This document shows positions 1-64,000 of a stretch of 64,000 bases of DNA, piece by piece (positions within the stretch are counted from its first letter, which is position 1; every line of letters starts with the position of its first letter). The notes below the pieces were generated by a model, which was given only the letters and a program-made list of their open reading frames with translations, did not search any database and was not told the DNA's origin. Position numbers and translations under genes: made by a program. Origin of the DNA: Rhodopirellula europaea 6C (GTDB lineage: Bacteria; Planctomycetota; Planctomycetia; Pirellulales; Pirellulaceae); the NCBI RefSeq assembly GCF_000338295.1, contig NZ_ANMO01000154.1, forward strand, positions 1-64,000, in the 5' to 3' direction.

Positions 1-177
1 TCTAGACCGAAATCGGCACAATCGGGCAAGTTGCCCATTGTGACAGAAATGGACTCCATTTGACCCAGTTGGACTAAGTTTGGTGCATCCATTGGTGCAT
101 CCGTTCGATTGGCCTGTGGCGACTCGTGGGACGATCCACTTTTTCGGATCAGCCGCCGGCGATGGGAGAGACGAGGA
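1..177. other. Gene-free edge with short direct repeat
   Basis: No coding frame here resembles a known protein. The only visible structure is an 11-base direct repeat (ttggtgcatcc) at 80-90 and 92-102, separated by one base. It lies just past the stop of the minus-strand Na/Pi cotransporter gene. No T-tract terminator is apparent. Confidence 0.4.
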
Positions 178-1860
178 TCACTTTTCGAGAGCGATTGTCT
201 CGGCGATGTTTCGGGCGTGGTCTCGAACACGAATGTATGCATTCAGGGCGGCCATGAATGCGACACTGACCACTGGCGGAATCGTGCCGGCGGAAAGTTC
301 TTCCAGGTGTTTGCGACGCAAAGCCTTCACTTGATCTCGGATGCGTTTGCCGCTGGCATCGGTGCTGGTCAAGATGTTTGGATTGGAGGCTGACAGAGCC
401 TCGTGAATATCGTGGGTGTAAGTTTTGACGTGGCGATTGAGTGATTCTAGGTCTGCCCGTTGCGAGTCGGTGAATCGAAATCCGTCGCGTCTTAGTTTGC
501 GATCAAACTTGTCTAGGTTGACGATGTAGTCGCTGATGGATTCGTATTCGTCGGCAAGACGCAATTGTCGGCGTCCCTCTTCCGCCGTCGCATGCGAGAC
601 GTTTCCGGAGAGCAAATTGGTGATGAACGCGGCGACCTCATCTTGGACCGAATCCAACACTCGTTCACGTTGTCGCAGTCGATCGCCGAGTTGCTTGTTG
701 GGTTCGTCGGCTTGCATCAGTTCCAAATGCCAGTCGAGCATTTTCAAGCAGCCGTCGCCCATCTTGAGAATCTCTTTGCGTGATTGCTCGATCGCCAGCA
801 GCGGCGTTTCCAAGATGCGGATGTCCAGATCCGTTAGACGCGGTTTTTCTTTGTAGGACAGCGACGGGATGATCCGTTCCAGAAAACGGACGATTGGCGT
901 CAGGAATGGCATGAACAGCAAGGTGTTGCAAACATTGAAAACGCTGTGTGTTGCCGCGATGGCTGCGACCGTATTGGGATAAGTTTCTTTCCCATCGATC
1001 AAGACTGATTCAGCCACATCGACACCGACGATGCCTTGGATCAGTTGGATGTACCACTGGAAAATCAACGTGATCCAGAACACTCCAATCAGGTTGAAGA
1101 TGACGTGAAAATACGCAGCACGTTTTGCGTTCGTGGTGGTTCCAAGAGATGCCAGGAAGGCCGTGATCGTTGTTCCAAGATTCTCACCCAAGATCAAAGC
1201 AGCTGCCGTCGGGTACGAAATCACGCCTTGGGTCGCTAGGGAGATTGTGATGCCAAGCGTCGCCGAAGAGGACTGGACCAACGTAGTGAGCACGCAGCCG
1301 ACGAGGGCGCATTTCAGAACACCCACGTAGGTGTCAGCCTGAAAACGGGCGAACCAGGCTTCGAAGTCAGGCATCTCCTTGATGATTGAACACGCGTCTT
1401 TCATCACTTCGAGCCCAAAGAACACCATGCCGATGCCCATTACAAACATCGCCCAATAGCGCCAGCGATCATTGCGGGTAAACAGGTACATGAACGCTGC
1501 AAATCCCAGCAGCGGCAACCCATACTTGCCGATTTTCAGAACCAAGATCCAGCCGGTGATGGTCGTGCCGATGTTTGCGCCCATGATCACGCCGACTGCT
1601 TGGGACAAATTCATCACGCCGCTGTTGACGAATCCGACGACCATCACCGTCGTGATCGAGCTGGACTGGACGATGCACGTCACGATGATGCCAACAGTTG
1701 TGGCGAACACCCGATGGTTCGTGACCGCACCGACTAATCGACGCAGGCTGTTCCCAGCGACGGCTTGCATCCCATCGGACATGTGCTTCATGCCCAAAAG
1801 AAAAATGCCGAGTCCGCCGGCTAGCTCGAAAATCATTTTAATCAGCGTGGAAGAATCCAA
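178..1860 (-). CDS. Na/Pi cotransporter family protein (NptA type, PhoU-like C-terminus)
   Basis: This inner-membrane protein is expected to import inorganic phosphate with sodium. The first 330 or so residues hold two inverted Na/Pi cotransporter repeats, each with the hallmark QSSS motif (IVQSSSITT near residue 63 and LVQSSSATL near 194). Each is followed by a glycine-rich GANIGTT or GENLGTT stretch. Residues from about 345 onward form a soluble helical PhoU-like region, usual for the 550-residue bacterial version. Length and domain order are normal. The start ATG at 1860 gives a short hydrophilic end before the first membrane helix. It is transcribed alone, with a 372-base gap before the next minus-strand gene. 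Several phosphatases elsewhere in the window fit a phosphate-scavenging lifestyle. PhoU-like tails may be regulatory; this is inference. Confidence 0.93.
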   Translation of the reverse strand: MDSSTLIKMIFELAGGLGIFLLGMKHMSDGMQAVAGNSLRRLVGAVTNHRVFATTVGIIVTCIVQSSSITTVMVVGFVNSGVMNLSQAVGVIMGANIGTTITGWILVLKIGKYGLPLLGFAAFMYLFTRNDRWRYWAMFVMGIGMVFFGLEVMKDACSIIKEMPDFEAWFARFQADTYVGVLKCALVGCVLTTLVQSSSATLGITISLATQGVISYPTAAALILGENLGTTITAFLASLGTTTNAKRAAYFHVIFNLIGVFWITLIFQWYIQLIQGIVGVDVAESVLIDGKETYPNTVAAIAATHSVFNVCNTLLFMPFLTPIVRFLERIIPSLSYKEKPRLTDLDIRILETPLLAIEQSRKEILKMGDGCLKMLDWHLELMQADEPNKQLGDRLRQRERVLDSVQDEVAAFITNLLSGNVSHATAEEGRRQLRLADEYESISDYIVNLDKFDRKLRRDGFRFTDSQRADLESLNRHVKTYTHDIHEALSASNPNILTSTDASGKRIRDQVKALRRKHLEELSAGTIPPVVSVAFMAALNAYIRVRDHARNIAETIALEK

Positions 1861-2232
1861 GGGTTTCCCGTCCCAAATCTTCAGAGGTGGATTGTTAAGA
1901 ATTCATGAAGGCGTGGCGATGCGGCGGGATTGTAACCTCGTCAGTCGCTTTTGGGGGGCGGTCGGTCCATTTTCGCCGTGCGTGCAATGGTTCTGGCGTG
2001 CCTCAGGATGGCGCCGTAGCGAGAGCCAGCACTCCAATCTCTTCACCCACGAACAAACGGGGCGATTTGGTTCCCGGTTTTTGGGGGGCCGCCTGTAGGC
2101 ACACCAGAAGAAGGCCCCACTCAGATCAACTTTCTGCGACTTCATGCAAGCACCGGGGGGCAAGCGTCGCAGGGAACGCTGTGTCAGGTCAGCGAGTCGG
2201 CGAAAGCTGATGGCCGGCGCTATCTGGAGACT
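1861..2232. other. Intergenic region, no gene seen
   Basis: This gap lies upstream of the minus-strand Na/Pi cotransporter gene and downstream of the CsgG/FlgO-like gene. It has two similar G-runs (ttttggggggc near 1950 and ttttggggggcc near 2082), but no frame encodes a recognisable protein. The promoter of the cotransporter gene should lie here, yet no convincing -35/-10 pair or Pho box could be picked by eye. Confidence 0.35.
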
Positions 2233-3825
2233 CTATTTCGAAATCGATGCGCCAATGAATTCTCCGGCACCTGCGAAGAACAGAGGGGAGTTCTTCGAAT
2301 GAAGGAAAGGTGCAAATTCTCTGATGTTGGCGATCGTGGTTTCGAAGTCATCGTCGGAGGGGCCGTCGTTGCCTGAGTCCACTTGGAATGTGACCGTGTC
2401 GCCTTGTTTCGTGATCCGTACGAGGTGAGGTCCCGCGGTGGCCAATTCTCCGATGATCTCTTCTCCTAGCTTGAAGCGATTCAGCTTGACCACTCCCGGT
2501 TCACTTCGCATGGACGGTGAATACAACCGCAGATAAACGGAGTCTTTCAAACCGTTGTAGCTTCGGTCAGCGACTCCGTATCCGAGCCCAATGTTTGCAG
2601 CCATGTCTTCGGGGCCGAATTGAAGAACCACTTCAAACGTGAAGTCTCGAGAAACGCAACCAATGTCTTTGGTGAAGATGACTCCTTGGTTTCGATAGGT
2701 GAATTCGTTGTAGCCCTGAATGCGGATGCCGCCCGCTTCACCTTTCTGGTAACGCGATCGCGTCGTGAGGAATGACGGCAGGGATCGCGACTCTCCCAAG
2801 GAGTTGCCGGTTCGGACCGTACGGGCTGGGGTTCGTTGTTCCATCGTACGGTTGGGGGCCGAGCCCGCGAGCGCACGAGGCAAGCTGATGGAGGTGGAGG
2901 TTGCGATGACGATCCGGCCGGTCTGTACATCGATCAGCCGGGCATAAACGATGCCTCGCGTGCGGCCGTTGGGGACGATTTTGCCTGCCACCACATGAGT
3001 TGCTCCGGTCAAATTGCCAAGTTTCCGGGCGGTTTTCGGATCGAACAGGATGGAATTCTGCACGAGCAGTTCGTCCAAGACTTGTCCCAGTGATTCACGA
3101 TCGACGACAGGAACTCTTCGGTTGACGAGCCTGGTCGTGAGATCTTCTGCCATGACAAGAGTCTCGTCAGCCGTGTTGCCATTCTGATCGCGAATGGGAC
3201 AAACCGCGACTCGTAGATCGAGATTGGGTTCAACCTCGTCACCGACCTCCAGCTCGGGTTCCAGGTTTCCGAACAGTTTGGCTTTGCTGTATTTCTCGTG
3301 GGTCTCGACGACCTGAATCTCGGCAATCTTCGGACGTTCGACGGCGATCACCTCACCGCTCACGGGATCTTTGATTTCCCCTTCATTGCGGAAGACATCC
3401 AGTTTTGTGCCTTCGCGAATTCCGCTGTTGGTACCAAGCGTGACATAGATGACTTGCGATGACACTTTCGCGATTCGCCCCGGTTGCTTTCGTTGCGCGG
3501 CAACTTGTGCGATCTTCCAACTCAACATTTCTGTCAGCCCGATCGATTCCACCGCGTCATCGAAAGCGAAGGGCGTGACAACCTCTTTGACATTGCTTCG
3601 CTCGAAATTGACATCCGTCTTGGTGTGAATGTCTTGGATCGTCACGCTCGTCGGGTCTTGTTTGAGGAGCGTGCCGATAATGGGCTCAGAGTTGTCCTTC
3701 AGGATCACCTTGAACAATGGCGGCGAAGAAACCTGCGCTGAAACCGGTGGGCAAGCGAAGTTACCGAAGAGAAAAACGAACAAAAAGTGCCTGAACGCAA
3801 GCGAGCGGATGGCGTGAGGTACCAT
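2233..3825 (-). CDS. Secreted CsgG/FlgO-like protein with C-terminal lectin-like domain
   Basis: The function is not known. Residues 1-30 form a signal peptide ending VSAQ. Residues 35-85 resemble a small beta domain (DNSEPIIGTLLK). Residues 120-200 hold a beta-rich region with a GEVIAVERPKIAEIQVV segment of the type seen in FlgT/FlgO-like proteins. Residues 205-315 match the CsgG/FlgO pattern: VAVCPIRD, then LTTRLVNRRVPVVDRESLGQVL, then GNLTGATHVVAGKI and ARLIDVQTGRIV. The last 150 residues look like a jelly-roll of the concanavalin/LamG kind. CsgG-family domains in other bacteria form or support outer-membrane assemblies. Here the lack of a clear lipobox and the extra C-terminal domain make a periplasmic or surface role more likely. 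It appears monocistronic. Confidence 0.75.
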   Translation of the reverse strand: MVPHAIRSLAFRHFLFVFLFGNFACPPVSAQVSSPPLFKVILKDNSEPIIGTLLKQDPTSVTIQDIHTKTDVNFERSNVKEVVTPFAFDDAVESIGLTEMLSWKIAQVAAQRKQPGRIAKVSSQVIYVTLGTNSGIREGTKLDVFRNEGEIKDPVSGEVIAVERPKIAEIQVVETHEKYSKAKLFGNLEPELEVGDEVEPNLDLRVAVCPIRDQNGNTADETLVMAEDLTTRLVNRRVPVVDRESLGQVLDELLVQNSILFDPKTARKLGNLTGATHVVAGKIVPNGRTRGIVYARLIDVQTGRIVIATSTSISLPRALAGSAPNRTMEQRTPARTVRTGNSLGESRSLPSFLTTRSRYQKGEAGGIRIQGYNEFTYRNQGVIFTKDIGCVSRDFTFEVVLQFGPEDMAANIGLGYGVADRSYNGLKDSVYLRLYSPSMRSEPGVVKLNRFKLGEEIIGELATAGPHLVRITKQGDTVTFQVDSGNDGPSDDDFETTIANIREFAPFLHSKNSPLFFAGAGEFIGASISK

Positions 3826-4097
3826 GGAGCGATTGATTGATCAGGCTGGTGAAATAGAGAGCGTCTGAGCGACGAGCGGTTCAATTTGAGAGTGCCTCAT
3901 GATAGTTCCAGACGGAGTCTGTTTCTGGAGTCGCGTTGGGCTTTATCGTACCAGCGTCGAGGGGGGCGTCAAATTTGCTGACAGCGTGAAGCGACTGACG
4001 AATGCGTCAGTGGCTTGCCTGATGATCGAGATCCACTTTTTCGTCAGGCTCGCATGGAGGAATCAGACGCAAAGATGCGAAAGACGAGAAGCCGTGC

Positions 4098-5057
4098 TTA
4101 CTCGGCAAATTGTTGCTGCATGGCGTCGAGGAATTTTTGCAGTTGGTCGGCGGGCAGTTGGTTGATGCCCGCCGCGGCTTTGCGGCCGCCTCCGGTTGGG
4201 AATTGGCGAACAAGTTCGTCGGCGCCGGTCTTGGTCGCCAGCGGGGCTCGAACGCTGACCAGGTAATCGCCCGATGGCAGTTCGCTCAGCAACGCGTGGG
4301 CTCGTTCTGGATTTTCGCGTGCGAGTTGGTTGCTGTAGACGCCACTGACTCGACGTGAGAATGGATCGTTGGGGAACAGGAACGCTGCACAGGATTCGGT
4401 CGCCATTTTGGGCTCGATCGAGGCCGCTCGTTTCATGTCGCTGTCGAAACCATCGCGAAGGGTTTCAAAGGTGGTGTCCGATGCGATGAACTCAAACGGG
4501 TCCGCGTACGGTTGGACTTTGCGATACAAGTCGTCGGGAGCGAAGTAGAGATCGTCGAGTGTTCCGCCGTAGCCGTTGTAGTTGAGCAGCGTGCCGAGTT
4601 GTTCCAGTTCCGCGAGTTGCGAATCGTTGAGGTTCAGTGGCGCGGCGGCGGACTTCGCCGCGTCGTGCAGGTTGTCACCGTACAGAGCGGTGACCGCCCA
4701 GGGCAAGAATTGACCATTGAGGAATCGATTGACGAGCAGTCCGGTGCACACGTCGCCGGCGGTGTCGATGTTCGTCGACAGCAGCGGCGAATCGGGAATG
4801 TCGCCAGCGAAGTGGTGATCGAAGTAGGTGACCGGAACCTCAGCATCCAAGACTCGTTGGAGTTCGTCGCGGTTCTTGTCGAGCGAAATGTCGAGCACGG
4901 TCACGGAGTCGCCCGAGACCGCTGGAACTCGTTTGAGAAGGTTGATGTCTCGTTTGACGCCAGTCACCAGCGTGCTGTCTTTGGGTTCCGCCAACCGCAG
5001 TTGATGCAGCGCGCAAATGCCATCCGCGTCGCCATTGAAAACGTCAAAGTGAGTCAC
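4098..5057 (-). CDS. DHH-family phosphoesterase-like protein
   Basis: This cytosolic protein has the layout of DHH/DHHA1 phosphoesterases (RecJ, NrnA, GdpP group). Motif I is NGDADGIC at residues 8-15, motif II an isolated acid in VLDISLD (Asp56), and motif III FDHH at 79-82. The C-terminal DHHA1-like end carries GGGRKAAAG where GGGHxxAAG is typical, so the usual histidine is arginine. Family members cleave phosphodiester bonds of short RNA, pAp or cyclic dinucleotides using manganese. The changed DHHA1 motif makes the substrate uncertain. At 319 residues the size matches NrnA-like enzymes. It stands alone between unrelated genes. Confidence 0.8.
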   Translation of the reverse strand: MTHFDVFNGDADGICALHQLRLAEPKDSTLVTGVKRDINLLKRVPAVSGDSVTVLDISLDKNRDELQRVLDAEVPVTYFDHHFAGDIPDSPLLSTNIDTAGDVCTGLLVNRFLNGQFLPWAVTALYGDNLHDAAKSAAAPLNLNDSQLAELEQLGTLLNYNGYGGTLDDLYFAPDDLYRKVQPYADPFEFIASDTTFETLRDGFDSDMKRAASIEPKMATESCAAFLFPNDPFSRRVSGVYSNQLARENPERAHALLSELPSGDYLVSVRAPLATKTGADELVRQFPTGGGRKAAAGINQLPADQLQKFLDAMQQQFAE

Positions 5058-5205
5058 GTCGTTATCTCGTTCGGTGTGAGCAGATTGGTCCGAATTTCGG
5101 TTCCATGGCTCCCGATTCTAGTTCCTGGCCGAGAAAGCGAAACGGTGCCACAGCGAAAGTCCGAATGGAGAATCAAACGCCCGCTCGTTCGTGAGTCCAA
5201 CGAGC

Positions 5206-6684
5206 TCAGTCGAGCGGTGAATACTCAAATGATCGGATCTCTGCGTTGCCGGTTCCTTCCGCATAAATGGCGGGGCGAAGGTAGGAGAAACTCCCCAGAA
5301 CGTTGTGGTCGAATCCAGACAGCTCGAAAGTCCGCGAGCACTTGGTCCAGTTCTCGCCGTCTTCGCTGACGTAGAGATTGGCGGTTTGGTTGGACAGAGT
5401 GGCTCGCAAGAATCGAATTTTGTCACCTCGGACGCCACGGAATGACCGACGAGAATCGTTCAGTCGCATGATGACTCGGTCGCCTTGCACGGCGACGCCG
5501 GCCAAGCGGGCTTCGGAGTACCAGATTGAAAGTCCTAGTTCGACGTCGGGATCACGTTCACCAAGTTTGATCCGAACGTCGTAGTTTTTTTCGGGGGAGA
5601 CGACTTGCAGGGTTCGCATTCGATCATCGGGGTTTTCGAACCGAAAGCGTCCATCGCCGACTTGGTAAGACTTCAGCGCGTGAGCGCCGGTCAGTTGCCA
5701 TTGCAGGCCAAGTTCGGAGGACTCAAACGAATCGTTCGAGACCGGACCGTTGAGGTGTTCGATGATCTTGGGCTCTTGCTTGGGATCACGTTTGAGTTTG
5801 AACCATCCGTCATCCGTCCACTCGATCGCTTCGATCAGCGTGTGACGTCCGTGTGGCAAGGCACCTTTCTTGTATCCGTGGTAGACGACGTACCAATTGC
5901 CATCGGCGTCGTCGATGATCGTGCCGTGTCCTTTGGACCAATAAGTTTCGTTTCGCGACCAAGTGTGGACGACTGGATTGTGAGGGCTGTTTTCCCAAGG
6001 CCCCAGTGGCGACCGCGAGCGAGCCGATGTGACCATGTGGCTGGTCGCGGGACCGGCCGTGCCACCTTGCGCCGCGGTCATGTAGTAGTAACCGTCGCGA
6101 AAAATGAGTTTGGGTGATTCGAGGCAAAAGCATTCGACTTCCCAGTCGGCCGGGTACTGCCAGCCATCGTGTTTTTGTTCGGGATCGCCCGTGACTTTCA
6201 ATCCATCGCGTGAAAGCGGAACGACTTTGCCGTTGTGCATGTACAAGTAGCGGTCGCCTTCGGGCGTCGCGATGTGGCCCGGGTCGATGCCGGGAACGTC
6301 GAGTTCGATTGGATCCGACCAAGATCCATGAGGATCTTCCGCGGTGACGACGTAGTTCTTGCCGCTCGATGGAAAGTACAGATAGAACAGCCCATCGTGT
6401 TTGATCAAGTCGGGGGCCCAGACGGTGCCAACGTCTTGACGGAGGGCTTTTGCAATCGGCTTCCAGTCGGTCAGGTTGGTGGAGTGCCAAATCGTCAGAC
6501 CGGGATAGGTCCGGTAAGAACTGTGCGTCATGTAGAAGTCTTCGCCATCACGAACGATCGTTGGGTCGGCATGATCGCCGCCCAAAATCACGTGCAGGTT
6601 GCCGTCGGCGGGTGGTGCTGCGTTTGCGCCAGCAAACGGGAACGCGAGAAGAAGACAAGCGGCGAGGATTGTTTGGGACTTCAT
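5206..6684 (-). CDS. Secreted glycoside hydrolase family 43 protein
   Basis: A signal peptide ends around residue 23 (ANAAPP). The rest has the five-bladed propeller fold of GH43: the base aspartate region GDHADPTIVRDG (Asp40), WAPDLIKHDG in blade two, IDPGHIATPEG, then the acid-bearing LESPKLIFRDG, and KGHGTII in the last blade. Residues from about 320 to the end form a beta-sandwich of the xylosidase type that reads an illumination-like pattern (ENPDDRMRTLQVV). GH43 enzymes act on arabinose- or xylose-containing polysaccharides, so export fits algal glycan breakdown. The exact substrate cannot be read from sequence. The neighbouring sialidase gene lies upstream on the same strand, 280 bases away. 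Confidence 0.88.
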   Translation of the reverse strand: MKSQTILAACLLLAFPFAGANAAPPADGNLHVILGGDHADPTIVRDGEDFYMTHSSYRTYPGLTIWHSTNLTDWKPIAKALRQDVGTVWAPDLIKHDGLFYLYFPSSGKNYVVTAEDPHGSWSDPIELDVPGIDPGHIATPEGDRYLYMHNGKVVPLSRDGLKVTGDPEQKHDGWQYPADWEVECFCLESPKLIFRDGYYYMTAAQGGTAGPATSHMVTSARSRSPLGPWENSPHNPVVHTWSRNETYWSKGHGTIIDDADGNWYVVYHGYKKGALPHGRHTLIEAIEWTDDGWFKLKRDPKQEPKIIEHLNGPVSNDSFESSELGLQWQLTGAHALKSYQVGDGRFRFENPDDRMRTLQVVSPEKNYDVRIKLGERDPDVELGLSIWYSEARLAGVAVQGDRVIMRLNDSRRSFRGVRGDKIRFLRATLSNQTANLYVSEDGENWTKCSRTFELSGFDHNVLGSFSYLRPAIYAEGTGNAEIRSFEYSPLD

Positions 6685-6964
6685 GAGCGAGGGGAGTCGT
6701 GACGCGGTGGGGAGAAAGCAGCGGTGGGCAGTTGAATCGAACCAAGCGGTTGATTCTCGAAGCTGATTTTAGTTGTTGAATCGAAACGCCATTGGAACGA
6801 TGCCTGCACCCGCCATAAATCATAACTCGATTTTGAAGTCTCACCGTCGCGAAACTGTATGGCGACGTGGGAATGTTGTGGCGGGAGAGTGCAACGCATT
6901 ATCGAAGGCACGGGCAATGGCGGTCGTTCGTGCGCCTGATTGAGATTTGTGCTTGGGAGGATCT

Positions 6965-8152
6965 TCACAAGCCGAACTCGTCGAGTGAGATGGTTTGGAA
7001 TTCCAGGTCCGCTCGCGAAGATTCGTAGAGGATGCCGAGGGTTTTGTCGTCGACCATCACGAGCGAGCTGTAGGCTCCGCCTTCCGTGTCCAAGACGACT
7101 TGTCGATTGGACGGCCAGGTTGCACCGTCATCGAGGCTGGCTCGGACAGTCATGTTGGCACGCCGAGTTTTGTGGTTCGGGTTGCTGAAGAACAGGACGC
7201 GGCGACCATCGGGCAATGAGTGTGCGATCAGGCTGGCCATGCAGACAGGTTCAGGCAGGGCGCCGTGGTCGCTGGGGTGAACTGTCCAGGTCAGGCCCAA
7301 GTCGCTCGTCACGCTGATGGCTCGTCCGTTGGTATCGGATTTGTCTTTGCGATTTCGGTTGTCTCGCATGTTCAACATCAACGAACCATCGGCCAACTCA
7401 GCCACGGCGCACTCGGTGGTATCGGAGCGAGCTAAAGACGAGACCGTCCATGTTTGACCGTGATCACGCGAATAGATGAGGTTGGAAAACGGAAGTCCGG
7501 TTTGGTCGCGGCCTTGTGTTGGGATCACCAGCGTGCCGTCGGTCATGGTGATTCCGTTGCCTGGCGCGGGAGCGAACAAGTACCACTTGGGATCCTTGAG
7601 TTGCTTGGTCCAGTTCTCGGGGGACGACCAAGTCTGTCCGTCGTCGGTGGAACGCACCGCTAAGAATTGGGTGGAGGTGTCTATGTCCAGTCCCGGTTCG
7701 GATCCATTGCCACGCCATTGATGCGTGCCTGGTTTGCCGTGTGTCCAGACGGCTGTGACGATGATTTCTCCGGTGTGCGTGTCGACCAAGATATTGGGGT
7801 CGGAGCATCCGTTTTGGTTCTCGGGCAATCCTCCGTGGGTGCCCATGTCCATGATCGGACCTGGAACGGACCAAGTCTTTCCGCCATCAGTGGATCGCGA
7901 AAGTCCGATGTCCATGTGGCCTTGGAGATCGCGGCGACTGTCATAACGCATGTCGTAAACCGCCAGCAAAGTGCCGGCGTTGGAACGAGCGATACCGGGG
8001 ATGCGAAATGTATGACAATCGTGATCGCCTTGGCGGTGAAGGATCACCGATGTTCGCTCGTTCGCGCTTGCAATGGGTGTGAGCGAGCAGGCGGTGAGGA
8101 TCGAAGTCAGGATCGTTGCGAGGCAACGTGGGGAGATGAATCGCTGGGACAT
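6965..8152 (-). CDS. Secreted exo-sialidase (BNR/Asp-box family)
   Basis: The protein should remove terminal sialic acid or a similar sugar from glycans outside the cytoplasm. Residues 1-30 are a signal peptide ending around ASANE. An FRIP motif (residues 49-52) supplies the first arginine of the sialidase triad. At least four Asp boxes follow: STDGGKTW, STDDGQTW, SRDHGQTW and SLDDGATW, as in a six-bladed propeller. The C-terminal GILYESS and earlier RDNRNRK segments give the expected glutamate and arginine positions. The 395-residue length is that of compact bacterial sialidases without carbohydrate modules. It is insulated from the gene upstream by a strong terminator hairpin at 8197-8237. 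Confidence 0.9.
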   Translation of the reverse strand: MSQRFISPRCLATILTSILTACSLTPIASANERTSVILHRQGDHDCHTFRIPGIARSNAGTLLAVYDMRYDSRRDLQGHMDIGLSRSTDGGKTWSVPGPIMDMGTHGGLPENQNGCSDPNILVDTHTGEIIVTAVWTHGKPGTHQWRGNGSEPGLDIDTSTQFLAVRSTDDGQTWSSPENWTKQLKDPKWYLFAPAPGNGITMTDGTLVIPTQGRDQTGLPFSNLIYSRDHGQTWTVSSLARSDTTECAVAELADGSLMLNMRDNRNRKDKSDTNGRAISVTSDLGLTWTVHPSDHGALPEPVCMASLIAHSLPDGRRVLFFSNPNHKTRRANMTVRASLDDGATWPSNRQVVLDTEGGAYSSLVMVDDKTLGILYESSRADLEFQTISLDEFGL

Positions 8153-8192
8153 GGGAGGGGACTTGGCGGGGCGGGTTTGGTGGGAGGCAAAT

Positions 8193-8237
8193 AAAAAAGC
8201 CGACGCGAAACTTGGCTGGCAAGTTTCGCGTCGGCTT
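8193..8237 (-). terminator. Rho-independent terminator for the minus-strand transcript
   Basis: A perfect 17-bp stem (aagccgacgcgaaactt and its complement) with a 7-base loop lies at 8197-8237. Read on the minus strand it is followed directly by six T residues (plus-strand A-run 8193-8198). It ends the transcript of the 1335-residue cytochrome c protein before the sialidase gene starts at 8152. Confidence 0.85.
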
Positions 8238-8342
8238 CAAGATAGTCGAGTTCGAAAACCTAGGAGTTGCTGGGAAGGGTAACACTCGTCACTTCCCATG
8301 CCCGGCCCTCACCCTCGCGTACGCCTGAACGGCGTCGCTCGA

Positions 8343-8371
8343 CCTCTCCCGAAACTTTGTTTCGGGAGAGG
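8343..8371. repeat. Perfect hairpin in probable dispersed intergenic element
   Basis: The arms cctctcccgaaa (8343-8354) and tttcgggagagg (8360-8371) pair over 12 bp around a 5-base loop. No T-run follows on either strand, so termination is not the obvious role. The flanking sequence resembles short repeats between genes in related genomes, but copy number cannot be judged from one window. Confidence 0.5.
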
Positions 8372-8473
8372 TACGCCATGTAGAAATCTGCCAAAAACGC
8401 TAGCAGAAAACTGCACGACCTCGAAGCGGGCGAGGGGGGAAACGTGTCTTTCGAAAGCGAACTTCCTTGCGGA

Positions 8474-11400
8474 TCAGTTCTTGATCTTCGCTTTCTTCTT
8501 CAACTGGTTCAGCTTCTTCGTGCCGCCTTCGTTGACTTCGAAGATGAACTTGGCGAGGTCCAAGAACTCTTGTCGATCCTTCAGCATGTTGACGAGTCCG
8601 GGCGGCATGGTCGAGTTTTGCGACTCGAGCACGTCTTCCACATCATCGATTGGAATGGTGCGGGGTTTGCCTTGATCGGCTGCGATGCTGAGCGTGATCT
8701 TGTCGTCCGTTTCTTCGACCAAGAAGCCCGACAGGATGGCACCGTCGACCGTGATCACGTTCACGGTTTGGTAGCCTTCCAGGATCTTCTCGGACGGTTT
8801 CAGGATGGACTCGAGCAAGTGCTCGTTCGTGATGTCCTCACGAGATTTGGTGAGTTGAGGGCCAAGCTGGTAGCCTTCGCTGACATCGTGGCACGTCGCA
8901 CAAGCGGTCTTGGAACCATAGAAGTAGCCGGCGCCTCGAATGGCGTCGCCATTTTCAGTTGCGTCACGAACCAGATCGCTGAGTGATTCTGCGAGGAGTT
9001 CGTTTTCGAGCTGGTTGGTGGCGGGTTCGTCTTCCACCATCTCGGGACGACTGCCTTCGGGGAACGGATGCATCTCGATCAGTTCTTCGGGGCTGTAGAA
9101 GCGTTGGCGATCTTCGGTCGCGGCACGAATGCGTTTGACTTCGTCCGGTTTGATTTCGCTGGCGTCATTGCCCCAGCTGTTTCGGACGTACGTCAATGCG
9201 GCAGCGATTTCTGCGTCGGAGAACATGTTGCCGATCGCGGTCATCGGGGGCACGCCTTGGGTCGGTTCAAAGACCTTCCCGCGAACGCGAATTTTTCCCC
9301 AGATGCCGTGCAGCGTGAGTTTGATCAGACGCTCGGAATCGCCGTTGACCCATTCACTACCAGCCAGTGGCGGGTAGATCCGAACGATGCCTTCGCCGTT
9401 GTCACGGTGGCAGGCGTAACAAGATCCTTCTTCAAAGAAGACTTGCTGACCCAGGTTGTAGGTCTGAGCAAACGTCTTGTCCTTGAACTTGTCGGACTTG
9501 GTTCGGTAGTCCTTCGGCTTGGCGGCGCCTTCCAATTTGCTGGCGAGCAACTGCTTGTATTCCACCAACAAGTTTTCTGGATCGAATTGCTTGTCTTCGA
9601 TCAACTGTTCGACGTCTTCTTTGAGCAGCGGCATGGCGCTGTTGAGAGCGTTGCGAATCCAGCGATCCGTTTTCTGGTAGGCGACCGTGAGCAACACTTC
9701 CGCTCCGCGTTTGCCACCTAACCATGAACCGGCCGAGAGAGCTTCCAAGCGAACGCGTGGGTGTTCGTCGGTCGCGGCGGTCAGCAAGTACGTCTCAGGT
9801 TGATCGAGCAAGTGCAGACAGTGCCGGACGACTCGAACCGCTGCGGCGCGGACGCGGTGGTCTTCGGCTTGCAAGCACTGGTTGATCAGCTCGGTGGATG
9901 GTTCTTGTTGTCCCCAGGTTGCCCAGAGAGCTTCCAGGACCAAGCGTTCGTTGTCAGCGTTGTCGCTGGCGAATTTCTTCGCCGCAGCGAGCACGGCTTG
10001 TTTGTCACGACCGCGAAGTTCGAGATGCGAGCGTTTGCGAGCGTTGAGTTCAGGCAACTTCATGTTTTCGAACAGTTGCTCGATGTCAGCACCGGCAACG
10101 GTTGGCGGTTCGACCAAGTCGCGGTCCGCATAGGTGATGCGGTAGATGCGGCCATATTCTGAGTTCCGCATCGGGTCACGAGCGCTGTGTTGCATGTGAC
10201 CGATCAGCGTGTTGTGCCAATCGATGAAGTACAGGCTTCCGTCGGGAGCGACTTCCAGGTCACAAGGACGGAAGTTGCCATCGGAAGACTGGATCAAGTC
10301 TTGGCGGAATTTGCCTTTGATCTCAACGCCGTCTTCCACCGTCTTGTACTGCTTGATGCCGAGGAAGCCAATCGTGTTGGCGTACAGGTAGTCGCCTTGG
10401 ACTTCATCGGGGAAGTGACGGCTGTAGAGAAACTCCGAGCCCGATGTTGGACGAGCATGGTGTTCGTAATTGAACTTCGAAACCTTTGGAATCTCTTTTG
10501 AGTGCGGGACCTTGATCGAGTAACCCAGCATCCAGTATTGCGATCCGCCGGAGGCATCGTTGACGAATGTTTGACCGTATTCGTCATGAGCGACACCCCA
10601 GGGGTTGGAGACATCCGACTGCATCACGCGTTCGACCTTCCATGACTTGGGATCGAATCGCCAAACGCCACCGTCGGTCATGCGCTCGGGGCCCCAGGGC
10701 GTTTCGACTTGCGAGTGCAGGAAGCGACCTTCGCACATGTAGATGCCGGCACCGTGGTCGACATCAAATGCCGAAATGGCGTGGTGAGTGTCGTGAGGAT
10801 CGAAACCGTCGAGCAGGACTTCCATCTTGTCGGCGTGGTCGTCTCCGTCGGTGTCCTTCAGCAGAACCAAGAAAGGTTCTTGTGAAAGGTAAACGCCTTC
10901 GGGAGCCAGTTCGAAACCGATCGGCATGTGCAAGCCATCGGCGAAGACGGTTTCTTTGTCCGCTCGTCCGTCGCCGTCGGTGTCCTCATAGATGAGGATC
11001 ATGTCGTTGGGTTTGGAGTCGCCCGGTTTGTAGTGTGGGTAGCTGGGCAGGGTCGAAACCCACAAGCGGCCTTGGTTGTCAAAACGCATTTGGGCGGGGT
11101 TGCCCAGGTTTGGGAAATCTTGCTCGGAGGCAAACATCGAGACTTCATAGCCTTCGGGCAACGTGAAAGTCTTGAGAGCTTCTTCTTCGCCTTTGAGGTA
11201 GTCCGGGTTGCCGTTCTTCTCGCTCATGCGGAAGTTCGTTTCAACCGACGTCAAAGGCCGAGTGATCGAGTCATCGACTTCGAGCGTCGACGATTTGCCT
11301 TGAGCGATGGCCCAAATGTTTTGGTCACGCAAGACCGTCATTTGACGGATCTTTTCGATTTCTTCGGGGTAGTTGAAGTTGCCGTAGGGAGCCCAGCGAC

Positions 11401-12481
11401 GACCGTAAGCGTGCACGCCGTTGAGCATGCGGAAGTCATTGCGCCAGAACCACGCTTTGTCTTGGACGGCTTGGTGCAACAGCGAATCGGCGGGGGCGAC
11501 ACCGGAGTCGGCGCCGAACAATTGCTGCATGATGACGGGAGCGAGTTTGCGATAACCTGTTTCGGACAGGTGCACGCCGTTGATCGTCAGCGGTTCGTCG
11601 GAGGTTTGGAACCACTGCGAGGTGGGTGTATAGAGATCGATGAAGCCGACATGTTTTTCATCGGCGACCGCACCGACGGCATCCGAGTACGCCTTGAGGA
11701 TGGCGTTTCGCTCGTCAGCGTTGGGGAGATTGAACTCGGGGTGTTGCTCCATCGCGATCGGAGTGGCCAGCACCAAACGAGGTGGTTTGGATGCGTCACG
11801 TTCGTAGGAACGCGAAAGGGTGTGATCGACGAAGGCGCGTAGTTCGTTTTTGAAATTTTCGACCCCGTCCATGCCGTCGAAGGATTCGTTGAACCCAAAG
11901 AAGGCAACGATCGTGTGTGCTTGGACAATGGTCAGCCATTCGTCTGGTTTGGGATAATGGCCCTCGCCGTAGTGGGCTTGGATTTCAGGTCGGAACTTCT
12001 CAGCACCGGGAAATGCCCACGGGTCTTTCTTGCCGGCTTCGGGGCGGTAGGCGGGCGTGTGGCCTGGGAAGCCCATGTTCCGGAAGGTCAGTTCTTTGTC
12101 CGGGAATTGTTTGTAGAGAGCTGTTTCAAATGCATTGAACAACTCCATTCGCGAGGCCAATCCGTTGCCGAGGAAGGCAATCGTTTCGCCTTGGGATGGT
12201 TTCAGTGGCAGCGAGGTGGCGGGAGCATCGCTCTCGACTTCGACGGGTTGCAGGTATTCCGGACGGACTCGTTTGGTTTGTTGAGTTTCATTGTCCGTGA
12301 CGGTCGTGATGACTTCGGGGCCGACGGACTCGTCAGCGGACTTGTCATCCGCGTGCGACCGCGACAGTCCTCCGGCGAGGAGGAGAGTGGCACAAGCGAG
12401 GCCAACGCGAGTCAGTTTCGACGTCGAAAGTCGCAATTGATTTGCTGGTGGTCGCAAATTGTTTTTGGCTAACAGTTTCAT
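8474..12481 (-). CDS. PVC-type SGNH / membrane-bound dehydrogenase / HEAT / cytochrome c protein
   Basis: This very large exported protein (1335 residues) joins several modules. Residues 15-45 form a signal sequence. Residues 95-330 are an SGNH/GDSL-like domain (IAFLGNGLASR block, late VHLSETGY). Residues 430-790 form a propeller of the membrane-bound dehydrogenase class seen in Planctomycetes and Verrucomicrobia (LWVSTLPSYPH, IYEDTDGDGRAD). Residues 830-980 are HEAT-like. Two cytochrome c motifs follow, CYACH near 1035 and CATCH near 1185, with candidate axial methionines in PPMTAIG and STMPPGL. Haem attachment implies a periplasmic or paryphoplasmic location. Such proteins are thought to oxidise sugars or alcohols and pass electrons to a respiratory chain; the substrate is unknown. 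Confidence 0.88.
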   Translation of the reverse strand: MKLLAKNNLRPPANQLRLSTSKLTRVGLACATLLLAGGLSRSHADDKSADESVGPEVITTVTDNETQQTKRVRPEYLQPVEVESDAPATSLPLKPSQGETIAFLGNGLASRMELFNAFETALYKQFPDKELTFRNMGFPGHTPAYRPEAGKKDPWAFPGAEKFRPEIQAHYGEGHYPKPDEWLTIVQAHTIVAFFGFNESFDGMDGVENFKNELRAFVDHTLSRSYERDASKPPRLVLATPIAMEQHPEFNLPNADERNAILKAYSDAVGAVADEKHVGFIDLYTPTSQWFQTSDEPLTINGVHLSETGYRKLAPVIMQQLFGADSGVAPADSLLHQAVQDKAWFWRNDFRMLNGVHAYGRRWAPYGNFNYPEEIEKIRQMTVLRDQNIWAIAQGKSSTLEVDDSITRPLTSVETNFRMSEKNGNPDYLKGEEEALKTFTLPEGYEVSMFASEQDFPNLGNPAQMRFDNQGRLWVSTLPSYPHYKPGDSKPNDMILIYEDTDGDGRADKETVFADGLHMPIGFELAPEGVYLSQEPFLVLLKDTDGDDHADKMEVLLDGFDPHDTHHAISAFDVDHGAGIYMCEGRFLHSQVETPWGPERMTDGGVWRFDPKSWKVERVMQSDVSNPWGVAHDEYGQTFVNDASGGSQYWMLGYSIKVPHSKEIPKVSKFNYEHHARPTSGSEFLYSRHFPDEVQGDYLYANTIGFLGIKQYKTVEDGVEIKGKFRQDLIQSSDGNFRPCDLEVAPDGSLYFIDWHNTLIGHMQHSARDPMRNSEYGRIYRITYADRDLVEPPTVAGADIEQLFENMKLPELNARKRSHLELRGRDKQAVLAAAKKFASDNADNERLVLEALWATWGQQEPSTELINQCLQAEDHRVRAAAVRVVRHCLHLLDQPETYLLTAATDEHPRVRLEALSAGSWLGGKRGAEVLLTVAYQKTDRWIRNALNSAMPLLKEDVEQLIEDKQFDPENLLVEYKQLLASKLEGAAKPKDYRTKSDKFKDKTFAQTYNLGQQVFFEEGSCYACHRDNGEGIVRIYPPLAGSEWVNGDSERLIKLTLHGIWGKIRVRGKVFEPTQGVPPMTAIGNMFSDAEIAAALTYVRNSWGNDASEIKPDEVKRIRAATEDRQRFYSPEELIEMHPFPEGSRPEMVEDEPATNQLENELLAESLSDLVRDATENGDAIRGAGYFYGSKTACATCHDVSEGYQLGPQLTKSREDITNEHLLESILKPSEKILEGYQTVNVITVDGAILSGFLVEETDDKITLSIAADQGKPRTIPIDDVEDVLESQNSTMPPGLVNMLKDRQEFLDLAKFIFEVNEGGTKKLNQLKKKAKIKN

Positions 12482-13084
12482 TTTGAGGCAGGTTCTTAGC
12501 AGCGAGTTTTGCTCGCCGAAGAAGGTGAGAGGTGGGGAGGTGGGTGAACGTCGTATTCTAGTTCATCGCCCTAGCTTATGGATCATCGAAGGCAGCGGTA
12601 GTCCGATGATTTGTCGCATTTGCCGTGTCCATCGAGCGTGGATGTCTATGGAGTGAGCCGGCGTGCTCGATCGATTGCAATCGATCCTGGGTGCTCAGAA
12701 GGCAAGAAGCCATCCGACCAAACGGATGTGGGAAACCACCGTTCGGCGGCGCCAGGTCTCGATCGCTGCACGCTCGGCCTTTGTTCTATCCCGCGAACAC
12801 ATTGGCTGGACAACTGGAAGCCTCCGCAACTGAAGAGGTACATCGCCAAATTGCAACACAATGCAGATGAAGCCAAGCAGTCGGCTCGATGGGTGTTGCT
12901 GGAACTCGAAAGAAGGTTCCAGCGGCGGCGGAATTTCTGCATCATCCGAATGGCAAATTTGATTTTGGCATTCGGACAACATGTGCTCGTTGGAGAAGTT
13001 GGCCAACTGCTTGGTCAAGCATCGAGCATCCGGCCGGTGACTGTTGAAGTCACCGGCCAAAGTGCAACAAGACGATCTTCGTGA
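12482..13084. other. Gene-poor region
   Basis: About 600 bases separate two minus-strand genes. Open frames on both strands (12611-13084 plus, 12695-13060 minus) encode low-complexity or arginine-rich strings with no recognisable domain, so no gene is called. The upstream part must hold the promoter of the large cytochrome c gene. A perfect hairpin lies at 13032-13058. Confidence 0.4.
13032..13058 (-). terminator. Hairpin after the PhoD gene, possible terminator
   Basis: The arms ggccggtgact (13032-13042) and agtcaccggcc (13048-13058) pair perfectly over 11 bp around a 5-base loop. They begin 26 bases beyond the PhoD stop codon. No T-run follows on the minus strand, so this may be an RNA 3'-end stabiliser or a weak terminator. 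Confidence 0.5.
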
Positions 13085-14668
13085 TCAGGCTTGGTTCAGT
13101 TTGGGGGAACCTGATTCGACAACGAAGGAAGTGCGAGCGAATGTTTTGCCGCCTGGTTTCAACACATCGTCGACAACCATGTAGTCGGACTTCCAGCTAT
13201 CCGGCGTGACGTCGCAGCGGATGTAGCCGCGTTCGGCGTTGTGCCATTTGACACAAGCGTTTTCTGCCAGCACCGCGTCGAGGTTCTTGGGTTTGTCCGG
13301 GCCGTTGCCTCCGCTGGATAGCGAAGTCGCAACAAACTCAGTGGCAACGAGACCTTGTTCCGTTTGCCGGTCGTCAACGCGAAGTTCGTTGGCCCAGTTG
13401 GAGTGAATGTCGCCGGTCAAGACAACAGGATTGCTGACTTGTCGGTCGCGAATGTAGTTCAGCAGTTCCATCCGTTCGTGAGCGTAGCCGGGCCATTGAT
13501 CCATCGAGAATTGAGGATCGTCAGGATCGCCGGAACGGTTGACCATTCCCATCATGACTTGTTGTGCCAGCACGTTCCAAGTGGCGGTTGATCGGATCAG
13601 GTTGCGAGACAACCATCCGCGTTGCTTTGTTCCCAACATCGATTGAGTTGGATCCAAGGCGGCTTCGTTCAGTGGGCTCTTGCGATCGTCATTGGGTTGG
13701 TCGGTTCGGTACTGACGGGTATCCAGAATCGAGAACTCAGCCAGTCGTCCAAATTGGCCGGAGCGATACAAACGCATGTCGCTGCCACGAGGAATCTGAC
13801 GCAAGCGAAGCGGCATCATTTCGTAATAGGCTTGGTAGGCGTTGGCTCGTCGCGAAAGGAACGAGAGTGAGTCGACGCCTGACTCTTCTGAAATGTCGCA
13901 AGCACAGTTGTTGTCAAACTCATGATCATCCCACGTCAGCCACCAAGGACATTGAGCGTGCATGTTTTGCAGCAATGGATCCGATCGATACTGAGCGTGG
14001 CGGACGCGGTAGTCACCCAGTGACATGATTTCAGAACCATGGTGAGTTCGGACTTTTCCATTGCGACCGGCTTCGTATTCGTAGATGTAGTCGCCTAGGT
14101 GAAAGACCATGTCGACGTTGTCGGCCGCCATTTGCTCGTAGGCGGTGTAGAGACCTTGTTCGTAGTTTTGGCATGAGGTGACGGCAAAGCGAACTTTGTC
14201 GGGCAGCTGGTGCGGCAGTGGCATGGTGCGGGTGCGACCGATCGTGCTTTCAGCGTCGCCGCATCTGAATCGGTACCAGTACCATCGGTCGGACTCGAGT
14301 TGGTTCAGTTCGACGTGGACGGAGTGACCCAGTTGAGGTGTGGCCAGTTGAGTGCCCGATGCAACGACGTTTCGCATCGAGTCATCCGTTGCGACTTCCC
14401 AGGTCACCTCGACGTTTTGGGCCGGCATGCCACCATCGGGAAGCAACGGCGAAGGTGCCAGGCGAGTCCACAGCACCATCCCGCGATGGTCGGGATCTCC
14501 TGATGCGACGCCTAGGCTGAACGGGTTGTTTGAGAAAGAGATCTTGGCATCGGCCCAGGCGTGTTGGGTCGAGAGCACATAGGTGGGCAGTGCGCCGGTG
14601 AACGCGAGGAACCGCCGACGATTCCAGGCGGCGGAAGAGACTCGATCAGCGTGGGTTGGTCGTGACAT
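13085..14668 (-). CDS. phoD: PhoD-family alkaline phosphatase, Tat-exported
   Basis: PhoD enzymes release phosphate from organic monoesters and diesters outside the cytoplasm using iron and calcium. A twin-arginine signal (NRRRFLAFTGAL, residues 16-27) ends near AWADA at about 40. An N-terminal fibronectin-like PhoD_N region follows (SGDPDHRGMVLWTRLAP). The metallophosphatase core shows VTSCQNYEQG, FHLGDYIYE, WDDHEFDNN, ILDTRQYRTD and LTGDIHSNW in the right order, which supply the metal ligands. At 527 residues it is full length. It is transcribed away from phoX, so the shared 408-base interval may control both. A hairpin follows its stop. Assignment to the PhoD family is secure; phosphate control is inference. 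Confidence 0.92.
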   Translation of the reverse strand: MSRPTHADRVSSAAWNRRRFLAFTGALPTYVLSTQHAWADAKISFSNNPFSLGVASGDPDHRGMVLWTRLAPSPLLPDGGMPAQNVEVTWEVATDDSMRNVVASGTQLATPQLGHSVHVELNQLESDRWYWYRFRCGDAESTIGRTRTMPLPHQLPDKVRFAVTSCQNYEQGLYTAYEQMAADNVDMVFHLGDYIYEYEAGRNGKVRTHHGSEIMSLGDYRVRHAQYRSDPLLQNMHAQCPWWLTWDDHEFDNNCACDISEESGVDSLSFLSRRANAYQAYYEMMPLRLRQIPRGSDMRLYRSGQFGRLAEFSILDTRQYRTDQPNDDRKSPLNEAALDPTQSMLGTKQRGWLSRNLIRSTATWNVLAQQVMMGMVNRSGDPDDPQFSMDQWPGYAHERMELLNYIRDRQVSNPVVLTGDIHSNWANELRVDDRQTEQGLVATEFVATSLSSGGNGPDKPKNLDAVLAENACVKWHNAERGYIRCDVTPDSWKSDYMVVDDVLKPGGKTFARTSFVVESGSPKLNQA

Positions 14669-15076
14669 GGGTGGCTCGGTGTGTGTCAGGCGGGATCGGC
14701 AAAACGAAAATCAAATGGCATCGCGTCAGCCGGTGAAGACAGGAAGGCAATTTCGATCGCCCCCGCAGGCTCTGGCGGCCATTTTGCGGGAAGTGTATCG
14801 ATCGCTCATTTTGAACCAATGTGATCCGCGGTTGCATGCTTCGATTTCGGGAAAACTTCACAAATTCGGTCGATGGCTTTTATGAACAAACCATGAAGTT
14901 TGTCGTTTGGTGCAAAACAGCGAGATGCGTTTGAACACAAATTCGATACTCTGTCGCGAAATCGGCAGTGGGCGATCAAGTGTCCCGCAGCCGTGTTCTA
15001 TCCAAGCCAGTTTCAATGGATCGGCTGGGCTGATCTGCCTCCATACGATCCCTTTCCGATAGGAGTGGTCTGCATC
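14669..15076. promoter_or_regulatory. Divergent control region between phoD and phoX
   Basis: The 408 bases between the two divergent phosphatase genes must hold both promoters. I looked for the tandem CTGTCA-type repeats of an enterobacterial Pho box and found none convincing. The AT-richest part is at 14860-14960. The interval could encode an N-terminal extension of PhoX from 14900, but the Tat signal argues for a start at 15077. Confidence 0.4.
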
Positions 15077-16510
15077 GTGACCGATCGCAATCGTCGACAA
15101 TTTCTCAGCGACAACTTTTCCGCCTTGGGTTCTTTCGGTGTGACTGCGGCTTTGGCCGGATTGGGGCAACGTGTGGTACGAGGCGAGCAGCCCGATGCCG
15201 TATCAACTTTGCGACCCACATCGGATGACACGACGGGGTTGCCGCTGTTGCGATTGCCGGAAGGGTTCCGGTATCGCACGTTTGGTTGGACGGGTGACAT
15301 CATGGCCGATGGAACGCCGACCCCGGCCGCTCATGATGGGATGGGAGTGATCTCCGGTGAGGGCGATGTGTTGACGCTTTGTCGCAACCACGAAATCGGC
15401 GACGACGGTCGAGCGATCGCGATCAAATCGGGGCATGCCTATGACAGTCGAGCTCAAGGCGGTTGCACCGAGTTGCGGTTTGACAGTGCCAAAGGTGAAT
15501 GGCTCGACAGCCGTGTGGTGTTCTCCGGATCCAGTCGCAACTGTGCCGGTGGCGTGACACCGTGGGGAACTTGGCTGACCGCTGAGGAGACCGTGTTGGG
15601 ACCTCTCGATGCCGACCACTACAAGGCCGACAAGGTTCGCACGTTCGAGAAGACTCACGGTTGGGTCTTCGAAGTCGGCCACACCGATGACGATGGCAAT
15701 CCGGTGCCATTGAAAGACATGGGACGCTTCGTTCACGAAGCCGTTGCGATCGATCGAAACAGCGGCATCGTGTATCTCACGGAAGATCGTTCGACGTCGG
15801 GCTTCTATCGTTTCTTGCCCAACACGCCTGGCAAGTTGGCCGATGGCGGACGCTTGGAAATGGCGGAAGTCGTCGGTCAGTCTGACCTGCGTGGCGGTTT
15901 CCAAAACGGTACCCAGTTCGATGTGCGTTGGCACTTGATCGATGACCCAACGCTGGCTCACAGTCCTGAGTCGCTGAAGAACGTTTCGAAAGAAGGCGAA
16001 ATCGGTGATGAGTTGGGTGTCTTCCGACAGGGGCAGGCGAAAGGTGGCTCGGCGTTCTCACGCCTCGAAGGGTGTTGGTTCGGCAACGGCGTCGTGTACT
16101 TCGACGCGACCAGTGGTGGTGCGGCGAAGGCGGGCCAAATTTGGCAGTTCGATCCAAAGCAGCAAACGTTGACGTTGTTGTTTGAATCGCCCAGCAAGCC
16201 AACCTTGAACATGCCCGACAACCTATGCGTCAGTCCTCAAGGTGGTTTGGTGTTGTGCGAAGACAATGACTACGGAGCCAACGAGTATCCGCAACGAGCG
16301 TTCACGCTTTCGCAAGATGGACGATTGAAGTTGTTGGCGGAAAACAACGTTCAGCTCCATGGAGAAAAGAACGGCTTCCAGGGTGACTTCCGAACCAAAG
16401 AGTGGGCCGGAGCGACGTTCAGTCCCGATGGGAAATGGTTGTTCGTCAATTTGCAAAGCCCCGGTATCACCTGTGCCATCACGGGACCCTGGAAAGACGC
16501 CTTCGCTTGA
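15077..16510 (+). CDS. phoX: PhoX-family (DUF839) alkaline phosphatase, Tat-exported
   Basis: The protein belongs to the PhoX/DUF839 group, calcium- and iron-dependent phosphatases exported folded by Tat. I chose the GTG at 15077 because it places RNRRQFLSDN at the very N-terminus as a Tat motif, with AGGAG at 15061-15065 upstream. An in-frame ATG at 14900 would bury the signal behind 59 residues. Visible blocks are LPEGFRYRTFGWTG, GEGDVLTLCRNHE, NCAGGVTPWGTWLTAEET, GRFVHEAVAID, VYLTEDR, GNGVVYFDATSGG and a C-terminal ATFSPDGKWLFVNLQSPG typical of the family. The 477-residue length fits the shorter PhoX class. It is divergent from phoD, which suggests joint control under phosphate limitation. 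Confidence 0.9.
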   Translation: MTDRNRRQFLSDNFSALGSFGVTAALAGLGQRVVRGEQPDAVSTLRPTSDDTTGLPLLRLPEGFRYRTFGWTGDIMADGTPTPAAHDGMGVISGEGDVLTLCRNHEIGDDGRAIAIKSGHAYDSRAQGGCTELRFDSAKGEWLDSRVVFSGSSRNCAGGVTPWGTWLTAEETVLGPLDADHYKADKVRTFEKTHGWVFEVGHTDDDGNPVPLKDMGRFVHEAVAIDRNSGIVYLTEDRSTSGFYRFLPNTPGKLADGGRLEMAEVVGQSDLRGGFQNGTQFDVRWHLIDDPTLAHSPESLKNVSKEGEIGDELGVFRQGQAKGGSAFSRLEGCWFGNGVVYFDATSGGAAKAGQIWQFDPKQQTLTLLFESPSKPTLNMPDNLCVSPQGGLVLCEDNDYGANEYPQRAFTLSQDGRLKLLAENNVQLHGEKNGFQGDFRTKEWAGATFSPDGKWLFVNLQSPGITCAITGPWKDAFA

Positions 16511-16840
16511 GTTCCCGGGCGCGGCGAGCTGGGGATCCGTCCAAAGGTTGAATGGTTGATACCGGCTGGTCTCGCTAGCTGGCAAATCAGTTGTGTCGTT
16601 TTCTTCCTCCTTTGAGGACGGCAATGTTTGTCGGAACTCCATTTCGGCGACGGAGGTGGATTTTCGCGCTTTTTGACCTTCGGGGGACCCCAAGACGGTG
16701 TATTCTGCGATCTCTTCATGGTTTTCACCTTGAACATCGTAAGCATCAGAACAACGAAGTTTCCTAAGTTTGCGACGCCATTTTGCGTGTTGCCGAGGTT
16801 CTTTCGGGGGGTGGGTGGCGTTTGCGGTCGTCTGTGGTGA
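16511..16840. other. Intergenic region, no gene seen
   Basis: These 330 bases lie between phoX and the DUF1559 gene. Antisense frames through here extend into both neighbours and are shadows. T-rich and G-rich runs occur near 16640-16820 but no clear promoter, hairpin or RNA could be identified. Confidence 0.35.
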
Positions 16841-17923
16841 ATGCATCGACACATTGCAAACAGGCACGAGGCAATGAGACGAACGACACAGCCGATTGGC
16901 AGCAAAAGTGGCGAGAACGCGGACGACTTAGCGAGGCCATCACGATCTGGATTCACGTTGGTTGAGTTGCTGGTGGTCATTGCGATCATTGGAATGCTGG
17001 TGGGGCTGTTGTTGCCCGCGGTCCAGGCGGCTCGCGAAGCGGCGCGTCGGGCCGATTGCAGCAACCGATCACGTCAGCTCGCCTTGGCGATTCACAATTA
17101 CCACTCGGCATTTCGCAAGTTGCCGAGAGCGTGGTGGTTGGAGACTCCACCGAAGGCGTTCAACGGTGGCAACTGGATGATGTCGATCTTGCCACAGCTG
17201 GAACAACAAGGGCTGTACGACCAAATCGATCAAAGCATCTTGCCGGTCGATCAACTCAGTCCCGACAACGTGGCCGCTTTGCAAACGCCGATGTCGATGT
17301 TTATCTGTCCTTCCTCGCCCGGTGGGATTGAGTCACGGCGTTACTTGTTCGATTCCAATCCGGCCGGATTGCCATTCACGGCGACGAATTTAGCCCCGGC
17401 GGATTTTTCCCCGACCACGGGTGTGCGTGGAACGTATGCGAACTTCGCCTATGGCGCGACGCTGAGTGGCGGCCGCGAAGGTGCTCTTCAGGTTGTCAGT
17501 GCAATTTTCGGTGGCGACCAAGACGGCCGTTTTGCTGACATCTTGGATGGATTGTCTCACACAACTTTGTTTGGTGAACGCACGGGCGGCAACGTGGTTT
17601 ACAGCGCTGGTCGCGAAGACCCGGTTGCCACCGCAGCATTGATCGGCGTCGAAGGCGGTGGTTGGGGAGATCTACTCAACGGCGAACACTGGCTACAAGG
17701 TTCATTGCGAAGTGGATTGAGTTGGCCTCCGGTTGGTGGACCCTGTGCGATCAACTGCACCAATGCTCGAGGGTTTGGGTTCCACAGCTTTCACTCAGGC
17801 GGTTGTCACTTTGCATTCGCTGATGGCTCGATTCGTTTTATCAACACCAGCATTGAACCGCTTGTGTTTTCGTCCAACATCACGCGACGTGGCCGGGAAG
17901 TGATTGCTGAAGATGGGATTTAG
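16841..17923 (+). CDS. DUF1559 prepilin-like protein
   Basis: This protein belongs to the DUF1559 family, which is greatly expanded in Planctomycetes. A type IV prepilin signal GFTLVELLVVIAIIG (about residues 37-51) is preceded by a basic leader, and prepilin peptidase should cut after the glycine. The hydrophobic helix then leads into AVQAAREAARRADCSNRSRQ and the family pattern LALAIHNYHSAFRKLP. The C-terminus carries the H-X9-DG-like signature HFAFADGSIRFI. Members are pseudopilins or surface proteins of unclear role. A later start at 16874 is possible and would shorten the leader. The small lipoprotein gene begins at its stop codon, so the two are probably cotranscribed. Confidence 0.92.
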   Translation: MHRHIANRHEAMRRTTQPIGSKSGENADDLARPSRSGFTLVELLVVIAIIGMLVGLLLPAVQAAREAARRADCSNRSRQLALAIHNYHSAFRKLPRAWWLETPPKAFNGGNWMMSILPQLEQQGLYDQIDQSILPVDQLSPDNVAALQTPMSMFICPSSPGGIESRRYLFDSNPAGLPFTATNLAPADFSPTTGVRGTYANFAYGATLSGGREGALQVVSAIFGGDQDGRFADILDGLSHTTLFGERTGGNVVYSAGREDPVATAALIGVEGGGWGDLLNGEHWLQGSLRSGLSWPPVGGPCAINCTNARGFGFHSFHSGGCHFAFADGSIRFINTSIEPLVFSSNITRRGREVIAEDGI

Positions 17924-17924
17924 G

Positions 17925-18371
17925 ATGTTGAAACGGCGAAGGATTGCAGTTGTGGGAATTGATCAGCAGTTGAGTTTGGTGTTGTTGATCGGGCTGATGG
18001 TTGGTTGCACCAGCAAGAAGCCTGACGATGGAATGGTTCCGGTGAGCGGCGTTTTAGAAGTGGACGGCCAGCCTGCGGTCGGCGTCGTCATTGAGCTGCA
18101 TCCTCAATCCAATGCACCGTCGCTGGCAAAGGGGATCACATCGGAAGGTGGGCGATTTGAAATCAGCACGCTGACGCAAGGTGATGGAGTGAAACCGGGG
18201 ACGTACGATGTCACCTTCGTATGGAGCGAGTTCAACATTGTGACGCGTTCTCAGGAAGGCGATCGATTGAACGGTCGCTACTCAAAACCTGACCAGTCAT
18301 CCATTCAGTGGACGGTGCCGGACGGAGACTCTTGGGACGCCGGGACGATTCAGTTGTCCAGCAAAAAGTGA
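17925..18371 (+). CDS. Small lipoprotein with transthyretin-like fold
   Basis: The ATG at 17925 lies one base after the DUF1559 stop, although an upstream ATG at 17904 overlapping the prepilin gene is also in frame. The N-terminus is basic and then hydrophobic, ending in MVGC near residue 26, a lipobox that predicts a lipid-anchored protein. The remaining 120 residues show the pattern VSGVLEVDGQPAVGVVIELHP, EGGRFEIST and GVKPGTYDVTFVW, typical of carboxypeptidase-regulatory or transthyretin-like beta-sandwiches. Proteins of this type commonly follow DUF1559 genes in planctomycetes. A structural or anchoring role beside the prepilin is inferred; no enzyme motif is present. Confidence 0.8.
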   Translation: MLKRRRIAVVGIDQQLSLVLLIGLMVGCTSKKPDDGMVPVSGVLEVDGQPAVGVVIELHPQSNAPSLAKGITSEGGRFEISTLTQGDGVKPGTYDVTFVWSEFNIVTRSQEGDRLNGRYSKPDQSSIQWTVPDGDSWDAGTIQLSSKK

Positions 18372-18404
18372 TCGCATTCAAAATCGACGTCGTTGGCGTC
18401 GAAT

Positions 18405-19367
18405 TCACTGAGCGGCTGCGATCACCATCAAGAACAGCAATGCCAAGGCAACCGCACCGCAGATCGTGAGCACGATTTTCGCAGTGGAGTAGGGGGCGGT
18501 TCCCGTCAGGTCCTGCGAGTTTTGCCCGCTGATGACGACTCGGTAGAGCTGATCGTGATAGCGATACGCCATGACATAGGCGGGCAGTGACAAACGCCGA
18601 GTGGTCAGACCTTTAACGACGGTTTCGACGTGAACGTTGCGAAAGCTTGAGCCTGGAATTTGGGTTCCTTCAACGTGCTTCTTTGCCATCAAACGCAACG
18701 CGTCACGGACTTGACGTCGGGCCTGAGATCGTTGGACATCGAATTGCTCTCTCGTCACACCGTCTTCGAGGTTGGGAGTCGCTCGCGCGGTGCGAAGATC
18801 CAGTCGCTGGCTGACGGCAACCGCTTCCGCTTGCGAGAGTCCACGAGATGCGGACACGAGAATGTTTTGAAACACCACATCGGTTTGACCAGAGTGAGGT
18901 GCCCAGCTTGATCGTCGTGAATTGGCGTTGGAGTCTGCGGCCCAACTGATTTTGCACTCGGTGTCGAAGACCCATGCGACCCAGTACAGCGGATGCAGGT
19001 CATCGACGTGCGAAGCGGATGTCAGATCGCTGGGACGGAACCAACCGAGTGAGCCAAGCCATTGCCGGAGAGCACGCTGAGCATCATCGGGCGTCAGCAT
19101 GAAGGGCAGATAGGCTTCGGTTTGTTCCATCGGGTCGACGATGGTTTCGATCTCAACGATTCCATCGCAGAACGAACATCGTGGGGCTTGATGCTCGGGA
19201 TCAAACGCGACCGCAGCACCACAACCCTTGCAACGCAGGATTTTCGCAGCGACTTGCTGTTTTGTGGTTTCGTTTGGAGGTGACGATTGACCACAAATCG
19301 AGCAGCGCAGGTCGCCGTGTTCGAGCGGTGTGTCGCAGCGAGAGCAAACAGAAATGATTTCAGGCAT
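18405..19367 (-). CDS. Zinc-ribbon membrane protein, paralogue of the upstream gene
   Basis: The function is unknown. I start at the ATG at 19367 (MPEIISVCSRC), seven bases after the upstream gene stops. A longer frame to 19541 would overlap that gene and reads as antisense-like. The first 85 residues hold three Cys pairs (CSRC, CSIC, CKGC and CSFC), forming two zinc ribbons. The middle resembles its neighbour: a helix-rich AQRALRQWLGSLGWFRPSDL block, YWVAWVFDTE and SRGLSQAEAVA. The end carries GQNSQDLTGTAPYSTAKIVL and one C-terminal membrane helix. The same NGQTG...P.S..KI ending occurs in the neighbour. The two probably form a heteromeric membrane complex. Confidence 0.82.
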   Translation of the reverse strand: MPEIISVCSRCDTPLEHGDLRCSICGQSSPPNETTKQQVAAKILRCKGCGAAVAFDPEHQAPRCSFCDGIVEIETIVDPMEQTEAYLPFMLTPDDAQRALRQWLGSLGWFRPSDLTSASHVDDLHPLYWVAWVFDTECKISWAADSNANSRRSSWAPHSGQTDVVFQNILVSASRGLSQAEAVAVSQRLDLRTARATPNLEDGVTREQFDVQRSQARRQVRDALRLMAKKHVEGTQIPGSSFRNVHVETVVKGLTTRRLSLPAYVMAYRYHDQLYRVVISGQNSQDLTGTAPYSTAKIVLTICGAVALALLFLMVIAAAQ

Positions 19368-19374
19368 CGTCAAC

Positions 19375-20313
19375 TCACTGCATGGCGGAAAGAAGAACGA
19401 TGGCGGCGATGAACAGCAGCACGGCTCCGACGACCAATGCGATTTTGGTGGTCGATGTGGGCACGCTGCCAGCGACTCGCCCGGTTTGTCCATTGACCAA
19501 AATTTGCACCGGAGGTTGGTTCTCGTCGTAGCGGACGGCAAAGCACCAGATGGGCAGAAGCACGAGGTCGATCACTTCGCGAGAGAGTTGTGTGCGATGT
19601 TCCAGGTTTTGATGGGAATCACCGGGCATGAAGTGTTTCAGTTGCGAACCGACTTTCGCGATTGTTTCGCCATGTGCCAACTGAAAACAAGTCGCTTGGT
19701 CTTTGGAGGGGAGTTCCGCCAGCCAACCGGTGATGATCGATGGTGAATACCGACGAAGGGCTCGCAAATCAAACGGTTCGATCGCTTCCAGTGAATCGTT
19801 GTCGGTGCCTTTGGATGCGGTCACAATCACGTCCAGGACATAGCACGAATGTTGCCCCTCCAGGTTCCGCCATTCGGTTTTGGTGACGGTTCGAGTCCGC
19901 GTGACACGTTTGCCTTTGGAATCGGTCGTCGTGTAGGTTTCCGTCTCCGTGTAGTTCTCACCGATGCTGGCGGAATACTGGGTGTCGGCAACGGCACCAT
20001 ACAAGTACGCTGGCAGATAGACCCCACGTGTGCAGTCTGGTGCGGCTCGTTTGAAATCGGAGCGAGCGAACCAGTGGGCTCTGCCGATCCATTGTTTAAC
20101 CAGCTGTGTGGCTCGTTCTTGGTCCACGACAAACCCAATCGCGAATGTCGGCGTGGGGCGGTTCTTTGACGGAGGACGCTGGATCACCGATGGTGAGGCG
20201 CAATACGGACAAATCGTCGCCAGCATGCCCGACAGACCCGTCAACGCAGCACCACACGATTGACACGCAATCTCCTGCAGTTCAGGTTCGGTCGTCATTT
20301 CCGCGGTGGGCAT
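19375..20313 (-). CDS. Zinc-ribbon membrane protein
   Basis: This 312-residue protein is the first gene of a two-gene operon with its paralogue 7 bases downstream. CQSC (about residue 18) and CPYC (about 36) make one zinc ribbon. ATQLVKQWIGRAHWFARSDFKRA and GVYLPAYLYGAVADTQYSASIG match the core of its partner. A charged TETETYTTTDSKGKRVTRTRTVTKT-like insertion (residues 120-145) is unique to this copy. The end has QILVNGQTGRVAGSVPTSTTKI and then a single membrane helix. Proteins with N-terminal zinc ribbon and this C-terminal pattern are widespread but uncharacterised, and are sometimes mislabelled as replication or helicase proteins. There is no nucleotide-binding motif. Confidence 0.82.
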   Translation of the reverse strand: MPTAEMTTEPELQEIACQSCGAALTGLSGMLATICPYCASPSVIQRPPSKNRPTPTFAIGFVVDQERATQLVKQWIGRAHWFARSDFKRAAPDCTRGVYLPAYLYGAVADTQYSASIGENYTETETYTTTDSKGKRVTRTRTVTKTEWRNLEGQHSCYVLDVIVTASKGTDNDSLEAIEPFDLRALRRYSPSIITGWLAELPSKDQATCFQLAHGETIAKVGSQLKHFMPGDSHQNLEHRTQLSREVIDLVLLPIWCFAVRYDENQPPVQILVNGQTGRVAGSVPTSTTKIALVVGAVLLFIAAIVLLSAMQ

Positions 20314-20778
20314 TCCGGATTGGTCTCGCTTTGGTCAATACGGTCGTTGATGAAAAAGTCGCCAGTGAACAGGCGAGTTTTTTCGCAGGTCGGGGCGCAC
20401 GGCGACTGCATTGATAGCAACAAAAATGGGATTAATCGACACGTGGGCTCTCCAAGTGTCGAAGTCGGCTACGGAGGGAAGGTGTACATGCTTATGGCGG
20501 TTCATCGGTGCTTTCGCGAATGACAGCTTGACGAATAGCTTGAGAGGATACACTCAGGAGGGCTCGCGGGTTTTTGACAGGTTAGTTGTCCTTCCGATGC
20601 GATGGAGCAGTCGAATTGACCAAACTGCGAGGATGGATTTCAATTCCTCTCTGACAAGAGAAGACAAGCGACGTGAGTTTCACTGGATGGGGGCGGAGAA
20701 GTTTTTTAACTTCCGCTGGAGAATTGTGTCCCTTGTCTCCGCATTGAAGTGGCAAACTGTCGGTGACATTGACGCATC
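20314..20778. other. Intergenic region between divergent genes
   Basis: The zinc-ribbon operon and the histidine kinase gene diverge from this 465-base stretch. Short frames (for example 20411-20845 plus) do not resemble proteins and run into the kinase gene out of frame. Local T-runs near 20380 and 20570 suggest promoters, but no defined site could be read. Confidence 0.35.
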
Positions 20779-23184
20779 GTGGCCCGTCTCGGTGACGTCG
20801 CCCAGTTCGAAGCGTTCTTTCACGCGAGGATGGAAGCACGGGTGAATTCGACCGCAACGACCGAAAATCAACGAAGCCTGACTCGCAGTTTGGTCAATCC
20901 ACTCGCGGTTGCCGTGGTGATGATCGTGCTGATCATCAGTGGGGTGATCGCATTTCACAACATCCGTGAATTGCAGGAAACGCGACTCAAAGTTGGTTTG
21001 ACGCTGAAAGTTTTGGCGTCTTTGGCGGAGATCGAGGGCGCCGTGATGGATGCCGAACGTGGGCAACGGGACTACTTGATCACGGGCGATCAGCGGCATT
21101 TGGAACCTTTCGAGGAAGCTGTCAAACGCACGACGCAGAGCCTTGATCAATTCGAGAAGCTGACTCAAGACCATGCGGTCCAGCGAGCCAAGTTCGACTT
21201 ACTTCGGGACAATGTCGAAGATCGAATCACGCATCTCAATGCGGTGTTGGATATTCGAGCCGAAGAAGGTCCCGAAGCTGCTCGCGACGCCGTGATCCTG
21301 AATTTAGATCAGAACTTGATGGGCAAGATCGACGATCTGGCGATCTCGATGCGAAAGATCGAAGAGGATCTGTTGGTTGTCCGCGAAGCAATGGCGACGC
21401 GAGCTTATCGCAGCGGGATTGTGACCTCGGTTTCGTCCACGTTGATCGGTCTGATTCTCGTTGGCAGCGTGCTGTATCTGCTGGAACGCAATCGCCGGAA
21501 GGCGGAACGGGATGCGTTGATGTTGAACGCGACTCGGGAGCGAGTTCAGTTGGCGTTGGATGCGGCGGAAATGGGAGCTTGGAATATCGACCCCGAGACG
21601 AGCGCCCTTCAAACCGACGAACGTTATCGCCGCATTCATGGTGTCGAACAGAAGGAAATGACGTTCGAGGATTCGTTGAAACGGATTCACCCGGATGATC
21701 GAGCGAGGGTTCGGCAAGCGGTGCGAGCATCGATGTCACCGTTGGACCCCTCGCCTTATTCGGTTGAATACCGTGTCGTTCACCGGGACGGTTCTATCCG
21801 TTGGGTATCGAGCAAGGGGATCGCTCGGGCTAGCCGACGCCGCGGCAAAGCGGTGTTGACCAGTTTCGATGGAACGGTCGCGGACGTGACCGAACGCAAA
21901 CGCCAAGAGGAACGTTTGCAACGAAGCGAGCAAATCGCGTTGGCGGCCAATCAATCCAAGAGCGAGTTCTTGGCCAACATGAGCCATGAGATTCGGACTC
22001 CCATGGCGGCCATTCTCGGTTACGCGGATGTTTTGCTTGGTCACTTGGAAGACCCCGACAATCGCAATTGCGTGATGATCATCAAACGCAACGGTGAGCA
22101 CTTGTTGTCGTTGATCAACGATATTCTCGACTTGTCTCGCATCGAGGCTGGCAAGCTCAGCGTGGACGCGGAGTCGGTTCCGTTGCCGCGATTGGTGGGC
22201 GACATCCAGTCTTTGATGCAGGTCCGTGCGGACGAGAAAAATGTCGACTTCCAAGTCGAGTTTGAAGGTCGCGTTCCACAATCGATCGAGACCGATCCAA
22301 CTCGCCTGCGTCAAGTGTTGATCAACTTGATTGGCAACGCGATCAAGTTCACTGACGAAGGCAAGGTGGGATTGAAGGTTCGCTTCATGAAAGGGGCCGA
22401 TCCTCCGGTCGTCGAGTTCTCGATTGTCGACACCGGGATCGGTATCAGCAAAGAACAGCAGGACCGATTGTTCAAACCGTTTTCGCAAGGCGATGCGTCG
22501 GTGACGCGAAAATATGGTGGCAGTGGCTTGGGGCTGGCTATCAGTCAACGATTGATCGAGATGATGGACGGCGAGATGTCGCTGGAAAGCGAGCTCGGCG
22601 AAGGGTCAACGTTCTTTGTCCGGTTGCCGGTTCATTCGGTCGAAGGCATCGAGCTGGTGACACCCGATTTGGTCAAACAACCATCGCGTCCGGAGGAGTT
22701 GCTCGCGGAAACTCCGAAATTGGACTGCCGCGTTTTGGTGGTCGATGATCGCAGAGATGTTCGCCACATCAGTCAACACTTCCTCGAAAAAGCGGGAGCG
22801 AAAGTTGACACGGCAGAAGATGGTCAGCAAGGCATGGACGCTGCCGTTCAAGCTCGTGACTCGGGGCATCCATACGACTTGATCGTGATGGACATGCAGA
22901 TGCCCGTCGTCGATGGGCTGCAAGCGACCGCGCTTCTGCGTTCGGCGGGGATTGATTGGCCGATCATTGCGCTCACCGCCGACGCGATGAAAGGTGACCG
23001 CGATCGGTGCCTCAACGGCGGGTGCGACGACTATCTGTCCAAACCCATCGACCACGTCAAATTGGTTAGCATGGTCGCCAACTACACCCAAGAAATGGAT
23101 GTGAGCGAGTTGGTTGAACGTCGCTATTTGCGAGCCAATCAGTTGCAACAAAAGATCGAACGCGAAGGCCGGGCACGATCTTGA
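20779..23184 (+). CDS. Hybrid sensor histidine kinase (CHASE3-PAS-HisKA-HATPase-REC)
   Basis: This membrane kinase senses an external or membrane signal and passes phosphate to its own receiver. Residues 42-60 and 213-235 are membrane helices flanking a CHASE3 domain (ERGQRDYLITGD). A PAS fold spans about 255-375. HisKA carries His403 in MSHEIRTPM. The ATPase has NLIGNAIKF, DTGIGIS and GGSGLGLAIS. A REC domain (about 651-770) has acids in VVDD, phosphoacceptor Asp705 in LIVMDMQMP and Lys755 in LSKPI. No Hpt domain is present, so a separate phosphotransfer protein is needed. The start may be 51 bases later (ATG 20830). No output partner lies beside it. Confidence 0.93.
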   Translation: MARLGDVAQFEAFFHARMEARVNSTATTENQRSLTRSLVNPLAVAVVMIVLIISGVIAFHNIRELQETRLKVGLTLKVLASLAEIEGAVMDAERGQRDYLITGDQRHLEPFEEAVKRTTQSLDQFEKLTQDHAVQRAKFDLLRDNVEDRITHLNAVLDIRAEEGPEAARDAVILNLDQNLMGKIDDLAISMRKIEEDLLVVREAMATRAYRSGIVTSVSSTLIGLILVGSVLYLLERNRRKAERDALMLNATRERVQLALDAAEMGAWNIDPETSALQTDERYRRIHGVEQKEMTFEDSLKRIHPDDRARVRQAVRASMSPLDPSPYSVEYRVVHRDGSIRWVSSKGIARASRRRGKAVLTSFDGTVADVTERKRQEERLQRSEQIALAANQSKSEFLANMSHEIRTPMAAILGYADVLLGHLEDPDNRNCVMIIKRNGEHLLSLINDILDLSRIEAGKLSVDAESVPLPRLVGDIQSLMQVRADEKNVDFQVEFEGRVPQSIETDPTRLRQVLINLIGNAIKFTDEGKVGLKVRFMKGADPPVVEFSIVDTGIGISKEQQDRLFKPFSQGDASVTRKYGGSGLGLAISQRLIEMMDGEMSLESELGEGSTFFVRLPVHSVEGIELVTPDLVKQPSRPEELLAETPKLDCRVLVVDDRRDVRHISQHFLEKAGAKVDTAEDGQQGMDAAVQARDSGHPYDLIVMDMQMPVVDGLQATALLRSAGIDWPIIALTADAMKGDRDRCLNGGCDDYLSKPIDHVKLVSMVANYTQEMDVSELVERRYLRANQLQQKIEREGRARS

Positions 23185-23226
23185 TTCAGAAGCTGCGTTT
23201 GCGTCCAACTGGCAGATCAACAAGGC

Positions 23227-23976
23227 CTACAAGAACGCGTTGACCAGGGCAGCCAAGGCGGCACCGGTGAGCGGCCCCAGCACGGGAACCCAGGCGTAGG
23301 CCCAATCGCTCCCTTGTTTTCCCTTGAGCGGTAGCAAGGCATGAATCAATCGCGGACCGAGGTCACGGGCTGGGTTGATCGCGTAGCCGGTGGTTCCGCC
23401 CAGCGACAAACCGATGCCGAACACGAGCAAGCCGACGGGCAGCAAACCAATCGAGCCTAGTCCGAGCACCGGGTCCGTGTCGACCGGTTCCGGTCCAGAG
23501 CTGAAGCCGGGAGCAACCATCAAGAAGATGGGCAAAATCAAAGCGAAGGTGCCAATCATTTCGCAGACAAACGCTTGTGGAAGTTTGCGAATGCTCGGTG
23601 CGGTGCTGAAACAGGCCAGCATGCTATCGGGGTCATCTGACGCTTCGCGAAAATGTTCGCGGTAGAAGACATAGACCAGAACTGCTCCGGCCATGGCACC
23701 CAACATTTGAGCCCCGATGTACCCGCCACTATCGAGTAGGCCGAATTCTTTGTCGGCCCAGTACATCGCAAAGGTGACGGCTGGATTCAGGTGTGCGCCA
23801 CTGAATTCGCTGGCGCAGAACGCTCCGATGAAAACGCCGATGCCCCATCCTGCGGCAATCACAATCCAGCCTCCGTTGTTCCCGTTTGTCTTTGGCAGAA
23901 CGACGTTCGCGACCACTCCATTGCCAAACAAGATCAGGAACATCGTCCCAATAAACTCTGCGACGTACGGATGCAT
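23227..23976 (-). CDS. MIP-family aquaglyceroporin (GlpF-like)
   Basis: This inner-membrane channel passes glycerol or other small polyols and water. Six membrane helices and both half-helices are visible, with NPA boxes at residues 64-66 (AHLNPAVTF) and 201-203 (YAINPARDLGPR). Asp205 directly after the second NPAR box is the residue that marks glycerol facilitators rather than strict water channels. The ATG at 23976 is preferred over the upstream ATG at 24042 because AAGGTGG lies just before it and the family normally begins with a short EFIGT stretch. Length 249 is normal. No glycerol kinase gene is adjacent, so the solute remains uncertain. Confidence 0.9.
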   Translation of the reverse strand: MHPYVAEFIGTMFLILFGNGVVANVVLPKTNGNNGGWIVIAAGWGIGVFIGAFCASEFSGAHLNPAVTFAMYWADKEFGLLDSGGYIGAQMLGAMAGAVLVYVFYREHFREASDDPDSMLACFSTAPSIRKLPQAFVCEMIGTFALILPIFLMVAPGFSSGPEPVDTDPVLGLGSIGLLPVGLLVFGIGLSLGGTTGYAINPARDLGPRLIHALLPLKGKQGSDWAYAWVPVLGPLTGAALAALVNAFL

Positions 23977-24104
23977 GGTTCCACCTTTCTTCAGTTTCAA
24001 TGTGACTGGCAAGACGCTGGAACGCGAGGGTTTGGTAGCCAATCCGCTTCAGCTCCAACGGTTCACTGAATGAGAGGGGGCCTCCGATTTTCGGTGAACT
24101 GGCA

Positions 24105-24860
24105 CTAACCTAACGTTTGGCCGCCATCGACGGGGAGCAGTTGGCCGGTTGTCATGCTGGTTCCCGTCGCAAAGAACAGCACCGCATCGGCGATGTCTTC
24201 TGGCTGAGATGCCTTGGGCAGCGGGTAGTCTGCGACCATCTCCTCGAGGTCCCAATTGGGATTTCCCTGACGAATCCAACGGCTGTCGATTGGGCCGGGG
24301 CACACGGCGTTGACGCGAATTTTGGGAGCGAGGGATCGAGCCAGCGATTTCGTGAGCGTGTTCAAGCCACCTTTGCTGGCACAATACGCGATCGAGGAAC
24401 CTGAACCGGTGATCCCCGCGACGGAGCTGACATTGACGACGGAGCCACCGTCGCCTTCGCGAAGCAATGCAGCGGCGGCCCGCGTGACAAAGAAGGGACC
24501 TTTCAAGTTCACGCCGAGAATGCGGTCCCACATCGGCTCGGTGAGCGTTTCGAGAGCGGAATGTTCAATGAACTCGGTAGTTGCCGCGTTGTTGATCAGG
24601 CAATCCAGTCGTCCGAAGGTTTCGCCAATCTGATGGACCATCGCGCGGACATCTTCATCGACCGACACATCGCATCGGACCAACATGGATTTCGCGCCGA
24701 GGGCTTCCACATCGGCGGCGGTTTGTTTGGCCTCCGCCTCGCTGCGTGAATAGTTGACGACAACATCGTGACCTTGCCGGGCCAGTCCAATCGCACAGGC
24801 TCGGCCCACACCGGTGGCTGCGCCGGTGACTAAAGCAACGGGACGTGATGAAGAAGACAT
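24105..24860 (-). CDS. Short-chain dehydrogenase/reductase
   Basis: A cytosolic NAD(P)-dependent oxidoreductase of the classical SDR family. The cofactor loop TGAATGVGRACAIG begins at residue 12, the NNAA motif lies at 90-93, and the catalytic Ser145/146, Tyr159 and Lys163 sit in VVNVSSVAG and AYCASKGG. PGPIDSRW after the active site is typical of SDR enzymes with broad alcohol or 3-ketoacyl substrates. Arg near the Rossmann loop (NYSRSEAEA) suggests NADP preference. Length 251 is standard. It sits 53 bases downstream of mrp on the same strand and may be cotranscribed, but this does not reveal the substrate. Confidence 0.9.
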   Translation of the reverse strand: MSSSSRPVALVTGAATGVGRACAIGLARQGHDVVVNYSRSEAEAKQTAADVEALGAKSMLVRCDVSVDEDVRAMVHQIGETFGRLDCLINNAATTEFIEHSALETLTEPMWDRILGVNLKGPFFVTRAAAALLREGDGGSVVNVSSVAGITGSGSSIAYCASKGGLNTLTKSLARSLAPKIRVNAVCPGPIDSRWIRQGNPNWDLEEMVADYPLPKASQPEDIADAVLFFATGTSMTTGQLLPVDGGQTLG

Positions 24861-24913
24861 CGAGAACTCGGTGGGAATCGAAGAAGGCAGTCGAAATCAA
24901 ACGGATCGCTGAA

Positions 24914-26044
24914 CTACAGCGTCGGCAACGAAGCTTTGGGCGGTGCCGAAGCGGCTTTCGCGGCCAGGTTGCGAACCAACGAGCGAGCGACTTGGTCGAA
25001 CGGTGCGCGGGCACGATGATCGTTCGCGAGAACCTCGGCCAATTTGCCCGCGTCACCGGCTTCGCGAAGTGTGATGTCGATGGGCAATCCGCCCAAGTAC
25101 GGAACGGTGAGTTCTTCGGCTTTGTCGCGAGCTCCACCACGACCAAAGATGTCGTAGGTCTTGCCGCAATCCGGGCAAGTGAAGCCGCTCATGTTTTCCA
25201 CCATGCCAGCGATTGGAATGTTGACTTTGCGGAACATGCTGATGGCTTTGACCGCATCCAACAAAGCGACCTCTTGCGGGGTGCAAACCACGACGGCACC
25301 CGTGATCGGGATCGCTTGCGAAAGCGTCAACGCGATGTCGCCGGTGCCCGGTGGCATGTCGATGACCAAGTAGTCCAGTTCGCCCCAGGACGTGTCACGC
25401 AGGAATTGTTGGATCGAACCGTGCAGCATCGGACCACGCCAAATCACGGCCTGGTCAGGTTCCAGCAAGAAACCCATCGACATGACGGGCATTGCACCTT
25501 CGGTTTCGGGTGGGACTCCTGATTCGCCGTTGGGGCCGAGCCGAATCGGTTCGATCTTTTTGTCTTCGGAGATGGCGGGTCGGCCGGACAGTCCGAGAAG
25601 GTGTGGAACGCTGGGGCCGTACACATCGGCGTCCATCAGGCCAACGTTGGCACCCAACCGACGAAGCGTCAAAGCCAACGATGCCGCCACGGTGCTCTTG
25701 CCGACGCCGCCTTTGCCGCTGCCGACCAAGATCACGCTTTTGGCTTTCAAGCCGACTTGGCCCAGTCGAGCTGGCGGGCGAGCGTGAACTGGCGTTTGCA
25801 CCTCGATCGTTTTTCCAGGTGCCACGGTCAGGGCCAGATCGCGAATCGTGTCCGCGATCTCATCGGCGATGGGTTGGCAGTGGGATGTGATTCCGACGGA
25901 CATTTTGAGCGTGTCGCCATCCAGCGTGATTTCGCCCAATTGCCCGGTGCTTTGGATCGGTCGTCCGGTTTCAGGATCCGGGTGTTGGCCGATTCGTTCG
26001 CGAAGAGAGGCGATCAGGGCGTCGGGTTCGACGGGAGTCGTCAT
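24914..26044 (-). CDS. apbC: Mrp/ApbC-type iron-sulfur cluster carrier ATPase
   Basis: Mrp/ApbC proteins carry 4Fe-4S clusters to target enzymes in the cytosol. The N-terminal 85 residues form a MIP18/DUF59-like domain (LGEITLDGDTLKMSVGITS). The deviant Walker A motif of the SIMIBI class, GSGKGGVGKST, spans 108-118. DADVYGPSVPHLLG and DYLVIDMPPGTGD are the switch and Walker B regions. A CPDC motif near residue 280 holds the cluster at the dimer interface. Length 376 matches the family. The SDR gene follows 53 bases later on the same strand. Confidence 0.94.
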   Translation of the reverse strand: MTTPVEPDALIASLRERIGQHPDPETGRPIQSTGQLGEITLDGDTLKMSVGITSHCQPIADEIADTIRDLALTVAPGKTIEVQTPVHARPPARLGQVGLKAKSVILVGSGKGGVGKSTVAASLALTLRRLGANVGLMDADVYGPSVPHLLGLSGRPAISEDKKIEPIRLGPNGESGVPPETEGAMPVMSMGFLLEPDQAVIWRGPMLHGSIQQFLRDTSWGELDYLVIDMPPGTGDIALTLSQAIPITGAVVVCTPQEVALLDAVKAISMFRKVNIPIAGMVENMSGFTCPDCGKTYDIFGRGGARDKAEELTVPYLGGLPIDITLREAGDAGKLAEVLANDHRARAPFDQVARSLVRNLAAKAASAPPKASLPTL

Positions 26045-26082
26045 TTCAAAAACCAGGGGCGATCAAGACCAAGGAAGTGGTG

Positions 26083-27420
26083 TCACGAGTTGGCATCCAG
26101 CAATTCGCCGATGTCCAGCAAGTGAACTTGGCGTCCGCCATCGTTCTGGTCAACCGCGTGCGGACTGTCGATGGCAACGGTGCGTCCATCGGGGCTGCAT
26201 CGCGGGTGTGTGTCGCAACGCCATTCGCCGGTGTAGCGTTTGGGTGATGGGAAATGCCCCAGATCAAATCGTCGGTCGCTGGGAACGTGATACAGATAAA
26301 CCGTTTGGCGCCGGGACTTGCTCGGGTAGGTATCGTTCAGGATCCAATCCCCGTAGTCGCCAGCCAAGTAAGTGTTGTGCCCGTTGGTTGGCATCTTGCC
26401 GCCCCCGACCGGTCGAACGAGATTGGTTTGATCTTCAAAGACATAGAAACCATTGGGTTTGCCGGCGGGCCGGGTCCACATGGTCACGGCATCATCGCCT
26501 TTCCAAATGAAGTGCGATGTGTAGCCGGATGGATCGAGCACATGCAGGTCTGAGCCGTCCATGTTGGCGGTCAACATTCGCGTGACAAATCCGCCTTTGT
26601 ACTGCAGTGTCGACGGATCGAACTCGGGGCGATATCGATGCAGCACAATGAAACGGGTGCCGGATGGGTTGATCAGAAGATGATTGAAGTAGTGCCACGC
26701 TTCGGCATGTTTGTCGCCATCGGGCCAAGGCAATTGAGCAACCTGGGCCAACGACAGAATCAATTCGCTGCGGCCGGTTTGCAGATCGACCCGCCACACG
26801 CCGGACTCTTCCGGGGCTCGCTCGTCCACGTGGGGATCGGCCAAACCGGAGTAACCGTAGCCTGGCCGGAGGTTGTTGATTCGCCGGAAATCGGCTGACA
26901 AACCGGTCCGTCCGTCCTGGCTGATCGTATAGATCGGCCGATCGATTGTTTTCGTCTGTCCCGATTCTAGATCGCGGATTCGGCACACGAACCGGTCGCC
27001 ATCTTGGTCGTTCCAGAGAACGCGTTTGCCGTCTTGGCCGACGAACTGCAGCATGCAGCCTTGCTGCCACCCCCACGCTTGACTGGTGCCCAACGGGATC
27101 CATTGATCGTTGTTGGCGGTGTCCACGTATCCGACTCCGATGCGATCCTCGGCATTGGGGCTGCGGCCTTCGAAGTCGACTTCGTTGGACAGCACGAAGC
27201 GGCCGGTGGGATCGAATTCTTGTTTGTCGTAGTAGCCAAACCAGTGAAATTTGGGACCGTGAGTGATCGTCCGCGTCGGCACAAAGGTTTCCAGCGGACC
27301 GGTCTCGCTAGCGGGTTCCTTCGCGAAAGCCATGGAGGACGAACTCGCCAGCAAGGCGGATCCGGCGGCAAGATTGGTCGCGAGAAATTGGCGGCGGGGC
27401 AGGGGATTCAAGCGTGGCAT
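26083..27420 (-). CDS. Tat-exported beta-propeller protein of unknown function
   Basis: The ATG at 27420 puts RRQFLATNLAAGSALLASSSSM directly after the start as a Tat signal; the longer frame to 27513 would hide it. The mature protein appears to be a TolB-like propeller: repeated units begin with forms such as YYDKQEFDPTGRFV, AWGWQQGCMLQFV, RVLWNDQDGDRFV, ISQDGRTGL and HPRCSPDGRTVAIDS. The WQQGCMLQ signature recurs in uncharacterised secreted proteins of Planctomycetes and Bacteroidetes related to oligogalacturonate-lyase-like propellers. No lyase residues can be assigned. It stands alone, 38 bases downstream-to-upstream of mrp on the same strand, so readthrough is possible. Confidence 0.78.
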   Translation of the reverse strand: MPRLNPLPRRQFLATNLAAGSALLASSSSMAFAKEPASETGPLETFVPTRTITHGPKFHWFGYYDKQEFDPTGRFVLSNEVDFEGRSPNAEDRIGVGYVDTANNDQWIPLGTSQAWGWQQGCMLQFVGQDGKRVLWNDQDGDRFVCRIRDLESGQTKTIDRPIYTISQDGRTGLSADFRRINNLRPGYGYSGLADPHVDERAPEESGVWRVDLQTGRSELILSLAQVAQLPWPDGDKHAEAWHYFNHLLINPSGTRFIVLHRYRPEFDPSTLQYKGGFVTRMLTANMDGSDLHVLDPSGYTSHFIWKGDDAVTMWTRPAGKPNGFYVFEDQTNLVRPVGGGKMPTNGHNTYLAGDYGDWILNDTYPSKSRRQTVYLYHVPSDRRFDLGHFPSPKRYTGEWRCDTHPRCSPDGRTVAIDSPHAVDQNDGGRQVHLLDIGELLDANS

Positions 27421-27726
27421 CGGAGCGACTCCGGTGGGGATGGCGTGGGGAAGGGAGTTCAGGCGGGAGATGGCCGGCGCGATGAGCCGAGGCGGTGAGA
27501 GCACCCAGGGCAAACGAACCGGCCCAGCAGTTTAGTTGATTGGCGGTCGCCACCGGGGCGTGATCGCAGGGGCCAGCGATGACACGGGCCAGCAATGACA
27601 TGGGCCTGCAGAAAGCGGGCTTCGCAAATGATGGGTCCACCGCGAGATTCATTCTGCGGTCGCGAGCGTTTTAGAGAACGACTCGGAAACATTCGGCGAA
27701 CAAAAGATATCGCCGTGGGGGATTCA
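27421..27726. other. Intergenic region with short tandem repeat
   Basis: The 306 bases hold an imperfect 16-base tandem repeat (27570-27585 and 27586-27601, with a third partial unit to 27611), based on gggccagcgatgacac. No protein frame is convincing. Confidence 0.4.
27570..27611. repeat. Imperfect 16-base tandem repeat, 2.6 units
   Basis: Unit one is gggccagcgatgacac; unit two differs at two positions; a partial third begins gggcctgcag. It lies in the upstream region of the Tat-exported propeller gene. It could be a simple slippage product or a regulator site; nothing distinguishes these. Confidence 0.5.
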
Positions 27727-27930
27727 CTACCGCTGTTCGCGGTAGGTGGTGAAGCTGAGGAAGGCCAGCAACCCAGAAAAAATGACGAATCCGAGGTTCA
27801 TCAGCATGCTCGCGGATCCGAGCGGCGCCATGTCGCTCATTCCAGCCACGCCCAACAGCAAATCGGCTCCAAATAGCACCAACAGCAAGATGGACGCCAC
27901 AAGGCTAACTAGACAAAGAGCCTTGGGCAT
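27727..27930 (-). CDS. Small two-helix membrane protein
   Basis: This 67-residue protein has hydrophobic helices at about 6-28 and 42-60 with a short polar loop and a basic end (TTYREQR), as expected for a real small inner-membrane protein. GAGG upstream of the ATG at 27930 could act as ribosome-binding site. No family is recognised. It lies alone between two larger genes. It could be a non-coding chance frame, but two well-placed helices and the positive-inside end support it. Confidence 0.6.
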   Translation of the reverse strand: MPKALCLVSLVASILLLVLFGADLLLGVAGMSDMAPLGSASMLMNLGFVIFSGLLAFLSFTTYREQR

Positions 27931-28285
27931 GGACGGGAACCTCGATCAATTTCGGAGAATCAGGATGCAATTGGAGCGGGACGCGTGTCCCGGTTTCGGC
28001 GAGACTGTCGACTCGCGTGGCAAGGATAACAAACTCGCCTTCTAGGTTTGGCCGTCAGTATAGTTCAACCAAAAGAAAATGCCCAAGTTCCCGTGATTTC
28101 GCCATTTCCCCACGGCACTTCGGTCCGTTTGGACCGGTTGGAACAGTTCTCAGGAGCCAATTCGCCTATCGTTTCAGGCCGAACGATGCGACGATAAAGG
28201 CAAGTGCCACCGGAATTTGGACGTGGCGAGAACCGTGCGAATTCCGCACGCATTTGACGGACTGACCCTCTCTCGACAGGCAACC
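27931..28285. other. Intergenic region between divergent genes
   Basis: The small membrane protein gene and lgt diverge from this 355-base stretch. Frames in it run into the lgt start and are not independent genes. The lgt promoter should lie near 28180-28270, but I cannot define one. Confidence 0.35.
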
Positions 28286-29695
28286 ATGCGTCGGACGCTG
28301 TTTTTGATCCCTCACGAATTCGCGGGCTGGCCCATTTTTGGGATTGGTTGGGCGTTGCTGTTTCTCTTGATTGCCGTGTTGGCCTACATCGGCTGGGAAT
28401 CCCGCCGCGGTGGTTTGGGCGCCTCCACCGCCATTGGCCAAATCTCGGGCTTTGCCGTGATGGCCGCGGTGATTCTAGTGGTCGTGGTTCCGAGAACCGA
28501 GTTGGTCAACACGCTGGGCGATCCGGTCGGTGTCGCGGTCCGTGGCTACGGGATGTTTCTGATGCTGGCCGCGATTGCGTCGGTTGGCTTGGCGGCTTGG
28601 CGAGCCGAGCGTGCTGGATTGGGAGCCGATTCGATTCTGCAATTGGCACCCTGGACGTTCATCGGTGGACTGCTGGGAGCACGCATTTTTTACGTCACGC
28701 AGTACTTCGAAGATTTTCTGCGGCCGACCTGGGGTGAAACCCTGATGGCGATGGCGGCGCTGAATCAAGGTGGATTGGTCGTCTATGGCGGATTCATCGG
28801 CGGGTTCATCGCATCGTTGATCGCGTTGAAGCGACATCAAACGCCGATCTGGCGAATCGGGGATGTGATCATTCCTTGCGTGTTCGTGGGATTGCTGTTC
28901 GGTCGATTGGGATGCTTGATGAACGGTTGTTGCTACGGTGGCGCGTGCGAAGCGGGGCCACTGGCGGTTCGATTTCCGGCTGGCTCACAGGTTCACGCGG
29001 AGCAGTTGTTGTCAGGCGAACTGTTGGGCATCGAAGGTCAGCCGGTCGTTTCGGAAGAGGAGCTACCCGCCGGTCAATCGCGAATGGTGGTGGATTCAGT
29101 GAGTCCAGATTCGTTGGCCAGCCAAGCGGGAGTGCAGAACGGTGAGACGTTGACGATCGCTTTGGACCCGACCTATCGAGATCAGGTGCCTTTGGATCGG
29201 CCCGCGGAAGAAGCCTTGCCGGGCGTTGTGGTGCTAAGAGAGGACGAAGTTATTGCGAGATATTCGCCGAGTGACTTGCCCTCGATTGCGGCTCCCGTTT
29301 GGGGCACGCAAATTATCAGCTCCGTGTTTGCAGCGATCATGTTTGTCGTTTTGCTGATTGTGGAACGGATTCTGCATCGACAACCCAAACAAACGGATGA
29401 TGCCGCGCCGGAGCGAGCTATTTCCGGAAGACGTCGACCAGGGATTTTGATGCTGGTCGGCTTCATCGCTTACGGCGTGCTTCGAATTGTGCTTGAGTGG
29501 ATTCGCGTGGACGAGAAAGGTCAATTTGGCACTTCATTGTCGATTTCGCAGTGGGTCAGTTTGGTCGTCATCGCGGCCAGTCTGGTGACACTGTTCATTC
29601 GTTGGCGCGGTGCAGACTCGACATCGGAGCAAACTCCTGGTGGTGGAAACGCGAAAGTGGTTGGCGGATCGGATGCGGCAGCGGCCGGGATGTGA
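28286..29695 (+). CDS. lgt: Prolipoprotein diacylglyceryl transferase with PDZ-like insertion
   Basis: Lgt moves a diacylglyceryl group from phosphatidylglycerol to the lipobox cysteine of prolipoproteins. The ATG at 28286 is used. Lgt landmarks are AVRGYGMFL (85-93), GGLLGARIFYV (127-137), QGGLVVYGGFIGG (161-173), GRLGCLMNGCCYGG (206-219) and YGVLRIVLEWIR (396-407), supplying the essential arginines. Between the GCCYGG loop and the VWGTQIIS segment lies an extra stretch, about residues 231-335. Its core MVVDSVSPDSLASQAGVQNG reads as a PDZ domain. The usual histidine of the HGGL loop is tyrosine. At 469 residues the protein is about 180 longer than E. coli Lgt. Confidence 0.92.
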   Translation: MRRTLFLIPHEFAGWPIFGIGWALLFLLIAVLAYIGWESRRGGLGASTAIGQISGFAVMAAVILVVVVPRTELVNTLGDPVGVAVRGYGMFLMLAAIASVGLAAWRAERAGLGADSILQLAPWTFIGGLLGARIFYVTQYFEDFLRPTWGETLMAMAALNQGGLVVYGGFIGGFIASLIALKRHQTPIWRIGDVIIPCVFVGLLFGRLGCLMNGCCYGGACEAGPLAVRFPAGSQVHAEQLLSGELLGIEGQPVVSEEELPAGQSRMVVDSVSPDSLASQAGVQNGETLTIALDPTYRDQVPLDRPAEEALPGVVVLREDEVIARYSPSDLPSIAAPVWGTQIISSVFAAIMFVVLLIVERILHRQPKQTDDAAPERAISGRRRPGILMLVGFIAYGVLRIVLEWIRVDEKGQFGTSLSISQWVSLVVIAASLVTLFIRWRGADSTSEQTPGGGNAKVVGGSDAAAAGM

Positions 29696-29776
29696 CGAGT
29701 CGACGGCAGGTTGCGTTTTGCCTTCATCGAAACCCATTTTGATTGATTGAGATACTTTGAATATTGAGAGCGGTAC

Positions 29777-30775
29777 ATGAAAATCGCCTGCTTCAGCACC
29801 AAGCCTTACGACGAGCAGTTTTTATCAGCGGCTTCGGACAGATTTGAGCATGAATTTGTATTTCTAGAACACCGGTTGGATGCGTCGACCGTGGTGTTGG
29901 CGGAGGGATGCGATGCCGTGTGTGCCTTCGTCAACGACACGTTGGATGCCTCTGTACTCCAGCGACTTCGCGAGGTTGGAATTGGTTTGCTCGCGATGCG
30001 ATGCGCCGGGGTTAATAACGTCGACCTGGATGCCGCGGCGAAGTTTGGTGTCCGCGTCGTGCGAGTGCCTCGTTATTCACCCCATGCGGTGGCGGAGCAC
30101 ACGATCGGATTGATTTTGACTTTGAATCGGAAGATTCACAAAGCGTACAACCGAGTGCGTGAAAACAACTTTTCGATCGATGGTTTTTTGGGCTTTGATT
30201 TACACGGCCGAACATTTGGGGTGATCGGTACTGGCGCGATCGGTCGTACTTTGGCTGGGATCGTGGGTGGCTTTGGTTGCCGCGTGTTGATGTACGATCC
30301 ATATCCAAATGACGAGGCCAAAAAGCTCGGCGAATACGTCGATCTGGATCGATTGCTGGCCGAATCTGATTTGGTTTCTCTGCAGTGTCCGCTGACCCCG
30401 GACACATACCATTTGATTGATGCTGAACGTCTGAGCAAAATGAAACGCGGTGCGATGTTGGTCAACACATCGCGAGGCGGATTGGTCGACACTTCCGCGG
30501 CCATTGAAGGTTTGAAGTCCGGCCAATTAGGCGGGTTTGCCTTGGATGTCTATGAAGAGGAATCAGGCGTGTTCTTTGAAGATCTGTCGCAGCAGGTCAT
30601 GCAGGATGACGTGCTGTCGCGTTTGATGACGTTTCCCAATGTCTTGATCACTTCTCACCAAGCCTTCTTCACGCGAGAAGCGTTGGAAACGATCGCTGAA
30701 ACCACGCTGCAAAGCATCGACGTGTTCAGTCGCGATGAAGAGTTGGTTAACGAGGTGGTTGCAACACCATCATGA
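29777..30775 (+). CDS. D-2-hydroxyacid dehydrogenase (D-lactate dehydrogenase type)
   Basis: A cytosolic NAD-dependent enzyme that interconverts a 2-ketoacid and a D-2-hydroxyacid, most likely pyruvate and D-lactate. The N-terminus [15 protein letters not shown] and the length of 332 match fermentative D-lactate dehydrogenases. The cofactor loop is [15 protein letters not shown]; catalytic residues sit in [10 protein letters not shown] (Arg), DVYEEE (Glu) and ITSHQAFFT (His). The stop overlaps the ATG of the first methyltransferase by four bases (ATGA), so it is translationally coupled to the type III PKS cluster. Whether it serves that pathway or only shares the transcript is unclear. Confidence 0.92.
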
Positions 30776-31527
30776 CCTTCGCACGCATTCGCAGTGATGA
30801 GTGGATGGACGATCCCGGTTTGGATCCAGATCGACATCGACAGGCTTTGGCTGGATTGGCTCGGTTGAACCGAATCAGTTTGGTTTCGCGCGTGTTTTAC
30901 CCTCGTCTGGTTCGGATGGCGCAGCAACAACCGCAACGACCTCTGCGCATTTTGGATGTTGCCAGCGGCAGTGCGGACCTTCCCATCGATTGGTTGTGTC
31001 GAGCCAAGCGACAGGGCATCCGGATGGAAGTCACCTCGCTGGATCGCAGCGAAACCGCCATGGATTTCGCCTTGGAATCGGCCAAGGCTGCTGGTGTGAC
31101 TTTGGGCACTGTCGTGCGGGATTGCCTGGCGGATGGATTGCCGTCTGGATTTGATGTCGTGACCAATTCTTTGTTCATGCATCACCTAGAAAATTACCAA
31201 GCGGTCCGGTTGATCCAGGAAATGTGGCGTGTGAGTGAACGCTCCGTGCTGATTTGTGACCTGGATCGATCATCGGTGAACCTGGCGTTGGTCGCCGCCG
31301 CGTCGCGGTTGGTCTCGCGAAGTGATGTTGTTCACCACGATGCAACGGCCAGTGTTCGAGCCGCGTACAGTCGCCCTGAGTTTTCGTCGCTTCTTCGACA
31401 AGCGATGGGCTACGACATTCCCGTTCGCATTTCGTTTCCTTGCCGATTCCTTGCAGCGATCGATCAAACTTGCGTGGCAGAAAGGGTGGGGGCGCCTTCA
31501 CCAATTCTGTCGGGTGCCATTCCGTGA
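30772..31527 (+). CDS. Class I SAM methyltransferase of the type III PKS cluster
   Basis: This 251-residue cytosolic enzyme has the Rossmann-like methyltransferase motif [18 protein letters not shown] (about residues 61-77), an acidic motif II ([11 protein letters not shown]) and motif [17 protein letters not shown]. The C-terminal part [16 protein letters not shown] is shared with methyltransferases that sit beside planctomycete and actinobacterial type III PKS genes. It is coupled to the preceding dehydrogenase (ATGA) and to the FAD oxidoreductase (TGATG). The likely role is O- or C-methylation of a phenolic or quinone product, by analogy with srsB in the Streptomyces phenolic-lipid cluster; substrate is inferred from context. 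Confidence 0.88.
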
Positions 31528-32873
31528 TGGGCCCCGCCGAATCAGGTTCCTCGATTGAAGACCAGGGCTTGGGCAAGGTCGCGATCGTCGGCGCGGGCGT
31601 GGCAGGTTCTGCAGCGGCAATTCGGTTCGCGCAACGTGGTGCGAAGGTCACTTTGTTTGAGCGATCTGTTTTCCCACGCGAAAAAGTTTGCGGGTGTTGT
31701 TTGGGGGCTGCGGGATTGGCGGCACTGGATGCCATTGGAGCCGGCGAATCGATTCGCGATCTCGGCCTGCCGACCAAGTTCTTTCGTGGCTACTTTCAAG
31801 TGGCCAAGGCAAGCCCAACGGCGACGCAGGTGACAGAAGAGAAACGGTCGCGTGTTCCCGCGGTACGCATTCCAATTCGTGAGGGCATCGCACTTTCGCG
31901 AGCAGAGTTGGATCAGCATCTTTTGACCTTGGCGATCGAGGCGGGCGTGCAAGTGCGGCAGCCTTGCGAAGCCACGATTGTCGCGGAGTCTGGCGAAAGC
32001 GTTTCAATCGATGCCGGAACAGGATCGCCAGAGACCTTTGATTTGGTGGTCGTTGCGGCGGGGCTGACCGGGCGTTTTCGACAACGCGATGCGGCGGATC
32101 TTCGTTGGCTTGAAACGCCCAATGGCCCGATGGGTCTATCTGCTCATATGAGTCGCGACGAAGCAAAAGAGATTGATTGGAAGTTGGAATCTGGTGAAAT
32201 CCAGATGCACTGCGGTCGTGATGGCTATGTCGGAATCGTTTGTCTTCCAAACGGAAGTCTTGATATCGCCGCCGCTGTCCATCCTGGCAAGAAGACCCCC
32301 TCTGTGATGGGGGGAGGCAAGGTGGCGATCCAGATGAAAACTCTGGCGTTGCTGTTGGATTCGGGACTGTTCGATTCATTACAGTCGCGAAAACTGAAGC
32401 TTTGGTTCGCCGAAGTGGCGTGTTGGCAAACCACCCCACCGCTGAGGCGCAGAAGAGTGAGCGGCCGAGGTCGTGTTGTCGCGATTGGTGATGCGGCTGG
32501 TTATGTTGAGCCGCTGACGGGCGAAGGAATGACGTGGGGGATTGAAAGCGGTTTGGCGGTGGCTGATTCTTGGGCTTTGTATCGGTTGGGACAGATGACG
32601 GCTAACGGTGAAGCCGATTTTGGTGCAAACTGGGATCGTCGAGCAGCGAAGTTTCAAACCCGCCGTCGGTATTTATGTCGTTGGGTCACCGGGATGGTCC
32701 GGTATCGACCGGCTCGCTGGTTAGCATGTCATGTTCTACGACGTGCTCATTGGTTGGCGACTCCTTTCACTCGTAGTCTCGCAAACGGCCCGCGTTTCGA
32801 CGCAACGTCCTCCATCCATCGCACCGCATCGAGCTTCGCGGACGCTTCTCTTCGGACTCACGTCTCGTCATGA
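31527..32873 (+). CDS. FAD-dependent oxidoreductase (geranylgeranyl-reductase/hydroxylase-like)
   Basis: The ATG at 31527 overlaps the preceding stop by one base. The dinucleotide-binding motif VAIVGAGVAGSAAAIRFAQRG begins at about residue 17 and is followed by ERSVFPREKVCGCCLG, the FPRxKxCG signature of the geranylgeranyl reductase and flavin hydroxylase group. GRVVAIGDAAGYVEPLTGEGM is the second FAD contact. Length 448. In a type III PKS cluster it probably hydroxylates the aromatic product to a quinol, as srsC does, or reduces an isoprenoid chain. These two options cannot be separated by eye. It overlaps the PKS start by four bases (ATGA). Confidence 0.87.
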   Translation: MGPAESGSSIEDQGLGKVAIVGAGVAGSAAAIRFAQRGAKVTLFERSVFPREKVCGCCLGAAGLAALDAIGAGESIRDLGLPTKFFRGYFQVAKASPTATQVTEEKRSRVPAVRIPIREGIALSRAELDQHLLTLAIEAGVQVRQPCEATIVAESGESVSIDAGTGSPETFDLVVVAAGLTGRFRQRDAADLRWLETPNGPMGLSAHMSRDEAKEIDWKLESGEIQMHCGRDGYVGIVCLPNGSLDIAAAVHPGKKTPSVMGGGKVAIQMKTLALLLDSGLFDSLQSRKLKLWFAEVACWQTTPPLRRRRVSGRGRVVAIGDAAGYVEPLTGEGMTWGIESGLAVADSWALYRLGQMTANGEADFGANWDRRAAKFQTRRRYLCRWVTGMVRYRPARWLACHVLRRAHWLATPFTRSLANGPRFDATSSIHRTASSFADASLRTHVSS

Positions 32874-33970
32874 CTGCCCAGATCTTATCGATTGCGACGG
32901 CTCAGCCAACGCACAAGGCCGACCTTGCGTTCTCAACTCACTGCGCCCAAAGCATGTCATGCGAGGACGAATCGCAGGCCGTGAAATTGGCCAAGCTGTA
33001 TCGTCGAACCGGGGTCGATACTCGCGGAAGTGTGTTGGTTGAAAAAGGCGATGCGGGCGAGCTGACACAATCTTTCTATCCTCCGATGCAAGATGGTGGC
33101 GATCGCGGGCCAACCATGGCCACTCGCAACGAACGCTATGCTGAAGAAGCACCCGCATTGGCATGCCGAGCCGGCCAGGGGGCGCTGGATGGCAGCGGTA
33201 TTTCACCGGACGATGTCACGCACGTGGTCACCGTCACTTGTACCGGATTCACCGCGCCGGGGATCGATGTGCAATTGATTGACAAGCTCGGCTTGCCAAT
33301 CACGACCCAGCGAATTCAAGTTGGGTTCATGGGCTGTCACGGTTTGGTCAACGCACTTCGGACCGCACGTGGTTTGGTTGCCGCTGATTCCGATGCGGTC
33401 GTGTTGATCGTTTGCATCGAACTTTGCAGTCTGCATTATCAGTACGGATACGATGCTCAGCGGATTGTGTCGGGATCTTTGTTTGCCGATGGTTCCGCCG
33501 GTTTGATTGTCGCCGGCGATGACTGCCCCGCGTCAGGAGTCGATTCACCGCTCGGCGAAATCGTTTTGGTAGGCTCCTGTTTAATTCGCGACAGTCATGA
33601 CGCGATGACGTGGCGGATCGGTGACAACGGATTCATCATGACGCTCGAAGCCAGCGTGCCCGGATTCATCGAAACACTCGTGAGTTTCTGTGTGCCTTGG
33701 TTGGCGAAGTCGGGATTGGATTTGGATTCGATCGGTGGCTGGGCGGTTCATCCCGGCGGCGTTCGAATTCTGCAGTCGGTCGAAACCGCGTTGGAGTTGC
33801 CGTCGGACGCACTCGATGTTTCTCGAGAAGTGCTGCGAGAACACGGCAACATGTCGTCGGCGACGCTGGGATTCGTGTTGCAGAAATTCCAGCAGCAAAA
33901 CGTTCCCGGTCCCTGGTTGATGCTTGGTTTTGGTCCGGGCCTGGAAATTGAAGTCGCCGTCGTTCGCTGA
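32870..33970 (+). CDS. Type III polyketide synthase
   Basis: The enzyme condenses an acyl-CoA starter with malonyl-CoA units into pyrones, resorcinols or similar phenolics. The catalytic triad is visible: Cys156 in GFMGCHGL, His294 in AVHPGG and Asn327 in HGNMSS; the GFGPG loop closes the C-terminus. Length 366 is standard for bacterial chalcone/stilbene-synthase relatives. GIDVQLIDKLGLP and TQRIQVGFMGCH resemble alkylpyrone and alkylresorcinol synthases more than plant chalcone synthase. It starts inside the FAD gene stop (ATGA), so translation is coupled. The chain length and cyclisation mode cannot be predicted from the residues alone. Confidence 0.95.
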   Translation: MTAQILSIATAQPTHKADLAFSTHCAQSMSCEDESQAVKLAKLYRRTGVDTRGSVLVEKGDAGELTQSFYPPMQDGGDRGPTMATRNERYAEEAPALACRAGQGALDGSGISPDDVTHVVTVTCTGFTAPGIDVQLIDKLGLPITTQRIQVGFMGCHGLVNALRTARGLVAADSDAVVLIVCIELCSLHYQYGYDAQRIVSGSLFADGSAGLIVAGDDCPASGVDSPLGEIVLVGSCLIRDSHDAMTWRIGDNGFIMTLEASVPGFIETLVSFCVPWLAKSGLDLDSIGGWAVHPGGVRILQSVETALELPSDALDVSREVLREHGNMSSATLGFVLQKFQQQNVPGPWLMLGFGPGLEIEVAVVR

Positions 33971-34044
33971 GTGCTATTCCTGCAAGGACGTCTTCTGCTC
34001 CCTCAGGTCTTCTGACGGGGCGTCTGGGCGGTTATCTTGTCGGC

Positions 34045-34908
34045 ATGAATATCACCAAATGCATTGACTCAGCCGGCCAAACTCGCGTTGCTTTGGTCGA
34101 AAACGAAAGCTTGGTTCCGTTGCAAATGACGGCGGAGCTTCCCACATTGTCGGCAATTTTGGCGGCGGAGAATCCCGCGGCCGCGGCAGGATCTTTGGGG
34201 CGAGATCAGTCCATCGCGATCGATGATTCAACGCAGTGGTTGCCACCGATCGATCAGCAAGAAGTCTGGGCGGCAGGTGTGACCTACAAACGCAGCCAAA
34301 CGGCTCGGATGGAAGAGTCCGAAGCGGCCGCCTCCTGCTACGACCAGGTGTACAACGCCGATCGGCCGGAGATCTTTTTCAAAGCGACGCCGTCGCGGGT
34401 CAGCGGCCACAAGCAACCGCTTCGCATTCGAACGGATGCCAAGTGGAATGTGCCGGAACCTGAGATCACGTTGGTACTCAGTCCCTCTTTGAAGATTGTC
34501 GGATTGACGGTCGGCAATGACATGAGTTCACGGGACATCGAGGGTGAAAACCCTTTGTATTTGCCTCAAGCGAAGTGTTATGACCAATGTGCGGGGCTGG
34601 GGCCTTGGATCACATTGATGGATGAACTGCCTTCGGCCGATGCCATCACCGTGGACCTGAAAATCGTCCGAGATGGAAATGTCGTTTTCGATCAGGCCAC
34701 ATCGGCGGCTGAGATGGCCCGGAAGTTTGAAGATTTGGTGCAGTGGTTGGGACGTGACAACACGATGGCCGACGGGGCGTTCTTGATGACCGGGACCGGG
34801 ATTGTTCCCACTAGCGACTTCACGCTGCTTCCTGATGACGTTGTAAACATCACCATCGGTGGCGTGGGAACGTTGTCCAACCGGATTGTTCAAGGTGCGG
34901 CCTCCTGA
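34045..34908 (+). CDS. Fumarylacetoacetate-hydrolase family protein
   Basis: The FAH fold hydrolyses or decarboxylates 2,4-diketo and hydroxymuconate-type compounds using magnesium. Here the metal-binding block reads VPEPEITLVL (the acidic EPE motif), followed by GNDMSSRDIEG, a QAKCYDQCAGLGPWI segment, and C-terminal GAFLMTGTGIVP. Length 287 matches the 2-hydroxyhepta-2,4-diene-1,7-dioate isomerase type. It begins 74 bases after the PKS stop and overlaps the UbiA-like gene, so it is in the same transcription unit. Cleavage of a polyketide diketone or catabolism of an unrelated aromatic are both possible. Confidence 0.88.
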   Translation: MNITKCIDSAGQTRVALVENESLVPLQMTAELPTLSAILAAENPAAAAGSLGRDQSIAIDDSTQWLPPIDQQEVWAAGVTYKRSQTARMEESEAAASCYDQVYNADRPEIFFKATPSRVSGHKQPLRIRTDAKWNVPEPEITLVLSPSLKIVGLTVGNDMSSRDIEGENPLYLPQAKCYDQCAGLGPWITLMDELPSADAITVDLKIVRDGNVVFDQATSAAEMARKFEDLVQWLGRDNTMADGAFLMTGTGIVPTSDFTLLPDDVVNITIGGVGTLSNRIVQGAAS

Positions 34909-35845
34909 ATCGAACCCGCAGGTTGAATCAGCCTTCACGCCGCTTCAGCAGTCAGCAACGCCGGTCGAGCGATTGCCGCTGGCGTGTTGGTTGAATGTGC
35001 TGTCGCTGGATGCGGTCTTGGTCGCGTTGCTTTGGCAGTTTGTTTTTATCTTTTCGTTTTGTGGTCGAACGCCACGCTGGTACGAATCATTTGTTTTGGC
35101 GTCGGTCGTTTGGTTGATCTATGTCGCCGACCGGTTGCTTGACGGATCGCGGTTGGACTTGTCGAGACCGCACTTGGTTCGGCATCGAATGCATCACCAA
35201 TTCGCGTCTGTTTGGGTGATGGCTTGGATCGTGGTGTTGCTGATCGCCAATTCTGTCGTGGTGCTTTGGATGGATGCGGCGGTGATCCGGATGGGGTTGC
35301 TGGTTGCAGCATTGGTTCTGGCATACGGTGCCGGCGTTCATTTCTGGCCGGGACGTGCCACGGTCAGGCGTGTTTTCGCGAAAGAAGTGCAGGTCGGTGC
35401 GATCTTCGCTGCCGGAGTGAGCTTGATCAGTTGGTTGGAAGCCCCCAGCGTTTCGTTGGGGTTGGCCTGCGTCGCTTCGGCGTTGCTGTTCACGGTGAAC
35501 TGTTGGGCAGTGGCGGAACGCGAATCGGTCGCGGATCAAAACTACGACGCGTCGCGTGCGGGAAAGCCTCGTCGCGAACTGGTGTCGACATCGGGCGTGG
35601 CGGTGTTCGCTGTGATCGGTGGATTTGCCGGTTGGTTGCCTTGGTTGGTGGTGGTTTGCTTGGTCGGCGGATCGACGGCGTTGTTCGCGACAAGTTGTTG
35701 TTGGAGATGGCAGGGGAAGGCTCTGACCGAATGGAGTCGTTGGGCGTCGTCGGCTGATGTGCGGCTGCCTTGTTTTGATCGATGGGTTCCGATGGCGGAT
35801 TGGTCGCTAATGGTTTCGCCGCTGATCTGCTGGGCCATCGTTTGA
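34895..35845 (+). CDS. UbiA-like integral membrane prenyltransferase candidate
   Basis: The protein has about eight membrane helices. Two features recall UbiA prenyltransferases: an acid-rich loop after helix two, IYVADRLLDGSRLD (Asp79, Asp83, Asp88 from the chosen start), and a later NCWAVAERESVADQNYD segment. The classical NDxxDxxxD motif is not exact, so the assignment is tentative. The start could be ATG 34859 or GTG 34895; the GTG leaves a smaller 14-base overlap with the FAH gene and is preferred. Its place between the PKS and a second methyltransferase fits attachment of an isoprenoid chain to a phenol. It could also be an unrelated membrane protein. Confidence 0.6.
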   Translation: MRPPESNPQVESAFTPLQQSATPVERLPLACWLNVLSLDAVLVALLWQFVFIFSFCGRTPRWYESFVLASVVWLIYVADRLLDGSRLDLSRPHLVRHRMHHQFASVWVMAWIVVLLIANSVVVLWMDAAVIRMGLLVAALVLAYGAGVHFWPGRATVRRVFAKEVQVGAIFAAGVSLISWLEAPSVSLGLACVASALLFTVNCWAVAERESVADQNYDASRAGKPRRELVSTSGVAVFAVIGGFAGWLPWLVVVCLVGGSTALFATSCCWRWQGKALTEWSRWASSADVRLPCFDRWVPMADWSLMVSPLICWAIV

Positions 35846-36543
35846 GCGAGTCAGCCCAAGGATATGACCGCTTGGCTCGGTGGTATTGGTTGCTGGAAAA
35901 GCCGGTCTTTCGCAATGACCTGCAACACGCACGCACAGCGTTGTTGCCTGAATTACCACCGGTCCATCGAATGTTAATCTTGGGCGACGGCGATGGACGT
36001 TTGCTGGCGGAAGTCTTGCGGGCTCAGGTGCAGGTCACCAGCGTCGAGCAAAGCCGGGAGATGATTCGGCTTCAGCAAGAGCGGGTGAGCCGGCTGGATG
36101 CTACTGATCGGGTTTGCTTTGTCTGTGCTGATGCGACGCGGTGGGATGCCGGCGGAGAGACGTTTGATTGTGTCGTTGCGCCGTTCTTCTTGGACTGTTT
36201 CACCGAAGCGGAGTTGCGTCAGCATTTGCCGCGTTGGTTGAGTTGGGTCGAACCGCGAGGTTGGTTCTATCACATTGATTTTGTGATGCCGGCGTCAGGA
36301 TGGCGACGCGTGCGAGCGGCGTTTTGGAGCCGGGTGATGCATGTTTTCTTTGCTTGGCAAACCGGTCTTTCGTCAAAATCGTTGGTCGCGGTGGAGCCGT
36401 TCTTTGGCTCCGATCAATGGAGTGTTCAGCGAACCAAGCTGCTCAATTTCGGTTTCCTTCAATCGCGTCTGTATCGCCGATTGACGGTCGAAGACATTGA
36501 AGAAGACACAGGGGGCGAATCGTCGTCGGAAGTGGACCGCTAG
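35842..36543 (+). CDS. Class I SAM methyltransferase
   Basis: The core carries motif I MLILGDGDGRLLAEV, an acidic motif II (TSVEQSREMI) and FDCVVAPFFLDCFTE near motif IV. I choose the TTG at 35842, whose last bases form the stop of the UbiA-like gene (TTGA); an ATG at 35782 in frame would overlap that gene by 64 bases. The C-terminal FQWSVQRTK-like region and an acidic tail (EEDTGGESSSE) are not typical. It ends the polyketide group. It probably methylates the same product or its quinone; no residue identifies the substrate. Confidence 0.75.
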   Translation: MSESAQGYDRLARWYWLLEKPVFRNDLQHARTALLPELPPVHRMLILGDGDGRLLAEVLRAQVQVTSVEQSREMIRLQQERVSRLDATDRVCFVCADATRWDAGGETFDCVVAPFFLDCFTEAELRQHLPRWLSWVEPRGWFYHIDFVMPASGWRRVRAAFWSRVMHVFFAWQTGLSSKSLVAVEPFFGSDQWSVQRTKLLNFGFLQSRLYRRLTVEDIEEDTGGESSSEVDR

Positions 36544-36660
36544 GATTGGCACTTGCGATTTTGGGACTCAGCCCCGACGATACGCGACCGCCTATTGGCG
36601 GGATGTGAGTTCTTTTCGCTTTCGAAACGCTTTGTTTTTGCCGAGAACCGGCACGTGTTC

Positions 36661-37443
36661 ATGAATGATTCCACCCTTGATCCTCCTGGTTCCATCGTTG
36701 TGATAGGCACCACGGAGTTGGGGATTGAAGCGGCTTTGTATGGTCGTTTCCTCGGGTACGATGTGACTTTGGTCGGCGGCGCGGATGCGTGGGCCGACCG
36801 TCCCAATGCTGACGATTTGGTTCGGCGAATTGGACCGACCTTCCGCGGCGATTGGTTTGACCGGCATTGGTTGGACGGCCGTGAATTGTCGGAATGTTGG
36901 GACCTCGCGTCGCCCATGCTGCCCGATCGCAGTTTGTCTTCTTTGGCATTCAACGCGATCGCGGCGCAACGCGGTGACGAGATTCCCGCGGCATTGCCCG
37001 TGACCATCAGCGAATGGATCCGAGATGGGTTGCTCGCCGTGACCCGTTCGGACTTGTTGCGAGGTCGTGTGTGGCCAAACGTGGTGGTGACATCGGTCGA
37101 AGCAGTGGACGTTGTTGACGAGCCCGATGAAGAGTCGGAAGCTGACGACGAGCAGGATGGTTCGATCCCGCCTGACTACTTGTTGCAGTATCAGAATGAT
37201 GGTGAAGCGGATGACAACGTACCTGAATCGCAACAGTGCGAATGTGTGATTGTGGCTGGGTTGCCGGAGAGTGCTCGCGGTTTTAGCAAGCCCGCTGCGG
37301 ATGAATATTGGTTTGAGCTGACGGAACCTGAGACCAACAACGCCGAAGAAATGTTGCGGGAAGGCCAACGCCAAATCGCCGCCATCTATTCGCAGTTGAT
37401 GGGGCGTGAAGAGTTGGACTTGTATCGACCGCTTCGGGGTTAG
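36661..37443 (+). CDS. Rossmann-fold protein with acidic insertion, unknown function
   Basis: The ATG at 36661 gives MNDSTLDPPG followed by GSIVVIGTTELGIEAALYGRFLGYDVTLVGG, a single nucleotide-binding beta-alpha-beta unit with TTELGIE in place of the usual GxGxxG. The middle (about residues 150-200) is strongly acidic (DEPDEESEADDEQD). CECVIVAGLPESARGF near the end resembles the second strand of FAD-disulphide reductase-like proteins. There are no catalytic cysteines. It may be a degenerate flavoprotein. It lies 117 bases after the second methyltransferase on the same strand and may or may not belong to that transcript. Confidence 0.62.
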   Translation: MNDSTLDPPGSIVVIGTTELGIEAALYGRFLGYDVTLVGGADAWADRPNADDLVRRIGPTFRGDWFDRHWLDGRELSECWDLASPMLPDRSLSSLAFNAIAAQRGDEIPAALPVTISEWIRDGLLAVTRSDLLRGRVWPNVVVTSVEAVDVVDEPDEESEADDEQDGSIPPDYLLQYQNDGEADDNVPESQQCECVIVAGLPESARGFSKPAADEYWFELTEPETNNAEEMLREGQRQIAAIYSQLMGREELDLYRPLRG

Positions 37444-37475
37444 TTGGCTTTCCTCGAAGACGCTCGTGTTTCGCT

Positions 37476-37495
37476 GGGTTGCAGTGATGCAGCCC
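37476..37495. terminator. Short hairpin between convergent genes
   Basis: gggttgca and tgcagccc pair over 8 bp with one G-T pair around a 4-base loop, between two convergent genes. No T-run is adjacent, so termination is only suggested by position. Confidence 0.3.
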
Positions 37496-37531
37496 ATGCG
37501 AATCGTGGAGGGGCCTTGCTGACGCGGCGGG

Positions 37532-39367
37532 TTACGAAGTGGAAAGATCCTGCTCGGGTTGTGTTTCGGCGGGGGCTTTCAAGTCGATCACCGGGCTGCC
37601 CCACTGGACTTCCATCGGCTCACTGCAGGAATTGCAATTGGTCGTTGTGCCCATCATGGTGTCGTCGATCACCTGAGGCGTGTCGCAGTGGGGACAGGTG
37701 ACTCGGATCATCCCGCTTGGTTCGGTCATCGCATCGAGTTGCGCGTCCGTCAAATCTGGGATCTCAATGTCGGATGGCTCGAGTGTTGTCAGTAGTTCTC
37801 GCGTGATTTCGGTTGAACCCGCAATGCGGTTGGCGAGCCGCCGAACGCTGCGTTCAAACGAGTTGCGTGACGTCCGGCCGTTGCCGAAGTGTCGGTCGCG
37901 ATTGAAGTAAAGATGCGTGAAGCCTCGCAACAGTCGTCGTCGGCTTTCGGTTGGAATGACGTACTGAGCTTTCGCGGCGATCAGTTCAAAGATCCGGCAC
38001 AGGGCCTCGGGATCGTAGTCGTCAAAGTGCATCGTTGTGCCAACCCGAGAACTCAGGCCCGGGTTGCTGCGGATCATCTTGGTCATTTCTTTCGGGTAGC
38101 CGGCCAAGATCACAACCAATCGATCGCGTTGATCTTCCATGCGTTTCAGCAGCGTTTGGATCGCTTCGCGACCGTATTGGTCTTGGCCGCTTTCATCGAT
38201 CAACGTGTAGGCTTCGTCGATGAAGAGAACCCCATCGAGGGCTTCGTCAATCTTGGCGTTCGTCTTGGGGCCGGTTTGGCCGGCGTACTCGGCGACGAGG
38301 CCACTTCGGTCAGTTTCGACCAAGTGGCCTTTTTCGAGCACGCCCAGTCCTCCGTAGATCTCGGCGATGATTCGCGCGACCGTGGTTTTGCCTGTTCCCG
38401 GGTTTCCGACGAAAGCCATGTGCAGGCTGGGTTTGGTCGTCGGCAGGCCTTCTTTGGCGCGGTGTCGTTCCATCGCCAGGAAGTTCGCGAGCGTTTGGAT
38501 TTGATTCTTGATCGCATCCAATCCGATCAAGCGATCCAGTTTTGCTCGCGCTTCGGCCAAGCGTTCTTCCGGCGTGCGATCGTCTTGTTCGGCGGTTTCT
38601 TTGGCGGGCGTTTTGGCTGGTTCGGTGGATGCGGGTGATCCGCCGCCGGCGCGGGTGGGCGTGGGCTTGTTTGCGGCGTCGTGGCCGGTTCCTTCACGCA
38701 GCCGCTTGGCTTCCGAACGCAACCAAGAAATCGCTTCGCGTGCGTTGTCCAGGTCGGCTTGATGATCCACGGTCGGTGAATCAGATGGCAAGGTCGGCGC
38801 TGTGACGCTGGTTGGTGACTTCGCGACCTGCTTGGCGTTTTCTAGCCCGTCGAGCATCGATTGCAAACGCGAGCGTTCGAGGCTGCTGTCATCGCCGTCG
38901 ACCATCGCGATCAAATGGGCCATCCGAGTGGCGGCCGTGATGACTTCGCCCCATCGATCGCGAAGCGATGGCAGTTCCAGGAATGGGCGGGTGACTTCGT
39001 ACCAAGAGAAGCCTTCGGCGGTGGTGATCAGCCAGTCGATCGCTTCGTGCAGTTTGCTGCCTTGGACGGTTTCGCCCCAGACATGTTCCAGAAGGATGCG
39101 GCCGAGTTGTCGTTGTTCCAGATTTCGAGCGCTGCTGGCGGGCACCATCGTGGCGAAAACCTTCATCACGAATCCTTCGTGCAGGTCGGCCATCTGTTGT
39201 GGCATGTCGCGTTTCTCGACGGAGGCGGAAGCGTCCTGTCCCGCCAGCCAACCGTAGCTGCCTTCGGCGATTTCACCCGATTCGACGAACAGATTCAGCG
39301 TTTGCTGAAGGGCTTCGCGATACAGCCGAATGGATTGCAGGATCGCGTCGTCGCTGGGGGAACTCAT
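37532..39367 (-). CDS. CbbX/SpoVK-like AAA+ ATPase with C-terminal zinc ribbon
   Basis: This cytosolic AAA+ protein resembles CbbX/SpoVK ATPases, which remodel partner proteins. Residues 1-175 are a helix-rich domain without a match. A disordered Ala/Pro/Thr segment spans 185-265. The ATPase has Walker A GNPGTGKT (321-328), a pore-loop-like YAGQTGPKT, Walker B LFIDEAYTL (381-389) and an arginine-finger region RVGTTMHFDDYD. The last 55 residues hold a zinc ribbon with Cys558, Cys561, Cys578 and Cys581. That ending is unusual for this family and may recruit a nucleic acid or protein partner. It is divergent from gyrA across 198 bases. Confidence 0.85.
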   Translation of the reverse strand: MSSPSDDAILQSIRLYREALQQTLNLFVESGEIAEGSYGWLAGQDASASVEKRDMPQQMADLHEGFVMKVFATMVPASSARNLEQRQLGRILLEHVWGETVQGSKLHEAIDWLITTAEGFSWYEVTRPFLELPSLRDRWGEVITAATRMAHLIAMVDGDDSSLERSRLQSMLDGLENAKQVAKSPTSVTAPTLPSDSPTVDHQADLDNAREAISWLRSEAKRLREGTGHDAANKPTPTRAGGGSPASTEPAKTPAKETAEQDDRTPEERLAEARAKLDRLIGLDAIKNQIQTLANFLAMERHRAKEGLPTTKPSLHMAFVGNPGTGKTTVARIIAEIYGGLGVLEKGHLVETDRSGLVAEYAGQTGPKTNAKIDEALDGVLFIDEAYTLIDESGQDQYGREAIQTLLKRMEDQRDRLVVILAGYPKEMTKMIRSNPGLSSRVGTTMHFDDYDPEALCRIFELIAAKAQYVIPTESRRRLLRGFTHLYFNRDRHFGNGRTSRNSFERSVRRLANRIAGSTEITRELLTTLEPSDIEIPDLTDAQLDAMTEPSGMIRVTCPHCDTPQVIDDTMMGTTTNCNSCSEPMEVQWGSPVIDLKAPAETQPEQDLSTS

Positions 39368-39565
39368 GGCTGGAATCCGAAGGGGACAAGGGCATCAAAA
39401 AGACCGTCGTAAGTATTTGGAAAACAATGGCTTGCGTCAATGTTCAGAAAGCCTCGCGGCGTTGTGAAAAACGCGTGAACGAGGTAAAATGGGCATTCCA
39501 ATTTTGGGCCTTCGGATCATGGATCCGTCCTGGCCCGCTTCCCCCGTGATAAACGAGCAAATCCC

Positions 39566-42502
39566 TTGGCTGAAGACGGCGAAAATCAGGAACCAGGCGA
39601 CGAAAACGCGGGCGAAGTGAACGGATCCACCGGGGATAACAACGGCCAAGAAAACACGGAAGCAGGTGCTGGCGGCGGGGCGCAGGTTCCGCCCGGTGCC
39701 GGCAATCCTCCCGGCGGTGCAGAACCACCATCGGGCGGTGGTCCTGAAGGCGGTTCGGGCAATCCCGATCCCCACGGAGGCCACGGCGCTCTTCGGATGG
39801 TGGATCTTCCGATCGAAGACGAGCTTCGTGAGAGCTATCTGACGTACGCGATGAGCGTGATCGTCAGCCGCGCTTTGCCCGATGTGCGTGACGGATTGAA
39901 ACCGTCGCAGCGTCGGATCTTGGTGGCGATGAACGACCTGAACCTCGGCCCAGGCAGCAAGCGGGTCAAATGCGCCAAGATTTCCGGTGACACCTCGGGT
40001 AACTATCACCCTCACGGTGAAAGTGTGATTTATCCGACGCTCGTTCGGATGGCCCAAGAGTGGAACATGCGATGCTTGTTGATCGACAAGCAGGGGAACT
40101 TCGGTAGCGTCGCGGGTTTGCCTCCGGCTGCGATGCGATACACGGAAGCTCGCATGGGTGCCGTCGCAGCAGCCATGCTGGACGACCTCAAGCTCGACAC
40201 GGTCGATTACATCCCGACGTACGATGAAGCGAGAACCGAACCAACGGTCTTGCCCAGCAAGTTCCCCAACTTGCTCATCAACGGTTCGGGCGGTATCGCG
40301 GTTGGGATGGCGACCAGCATTCCGCCTCACAACCCAACCGAAGTCTGCGATGCTCTGATCAAGTTGATCGAAGAACCAGACACTTCGATCGATGAGTTGT
40401 GCGAGATCATCCCCGGTCCTGACTTCCCAACCGGCGGTATCATCTGCGGTCGTGCCGGCGTGCGTCGAGGTTACAAAACCGGGCGAAGCACGATGGTGGT
40501 GCGGGCTCGTTGCCAAATCGAAGAGATGAAGGGCAACCGTCATCGCATCGTTGTTACCGAGATTCCATACCAGCAATATCGCGACCGGATCATTGAAAAG
40601 ATCGCGGCGCTCGTGAACGGAGACCGAATCAAAGGGATCTCCGGAATTCGCGATGAAAGCGATTTGAAAGAACCCGTCCGGTTGGTGGTGGAACTGAAGC
40701 GTGGCGAAGATCCTGATGTGATCTTGAACCAGCTGTACCAGTTCTCGCCGCTGCAAGACACGTTCTCGCTGATCTTCTTGGCGCTCGTCGACGGCAAGCC
40801 TCGCGAGTTGACGCTGAAGGAGATGCTGGCCGAGTTCCTGCGTCACCGCGTGACCGTGATTCGTCGCCGAACGCAGTTCTTGTTGGCCCGAGCACGTCGT
40901 CGCAAGCACACCGTCGAAGGTTTGCTGCTGGCACTCGCCAACATCGACGAGATCATTCAAACGATTCGCACCAGCCGCACTCAACCCGAAGCAAAAGAAC
41001 GCTTGATGGGCATCGCGTGCCCCGCATCGATGATGCAGCGGGCGCTTGGCGATGAAGGTTTCAAACAGTTCCAACTGGAACGCGGTGAAGCGGATTCCTA
41101 CACGCTGACCAGCGTCCAAACCGACGAAATTCTTCGCATGCGTTTGGGCCAGTTGGTCAACCTGGAGCAAGAAAAACTCTCCGGCGAGCATGCTGAATTG
41201 CTGAAGGAAATCATCGACTACATCGATATTCTCGGCAGCCCAAGTCGCATCAACGGCATCATCAAAGATGACCTCGAAGAGATGAAGCGTCGCTTTGGCG
41301 ACAAACGTCGAACCGAGATCAGCCACGAAGAACTTGGCAACATCGACCTAGAAGATTTGATCACGGAAGAGACGATGGTCGTGTCCATCAGTCACCGTGG
41401 TTACATCAAACGCACACCGACTAGCGTTTACAACACGCAGCGTCGTGGCGGCAAAGGCATGAAGGGGGCCAAGAGCGACAACGAAGATCCAATCGAACAC
41501 TTGTTCGTCGCCAGCACCCACGCTTACCTGTTGTTCTTCACGACAGCCGGGAAAGTTCGTTGGCAAAAGGTTTATGACATCCCGCAACTCGCTCGTGATG
41601 CCAAAGGCCGCGCCATTGTGAACCTGTTGCAGATGGAAGAAGGCGAGCAGATTGCCGAGTGCTTGGCTGTTCGCGATTTCAACCAGCCCGGTCACACGAT
41701 TGTGATGACAACCAAAAGCGGTCTGGTGAAGAAGACTCCGCTGGAACAATACAGCCGACCGAAGCGAGGTGGCATCATCGCCATCAAACTCCGCGAAGGC
41801 GATGAGTTGGTGGACGCCGCCGTGGTTGGCCCTGGCGATGAGATCATCATGGTCACAGCCGACGGCATGGCGATTCGTTTCCGCGAATCGGATTCTCGTC
41901 CGATGGGACGCAACACTTCCGGCGTGAAGGGGATCTCGTTGGTTGGCGACGACGCCGTTGTGGGAATGGTCGTGACCGACCCCGAAGCGACTCTGCTGAC
42001 GGTTTGCAAAAACGGTTACGGAAAACGAACACCGTTCGGACCCAACTTGGCCGATGTTTCTGAAACCGACTCGGAAGAATTCAGCGAAGGCGGAGACGAC
42101 GAAGCGGCAGCTGCCAGCGGTTCGGCTCGCTACCGCACGCAGAAGCGTGGTGGCAAAGGATTGCGAGACATCAAGACCAGCAAGCGGAACGGCAAGGTGA
42201 TCGGAATCGCTCGCGTCAATGATGATGACGAGCTGTTCCTGATGACCGCAAAAGGCAAGCTGCAACGAATCAGTGCTGGCGACATCAACGTGATCGGTCG
42301 CAACACGCAAGGTGTTCGCATCATGAACGTGGATGACGGTGACGAACTGATCGCGGTCGTTCGCGTGCCAGCTGAAGAGAATGCGGAAGAAGCGGTGGAA
42401 GCGGTGGAAGCCGACGCCACTGCGGTAGCTGAGCCAGTTGCAGAAACCGATGCCAGCCCTGAGGCAGACGCCGGATCCGACTCAGACGTTGCACCAGAAT
42501 GA
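39566..42502 (+). CDS. gyrA: DNA gyrase subunit A
   Basis: GyrA breaks and rejoins DNA during negative supercoiling in an A2B2 complex. The catalytic tyrosine is Tyr192 in RYTEARM. The core reads [20 protein letters not shown], and the C-terminal pinwheel has the GyrA box QRRGGKG near residue 630 and a related QKRGGKG near 857. The 978-residue chain begins at a TTG (39566) and carries a 77-residue Gly/Pro/Glu-rich extension before the conserved core; an ATG at 39797 would remove it. The tail is Ala/Glu-rich. Quinolone-region Ser153 matches E. coli Ser83, but Pro157 replaces Asp87. No intein is present. Confidence 0.95.
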
Positions 42503-42507
42503 GGTCG

Positions 42508-42561
42508 GTCAGGTCTCGCCTGACAGTTTCTAACTCGAAATGTGGCGGACTTCCGAGTCCG
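42508..42561. terminator. Two short hairpins between convergent gyrA and acyP
   Basis: gtcagg-tctcg-cctgac (42508-42524) and cggact-tccg-agtccg (42546-42561) each form 6-bp stems with small loops. They lie in the 105-base gap between two convergent genes and could act as bidirectional terminators. Neither is followed by a strong T-run. Confidence 0.4.
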
Positions 42562-42607
42562 TCTTATGTTGTTGTCGCCAAACCCAAAAGCTTGTGCGGC
42601 GGACGCA

Positions 42608-42892
42608 CTAATACCGGATCGAGAATTTTTCTCGGTCCGGCAGTGGCTCTCTTTCGTCGATCAACGTTTCATTGATCTTTCTTTCCATTGAGCTGCCAAT
42701 TCGTCGAAGCAGTTCGTTGAGGTCGTTTGTTGGCCCTTGCACGTCCAGAAGGACGTCTCCATCGGGCTCGTTGCGCACGAAGCCCTTTACGTTCAGGCCA
42801 CGGCCTTGGTGGATCGCGTTGGCTCGGAATCCCACTCCCTGCACGTCACCGCGATAACGGACGACCTTCCTGGTTTGTTTGACAGCATTCAT
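42608..42892 (-). CDS. acyP: Acylphosphatase
   Basis: This small cytosolic enzyme hydrolyses carboxyl-phosphate bonds of acyl phosphates. The ATG at 42892 gives a 94-residue protein, the normal size; a longer frame to 43060 overlaps the divergent gene and is rejected. The catalytic Arg23 lies in the phosphate loop GVGFR and the water-positioning Asn41 in VRNEPDG, following the usual YRGDVQGVGFR pattern. It is divergent from the alkaline-phosphatase-like gene over about 60 bases. Confidence 0.92.
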   Translation of the reverse strand: MNAVKQTRKVVRYRGDVQGVGFRANAIHQGRGLNVKGFVRNEPDGDVLLDVQGPTNDLNELLRRIGSSMERKINETLIDEREPLPDREKFSIRY

Positions 42893-42953
42893 TGGATTAT
42901 GGTGACGGCCACTTTCAATTTCGACAATGCAGATCACACCACACGGTCGGTAT

Positions 42954-43946
42954 ATGAGTTGGTTTCGTTTGAATTCGGTTGGCGTTGCTTGGGTCTGTTT
43001 GGCATCAACGTTTGTGTCGACTGCATACGCAGGCGAACCCAAGGTGTTGACGATTGGCATTGATGGTTTGAGACGTGACGCATTTGTCGCCGCGAAAACA
43101 CCTCACATGGATTCGCTTTCCGCGAATGGCACGTTGTGTTTGGAAACTCGAGTGACGTCCGATGATGTTACGGATAGTGACACAGTCAGTGGACCGGGCT
43201 GGACCACTTTTCTAACGGGGGTTTGGGCGGATCGGCATGGCGTGCTCGACAACTCGTTCAACGGCCGCGATGCAAAAGCCGCGCCGCACGGATTCACGCT
43301 GGCAAAGCAAGTCAAACCGAACCTGAAAACCGCGTCGTATCTGTGTTGGACACCCTTGAGCACCCACGTGACAACGGACGCCGATATCGATGTTGTTGTC
43401 ACACCTGGCAAGAATGCCACAGCCTCAACCGTTTGGAAAGCGGCGGATCAGTCGTTGGCTTGGTCGGCGATCCCAGTCCTGCAAAACGATGACATGGACT
43501 GGACGTTTATCTACTTTGGCTCAACCGACGAAACCGGTCACTCGTACGGGTTTCATCCCAGCGTGCCACCATACGTCGCGGCGATTGAGAACGTTGATCG
43601 AATGGTGGGTGAGTTGATCGCTGCGGTCAAACAACGCAAGACATATGCCGATGAAGATTGGCTGGTTCTCATCAGCACCGATCATGGTGGCGAAGGAACC
43701 GGCCACGGCGGAGGCCGTGAAAATCCGAACGTCTTCACCGCGCCGATGATCGTCAGTGGGGATGCTGCGATGAAAAGTGACGGAATCGAACGGGCCGAAG
43801 GAACCGCACCGCCAGCGACGGTGGATTTGGTCACCGTCGCGTTGACTCATCTTCAGATCCCAATCAATCCGAAGTGGCAACTGGCCGGCAGTGCGGAAGG
43901 TTGGTTAGAGACAACGCCCACGACTGCCGAAGCCAAATCCGAATGA
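42954..43946 (+). CDS. Secreted alkaline-phosphatase-superfamily phosphodiesterase
   Basis: The protein has the fold of type I phosphodiesterases and nucleotide pyrophosphatases. A signal peptide of about 25 residues ends near TAYAGEP. Metal-site residues follow: IGIDGLRRD near the start, the nucleophile threonine in GPGWTTFLTG, STDETGHSYG, and STDHGGEGTGHGG near the end. Length 330 is short for the family but all ligand regions are present. The start could be 42927 instead of 42954. It is convergent with the PhoD-like gene, separated by four bases. It adds to the exported phosphohydrolase set of this window; substrate unknown. Confidence 0.85.
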   Translation: MSWFRLNSVGVAWVCLASTFVSTAYAGEPKVLTIGIDGLRRDAFVAAKTPHMDSLSANGTLCLETRVTSDDVTDSDTVSGPGWTTFLTGVWADRHGVLDNSFNGRDAKAAPHGFTLAKQVKPNLKTASYLCWTPLSTHVTTDADIDVVVTPGKNATASTVWKAADQSLAWSAIPVLQNDDMDWTFIYFGSTDETGHSYGFHPSVPPYVAAIENVDRMVGELIAAVKQRKTYADEDWLVLISTDHGGEGTGHGGGRENPNVFTAPMIVSGDAAMKSDGIERAEGTAPPATVDLVTVALTHLQIPINPKWQLAGSAEGWLETTPTTAEAKSE

Positions 43947-43950
43947 TGGA

Positions 43951-45813
43951 TCATTCCCGCGGCAAGGAAACGGACTCGGCGTAAGCCAGTTCGCCAGTCC
44001 AGCCGTCGTAGTACTGGAACACGACCTGCGGATGCGGGTAGGCGACCAAGCGTTTGTCGCCTTGTTTGACCGGCATATTGAATACGTTGTTGACCTGCAC
44101 CACACAAAAATGCGGGTACAGCCGTTCCAAGCGGGGCAGGTCGGCCAGCACATAACTGCTCCATCGGATGTCGCACTCTCGCGGCCCAAACTGAAACCGT
44201 CCCGTCGCAGGGCGGTCGCTTTCGTCGAGTTCCGGTACGTGATTGACGCTGTTGTGAGGCCCGCAACAAAATTCCCACACATTGTCAGTCACGCGAATTG
44301 CGAAGCTGTTGTGCAGGTCGCCGGTCATCACAAAGACTTGTTTGTCCATCTCATCCCAGGCATCGATTAGCATTTCTCGTTCGTCGAGAAAGCCGGTCCA
44401 GGCTTCTTCTTTGTTGGCTTCGTCGGCTTCGAAGCCACCCGCACCGCTGTGTGGGATCATCATCGGAACGCTAGAAATGAGAAAAGTGAATTTCGCGTCG
44501 CTGGCTTTCATTTCACGCAGCAGCCAATCGCGTTGATGTTGGCCCAGCATCGAAACACCTGGTTTGTCGCGCTGTGAAACATCGTGCATGTCACGGTCGC
44601 CGCGAGTGTCGAGCAAAAAGAAGTCGCAGTTGGAAACACTGAACTTTCCGTAGCTGCGTTGCCCGATGGAGTAGCTGACTTGGCCGTCCGCTTTGGCGGG
44701 CATGTGAAGCCGAACGGTGTGTTCATCCACCACTTCGACGATGTCATAGACGTACGAATTGGCTTCACCATCGTCGGTGTCGTAGACCATGTCGTTGACG
44801 CCTGCCGTATCGGTTCCCCAGTGGACGTGCAGGTTCAGCATTTCGTTCAGCGGTAACTGTCGAAAGTTGGTTTGGCGATCGACCAACAAGTCGCTGCCGG
44901 CGGTCAACTTCGCAGTCCCAACATGCAAACGTTGCTTGGATTCGAACGGGTTGGCCCAGCCCAGGTAATCGTTCCAGGCGTAAGTTCCAATGTCGCGGAA
45001 GACGGTTCGGCGGTGACGCTTGCCCGCTTCGGAGGCTCCCCAGATGTCATTGACCAATTCGTGGTCATCGAAGGTAAACAGCGAGGGCACATTGCGGTGC
45101 CAAGTCGACAGGGCATGGTTTCGAGTGAGATACAGTTTGTAGTTCTCCCACACGCCGGTCACGGTTGGCATGGTTTGAACAACTTGCGGAAGTTGGTCGA
45201 TGCCTTGTGTCAGTCTCCACGCCTCAGCCGGATACTCTCGAAGTTCTTCGTACAGCCAGTCTCCGTTCATGATGTGGAAATGGACTTTGTCCGCCCAATC
45301 TTGATTGAGGTGTTTGTAGGTGGGGCTGTCGTGGCCGATTCCATGCAGCGGGTTTTGGTTGGCACACGAACCAATTTGAAATCGGAAGTTGAACAGTCCA
45401 TCAGGATTGTGTTCCGATTCGGAGCCTGCCTGATCGGGCAATGTGCGGAACGTTCCCGGTTCACCTTGCGGACGGTCGTTCACATAGACGCGATAGTAGT
45501 ACCGCGTGTCGGGTTGGAGATCGCTGAGCATCACCACGCCCGTGTTGTCGTGTTCAATGCGTGTTCGGCCCGGTTCGCTGACGTGGTCCGACAAATCGCC
45601 CCCATGGTTTCCGGGTGGTCGAGTTCCGTAGTGCACGGTGAATTCGCCCGCGTCCGATGTGCGAGCCCATACGGCGACGCTGGTTGATGACGGCCTGCCA
45701 AGCATGGGGCCGTGAGTCAATCGACTGGGATCACGTTGTGCGTATGTGGTGGACGAAAAAGAGACCAGAGCAACAAGTGCGAGTGCAAATGCGGTCGATG
45801 GGAATCGTGTCAT
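43951..45813 (-). CDS. PhoD-like metallophosphatase, secreted
   Basis: A second PhoD-family enzyme, but with a Sec-type signal (MTRFPSTAFALALVALV, ending TTYAQRD) rather than a Tat one. The N-terminal domain has RLTHGPMLGRPSSTSVAVWARTS, and the core has QIGSCANQNP, HIMNGDWLYEELREYP, TFDDHELVNDIWG, LLDTRGDRD and FVMTGDLHNSFAIR. A large insertion between residues 310 and 400 distinguishes it from the other PhoD. The ATG at 45813 is preferred over 45906, which would overlap the CDF gene. It is last in a minus-strand row with CDF, ZIP and ABC permease genes. Confidence 0.87.
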   Translation of the reverse strand: MTRFPSTAFALALVALVSFSSTTYAQRDPSRLTHGPMLGRPSSTSVAVWARTSDAGEFTVHYGTRPPGNHGGDLSDHVSEPGRTRIEHDNTGVVMLSDLQPDTRYYYRVYVNDRPQGEPGTFRTLPDQAGSESEHNPDGLFNFRFQIGSCANQNPLHGIGHDSPTYKHLNQDWADKVHFHIMNGDWLYEELREYPAEAWRLTQGIDQLPQVVQTMPTVTGVWENYKLYLTRNHALSTWHRNVPSLFTFDDHELVNDIWGASEAGKRHRRTVFRDIGTYAWNDYLGWANPFESKQRLHVGTAKLTAGSDLLVDRQTNFRQLPLNEMLNLHVHWGTDTAGVNDMVYDTDDGEANSYVYDIVEVVDEHTVRLHMPAKADGQVSYSIGQRSYGKFSVSNCDFFLLDTRGDRDMHDVSQRDKPGVSMLGQHQRDWLLREMKASDAKFTFLISSVPMMIPHSGAGGFEADEANKEEAWTGFLDEREMLIDAWDEMDKQVFVMTGDLHNSFAIRVTDNVWEFCCGPHNSVNHVPELDESDRPATGRFQFGPRECDIRWSSYVLADLPRLERLYPHFCVVQVNNVFNMPVKQGDKRLVAYPHPQVVFQYYDGWTGELAYAESVSLPRE

Positions 45814-45889
45814 GGGGCAACGCGTGATGATGGGCAGGGGGAGGATTGGGGTTTCCCAGTGTACCTGCCGAACACGCTGCCAGTGGCTT

Positions 45890-46885
45890 CTACGAACAGC
45901 CCTCATGGATCAGGTTGCCGTCGGAATCGTGACAGTCCGACGTCCCAGCGAATTCAAACTCGAGTGTGGAGTGACGGATGTTGTGTTCGCCGGTGAGGTA
46001 CGACTTGATTTCACGTTTGATTGTTTCCAAATCCTCAAACCGTGTCGGCTGAATCACGACATGAGCTTCCAACGCCCGATGTGATTCGTCCAGTTCCCAA
46101 AGATGGACATGGTGGACACCCGATACGCCATCGATTCCACCGAGGTCGGTCATCATTTCCTCGAAATGGAAGTTTGCGGGGGCTCCTTCCATCAAGATGC
46201 GAGTCGCTTCGGGGAGCATCTGCCAGACTTGGTAGAGGATGTAAGTCGCGATCAACAGCGTTAGAAACGAGTCCACCCAAAGCCAATCCAAATAAATCAC
46301 GGCCGCGGCTCCGATGAGAACGGCAACGCTGCCGGCGGCGTCCACCAAGTTGTGAATGAAGGCGGCTCGGACGTTCAGCGAACCCTTGCTCATCGCCCAC
46401 AGCAAAAATGCGGTGCCAAGGTCGACGACCAATGCGATGGCGGCAGTCACCGCCATCAACCAACCAATGATCGGTTGTGGATCAAAGAAGCGATGGATGG
46501 CTTCGTAAACCAAGTAACAGCCGACGACGGCCAACAGTGTGAGGTTGATGGTGGCTCCAATTAGTTCGGCCCTTCGATAACCAAACGTGTATCTCTGGTT
46601 CGCTTTTTTGCGAGCGATTCGCCGGGCGATGTAGGCGATCAGCAGCGAGTTGGCATCGCTGAAGTTGTGGGCCGCGTCGGACAGCAAGGCCACGCTGCCC
46701 GAGAAGATTCCCGCGATCACTTGGGCAACTGTCAGGAATTGATTCAGCAACACCGACCAGAGCAATCTTGAATCGCTGACCGAGTCGAACTGACCAGCGG
46801 AAGTCAGGCCGTGATGGTGCAAGCTTCCACAGTTTTCGTGGTTCTCAGCCGATTCGCCGGAATGGTTGTGATCGCAACTTCCCAT
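45890..46885 (-). CDS. Cation diffusion facilitator (Zn/Cd/Co exporter)
   Basis: Cation diffusion facilitators export divalent metal in exchange for protons. Six helices are visible, with HNFSDA in helix two and HNLVDA in helix five, the HxxxD pairs that build the zinc site. The first 30 residues are His-rich (CDHNHSGESAENH). A C-terminal metal-regulated cytosolic domain follows (VSGVHHVHLWELDESH, a typical ferredoxin-like pattern). Length 331. The gene lies 23 bases after the ZIP gene on the minus strand and 76 bases before the PhoD-like gene. Its pairing with an importer suggests metal balance rather than simple resistance. Confidence 0.92.
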   Translation of the reverse strand: MGSCDHNHSGESAENHENCGSLHHHGLTSAGQFDSVSDSRLLWSVLLNQFLTVAQVIAGIFSGSVALLSDAAHNFSDANSLLIAYIARRIARKKANQRYTFGYRRAELIGATINLTLLAVVGCYLVYEAIHRFFDPQPIIGWLMAVTAAIALVVDLGTAFLLWAMSKGSLNVRAAFIHNLVDAAGSVAVLIGAAAVIYLDWLWVDSFLTLLIATYILYQVWQMLPEATRILMEGAPANFHFEEMMTDLGGIDGVSGVHHVHLWELDESHRALEAHVVIQPTRFEDLETIKREIKSYLTGEHNIRHSTLEFEFAGTSDCHDSDGNLIHEGCS

Positions 46886-46908
46886 GAGATTGATCCTGGG
46901 TAAGTGGA

Positions 46909-47868
46909 CTAGGGATTCACGTTTGGCACGTTGTTGCTATCGACGATCGAGGCAGGTTGCCCGAGTGGAGCGATGGAATGGTTGTGGCCAGGCAAGCTTT
47001 CGATTCCAACGGCCAGGGCAACGCCGAGCAAGAGCGCGGTGGTCAACTTCAATCGATCGTGGTCATGAAACGCGACTTCGGGAAGCAAGTCCGATAGCGA
47101 GATGCAGATAAAGAACCCGGCCGAGAGTGCCAGGCCCCATCCGAGCAAAGCTTCCGTGTTGGCAAATTGGGTGGCACCAAAGTAAAACGCGATCGCGCCG
47201 ATCGGGCAGGCCATTGAAAAGGTCAAGTTCACCATCGTGCGTTGGGCCGACGTCCACCCGCCTTTGCTCATCACGGATGTGATCGCGAAAGCGTCCAGTG
47301 GCTTGTGTAGTGCGACGGCGAGGAAGGTGCCTAGTCCTGCTAGGCCCAACCACGGCGAGTGTTGGGACTCCGCCGCGATGCTGGCTGCCAAGGCGACTCC
47401 GTCCATCAGCGTGTGAAGCCCCAAACCAAACAACATGCCGAGCCAACCGAGCGGTTTGCTGCTGACGCGTTTGGCATTCGAATGAGAATGCGAGTGGCTG
47501 TGGTCATGATTGTGGTCACTCGGGTGATCATGATTGTGGGCGTGCCCGTGCTCATGACCGTGGTGATGATGATCGTGCGATTCGCCGTGGCCGTGCACGT
47601 GGGTGTGGAACGCGCGGAGCAGGATGAACATCGTGATGATGCCAACCAAGACGCCTCCGCCGGCCTGGGACGCGGAACTGATCTTGTGCAGTGAATGTGG
47701 CAACAAGTGCAGCATCGCGATCCCCAGCATCAACCCGGCGACAAAGCTCATCAAAAGCTGAGTTCGCAGGTGGGTCATCCGCACCAAAGATGGCAGCCAT
47801 CCACCACTGACCGAAGCCGTGATGATGAGGACGCAGTACACCGCGAGCAGGGATTCGGGGACAAACAA
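46909..47868 (-). CDS. ZIP-family metal transporter
   Basis: ZIP proteins import zinc, iron or manganese. Eight helices are seen, with a very His-rich loop (about residues 92-130, HGHGESHDHHHHGHEHGH type) between helices three and four, a metal-sensing or delivery loop. GLGLHTLMDGVALA and ALHKPLDAFAITSV are the transmembrane metal-binding motifs, though the second is unusual for ZIP, which more often has HNFPEGLA. Length 319. It starts 39 bases after the ABC permease stop and ends 23 bases before the CDF gene, so the four genes likely form one transcript. Confidence 0.9.
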   Translation of the reverse strand: MFVPESLLAVYCVLIITASVSGGWLPSLVRMTHLRTQLLMSFVAGLMLGIAMLHLLPHSLHKISSASQAGGGVLVGIITMFILLRAFHTHVHGHGESHDHHHHGHEHGHAHNHDHPSDHNHDHSHSHSHSNAKRVSSKPLGWLGMLFGLGLHTLMDGVALAASIAAESQHSPWLGLAGLGTFLAVALHKPLDAFAITSVMSKGGWTSAQRTMVNLTFSMACPIGAIAFYFGATQFANTEALLGWGLALSAGFFICISLSDLLPEVAFHDHDRLKLTTALLLGVALAVGIESLPGHNHSIAPLGQPASIVDSNNVPNVNP

Positions 47869-47907
47869 GGCAATTGCCGAAGCGGGGTACGGACGCGGCG
47901 AAACGTT

Positions 47908-49479
47908 TCAATCTACGCCTTTGCTTGAACGACGCAAGTGGAGTCGCATGGCCAGGATCGCTCCGCACAGCAGGATTACTATTCCCGTGTGAACCATCGC
48001 CAGCGATGCCTCCTGGTATCGGGCTCCGCTGTGCAGCAATCCGAACAATCGAGTGCCCGTTGTCGTCACGCCGGGGGGCAAAACCGGCATCGCGGCTGGC
48101 ACGTCGCCCGCCGAGACGATCGCCACCGCCAATGCGGCAACACCCAATCCGCGTCGCAGCAAAGGGATCTCCAGGTGCCACCATCGCCAAACGACCGAGC
48201 CATCCATTTGCCCGGATTGCCAAGTGGCATCATCAATGCCGTCGTAGGCATTTCGAAGAATCCCGTAGGCGACCAGAACGCTTCGCACGCCAACCGCAAT
48301 CAGCGTCGGCACCAACGTGTGCGTCGCGAGCCGGTCCAGCCCCGCGAAAGGAAGTCGGAAAAAAGCCGCGACAGTCATTCCAATGACCGGGCCGGGCACG
48401 AGGAACAGCATCGTTCCCAACACATCGACGACTAATCCAACCGGCTTGGATGAGCGTGCCAGACGAGCAAGGCTCATTGCGATTGGCACTGATAGGATGA
48501 CAGAGAAAAGAGCGAGCTGAATGGTCCAGGCAATCTCTTCGCGAAAGAGCTTGGGAGCTTCGGCGATTGCGCGGACGGATGATTGCCAGCGGAAGGTCGC
48601 CTGTCGTTGGCCGTCTACCACTTCGACCGCGTGGCCGGTTTGGATGATCAATCCGGCAAGTGGCAGGATCAACAACAGCGTGCAAGCGATCACGACTGCC
48701 ATCGCGATCAAGCGAACTCCGCCTGATGCTGTATCTGTCGTTGTTGATGACACATCGACTGGCTCAGCATCCCAATTGGACGCGACTTTCCATCGACGAC
48801 GCTGCAGCCAAAACCACAGGAAGGTTGGAATGCCACCGACCACCATCGGCACCAGCGTGGACACCAGCACGGACGTCGTGTTCGGATCCACCGAGTAGAA
48901 TAGGTAGAACTGATCGGCGACGGTTCGGACGCTGTGCAAATCCGCGACGCTCATTTCGGTCGACGCAAGCACCATCACACCGATCGCCGACGCAATGATC
49001 CATGGCAATGCGATTGGCAATCGCACACGCCACCAGCTTTGGCCGGGTGAGAAGTCCAAGGCGGCCTGTTGAATCGCGACGGAAGAAATTCGACGCGTCG
49101 CCCAGACCGTTGCCAATGACACCAAGGCGACTCCATGCATCCCATGGATCCAGCCGACCCAGCCCAGGTTGCCTCCCGTCATCGTTGTAACCAACCATCC
49201 GAATTTACCAGCGGTTGATTCCCAGGCTGCCGCCAACAAGATCAGGGGCATCGCCAAAGTCACGAACGCGAAAAACGTCCAGGTTCGAACCAGCCAATGA
49301 TTCGGTCGCAATTGGCTGACAAAAAACGCGGTGGGCACTCCGATCAAAACCGCGATCCCGGCTGACACCAGCATCAATTCGATCGTCGTTGTGATCGCGG
49401 TCGCCCAATCATCGGCAAATGTCGGATCGGGGGCCGGCAATCCGGGCGGAACCAACGCTGCGAGCGGAATATTGGGCAT
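47908..49479 (-). CDS. Iron-type ABC transporter permease (FbpB-like, two fused halves)
   Basis: This 523-residue inner-membrane protein has about twelve helices in two homologous halves, as in ferric-iron FbpB permeases. EAA-like coupling loops are AIQQAALDFSPGQSWW in the first half and DDATWQSGQMDGSVVWRWW in the second. The ATG at 49479 (MPNIPLAALV) is preferred because the next upstream ATG at 49575 overlaps the UbiB start on the other strand. It is first in an operon with ZIP, CDF and a PhoD-like gene. No ATPase or binding-protein gene is near, so partners must be encoded elsewhere. The metal is not defined by sequence. Confidence 0.85.
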   Translation of the reverse strand: MPNIPLAALVPPGLPAPDPTFADDWATAITTTIELMLVSAGIAVLIGVPTAFFVSQLRPNHWLVRTWTFFAFVTLAMPLILLAAAWESTAGKFGWLVTTMTGGNLGWVGWIHGMHGVALVSLATVWATRRISSVAIQQAALDFSPGQSWWRVRLPIALPWIIASAIGVMVLASTEMSVADLHSVRTVADQFYLFYSVDPNTTSVLVSTLVPMVVGGIPTFLWFWLQRRRWKVASNWDAEPVDVSSTTTDTASGGVRLIAMAVVIACTLLLILPLAGLIIQTGHAVEVVDGQRQATFRWQSSVRAIAEAPKLFREEIAWTIQLALFSVILSVPIAMSLARLARSSKPVGLVVDVLGTMLFLVPGPVIGMTVAAFFRLPFAGLDRLATHTLVPTLIAVGVRSVLVAYGILRNAYDGIDDATWQSGQMDGSVVWRWWHLEIPLLRRGLGVAALAVAIVSAGDVPAAMPVLPPGVTTTGTRLFGLLHSGARYQEASLAMVHTGIVILLCGAILAMRLHLRRSSKGVD

Positions 49480-49573
49480 AAAGGGAAGGTTTTCGAGGCC
49501 GAAAATTCGTCCTGCTCGACGATTTGCCAAGCCTGCGATCACAATGGAGCGACCAACACTTTCACGGAATCTC

Positions 49574-51280
49574 ATGAAGCTGACATCGATCCCCCAGTTG
49601 TACCGCAATCTGCGCCGAGGACGCGAGATCCTGAGGGTGCTGCGCCGGTACGGATTGGCGGACTGGATCAGTCGCACAAGACGTTTGCCGCTGCAGAACT
49701 GGATCAAGGATCGTTCGGGCGTTCCGCTGACGCAATACACACGATCGCAACGCATTCGGATGGCGATCACCGAGTTGGGGCCAACGTTCATCAAAGTTGG
49801 TCAGGTCCTCGCGGCCCGACCTGACTTGGTCGGCAACGAAATCGCGGAAGAGTTGAAACAGCTTCGCAACGAAGTTTCACCCGACAGCATGGAAGTCGTC
49901 GAAGCAACGTTGGCCGAAGAGCTCGGTCCGAACTTCCGCAAACACTTCCGACACATCGAACCGGTGCCGCTCGCGACCGCCTCGATCGGACAAGTCCACC
50001 GTGCCGAGTTGATGGACGGCCAGCGAGTGGTGTTGAAGGTCCAGCGTCGCGGCATCGAGAAAATGATGCGCGAGGATCTGGATGTTCTCGAGGGCTTGGC
50101 CCAATGGGCCGACCACGTCGAGTCGCTTGCTATCTGGGGACCATCGGACATGGTCCGGCAACTGATGCCGATGATCCTTCGAGAGTTGGATTTCAATCGC
50201 GAACGCAGCAACCTGAAGCAGTTCGCTCAGATCTTGGAGGCGGACAAAGCCGAAATCGTCATTCCATCCGTGTTCGACCAACTGTGCACGCGACGCGTCT
50301 TGGTGATGGAAGAGATGGTTGGCGAGCCATTGGCAAAAGTGTTTGAGCGTGATGATCGCACGTCCTCTGGCGAGTCAAACGAGATAACTCGTGCGGACTT
50401 GCCTCCCGAACTGGGCCGAACGCTTGCTCGAACGTATCTGCGAATGGTGTTCGAGGATGGGTTCTTTCATGCCGATCCGCACCCCGGCAACTTGTTTTGC
50501 TTGAAAGACGGTCGTTTGGCAATTCTCGATTTTGGGATGACCGGACGCATTGATGAAGCGATGCGTGAGTCGATTGAAGAGATGTTGGCGGCCATCAACG
50601 CGGGAGACTGTCGAAGGCTGACGCGTTTGATTCGTCGCGTGGGCAACCCGCGAGTCGACTTGGATCAATCCGCATTGGAAATCGATGTGGCTGATTTTGT
50701 GGACACGTATGGCCGGCAAACGCTCGACCGTTTTGATTTGTCCGGGGCATTGAATCAACTCAGCGAAATTCTTCACCGGCATGGGATCGGTTTGCCCAAT
50801 CAGTCGGCACTGCTGCTGAAAATGCTGATCTCATTGGAAGGAACACTTCGCGAAATTGGCGTTGGGTTCGATTCGCTTGATATCGTTCGCTCCTATCTTC
50901 GCCGCGTGATGATTCGCCGTTTAACTCCGGCACGGCGACTTCGGCAAGCCCGACGGATCTATCTGGAGAGCGAAGCGTTCATGGAGAACGCGCCAGAGCA
51001 ATTGCTGTCGTTGATGAACCAAGCTCGACTGGGGCAGTTGCAGGTGCGTTTGGAACCCAAGCGTTTTGCGCCGGTGGTCAACCGTTTGGTCGTTGGCTTG
51101 ATGACCAGTGCGGTTTTCCTTGGGTCGGCGCTAATGCTGTCCTACGAGGTTTCACCGGTGCTGTTCCCCGATCAGCCAATGTTCGGGATCCAACGAGTCA
51201 GTATCCTGGGACTGGTGGGATTGATCGCCAGTTTCAGCGTGATGGTCGCTCTGTGCCTCGCGATTTTGCGAAGCGAGTAG
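49574..51280 (+). CDS. UbiB/ABC1-family atypical kinase-like protein
   Basis: UbiB/ABC1 proteins are membrane-associated ATPases that support ubiquinone or other isoprenoid-lipid steps. The KxGQ motif is FIKVGQVLAARPDL, the alanine-rich loop ATASIGQVH, the lysine VVLKVQRRG, and the active-site pair FFHADPHPGNLF and LDFGMTG. The last 60 residues hold two membrane helices (LVVGLMTSAVFLG). The ATG at 49574 or at 49544 could be used; both are in frame with the conserved core. Length 568 is normal. It diverges from the ABC permease gene over 94 bases. Confidence 0.93.
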   Translation: MKLTSIPQLYRNLRRGREILRVLRRYGLADWISRTRRLPLQNWIKDRSGVPLTQYTRSQRIRMAITELGPTFIKVGQVLAARPDLVGNEIAEELKQLRNEVSPDSMEVVEATLAEELGPNFRKHFRHIEPVPLATASIGQVHRAELMDGQRVVLKVQRRGIEKMMREDLDVLEGLAQWADHVESLAIWGPSDMVRQLMPMILRELDFNRERSNLKQFAQILEADKAEIVIPSVFDQLCTRRVLVMEEMVGEPLAKVFERDDRTSSGESNEITRADLPPELGRTLARTYLRMVFEDGFFHADPHPGNLFCLKDGRLAILDFGMTGRIDEAMRESIEEMLAAINAGDCRRLTRLIRRVGNPRVDLDQSALEIDVADFVDTYGRQTLDRFDLSGALNQLSEILHRHGIGLPNQSALLLKMLISLEGTLREIGVGFDSLDIVRSYLRRVMIRRLTPARRLRQARRIYLESEAFMENAPEQLLSLMNQARLGQLQVRLEPKRFAPVVNRLVVGLMTSAVFLGSALMLSYEVSPVLFPDQPMFGIQRVSILGLVGLIASFSVMVALCLAILRSE

Positions 51281-51799
51281 GCAGACCACTTCGCCAAAAA
51301 CAGACTTGGTGGATTTTTCGCGAAGAATCTCGAAGCAGTGGGCTTTAGGCAGGTACGCAGGTGTCATCGGGTATGTGAGCCGTTTGGCGTTCGCCACGGT
51401 TCCCACGCTTAACTGGGGTTATTGCTGGACATTTAAAACTGGAGGTTTGACACGGAAAATGCGGCATTCGTTTTTGTTCTGTCCTACGCCCCAACGGGGC
51501 AGCTCTAAGATAGCCCCAGGCATCGCCTGGGGTTTCGTTCCCCGAAACCCGCTAGGACTGCCCCCTTTGGGGCTTTGCAATCTTGGTCTTGGCATAACCC
51601 AGGGCGTTGCCCTGGGCTGGCATAGGGCTGCCCCGTTGGGGCGAAGTCGTGAAACAAAACCTGCGAAAGTTGAATCCGCTGCAACAACAACTTTTTGAAA
51701 GCCTAGGCGAACGCCAAACGGCTTACTTACCCAAAGACTCCTGACTACCTGCTTAGGTTAAGAAATTCCACCCACCAACATTCGACTCGAGGCGAACAG
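51281..51799. other. Intergenic region with nested palindromes
   Basis: This 519-base gap between two plus-strand genes is dominated by a palindromic block at 51487-51643. Open frames through it translate as proline- and glycine-rich strings and are not genes. The flanks show no recognisable promoter. Confidence 0.7.
51487..51643. repeat. Nested palindromic repeat block (REP-like element)
   Basis: A perfect 16-base inverted repeat (cgccccaacggggcag at 51487-51502 and its complement at 51628-51643) encloses several further hairpins. They are ccccaggc-atc-gcctgggg (51514-51532), ggtttcg-ttccc-cgaaacc (51531-51549), gcccc-cttt-ggggc (51560-51573) and cccagggc-gtt-gccctggg (51598-51616). So the whole block can fold into a large cruciform or multi-branched RNA. 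It resembles dispersed palindromic elements of planctomycete genomes. Copy number elsewhere is unknown. Confidence 0.8.
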
Positions 51800-52918
51800 A
51801 TGAAGACGAAGAAACATCGCGGATCGTTCATGCTTCGCTTCATGGTCTTTGGATTCAGCGTCGCGGTGGGGCTGCTCGCGTTTTGGTTGCTCGGTTACAT
51901 CGTTCGCGACATCGATCGCGTGCAAGGGCCGAACTACAGCCGGATGCTGGAGGACGGATTGCCGCAAGAGTTGCAGGACGAACGGCAAGTGCTCGCCGCG
52001 GAGTTGGTGGATCTGAAACAGCAGATTGTGTCGACCGAACGACGTCGGCAACTGACGACGCAAACGACTCGCGATTCGCAGCAGACGATCAATCAGTTGC
52101 TGGAACTCAAACGCAACGCGGATGAGAATGCAACGTCTTTGAGCGATGGTCAACAATCGGCACTCACGGATAGTCTGCAATTGTTTTTGGCGAATCAAAG
52201 CCAAACGCAAACACTCAATGCTGAACTATCCAATCTCAATGACCAACTGGACGATATCGAGCAGCAGCAACGAGAGAACGAAGAAGCCATCACGCGAGCC
52301 AGTCGCCCGATTGCGGATGAGTACGATGAGCTTGCGGAACAGCATCAATGGAAACTGGCTGCGTACAAACTCGCGTTGTTAATCCCGTTGTTGCTTGTTT
52401 GCGGTTGGTTGTTTGTACGTCACGCCGGCGGCACCTATGCGATGCTGGTGTATGCAATCAGCGGTGCGGTGGCCGCTCGGGTTCTGCTCGTGATGCACGA
52501 TCACTTTCCCGCGATCTACTTCAAGTACATCCTGATTTTGCTGTCGTTGGCGATTGCGACGGGAGTCTTGGTGCGGTTGCTGAGGCTGATTGCCAAACCC
52601 AGTCGCGATTGGTTGCTTCGCCAATACCGAGAAGCATACGCACATTTCTTCTGCCCAATATGCGACTACCCGATCCAACGTGGCCCACTGAAATTCGCGG
52701 TGTGGACGCGGCGAAGTTTGAAGAAACGAACTCCCGTCACGGTCGATGGCGATGTGGCCACATTCGATCAACCGTACACCTGTCCGTGCTGCGAAACGAC
52801 GCTCTTTCACGCTTGCGAGAAGTGCGGTGGAGTCCGTCACTCGCTCTTGCCTGCCTGTGAAAAGTGTGGCGTCGGTTCCGTGGTTGAGCGAGATGTCGCG
52901 GAGGAAAGTCAGGATTGA
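51800..52918 (+). CDS. Membrane protein with coiled coil and C-terminal zinc ribbons
   Basis: The function is unknown. Residues 10-34 form a membrane helix, followed by a long coiled coil (about 50-175) with Q- and L-rich heptads (QQTINQLLELK, LSNLNDQLDDIEQQQRENE). Two or three more helices lie at 185-265. The end carries two or three zinc ribbons: CPIC, CPCC, CEKC and CEKC pairs, the same style as the zinc-ribbon pair at 18405-20313. Length 372. The coiled coil should project into the periplasm if the first helix is an anchor. It overlaps the 3' end of the convergent deaminase gene by ten bases. Confidence 0.75.
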   Translation: MKTKKHRGSFMLRFMVFGFSVAVGLLAFWLLGYIVRDIDRVQGPNYSRMLEDGLPQELQDERQVLAAELVDLKQQIVSTERRRQLTTQTTRDSQQTINQLLELKRNADENATSLSDGQQSALTDSLQLFLANQSQTQTLNAELSNLNDQLDDIEQQQRENEEAITRASRPIADEYDELAEQHQWKLAAYKLALLIPLLLVCGWLFVRHAGGTYAMLVYAISGAVAARVLLVMHDHFPAIYFKYILILLSLAIATGVLVRLLRLIAKPSRDWLLRQYREAYAHFFCPICDYPIQRGPLKFAVWTRRSLKKRTPVTVDGDVATFDQPYTCPCCETTLFHACEKCGGVRHSLLPACEKCGVGSVVERDVAEESQD

Positions 52919-53358
52919 GTTGGTAGACCGATGTCTTCATTCCAAAGCGTCGGGTTGTCTCGAATGAAGGTCCGCATCAGCTCGATGCAATTTGGATCAT
53001 TGATGATCTGTAGGTCGACTCCACGACTGCGTACGTAGGACTCCGGTCCTCGAAACGTTTGGTTTTCGCCGACGATGATCCGTGGGATTTTGTAGAGCAG
53101 GGCGGCACCGCTGCACATGTCGCAAGGAGACAATGTCGAATACAGCGTGGATCGGGAGTAGTCGTTGGCGGTCAGTCGGCCAGCACGTTCCAAGCAATCC
53201 ATTTCGGCGTGCAGAATCGAACTGCCACTTTGAATGCGGCGGTTGTGACCGCGGGAAACGATTTCATCGTCGATCACCAGCACGGAACCGATCGGGATTC
53301 CGTGTTCGTTCAGCCCCTGGCGTGCTTCGTCTAGAGCGGCTTGCAAGAACGGATCCAT
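52909..53358 (-). CDS. Cytosine deaminase of the fungal FCY1 type
   Basis: The enzyme should convert cytosine to uracil, or deaminate a similar base, with a zinc-bound water. Zinc ligands are His50 in LHAE (with proton donor Glu52) and Cys79 and Cys82 in SPCDMC. The resemblance to yeast Fcy1 is broad: SRGHNRRIQSGS, TLSPCDMCSGA, KIPRIIVGEN and a terminal WNEDIG, all aligned in order without large gaps. The ATG at 53358 gives 149 residues, close to the yeast length; a longer frame to 53481 overlaps the divergent esterase start. Bacterial cytosine deaminase CodA is a different, amidohydrolase fold. Confidence 0.87.
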   Translation of the reverse strand: MDPFLQAALDEARQGLNEHGIPIGSVLVIDDEIVSRGHNRRIQSGSSILHAEMDCLERAGRLTANDYSRSTLYSTLSPCDMCSGAALLYKIPRIIVGENQTFRGPESYVRSRGVDLQIINDPNCIELMRTFIRDNPTLWNEDIGLPTQS

Positions 53359-53479
53359 CGTTGGGACGCTCGATCGTGGAAGGGAACTTGGGGAGTGTTG
53401 CGTTGTCGGAACAACGGTCGCAACTCGGAATAGTATAGTGGTGCTTCCCCACCGAATATCCCCGCCCTGGACATTGCTC

Positions 53480-54469
53480 ATGCGTCACATTGTGTGTTTG
53501 GTTCTCAGTTTCTCGTTGCTTGCGGGAACCGCCTCATTCGCGGAGGCACCTCAGACGCAGTCAGTGGACAAGTCGCCGTCCCAAGCTGACAAGAAGAACA
53601 CAACGCGAAAACCGAGAAAGAAAAAGCCAGCTCCGTTCGCGTGGGTGAATCCCATTCCCAAACAACGGCAACACTCGTCGCTCAAACACGGAACCTTCCA
53701 AAGCCCATCGCTGAAGCACGAAGTTGGCTACGCAATTTTATTGCCGCCGGGATACACCGATGGTGAACCGGACAAACGATTTCCCGTTGTCTATTACTTG
53801 CATGGCGGGCGACCGGGCAGCGAATCGAAGTCCATCGCCTTGGTTCCGCAGATGCATTCGGCAATGGAATCAGGGCAAGTTCCGGGCATGATCTACGTTT
53901 TTGTCAACGGCGGTCCGGTCAGCCACTACAACATCCCCGGCGAACCAACCAAGCAGGGTGCGGACGTGTTCATCAAAGAACTGATCCCACACATCGACGA
54001 TACCTATCGAACGATCGCTGATCGTGAGCACCGCGGAATTGAAGGGTTTTCACAGGGCGGTCGTGGAACAATGCGGCTGTCGCTTCGTTACCCGGATTTG
54101 TTTTGCAGTGCTGCAGCGGGCGGAGGCGGTTATGAAACCGAACGCAAGATCAGCGAGTCGGGCGGTCGCGAGTCAGCGACGCTTGTCTTCGCAGAAGGTG
54201 ACAACGCTTGGGATTTGGCACGAGCCTATTCCAAGGCGAAAACACCCGAGGTTGACTGGATGATTTACGTCGGGACCAAAGGTTTCAACTATCAGGACAA
54301 CTTGGAATACATGGCTTTCTTGAAATCACTGGAGATTCCATTTGAAAGCATTGTTGTTCCGGATGTGCCTCACTCGGGATTGAAAATTTACGAGCAGCGA
54401 TGTGTTGATCTGATGCGATTCCACGCCGCGAATTTTGGACTGCTTGATACCGCGATCAAGGATGAATGA
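53480..54469 (+). CDS. Secreted esterase of the Fes/feruloyl-esterase-like family
   Basis: A secreted alpha/beta hydrolase. The signal peptide is residues 1-22 (LLAGTASFA). The fold follows the esterase D/feruloyl type: VVYYLHGGRPGS (oxyanion region), GMIYVFVNGG, HIDDTYRTIADREHRGIEGFSQGGRG with the GFSQG nucleophile elbow, then an acid near FAEGDNAWDLA and histidine in PDVPHSG. Length 329. A Lys/Pro-rich linker follows the signal (KPRKKKPAP). Such enzymes release ferulic or acyl groups from plant or algal polysaccharide; the substrate here is not known. It diverges from the deaminase gene and converges on the CsrA-REC gene. Confidence 0.87.
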   Translation: MRHIVCLVLSFSLLAGTASFAEAPQTQSVDKSPSQADKKNTTRKPRKKKPAPFAWVNPIPKQRQHSSLKHGTFQSPSLKHEVGYAILLPPGYTDGEPDKRFPVVYYLHGGRPGSESKSIALVPQMHSAMESGQVPGMIYVFVNGGPVSHYNIPGEPTKQGADVFIKELIPHIDDTYRTIADREHRGIEGFSQGGRGTMRLSLRYPDLFCSAAAGGGGYETERKISESGGRESATLVFAEGDNAWDLARAYSKAKTPEVDWMIYVGTKGFNYQDNLEYMAFLKSLEIPFESIVVPDVPHSGLKIYEQRCVDLMRFHAANFGLLDTAIKDE

Positions 54470-54499
54470 TATCGGTGGCTTCGTTTGCAAAATGAAAGA

Positions 54500-54532
54500 C
54501 GGGTCACCGAAGCGTCTTGCTTCAGTGACCCG
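54500..54532. terminator. Bidirectional hairpin terminator candidate
   Basis: cgggtcac and gtgacccg pair over 8 bp, one mismatch follows, then gaagc and gcttc pair over 5 bp around a gtctt loop. It lies 31 bases after the esterase stop and before the end of the convergent CsrA-REC gene. No strong T-run is present on either strand. Confidence 0.55.
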
Positions 54533-54687
54533 CGATTGGTTTGTGTCGAAGTAAAACGTTTGTCGTACTTCACCCTCGTCCATGAGGTTCATTCCATGAG
54601 GTTCAATAGCAACTCTTGAATGCAAGCTTCTTGAACACAAACCTTGAGTGCGAGTGATGATGTGCATGAATAATATCTGCGAACTGG

Positions 54688-55488
54688 CTAGCAGGCCAAT
54701 GGTTTGATGCTGTTGTCATCGGATTGGATGTACTGAAGCAGGCCGTCTGTATTGAGCGGCTTTGCAAACCAGCGATCGAACCCGTTTGGACCTTCCGCGA
54801 TTCCATAGTCGCAGGGAGGCTTTCCGCTGGTCGCGACAATGCGAATGTTCTTTGACGCTTCGCATTGTCGCAATTGTCGGATCGTTGAAGCACCGTCACC
54901 GTCCGCCATTTGCATATCCAGCAGGACGTAGTCAGGTGATTCGTTGGTGTCCAGATAGCTGATCGCGGCATTGCCACTTGCAACGCAATCGACAACGCAG
55001 CCACGCATGGAGAGGATGCCAGCCAGCAATTCTCGTTGGTCGGGGTCGTCTTCGACCAGCAGCAGTTTGACCGAGCTTTGAAGGTTTGGGTTTTCCATCT
55101 GTGCGTCGATGGCTTCAGAACGTTTTCCGAAGTGTTGCTCGATACAATCGAGTTGATGAATCACCTTCGAGAACGTTCGATCTGCCGCCTCTTTCAGCCC
55201 CGCATTCATTTGCTGGCGGTAGAGCTGGAGCCCCAAGTTCAGCGTGTTCAAATGATTACGAAGCTGGTGGACTTCACGCTGCACATTCCCAAAAGCCTGC
55301 TCAAAACTTGGGAAATCGATAGCTTTTTCAACTGCCCCGTTGAATAGCTCTTTTCGAAGGATGCGAATCTCGGGCGGCGCGTCGATTCCGATCGTGGCGG
55401 TTCTTGCAGAAGACCGCGTGACATTGACCGTGATTCCCAAGCCTGGAAATACGATGGCTTCGCCCGGTTTACGTGATAGTAACAACAT
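54688..55488 (-). CDS. CsrA-REC fusion: RNA-binding CsrA domain with phosphoreceiver
   Basis: One chain joins an RNA-binding regulator and a two-component receiver. Residues 1-49 match CsrA: MLLLSRKPGE start, Leu4 and Arg6, GIDAPPEIRILR with Arg45, which together make the RNA site. Residues 62-125 form a helical hairpin with LRNHLN (His79), like a phosphotransfer or dimer helix pair. Residues 139-262 are a complete REC domain: Asp147/Asp148, phosphoacceptor Asp191 in VLLDMQM, Thr220/Ser221 and Lys243 in FAKP. The ATG at 55488 is supported by GGAG eight bases upstream; the ATG at 55527 would extend CsrA unnaturally. Phosphorylation may switch mRNA binding; this is inference. Confidence 0.93.
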   Translation of the reverse strand: MLLLSRKPGEAIVFPGLGITVNVTRSSARTATIGIDAPPEIRILRKELFNGAVEKAIDFPSFEQAFGNVQREVHQLRNHLNTLNLGLQLYRQQMNAGLKEAADRTFSKVIHQLDCIEQHFGKRSEAIDAQMENPNLQSSVKLLLVEDDPDQRELLAGILSMRGCVVDCVASGNAAISYLDTNESPDYVLLDMQMADGDGASTIRQLRQCEASKNIRIVATSGKPPCDYGIAEGPNGFDRWFAKPLNTDGLLQYIQSDDNSIKPLAC

Positions 55489-55895
55489 GTCTGGAACTCC
55501 GTTTCGTTGCGTGAGCATCGACGGCACAAGTCGACCCTCAAAAACCTCACGAATCCCGCCGGATTACGTCAACCTTGCATGAAGATTCGCGAGAAGAGTT
55601 GCCCCATTCCATTGACAGTTTTTGATTCCGATCCTGAAATCACTGCTACCTCTGCATGGGAGTAGATTCATTTACTCCTGTAGAGTCAACGGAGATTTGA
55701 AAAATGTTCTGGTAGAGCGGGGGACTCCATAGGACTGCAAAACGCCGTGCTGATGCCGGAGTTTCTGGAAACTTGTTCAGTGCCAGTGGCTGGGCTCGCC
55801 AGTCCTAGAGAGCGACGACTTTGGATCGCCGCTCAGTTGAAGTTTCTGGTCTTCATCACCAAACACGTTGAAGGGAATAAATACACGGGCCCCAT
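55489..55895 (-). promoter_or_regulatory. Leader region of the CsrA-REC gene
   Basis: This 407-base stretch lies between the sigma-factor stop and the CsrA-REC start, both on the minus strand. The Shine-Dalgarno GGAG (plus-strand 55497-55500) is part of ACGGA, which fits the ANGGA core of CsrA sites, so self-repression is plausible. Another GGGATT lies further upstream. A weak 6-bp hairpin occurs at 55659-55678. No independent protein is seen. Confidence 0.4.
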
Positions 55896-56651
55896 TCAGA
55901 CCGCTTGCGCGATCAGGGTGGAATCACCGATGGAGTCATCCGACCGTTCACGAGCCGATGGCATCGGCAAGACGGCGGGGGATTCGTCGGCACTGTTGTC
56001 CGCCGAATCCCCAAACGCCATTTCGTCCTGCAGTGTTTCTGCCAATCGGCGTCGTGCGGTGTGCAGACGCCGCTTGATCGTTCCGACTGGCGCGTCGAAC
56101 GCATCGCTCATCTCGATCAACGATTGTCCATCGAGGTAAAACGCGTTGAGCGTTTGACGATCCAAGCTTCCCAATCGTGCGATGCCACTTCGAACCGCCG
56201 CGGCTTGCTCGCGATCTTGAGCCACGTTGTCAGGCGTGATGTCATCCACGCAAGTTGCTTCCAGGGTTTCTGGGTCGCACGCGGTGGCAGTTCGTTGTCG
56301 GCTGAATCGGTTGATTGCCATTCGGTGAACGATCTGACGTAACCATCCGCCGAACGCTTCTGGCACGCGAAGTTGATCCAGCTTTTGCATCGCTTGGATG
56401 AAAACGTCTTGTGTCAATTCTTCGGCTTCGTGCACGTTGCGAACTCGGCTGATTGCCAATGCGACAATGACAGGACGATAGCGTTCGAACAAATCACCGA
56501 ATGCCAATTGGTCTCCGCCTTGGGCGGCAATCACCAATTGGGCAACCGTTTGACCGGAAGCGGATGCGGAAGTCGAGTTGCGAACGATTGCGTTGCCGTC
56601 GCTAGGCGGCACGGTGGTCGTGAAATCAGGGGTGATCTTCATGGTGTCCAT
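55896..56651 (-). CDS. RNA polymerase sigma factor of the ECF type
   Basis: This sigma factor directs RNA polymerase to specific promoters. Region 2 runs from YRPVIVALAIS through EELTQDVFIQAMQKL and WLRQIVHRMAINRF (about residues 63-120). Region 4 is LDRQTLNAFYLDGQSLIEMSDAFDAPVGTIKRRLHTARRRL. A 50-residue acidic, Ser/Asp-rich tail after region 4 is extra. No anti-sigma gene is adjacent, so control is not evident. The start may be ATG 56651 or 56642. Its 407-base distance from the CsrA-REC gene argues against a simple two-gene operon. Confidence 0.92.
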   Translation of the reverse strand: MDTMKITPDFTTTVPPSDGNAIVRNSTSASASGQTVAQLVIAAQGGDQLAFGDLFERYRPVIVALAISRVRNVHEAEELTQDVFIQAMQKLDQLRVPEAFGGWLRQIVHRMAINRFSRQRTATACDPETLEATCVDDITPDNVAQDREQAAAVRSGIARLGSLDRQTLNAFYLDGQSLIEMSDAFDAPVGTIKRRLHTARRRLAETLQDEMAFGDSADNSADESPAVLPMPSARERSDDSIGDSTLIAQAV

Positions 56652-57461
56652 CCTCCCGGAGTTCCGGGATTACTTTCCTGTTCAGGCCAGCCAAACGACT
56701 GCCTGCTGAATTGTTTCAAACCAGTTGGAAAACCCGATCGGTGAATCAGCTCAATCAGCGAGCCCAGCGGACGGATGAGATTGCTTCGCTCGATGCAACA
56801 ACGTTTTTGCCAGAAGTCTGGTTGAGAGACTTCCGCCATCGATTGGAACGATGGACGAAGATGCAGGCGAAGTTCTGATCCGAGCGGGGCGCTGCCGACG
56901 CGAAACGCGATGGGCGGCAAACAAAAAGTCGACGGCGTGACCAAAGGGTCAGTCGTGCCAGAGACTTTTCGCGGCGTGCTTCAGTTCAATGCGAGGAAAA
57001 GGCTGGGGCCTTATCGCATGGACCTGTGACACGTTTGGTCTGTGGCAAATGAAAACCGCCAGGGTTTTATTGCCGCAAAACTGGCTGCCAGAGGCTCCGG
57101 GGCGCTGGACCCCGGATAACCGAGGCCCTCCCACTGCAATGAGCAGGTATGGATGACGACGCACAGAGTCTCGGCAGCATTGGTACGCATGACATCCACG
57201 ATGTGGGAAATGCGGACAACACGTTGAGTCGAGATCAGGTTACGCATCGAATCCTCCCTGCGCCGATTTTCTCGGTGCGGTGATGGAGCTCAAAAACGGA
57301 AAGTAAGGACACCGAATTCGTTACAATCACGAACCGGCCAAGGGAATCATGCCCGTGACCGACCGCTTCATGCAACGTCCCCGCCCGTACGGGGTGGTGA
57401 TGTCGCTGACTGGTTAGAGGATTATTTCAGCAGAAGGTTCGCGGGAACACAAAGTTATTTT
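56652..57461. other. Long gene-poor region
   Basis: About 810 bases separate the sigma-factor gene from comF. The only candidate gene is a 78-residue minus-strand frame at 57011-57247 with a strong ribosome-binding site. The rest holds a short hairpin (ccccgcccgtacgggg near 57377-57392) and no known RNA family by eye. Confidence 0.45.
57011..57247 (-). CDS. Possible small protein with strong ribosome-binding site
   Basis: This 78-residue frame is unassigned. It is preceded by a textbook GGAGG on the minus strand (plus-strand 57253-57257), five bases before the ATG, which is rare among these genes. The first 35 residues read as one amphipathic helix with VVRISHIVDVMR, then a cysteine-containing segment and a basic tail. 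Codon use is not clearly protein-like in the second half. It may be a real regulator, a leader peptide or chance. Confidence 0.35.
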   Translation of the reverse strand: MRNLISTQRVVRISHIVDVMRTNAAETLCVVIHTCSLQWEGLGYPGSSAPEPLAASFAAIKPWRFSFATDQTCHRSMR

Positions 57462-58370
57462 GTGAAAAGCTCTGACTTTTTGACCGAAAGTGTGCAAAAC
57501 GCCAGCGAATTGCTGGCTCCGCTTCTTTTTCCGCCTGTTTGCGTGCTTTGTGGTGAGCTGACAGGGATCGCACCGGAACGCGATGATTCAGCCAACGTTC
57601 CGTTGGCTTCCCGACGCCGCTTCGCATCCTTTTGCCGGCTGTGCGAAACCTCATTAGTCCAGTCCGCCCCGTCGATGCAGGCCGCTTGCGAGCGATGTGC
57701 TTGGCCCGCGACGGGACACCGGCGAAGTTCTGCCGGCGAGGATTCAGCTCAAATCGATGGTGGCGATGACCAATCGGATGATTTGCCTTGCCAGGAATGC
57801 GTTCGTCGTCAGACGCCTTTTTCATTTGAGACCGCCACTGCGGTCTATCGTTATCACGAAGTCGTCCGGCACGCGATCATCGCGGCGAAATACCCACGCA
57901 ATACCGCGATTGCTCGCGAATTGGCCGTTCGATTGGCGGATCGCTACCGAGAGAGGGCGGGGATTCGGTCGAGGACGATTTCCGATGAACCGGAGTCGTC
58001 TCCCTTGGTCACTCATGTGCCGAGCCCGTTTTGGCGGCAATTTCGTCGAGGCGGTGTGGGAACGGGATCGCTGGCCAGCCGATTCGCTCGCGAGATGAAT
58101 TTCTCGTTTGGATCTCTGTTAGAAACCACGCGTTCGGTGCAAAAACAGGCATTGTTGGACGATGTTGCTCGCCGCGAAAATGTGCGCGGAGCCTTTCGGG
58201 TTCGTCGACGATGGAGAAAACGCTTGTCGGGCGGGCATATTCTTTTGGTCGATGATGTGATGACAACCGGAGCGACCGCCGATGAAATCTCTCGGGTGTT
58301 GCTGGATGCTGGTGCGGCCCGAGTCGATCTGCTGGTTGTTGCTCGGGCGATTCGTGACGCACAAAAATGA
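57462..58370 (+). CDS. ComF-family phosphoribosyltransferase-like protein
   Basis: ComF proteins resemble phosphoribosyltransferases and assist natural transformation. The GTG at 57462 is used. An N-terminal four-cysteine zinc ribbon is PVCVLCG ... CRLC ... CERC, with an extra CQEC. The phosphoribosyl-binding loop HILLVDDVMTTGATADE closes the fold, and YRYHEVVRHAIIAAKYPRN and DVARRENVRGAF are typical ComF segments. Length 302 includes a Ser-rich linker around residue 95. The DUF502 gene starts 209 bases later on the same strand. No other com genes are here. Confidence 0.88.
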   Translation: MKSSDFLTESVQNASELLAPLLFPPVCVLCGELTGIAPERDDSANVPLASRRRFASFCRLCETSLVQSAPSMQAACERCAWPATGHRRSSAGEDSAQIDGGDDQSDDLPCQECVRRQTPFSFETATAVYRYHEVVRHAIIAAKYPRNTAIARELAVRLADRYRERAGIRSRTISDEPESSPLVTHVPSPFWRQFRRGGVGTGSLASRFAREMNFSFGSLLETTRSVQKQALLDDVARRENVRGAFRVRRRWRKRLSGGHILLVDDVMTTGATADEISRVLLDAGAARVDLLVVARAIRDAQK

Positions 58371-58579
58371 CGCCAAACCCGTATGCATCCCTTTGGAATG
58401 GGACGGTTGGGCGGAGTTTGCGGGTTCGTGAATCGGCATTCCGTGTTAAAGTCTGTCGCGTGGTTGGACGTGGCGGCGGAAACAACGTCCCATTTCACGA
58501 TGGCTTCTCTTCCATTCGGAGCGAAGTCCTTTTGGCGAGCGATCGTTCCACTGATATTCTCATCCGGTTTTCCCGCACG

Positions 58580-59602
58580 ATGACTGAATCGACCGACACT
58601 CCTCTCGAAGTCCAAGCTGATGCATCCGCGTCTCACAAAGGTGGGGCTCGCCGCGCGATTGTTCGTGGGTTGGGTGTCGTTCTGCCGCCACTGTTGACGA
58701 TCGTGGTTTTGATTTGGGCTTGGAATGCGATCGAAAACTACGTCTTGTTGCCGGTTGAAACTGGAATCCGCCGCTTTGTTCTGATTCCGGCGGTCAGCGA
58801 AACGTACGATCGTCCGCCCGAAGGTGCGATCATCAACGACGCACCCGAAGGATCACTGAGCAAACCGAATCAGCGTGGGTTCACCTACAAAGGTTTGTCG
58901 TACGTTCCCGATCCGACCGGTCGACGCTATCTGCCTGGGTATGTGGTTCAGCGAGTCGATTCCGAGATCGATGCTTTCGGTCCGTATTCGGTTCCGCCGA
59001 ATAGTGCGACGGCTTATTGGGACCGGTTTGTCCAGCTTCAGTACATGCCGCGATCGGTAGTCGTTCCGGTCTTTTTGATCGTGTTCTTTGTGCTGCTGTA
59101 TTTCCTTGGACGGCTATTCACCGGCGGTATCGGTCGTTGGTTTGTGACGACGTTTGATGCCACGATTCTGCGGATCCCGATCGTCAACAAGGTCTACGGT
59201 AGCGTCAAGCAAATCACGGACTTCGCGTTTGATGATCGACAAATCGAATTCAACCGCGTTGTCGCGATTCAATATCCACGCGATGGCATTTGGTCGCTCG
59301 GGTTTGTGACCGGCAACGGCATGCGTGAGATTTCAGAAGCTGCTGGCGAACCGATGTTGAGCGTGTTGATGCCGACCAGCCCCATGCCAATGACCGGGTT
59401 CACCGTCAGCGTGCGACGCAGCGAAGCGATCGATTTGAATTTGACAATCGATGAAGCCTTGCAGTTCATTGTCAGTTGCGGCGTGGTCGTTCCCACCACC
59501 CAGCGATATGACTTGCCCGGTGCCAAGGCACCCAAGCAGATCGTCGTACCAGCGATCGGTGACTCGGTCTCCCGAGACGGTGCCACTTCACCGAGTGCCT
59601 GA
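58580..59602 (+). CDS. DUF502 family membrane protein
   Basis: A two-helix inner-membrane protein of the uncharacterised DUF502 group. The first helix is LPPLLTIVVLIWAWNAI and the second VVVPVFLIVFFVLLYFLGRL; a soluble C-terminal part contains the family hallmark RIPIVNKVYGSVKQITDFAF and later VSVLMPTSPMPMTGFTV. The ATG at 58580 is chosen; a longer frame to 58367 overlaps comF and lacks family sequence. The loop between helices is longer than usual (about 120 residues). Function is unknown; no partner is indicated by context. Confidence 0.87.
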   Translation: MTESTDTPLEVQADASASHKGGARRAIVRGLGVVLPPLLTIVVLIWAWNAIENYVLLPVETGIRRFVLIPAVSETYDRPPEGAIINDAPEGSLSKPNQRGFTYKGLSYVPDPTGRRYLPGYVVQRVDSEIDAFGPYSVPPNSATAYWDRFVQLQYMPRSVVVPVFLIVFFVLLYFLGRLFTGGIGRWFVTTFDATILRIPIVNKVYGSVKQITDFAFDDRQIEFNRVVAIQYPRDGIWSLGFVTGNGMREISEAAGEPMLSVLMPTSPMPMTGFTVSVRRSEAIDLNLTIDEALQFIVSCGVVVPTTQRYDLPGAKAPKQIVVPAIGDSVSRDGATSPSA

Positions 59603-59625
59603 GAAGCGGTGTGCCTAAGAAGCGG

Positions 59626-60120
59626 TCACTCGTTCCAAGGCAATTTGCAGACGCCCCATTGGCCCGCGTTTTCGTCGACCGCCACTTCGATGGAAGACAA
59701 CGCGTTGCCAAACTGTTCTTTGGTTTGCTCGCGAACGTTTTCTGCAATCACGCGAGCAATTTCTTCGGCCGTGGTGTTGATGACCGGCATGATGATGCAG
59801 TCTTCGTTTGGGAATACCCAGCGACGTTCGCGAAAACGTGCGGTCGTTTCGGTTTCGTCTTGCGTGATCAAAATCTCTTTGTGGTCTCGCGGCAGGATCA
59901 CGTGATGATCGAGTGCTTGCGTTTGCTTTAGCACGGCATCTCGAAGAGCGATGAAGTCGACCACGTAGCGATTTTCATCCAGCGGTCCCTCGACGCTGAC
60001 GCGGACACCGTAGTTGTGCCCGTGGATACGCTCGCAAATGTCGCCCGCGAAAGTGATGAAGTGCGCGGCCGAAAAAATGAATTGTTCTTTGGAGACGTCG
60101 ACGCGAAAAGTGCCTGACAT
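59626..60120 (-). CDS. 6-pyruvoyl-tetrahydropterin synthase/QueD-like protein
   Basis: This enzyme family converts dihydroneopterin triphosphate to 6-carboxytetrahydropterin for queuosine or to a biopterin precursor. Zinc histidines are present: AAHF near the start and HGHNY (with the upstream ICERIHGH giving the CxxxHGH motif of QueD). ALDHH supplies another catalytic histidine. A 25-residue insertion (ETETTARFRERRW) before NTTAEEIA and a C-terminal AVDENAGQWGV differ from E. coli QueD, so identity as QueD versus PTPS is open. The ATG at 60120 gives 164 residues; longer frames lack family sequence. Confidence 0.85.
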   Translation of the reverse strand: MSGTFRVDVSKEQFIFSAAHFITFAGDICERIHGHNYGVRVSVEGPLDENRYVVDFIALRDAVLKQTQALDHHVILPRDHKEILITQDETETTARFRERRWVFPNEDCIIMPVINTTAEEIARVIAENVREQTKEQFGNALSSIEVAVDENAGQWGVCKLPWNE

Positions 60121-60307
60121 GAATTGGCGACATTGAGAGTGGGAGCGGACCAATGATTCGATGTCGCAATGATAGACGAGCGTCCAATCGAGGGCACCCG
60201 ACACCTCGTTCCCCAACGTTCCAAAGCCAATGCCGGGTTGGGGCTGTGCTAACTTATGCCGGCAAGCTGTTGGTTCCGGTTTGCCGCTGGTCGATGTTTT
60301 CGCGTGG

Positions 60308-61171
60308 ATGGTTTGGATGGAAGCTTTGTTCGAATGGCTCTCCGAGATGGAGTGGCAACGTGTCTTTCCGGAATTGGTTGGCAAAGCCGCCGGCGTGTTG
60401 CTTGGTATTGCGATCAGTTGGTGGGTTTTGTTCCGCAAGCGATTGAGATACTTGGACAGGCTGCGTCGCGGTGACTCGGACGAGCTTCTGTTTCAAGCTC
60501 ACTATTTGTTGCCTGTTGACGGTGATCAAGGACCGGACGGAACGGTGCTGTTGCTGTTTCGCAATGTCGCTCCTCGACGCACGATCGATGATGCCTACGA
60601 CAACCCATCCGCTCGCGAAACCTTGAGGCAATTGGCTCGCGCGACCACGTTGAATGCACCGATCGTTCCAACGGAAGGTCGAGTTGGGTTTGAGATTCTC
60701 AACGATGCCGCGAGCATCCTGACCGGTTGGCTAGCAACCTCGTCCATGCCGCGAAAAGTTTGGTTGTTCTGCATGACTTGCGAAGACCGAAACGTGGTTC
60801 GCAAGGAATGCATCCGATGTTTTCTGTTTCAGGAAGACGAGTTGCTTCGATTCGCGGATTGGAGCTGGTGTCGCAAACACGTTCGTGTGGAACGCCCTTG
60901 GCACTGGTTGCGAGTTGTGACGCTGCACCGAATCGCTTGCTATCACCAGGATGAACAGATCGCTTTGCCGGCCGCTTTGGATCGCAGCATTCCATTTGTG
61001 GATGATCAGCGTCAGCATCGACGGATCATGCGGTTGGCGTTGGGGATTTGTGAATCGGAAGTGGCCACCAGCGAACCTTGCCAAGTCGATTGGGACGACA
61101 AAGAGCCCGTCTTGGTCCAGCGAGGCGTTTTAATGTCGTCGCCTACGCCTTCGTCACCACCAGCGGGGTAA
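60308..61171 (+). CDS. Membrane-anchored hypothetical protein
   Basis: The function is unknown. A single membrane helix (AAGVLLGIAISWWVLFRK, about residues 27-44) leads into a soluble domain of about 240 residues. Blocks such as TVLLLFRNVAPRRTIDDAY and LNDAASILTGWLATSSMPRKVWLFC contain scattered Cys (CMTC, CIRC) that may be structural. The C-terminal tail is Ser/Pro-rich. The start at 60308 is one of several possible. It is divergent from the PTPS gene and 130 bases before the oxidoreductase gene. Confidence 0.6.
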   Translation: MVWMEALFEWLSEMEWQRVFPELVGKAAGVLLGIAISWWVLFRKRLRYLDRLRRGDSDELLFQAHYLLPVDGDQGPDGTVLLLFRNVAPRRTIDDAYDNPSARETLRQLARATTLNAPIVPTEGRVGFEILNDAASILTGWLATSSMPRKVWLFCMTCEDRNVVRKECIRCFLFQEDELLRFADWSWCRKHVRVERPWHWLRVVTLHRIACYHQDEQIALPAALDRSIPFVDDQRQHRRIMRLALGICESEVATSEPCQVDWDDKEPVLVQRGVLMSSPTPSSPPAG

Positions 61172-61301
61172 GGGACTTTTTGCTAGCCACAGGTGCTCAA
61201 TTTACACATTACAATGTCGGCTCGTTCGGTTCGGAGCATGCACGGCGGCGAAGGTGTTTGGTTCGGCCGATCTCAATGCAATTGTTCAACGAGGACCACC
61301 G

Positions 61302-62690
61302 ATGAAACCTGCCCGCTCTGTTGTCTCGTCCGCTTCCGCCCAAGCTTCCAGTTCTGCTCAACCGCCGCTGGGATCATCTGTTGATCGCCGTCGGTGGATG
61401 CAGTGGACGGGGGTCACGCTGGGACTGGCCGCCTCTTCGCACGGGATCGCTTCTTCAGCCAAAGCCGCCGAAACCATTGACCCCAATCGACCGTTGAACT
61501 TGGCGGTCATCGGGATCGCCAACCGCGGTGCATCCAATGTGGCTGGAGTGCAATCACAAAACCTGACCGCACTTTGTGACGTCGATGAAAACTACTTGAA
61601 GGATGCCAGCAAGCGTTTCCCAAAAGCAAAGTTGTATCGCGATTATCGCGAGATGCTGCGAGAGGAAAACGATTTGGATGGTGTTGTGATCAGCACGCCG
61701 GATCACCATCACGCGCCGGCCACGATCCGTGCAATCGAAAAAGGATTGCACGTGTATTGTGAGAAGCCTTTGACTCACACCGTTGCCGAAGCGCGAGCCA
61801 TTCGTATGGCAGCCAAGGAAGCTGGCGTCGTGACTCAGATGGGAACGCAGATTCACGCTGGTGCAAACTATCGCCGCGTCGTGGAGATGATTCAGGATGG
61901 TGTGATTGGCAACGTCACCCGAGTTCATGTGTGGGTTGGGAAAGGTTGGGGCGCGACAGAATTGCCCGAGCCGCAGGGTGAAGCACCGTCCAATGTGGAT
62001 TGGGATCTCTGGCTTGGCCCCGCACCTAAGATCGCATACACGCCAGGTTTGCATCCTGCATCCTGGCGTCGTTATCGTGCGTATGGTGCTGGCACGCTCG
62101 GCGACATGGGATGTCACTATGTTGACTTGCCGTTCTGGGCGTTGGGTTTGCACTTGCCGTCCAGCATCGTTGCGGATGGACCGCCACCATCGGATGATTA
62201 TTGCCCAACCGGATTGAAGGTTCGATATCACTTCGACGCAACCGACAAACACGACGAGTTAGATCTGACTTGGTATGACGGCGATCGATCACCAAAGGAA
62301 CTCGAAGGCATCTCGGTGCCTGGCAGTGGGGTTCTGTTTGTGGGCGACAAGGGAATGATGATCGCAACGTATGGCAATTACACGCTGCTACCCAAAGACA
62401 AATTCGCGGACTTCAAACCGGCCGCACCTCGCATTGCCGACTCAGTCGGGCATCACATGGAATGGATGCAAGCGATTCGCGGGCAGGGCACACCGCTTTG
62501 CCAATTCGATTATTCCGGGCCGTTGACCGAAACGGTTTTGCTGGGGACGGTCGCTCATCAATGCGGTCGGGAATTGAAGTTCAACGCGTCCGAAATGGTT
62601 TGCACCGGGGACGAGCAAGCCACCTCGCTGTTGAGCAAAACTTATCGTGAGGGATGGTCGGTGGATGCGGCCGCTGCCGCGAACGTTTAG
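61302..62690 (+). CDS. Gfo/Idh/MocA-family oxidoreductase, Tat-exported
   Basis: An NAD(P)-dependent sugar oxidoreductase exported by Tat. GAGG lies eight bases before the ATG at 61302. The Tat signal is DRRRWMQWTGVTLGLAAS. LNLAVIGIANRGASNV is the cofactor loop, and HVYCEKPLTHTVAEAR (the EKP motif) follows. The C-terminal substrate domain has GTLGDMGCHYVDLPFWAL. Length 462 suits planctomycete members of this large group. It precedes the DapA-like and symporter genes on the same strand, 148 bases away, so a sugar-acid pathway is plausible. Confidence 0.9.
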   Translation: MKPARSVVSSASAQASSSAQPPLGSSVDRRRWMQWTGVTLGLAASSHGIASSAKAAETIDPNRPLNLAVIGIANRGASNVAGVQSQNLTALCDVDENYLKDASKRFPKAKLYRDYREMLREENDLDGVVISTPDHHHAPATIRAIEKGLHVYCEKPLTHTVAEARAIRMAAKEAGVVTQMGTQIHAGANYRRVVEMIQDGVIGNVTRVHVWVGKGWGATELPEPQGEAPSNVDWDLWLGPAPKIAYTPGLHPASWRRYRAYGAGTLGDMGCHYVDLPFWALGLHLPSSIVADGPPPSDDYCPTGLKVRYHFDATDKHDELDLTWYDGDRSPKELEGISVPGSGVLFVGDKGMMIATYGNYTLLPKDKFADFKPAAPRIADSVGHHMEWMQAIRGQGTPLCQFDYSGPLTETVLLGTVAHQCGRELKFNASEMVCTGDEQATSLLSKTYREGWSVDAAAAANV

Positions 62691-62838
62691 GCTATTGACC
62701 CCCTTCGCGGATCGGATTTTTTCGATTCGTTGAAAAGTGAATGGTGAGCGGTCGTTCGATACTGGACGACCGATCACCGTTTGAGCCTTGTGCCTCGCCC
62801 CTCCCCACCTCCCACCTATTTTCGTCTGTCCCCACAAG

Positions 62839-63798
62839 ATGAAATCTTCCTCCCCCATAGCCGACGCTCGCGATATGTCCCGTCTGTTCACTGCAGGCAA
62901 TCGCTTGCAAGGCATCGTGCCTCCATTGATCACTCCTTTGCGTGCTCGTGACGAGCTTGACCAGGAGGGTTTGGAACGGCTGATCGAGCATGTCATCGAC
63001 GGTGGCGTTTCGGGAATCTTTATTCTTGGAACGACCGGCGAGGCACCCAGTCTGAGTTACCGATTGCGACGCGAGTTGATCACCGCCACGACTCGCTTGG
63101 TCGCGAAACGTGTGCCTGTGCTGGTCGGAGTCACGGACACAGCATTTGTTGAATCCGTGTCGATCGCCCATCACGCCGCGGACGCGGGAGCGGACGCCGC
63201 GGTCCTGACGACGCCCTATTACTTTCCGGCTGGTCAAACGGAGCTGACCGCCTACGTGCAGAACATTGCACCGGAAATTCCGTTGCCGTTGATGCTGTAC
63301 AACATGCCCGGATTGACCAAGGTTTGGTTTGAGATCGAAACCTTGAAGACGCTTTCTGAGATCCAATCGATCGTGGGTGTCAAAGACAGCAGCGGCGACT
63401 TGGAATACTTCCGCCGTTTGTGTGACCTACGAAATGAGGTGCGTGAGGATTGGTCAATTTTGATCGGTCCCGAAGCCATGTTGCCGGAAGCTCATCGGTT
63501 GGGTGGCGACGGCGGTGTGGCCGGCGGCGCAAATGTGATGACGCGATGCTTTGTCGATTGTTACGAAGGACTGACGTCAAACGACTCCGCGAAAACGGAA
63601 GCGGCCATCACCAAGATCCGGCGTTTCCAAGACATCTACGATGTGGGCAAGTATGCGTCGCGTCACATCAAGGCGACCAAGTGCGCCGCGTCGTTGCTAG
63701 GGATTTGCAGCGATCTTCCGGCGGATCCTTTTCACCGGTTCTTTGAACCTGAGCGGGAGAAAGTGGCCGCGATTCTTCGTGATCTGGACATTCTATGA
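62839..63798 (+). CDS. DapA-superfamily aldolase/lyase, not true DHDPS
   Basis: The class I aldolase fold is shown by [22 protein letters not shown] (Tyr of the active site) and the Schiff-base lysine in [10 protein letters not shown]. The arginine that in dihydrodipicolinate synthase follows the YNVP motif (PxRT) is leucine-threonine here, which argues against that enzyme. Likely substrates are sialic acid, 2-keto-3-deoxy sugar acids or similar. The ATG at 62839 gives 319 residues. The stop overlaps the start of a sodium:solute symporter gene by four bases (ATGA), indicating coupled transport and cleavage of one substrate. Confidence 0.88.
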
Positions 63799-64000
63799 TT
63801 GCGGCGATGGCATTTACCGGCTTGGACTATGCCGTCCTGGTCGGGTATTTCATCGCGATCATGGCGATGGGGTTTTACTTCTGGGCACGCAACCGTTCCG
63901 CGGATGATTTCACCGCTGGTGGTCGCTCGCTTCCGGGTTGGTTGTGTGGATTGTCAATCTTCGCGACCTATCTCAGCAGCATCAGCTATCTAGCGCTGCC
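63795..64000 (+). CDS. Sodium:solute symporter, truncated by the window end
   Basis: The ATG at 63795 overlaps the aldolase stop (ATGA). The 68 visible residues show the first helix [20 protein letters not shown], the charged [16 protein letters not shown] loop and the second helix [16 protein letters not shown], all diagnostic of the SSS family. The rest of the gene lies beyond the window. It probably imports the substrate of the upstream aldolase. Related planctomycete clusters import sialic acid or other sugar acids. Confidence 0.85.

Follow-up and report, generated by a model that had tools for sequence, protein, structure and literature searches.

Two-component control of the RNA-binding regulator CsrA can be indirect: according to a passage of PMC4682653, BarA-UvrY switches on the CsrB and CsrC RNAs, which sequester CsrA. 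In the FliW-CsrA switch, CsrA is controlled at the protein level. Other response regulators join a REC domain to an RNA-binding domain, as in the ANTAR proteins AmiR, NasR and PdtaR, and CsrA itself was listed among such RNA-binding outputs in 2007, in a passage of PMC2222644 that gives the CsrA class a single phrase and mentions no hairpin. In hybrid histidine kinases, HisKA, HATPase and REC domains follow one another in one chain. Spo0B-type phosphotransferases have a DHp-type helical hairpin with a His and an Asn at +4, no kinase activity, and a pseudo-ATPase domain. A passage of PMC12471899 tabulates E. coli CsrA as an orphan response regulator. Among the matches listed by a literature search, from which subscription papers mostly fell outside, there was no study of CsrA-REC, its DHp-like hairpin or its kinase linkage. 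E. coli CsrA presumably lacks a receiver, and the tabulated entry may echo the REC-CsrA class.

The protein considered here is encoded in Rhodopirellula europaea 6C, a genome of 7.19 Mb in 273 contigs, within the window (the whole stretch of 64,000 nucleotides that was analysed, from contig 154; Table 1). It shares with CsrA, RsmA and RsmE (PF02599) the domain, the fold and the RNA-contact residues, but adds a DHp-like hairpin and a REC domain, and its CsrA part falls far below the cut-off of the NCBIfam csrA equivalog TIGR00202 (31.1 against 70.1 bits). As in the RNA-binding response regulators, insofar as the passage of PMC2222644 describes them, a receiver is joined to an RNA-binding domain, although in this protein the output is N-terminal and the DHp-like hairpin lies between the two. 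The succession of a DHp-like H-box and a REC within one chain also recalls the hybrid histidine kinases, but Pfam matched no HATPase domain in the 266 residues, and CsrA occupies the place of the sensor. The His and Asn +4 of the hairpin recall those of the Spo0B type, and SPOB_a is among the Pfam families matched at E up to 1 by hairpins of the family, whereas in the window protein CsrA and a REC are part of the same chain as the hairpin, with no pseudo-ATPase domain. Control of CsrA would act on the protein, as with FliW, but would be covalent and in cis. The original prediction of an undescribed system is not supported, as PMC2222644 had already named CsrA as an output of response regulators: bare REC-CsrA is described in that one phrase. 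Among the best 25 NCBIfam rows for each of three members, no such architecture was named and no cut-off was passed.

Table 1. Positions of the features of the fused gene and its upstream neighbour within the window.
Feature	Coordinates	Strand	Basis or conservation
CsrA-DHp-like-REC gene, 266 aa	54688..55488	(-)	translation, Pfam, family of 86, dN/dS 0.13
CsrA domain, residues 1-50 (Leu4, Arg6, Arg45)	55339..55488	(-)	Pfam PF02599, Foldseek
DHp-like helical hairpin (helices predicted at 59-95 and 99-131)	55096..55314	(-)	AlphaFold2, Pfam, hhalign
His74, aligned with HisKA phospho-acceptor His	55267..55269	(-)	71/86; HisKA profile position 11
Asn78 (His+4)	55255..55257	(-)	Asn in 65/71 His-bearing members
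REC domain, residues 139-258	54715..55074	(-)	Pfam PF00072, Foldseek
Asp191, predicted phosphorylation site	54916..54918	(-)	Asp in 81/86
Ser221, receiver's conserved Ser/Thr	54826..54828	(-)	Ser/Thr in 78/86
Lys243, receiver's conserved Lys	54760..54762	(-)	Lys in 77/86
GAA[ACGGAG]TTC at Shine-Dalgarno position, possible CsrA site	55494..55505	(-)	sequence
ECF-type sigma factor gene	55896-56648	(-)	upstream of window gene, same strand

The gene is a single unbroken minus-strand frame, from an ATG at 55488 to a stop ending at 54688. The original prediction of a full-length CsrA with Leu4, Arg6 and Arg45, and of a complete REC with Asp191, Thr220/Ser221 and Lys243, is borne out by Pfam, with PF02599 covering residues 1-50 (E 3.7e-13, 49.7 bits, above the cut-off of 27) and PF00072 covering residues 143-254 (E 8.1e-17, 61.8 bits, above the cut-off of 30.2). 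Leu4, Arg6 and Arg44/45, which we take to be the RNA-contact residues of CsrA, are present, as is the complete receiver signature (E146/D147, D191, S221, K243), in which the Ser/Thr position corresponds to column 221 of the family alignment (56 Ser and 22 Thr among 86 members). The nearest ortholog found (L010, genome G004) is 88% identical, with the same frame and domain order. Between the two, dN/dS is 0.060/0.451, or 0.13, overall, 0.11 in the hairpin and 0.10 in REC; the CsrA part has a ratio of 0.28 from few synonymous changes (dS only 0.14), and amino-acid identity is lowest in the linker, residues 50-70 (14/21). Hence the gene is genuine and under purifying selection, given its intact frame, both domains, the matching ortholog and the low dN/dS. 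There was no sign of the frameshift between the domains that the original prediction had named as its possible undoing, and a frameshift or other artefact is ruled out by the shared frame in orthologs together with the overall ratio. An AlphaFold2 model of the whole chain had a mean pLDDT of 84.8 and a pTM of 0.56, so the relative placement of domains in it is unreliable; the best 50 Foldseek rows for this model were all receiver-containing structures, such as 2iyn (PhoB) and 3i42. With a model of the 121 residues of CsrA and hairpin, the best 15 rows were CsrA, RsmA or RsmE (E 0.0095 and up), including 2jpp and 5z38 at a target TM of 0.72-0.79.

On balance, we favour the reading that this CsrA-DHp-REC chain, without an ATPase domain, is probably a phosphorelay node in which a His-Asp pair sets RNA binding. 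The reading draws on the domain order, the similarity of the hairpin to DHp domains, the pattern of His and REC co-loss, and the linkage to kinases in relatives. Firstly, CsrA would dimerise and bind GGA-containing mRNA leaders. Secondly, the DHp-type hairpin would form a four-helix bundle in the dimer, offering a docking site for receivers. Thirdly, REC would be charged in trans by a separate (hybrid) sensor kinase, in many relatives the product of the next-door gene. Fourthly, His74 and Asp191 would act as a His-Asp pair, in phosphotransfer or in dephosphorylation. How REC is docked on the bundle would then alter the geometry of the CsrA dimer, and through it the affinity for RNA, in one direction or the other.

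The family was assembled as 86 distinct proteins covering CsrA and the hairpin, from all loci gathered; the collecting pattern demanded Arg6, Ala37 and Pro38, so the counts of these residues hold by construction. The structural set (A4) took 70 of the 86. A profile of CsrA plus hairpin (A1) was built from 20 members, excluding L006 and two members whose hairpins are without His (L027, L030); in the absence of these two, searches with A1 favour His-bearing members, with no bias to any state of REC. Across the order, A1 matched at least 54 of 296 genomes at E <= 1e-18 (G295 in the CsrA part only), and across the phylum at least 12 of 294 at E <= 1e-16 (G605 in CsrA only), with at most 15 candidates per genome scored in both searches, meaning more members are possible. 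The 12 phylum matches listed all belong to the own or the same family, order or class. A scan of 84,980 species genomes with two receiver-derived patterns, which picks up close relatives only, returned 64 loci. Fourteen of these aligned from residue 1 at E 3e-36 or better, and they are titled as Planctomycetes or their families, bar one unassigned 'bacterium isolate RI_54'; of the remaining loci, one aligned from residue 11, one from residue 91 and the others from residue 114 or later. The predicted union of CsrA and REC in one protein is thus conserved across a family, some of whose members adjoin sensor kinases.

The R. europaea 6C genome has eight CsrA-domain matches. Two are full CsrA-hairpin-REC proteins, the window gene and a paralog (L008); five are CsrA proteins (L001-L005) without a receiver visible by eye; and in L006 CsrA accompanies a REC match below its cut-off (20.1 against 30.2 bits). 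One of the five, L003 on contig C273, is a CsrA of 189 residues in total with a long, low-complexity-looking C-terminal tail. A single fliW match lies upstream of a stand-alone csrA (C236:3295-4324; L258, L002). To judge from the sequence, the fused CsrA proteins come in addition to the classical FliW-CsrA switch. The L006 gene (L153:5576-6184, minus strand, on C120 of about 72 kb) encodes CsrA and a degenerate REC without the hairpin motif, and its end overlaps a gene for a HAMP-SpoIIE phosphatase (L153:4107-5624). This overlap suggests a different, partner-switching link.

Variants of the architecture were also seen in other genomes. A small frame at L188 (2619-2978, plus) and another at L189 (minus) each encode a degenerate CsrA-like N-terminus and a His-bearing hairpin, with no REC; kinase- and REC-like sequence also lies at 880-2082 of L188, so that the hairpin looks like a phosphotransfer part in its own right. 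At L187 (477-1532, plus), a hairpin-REC protein without CsrA is encoded upstream of a CsrA-hairpin-REC gene on the same contig. Four loci (L109, L111, L131, L137) carry two CsrA-hairpin-REC genes each, beside CheB-CheR frames; both copies at L137 have the His, and one is without R-N at the usual place.

The original prediction had noted a helical hairpin with LRNHLN. The hairpin is present, but it is more than a link, having a DHp-like profile and a conserved His of the phospho-acceptor type that had been overlooked, His74, three residues before the 'RN'. AlphaFold2 predicts two long antiparallel helices, with block pLDDT of 84-96 over residues 71-120. The motif H74-x-x-R-N-x-L-N resembles the H-box of histidine kinases, kinases of the same genome having, for example, HELRNPL at that position, and its conserved core is H-x-x-R-N-x-L. 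All 20 sequences of the A1 alignment have H74, R77 and L80, and 19 have N78; among the 71 His-bearing members of the whole family, 68 have Arg at +3 and 68 have Leu at +6. The residue after the His is acidic in 21 of the 71. In HisKA kinases, an acidic residue after the His serves kinase activity, and an Asn at +4 serves phosphatase activity. Hence, with Asn +4 retained without the acidic +1, a phosphatase or transfer role would fit the hairpin better than that of an autokinase.

The profile used for the hairpin (A3) comprised 59 of the 69 hairpins with His and an intact REC; the ten dropped were mostly near copies, and the omission of L142, L144 and L137, which have no R-N at the usual place, gives a sharper H-box. 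Among Pfam-A families, HisKA was matched most often by these hairpins (18/59 at E up to 1, best 5.4e-6), followed by SPOB_a (7/59 at E up to 1, best 6.1e-4), which ties with a TPR model. Ten hairpins chosen for their kinase-like H-boxes scored at most 20.1 bits, below the HisKA gathering score of 26.9; six match HisKA, in 6/6 cases with the His on profile position 11, which is His in 29 of 30 HisKA domains read from the own genome, the exception (L061) being a sequence translated out of frame. For the window hairpin alone, Pfam gave no HisKA match at E up to 1, and FliJ (E 0.015) ranked first. Searched against its own genome, the hairpin profile returned, beyond two self matches, one match under E 0.1 (E 6e-4), the DHp of a PAS-HisKA-HATPase kinase on C24. 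Across 100 genomes of the taxonomic family, 52 rows reached E 1e-4; of 13 weaker rows inspected, seven are kinase DHp domains (E 1.0e-6 to 4.9e-5), named as kinases from sequence, with a Pfam scan for the C24 relative in the own genome only. Among the remaining six were two hairpin proteins with a degenerate CsrA and one hairpin-REC protein; the others were CsrA-hairpin proteins, some of them with REC and some without.

Profile-profile comparison by hhalign placed His on His in an alignment of the hairpin profile with 24 own-genome HisKA domains (A6, from 30 retrieved out of 45 matched), at 96.7% and a score of 44.4; column shuffles (n=100) reached no more than 15.0, and reversal gave 9.7. A rotation control (scores 29.8-44.3) was uninformative because the local alignment retains the H-box. 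Masking the His alone still left 93%. With eight H-box columns masked, the score against the general HisKA set was 12.7, within the range of the shuffles (maximum 14.0, n=50), and that against the closest kinases was 18.0, just above the maximum of 14.3 in 100 shuffles. The DHp similarity of the hairpin is thus carried mainly by the H-box. Foldseek returned no significant DHp for the CsrA and hairpin model: after the 15 CsrA rows nothing fell under E 1, and one histidine kinase stood at E 6.2, amid noise. The 30 rows from a PDB sequence search with the hairpin began at E 0.051 and were dominated by TPR proteins and designed bundles.

Wide flanks were available for 59 of the 86 members, some of these flanks stopping at contig ends, and kinase genes in them were identified by similarity, at E <= 1e-8, to kinase segments from the same loci. 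A kinase lies within 4.5 kb of 33/45 members with His and an intact REC, of the one with His and three of four REC features (1/1), of 3/5 with an intact REC and no His, and of 0/8 with a degenerate REC. Within 300 bp, the corresponding counts are 22/45, 1/1, 0/5 and 0/8. The expectation, from 45 HisKA matches in 7.19 Mb, is about 0.06 kinases per locus, a comparison with the density of one genome. CheB-CheR frames occur at 24 of the 45 His-bearing, REC-intact loci, and no kinase lies within 4.5 kb at 12 of them. The paralog L008 is 89 bp from a gene with CheB, CheR, PAS, HisKA, HATPase and REC domains by Pfam, the sole CheB-CheR frame scanned; other neighbouring kinases bear DUF4118, and the one scanned had DUF4118, HisKA, HATPase and REC.

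Neither the window gene nor its nearest ortholog (L010/L149) has a kinase within 4.5 kb. The window gene is flanked by genes for an ECF-type sigma factor and an esterase, an order maintained around the ortholog at L149, and 1.6 kb from a more distant ortholog (L150, genome G001) a CheB-CheR kinase is encoded on the opposite strand. The hybrid kinase at 20779, which the original prediction had put forward as partner, has its HisKA domain at 21955-22152, some 33 kb off, and no link to it was found.

The leader of the window gene has ACGGA at 55502-55498, 9 nt ahead of the ATG, and the sequence GAA/GAG[ACGGAR]TTC is common to this gene, L010, L011 and L012. An ANGGA lies within 25 nt of the start in 71/86 family genes against 12/138 neighbouring ORFs, a control biased low by starts that were picked mechanically. 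An ANGGAN hexaloop closed by at least 3 pairs was found at 22/71, against 6.5% of 3,665 background sites. With looser loops, stems of at least 3 pairs form in 51/78 family leaders against 42% of background GGA sites, and stems of at least 4 pairs in 17/78 against 19%; of 142 other ORFs with a GGA placed at the Shine-Dalgarno position, 60 reach at least 3 pairs and 36 at least 4. In the predicted minimum-energy fold of the window leader, the hexaloop is not formed (shuffle z -0.4). Hence the original suggestion of autoregulation through this ACGGA stands as to the motif, which the gene has and which is enriched across the family; the support from RNA structure is mixed, and autoregulation of the window gene via its leader GGA may be called a reasonable guess.

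Receivers were scored on four features, the acidic pair, the Asp, the Ser/Thr and the Lys. His74 is found in 69 of 74 members with all four, in 2/2 with three, and in 0/10 with at most two; a Fisher test of the 4/4 class against all others, uncorrected for the tree, gives 4.9e-8. A tree that leaves out the scored columns needs at least 7 changes for His and 6 for REC (4/4 or not), and the ten members with a degenerate REC, all without His, fall on it by reading in about five places (L134/L135; L122; L030/L133; L130/L138/L136/L140; L027). Five independent pairs could be drawn on supported branches, of which on average 3.1 change the same way, 0.1 the opposite way and 1.7 show no difference; the sign test over them has a median p of 0.25, and with fewer than six such pairs 0.05 is out of reach. 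Hence the Fisher test is not proof that His and REC are lost together, since the tree leaves few independent events; the pattern is consistent with correlated evolution, which is not proven by these sequences.

This pattern bears most directly on the strongest alternative, a plain response regulator: whether or not it descends from a DHp domain, the hairpin would serve only as a spacer for dimerisation, His74 would play no chemical part, and phosphorylation of REC alone would gate CsrA. REC and CsrA are intact in the window gene, as this would require; an intact REC occurs without His in five members, three of which (L109, L111, L131) share their stretch with a His-bearing copy; the scarcity of an acidic +1 means that autokinase chemistry is not retained; and the resemblance to kinases lies mostly within the H-box. 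Nevertheless, a spacer without chemistry sits poorly with a His74 that is so common beside intact receivers and absent from all ten degenerate ones, or with the L188 protein, which retains H-x-x-R-N near kinase and REC sequence despite its degenerate CsrA and missing REC. We regard the plain response regulator as unlikely, though it is the alternative to be taken most seriously.

Much less probable is a reverse flow, in which RNA is the input and the occupancy of CsrA sets His-Asp traffic, with the output passing through REC or a neighbouring kinase. CsrA does precede the DHp-like hairpin in the chain, the place of sensor domains in kinases, and the hairpin-REC and hairpin-only proteins exist as possible partners, but direction is not indicated by the data here, no output partner was found, and CsrA with Arg45 persists in members stripped of receiver features. 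We give equally little credence to a two-way scheme, in which CsrA would have been grafted onto a gutted hybrid kinase, with DHp and REC kept and the ATPase lost, linking phosphorelay and mRNA in both directions. If that were true, kinases, often of the CheB-CheR type in relatives, would set RNA binding via the His-Asp pair, while bound RNA, as a ligand in the sensor position, would alter the flow of phosphate. Least probable of all is that CsrA serves only for dimerisation, without binding RNA, in a phosphate sink or kinase scaffold: some CsrA positions do vary (residue 7 is Gly in 15/86) and the equivalog score is low, but Arg45 is found in 86/86 members, even those without His and REC features, Leu4 is found in 80/86, and GGA-bearing leaders are enriched in the family.

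If the phosphorelay node, with RNA binding set by His74 and Asp191, is the correct reading, then phosphate would connect a kinase to an RNA-binding regulator without an intermediary RNA. The family also constitutes a natural test of a DHp-type domain without its ATPase, as Asn +4 is kept in most His-bearing hairpins and the acidic +1 in fewer than a third. Translation in these bacteria may thus be under the direct control of sensor kinases.
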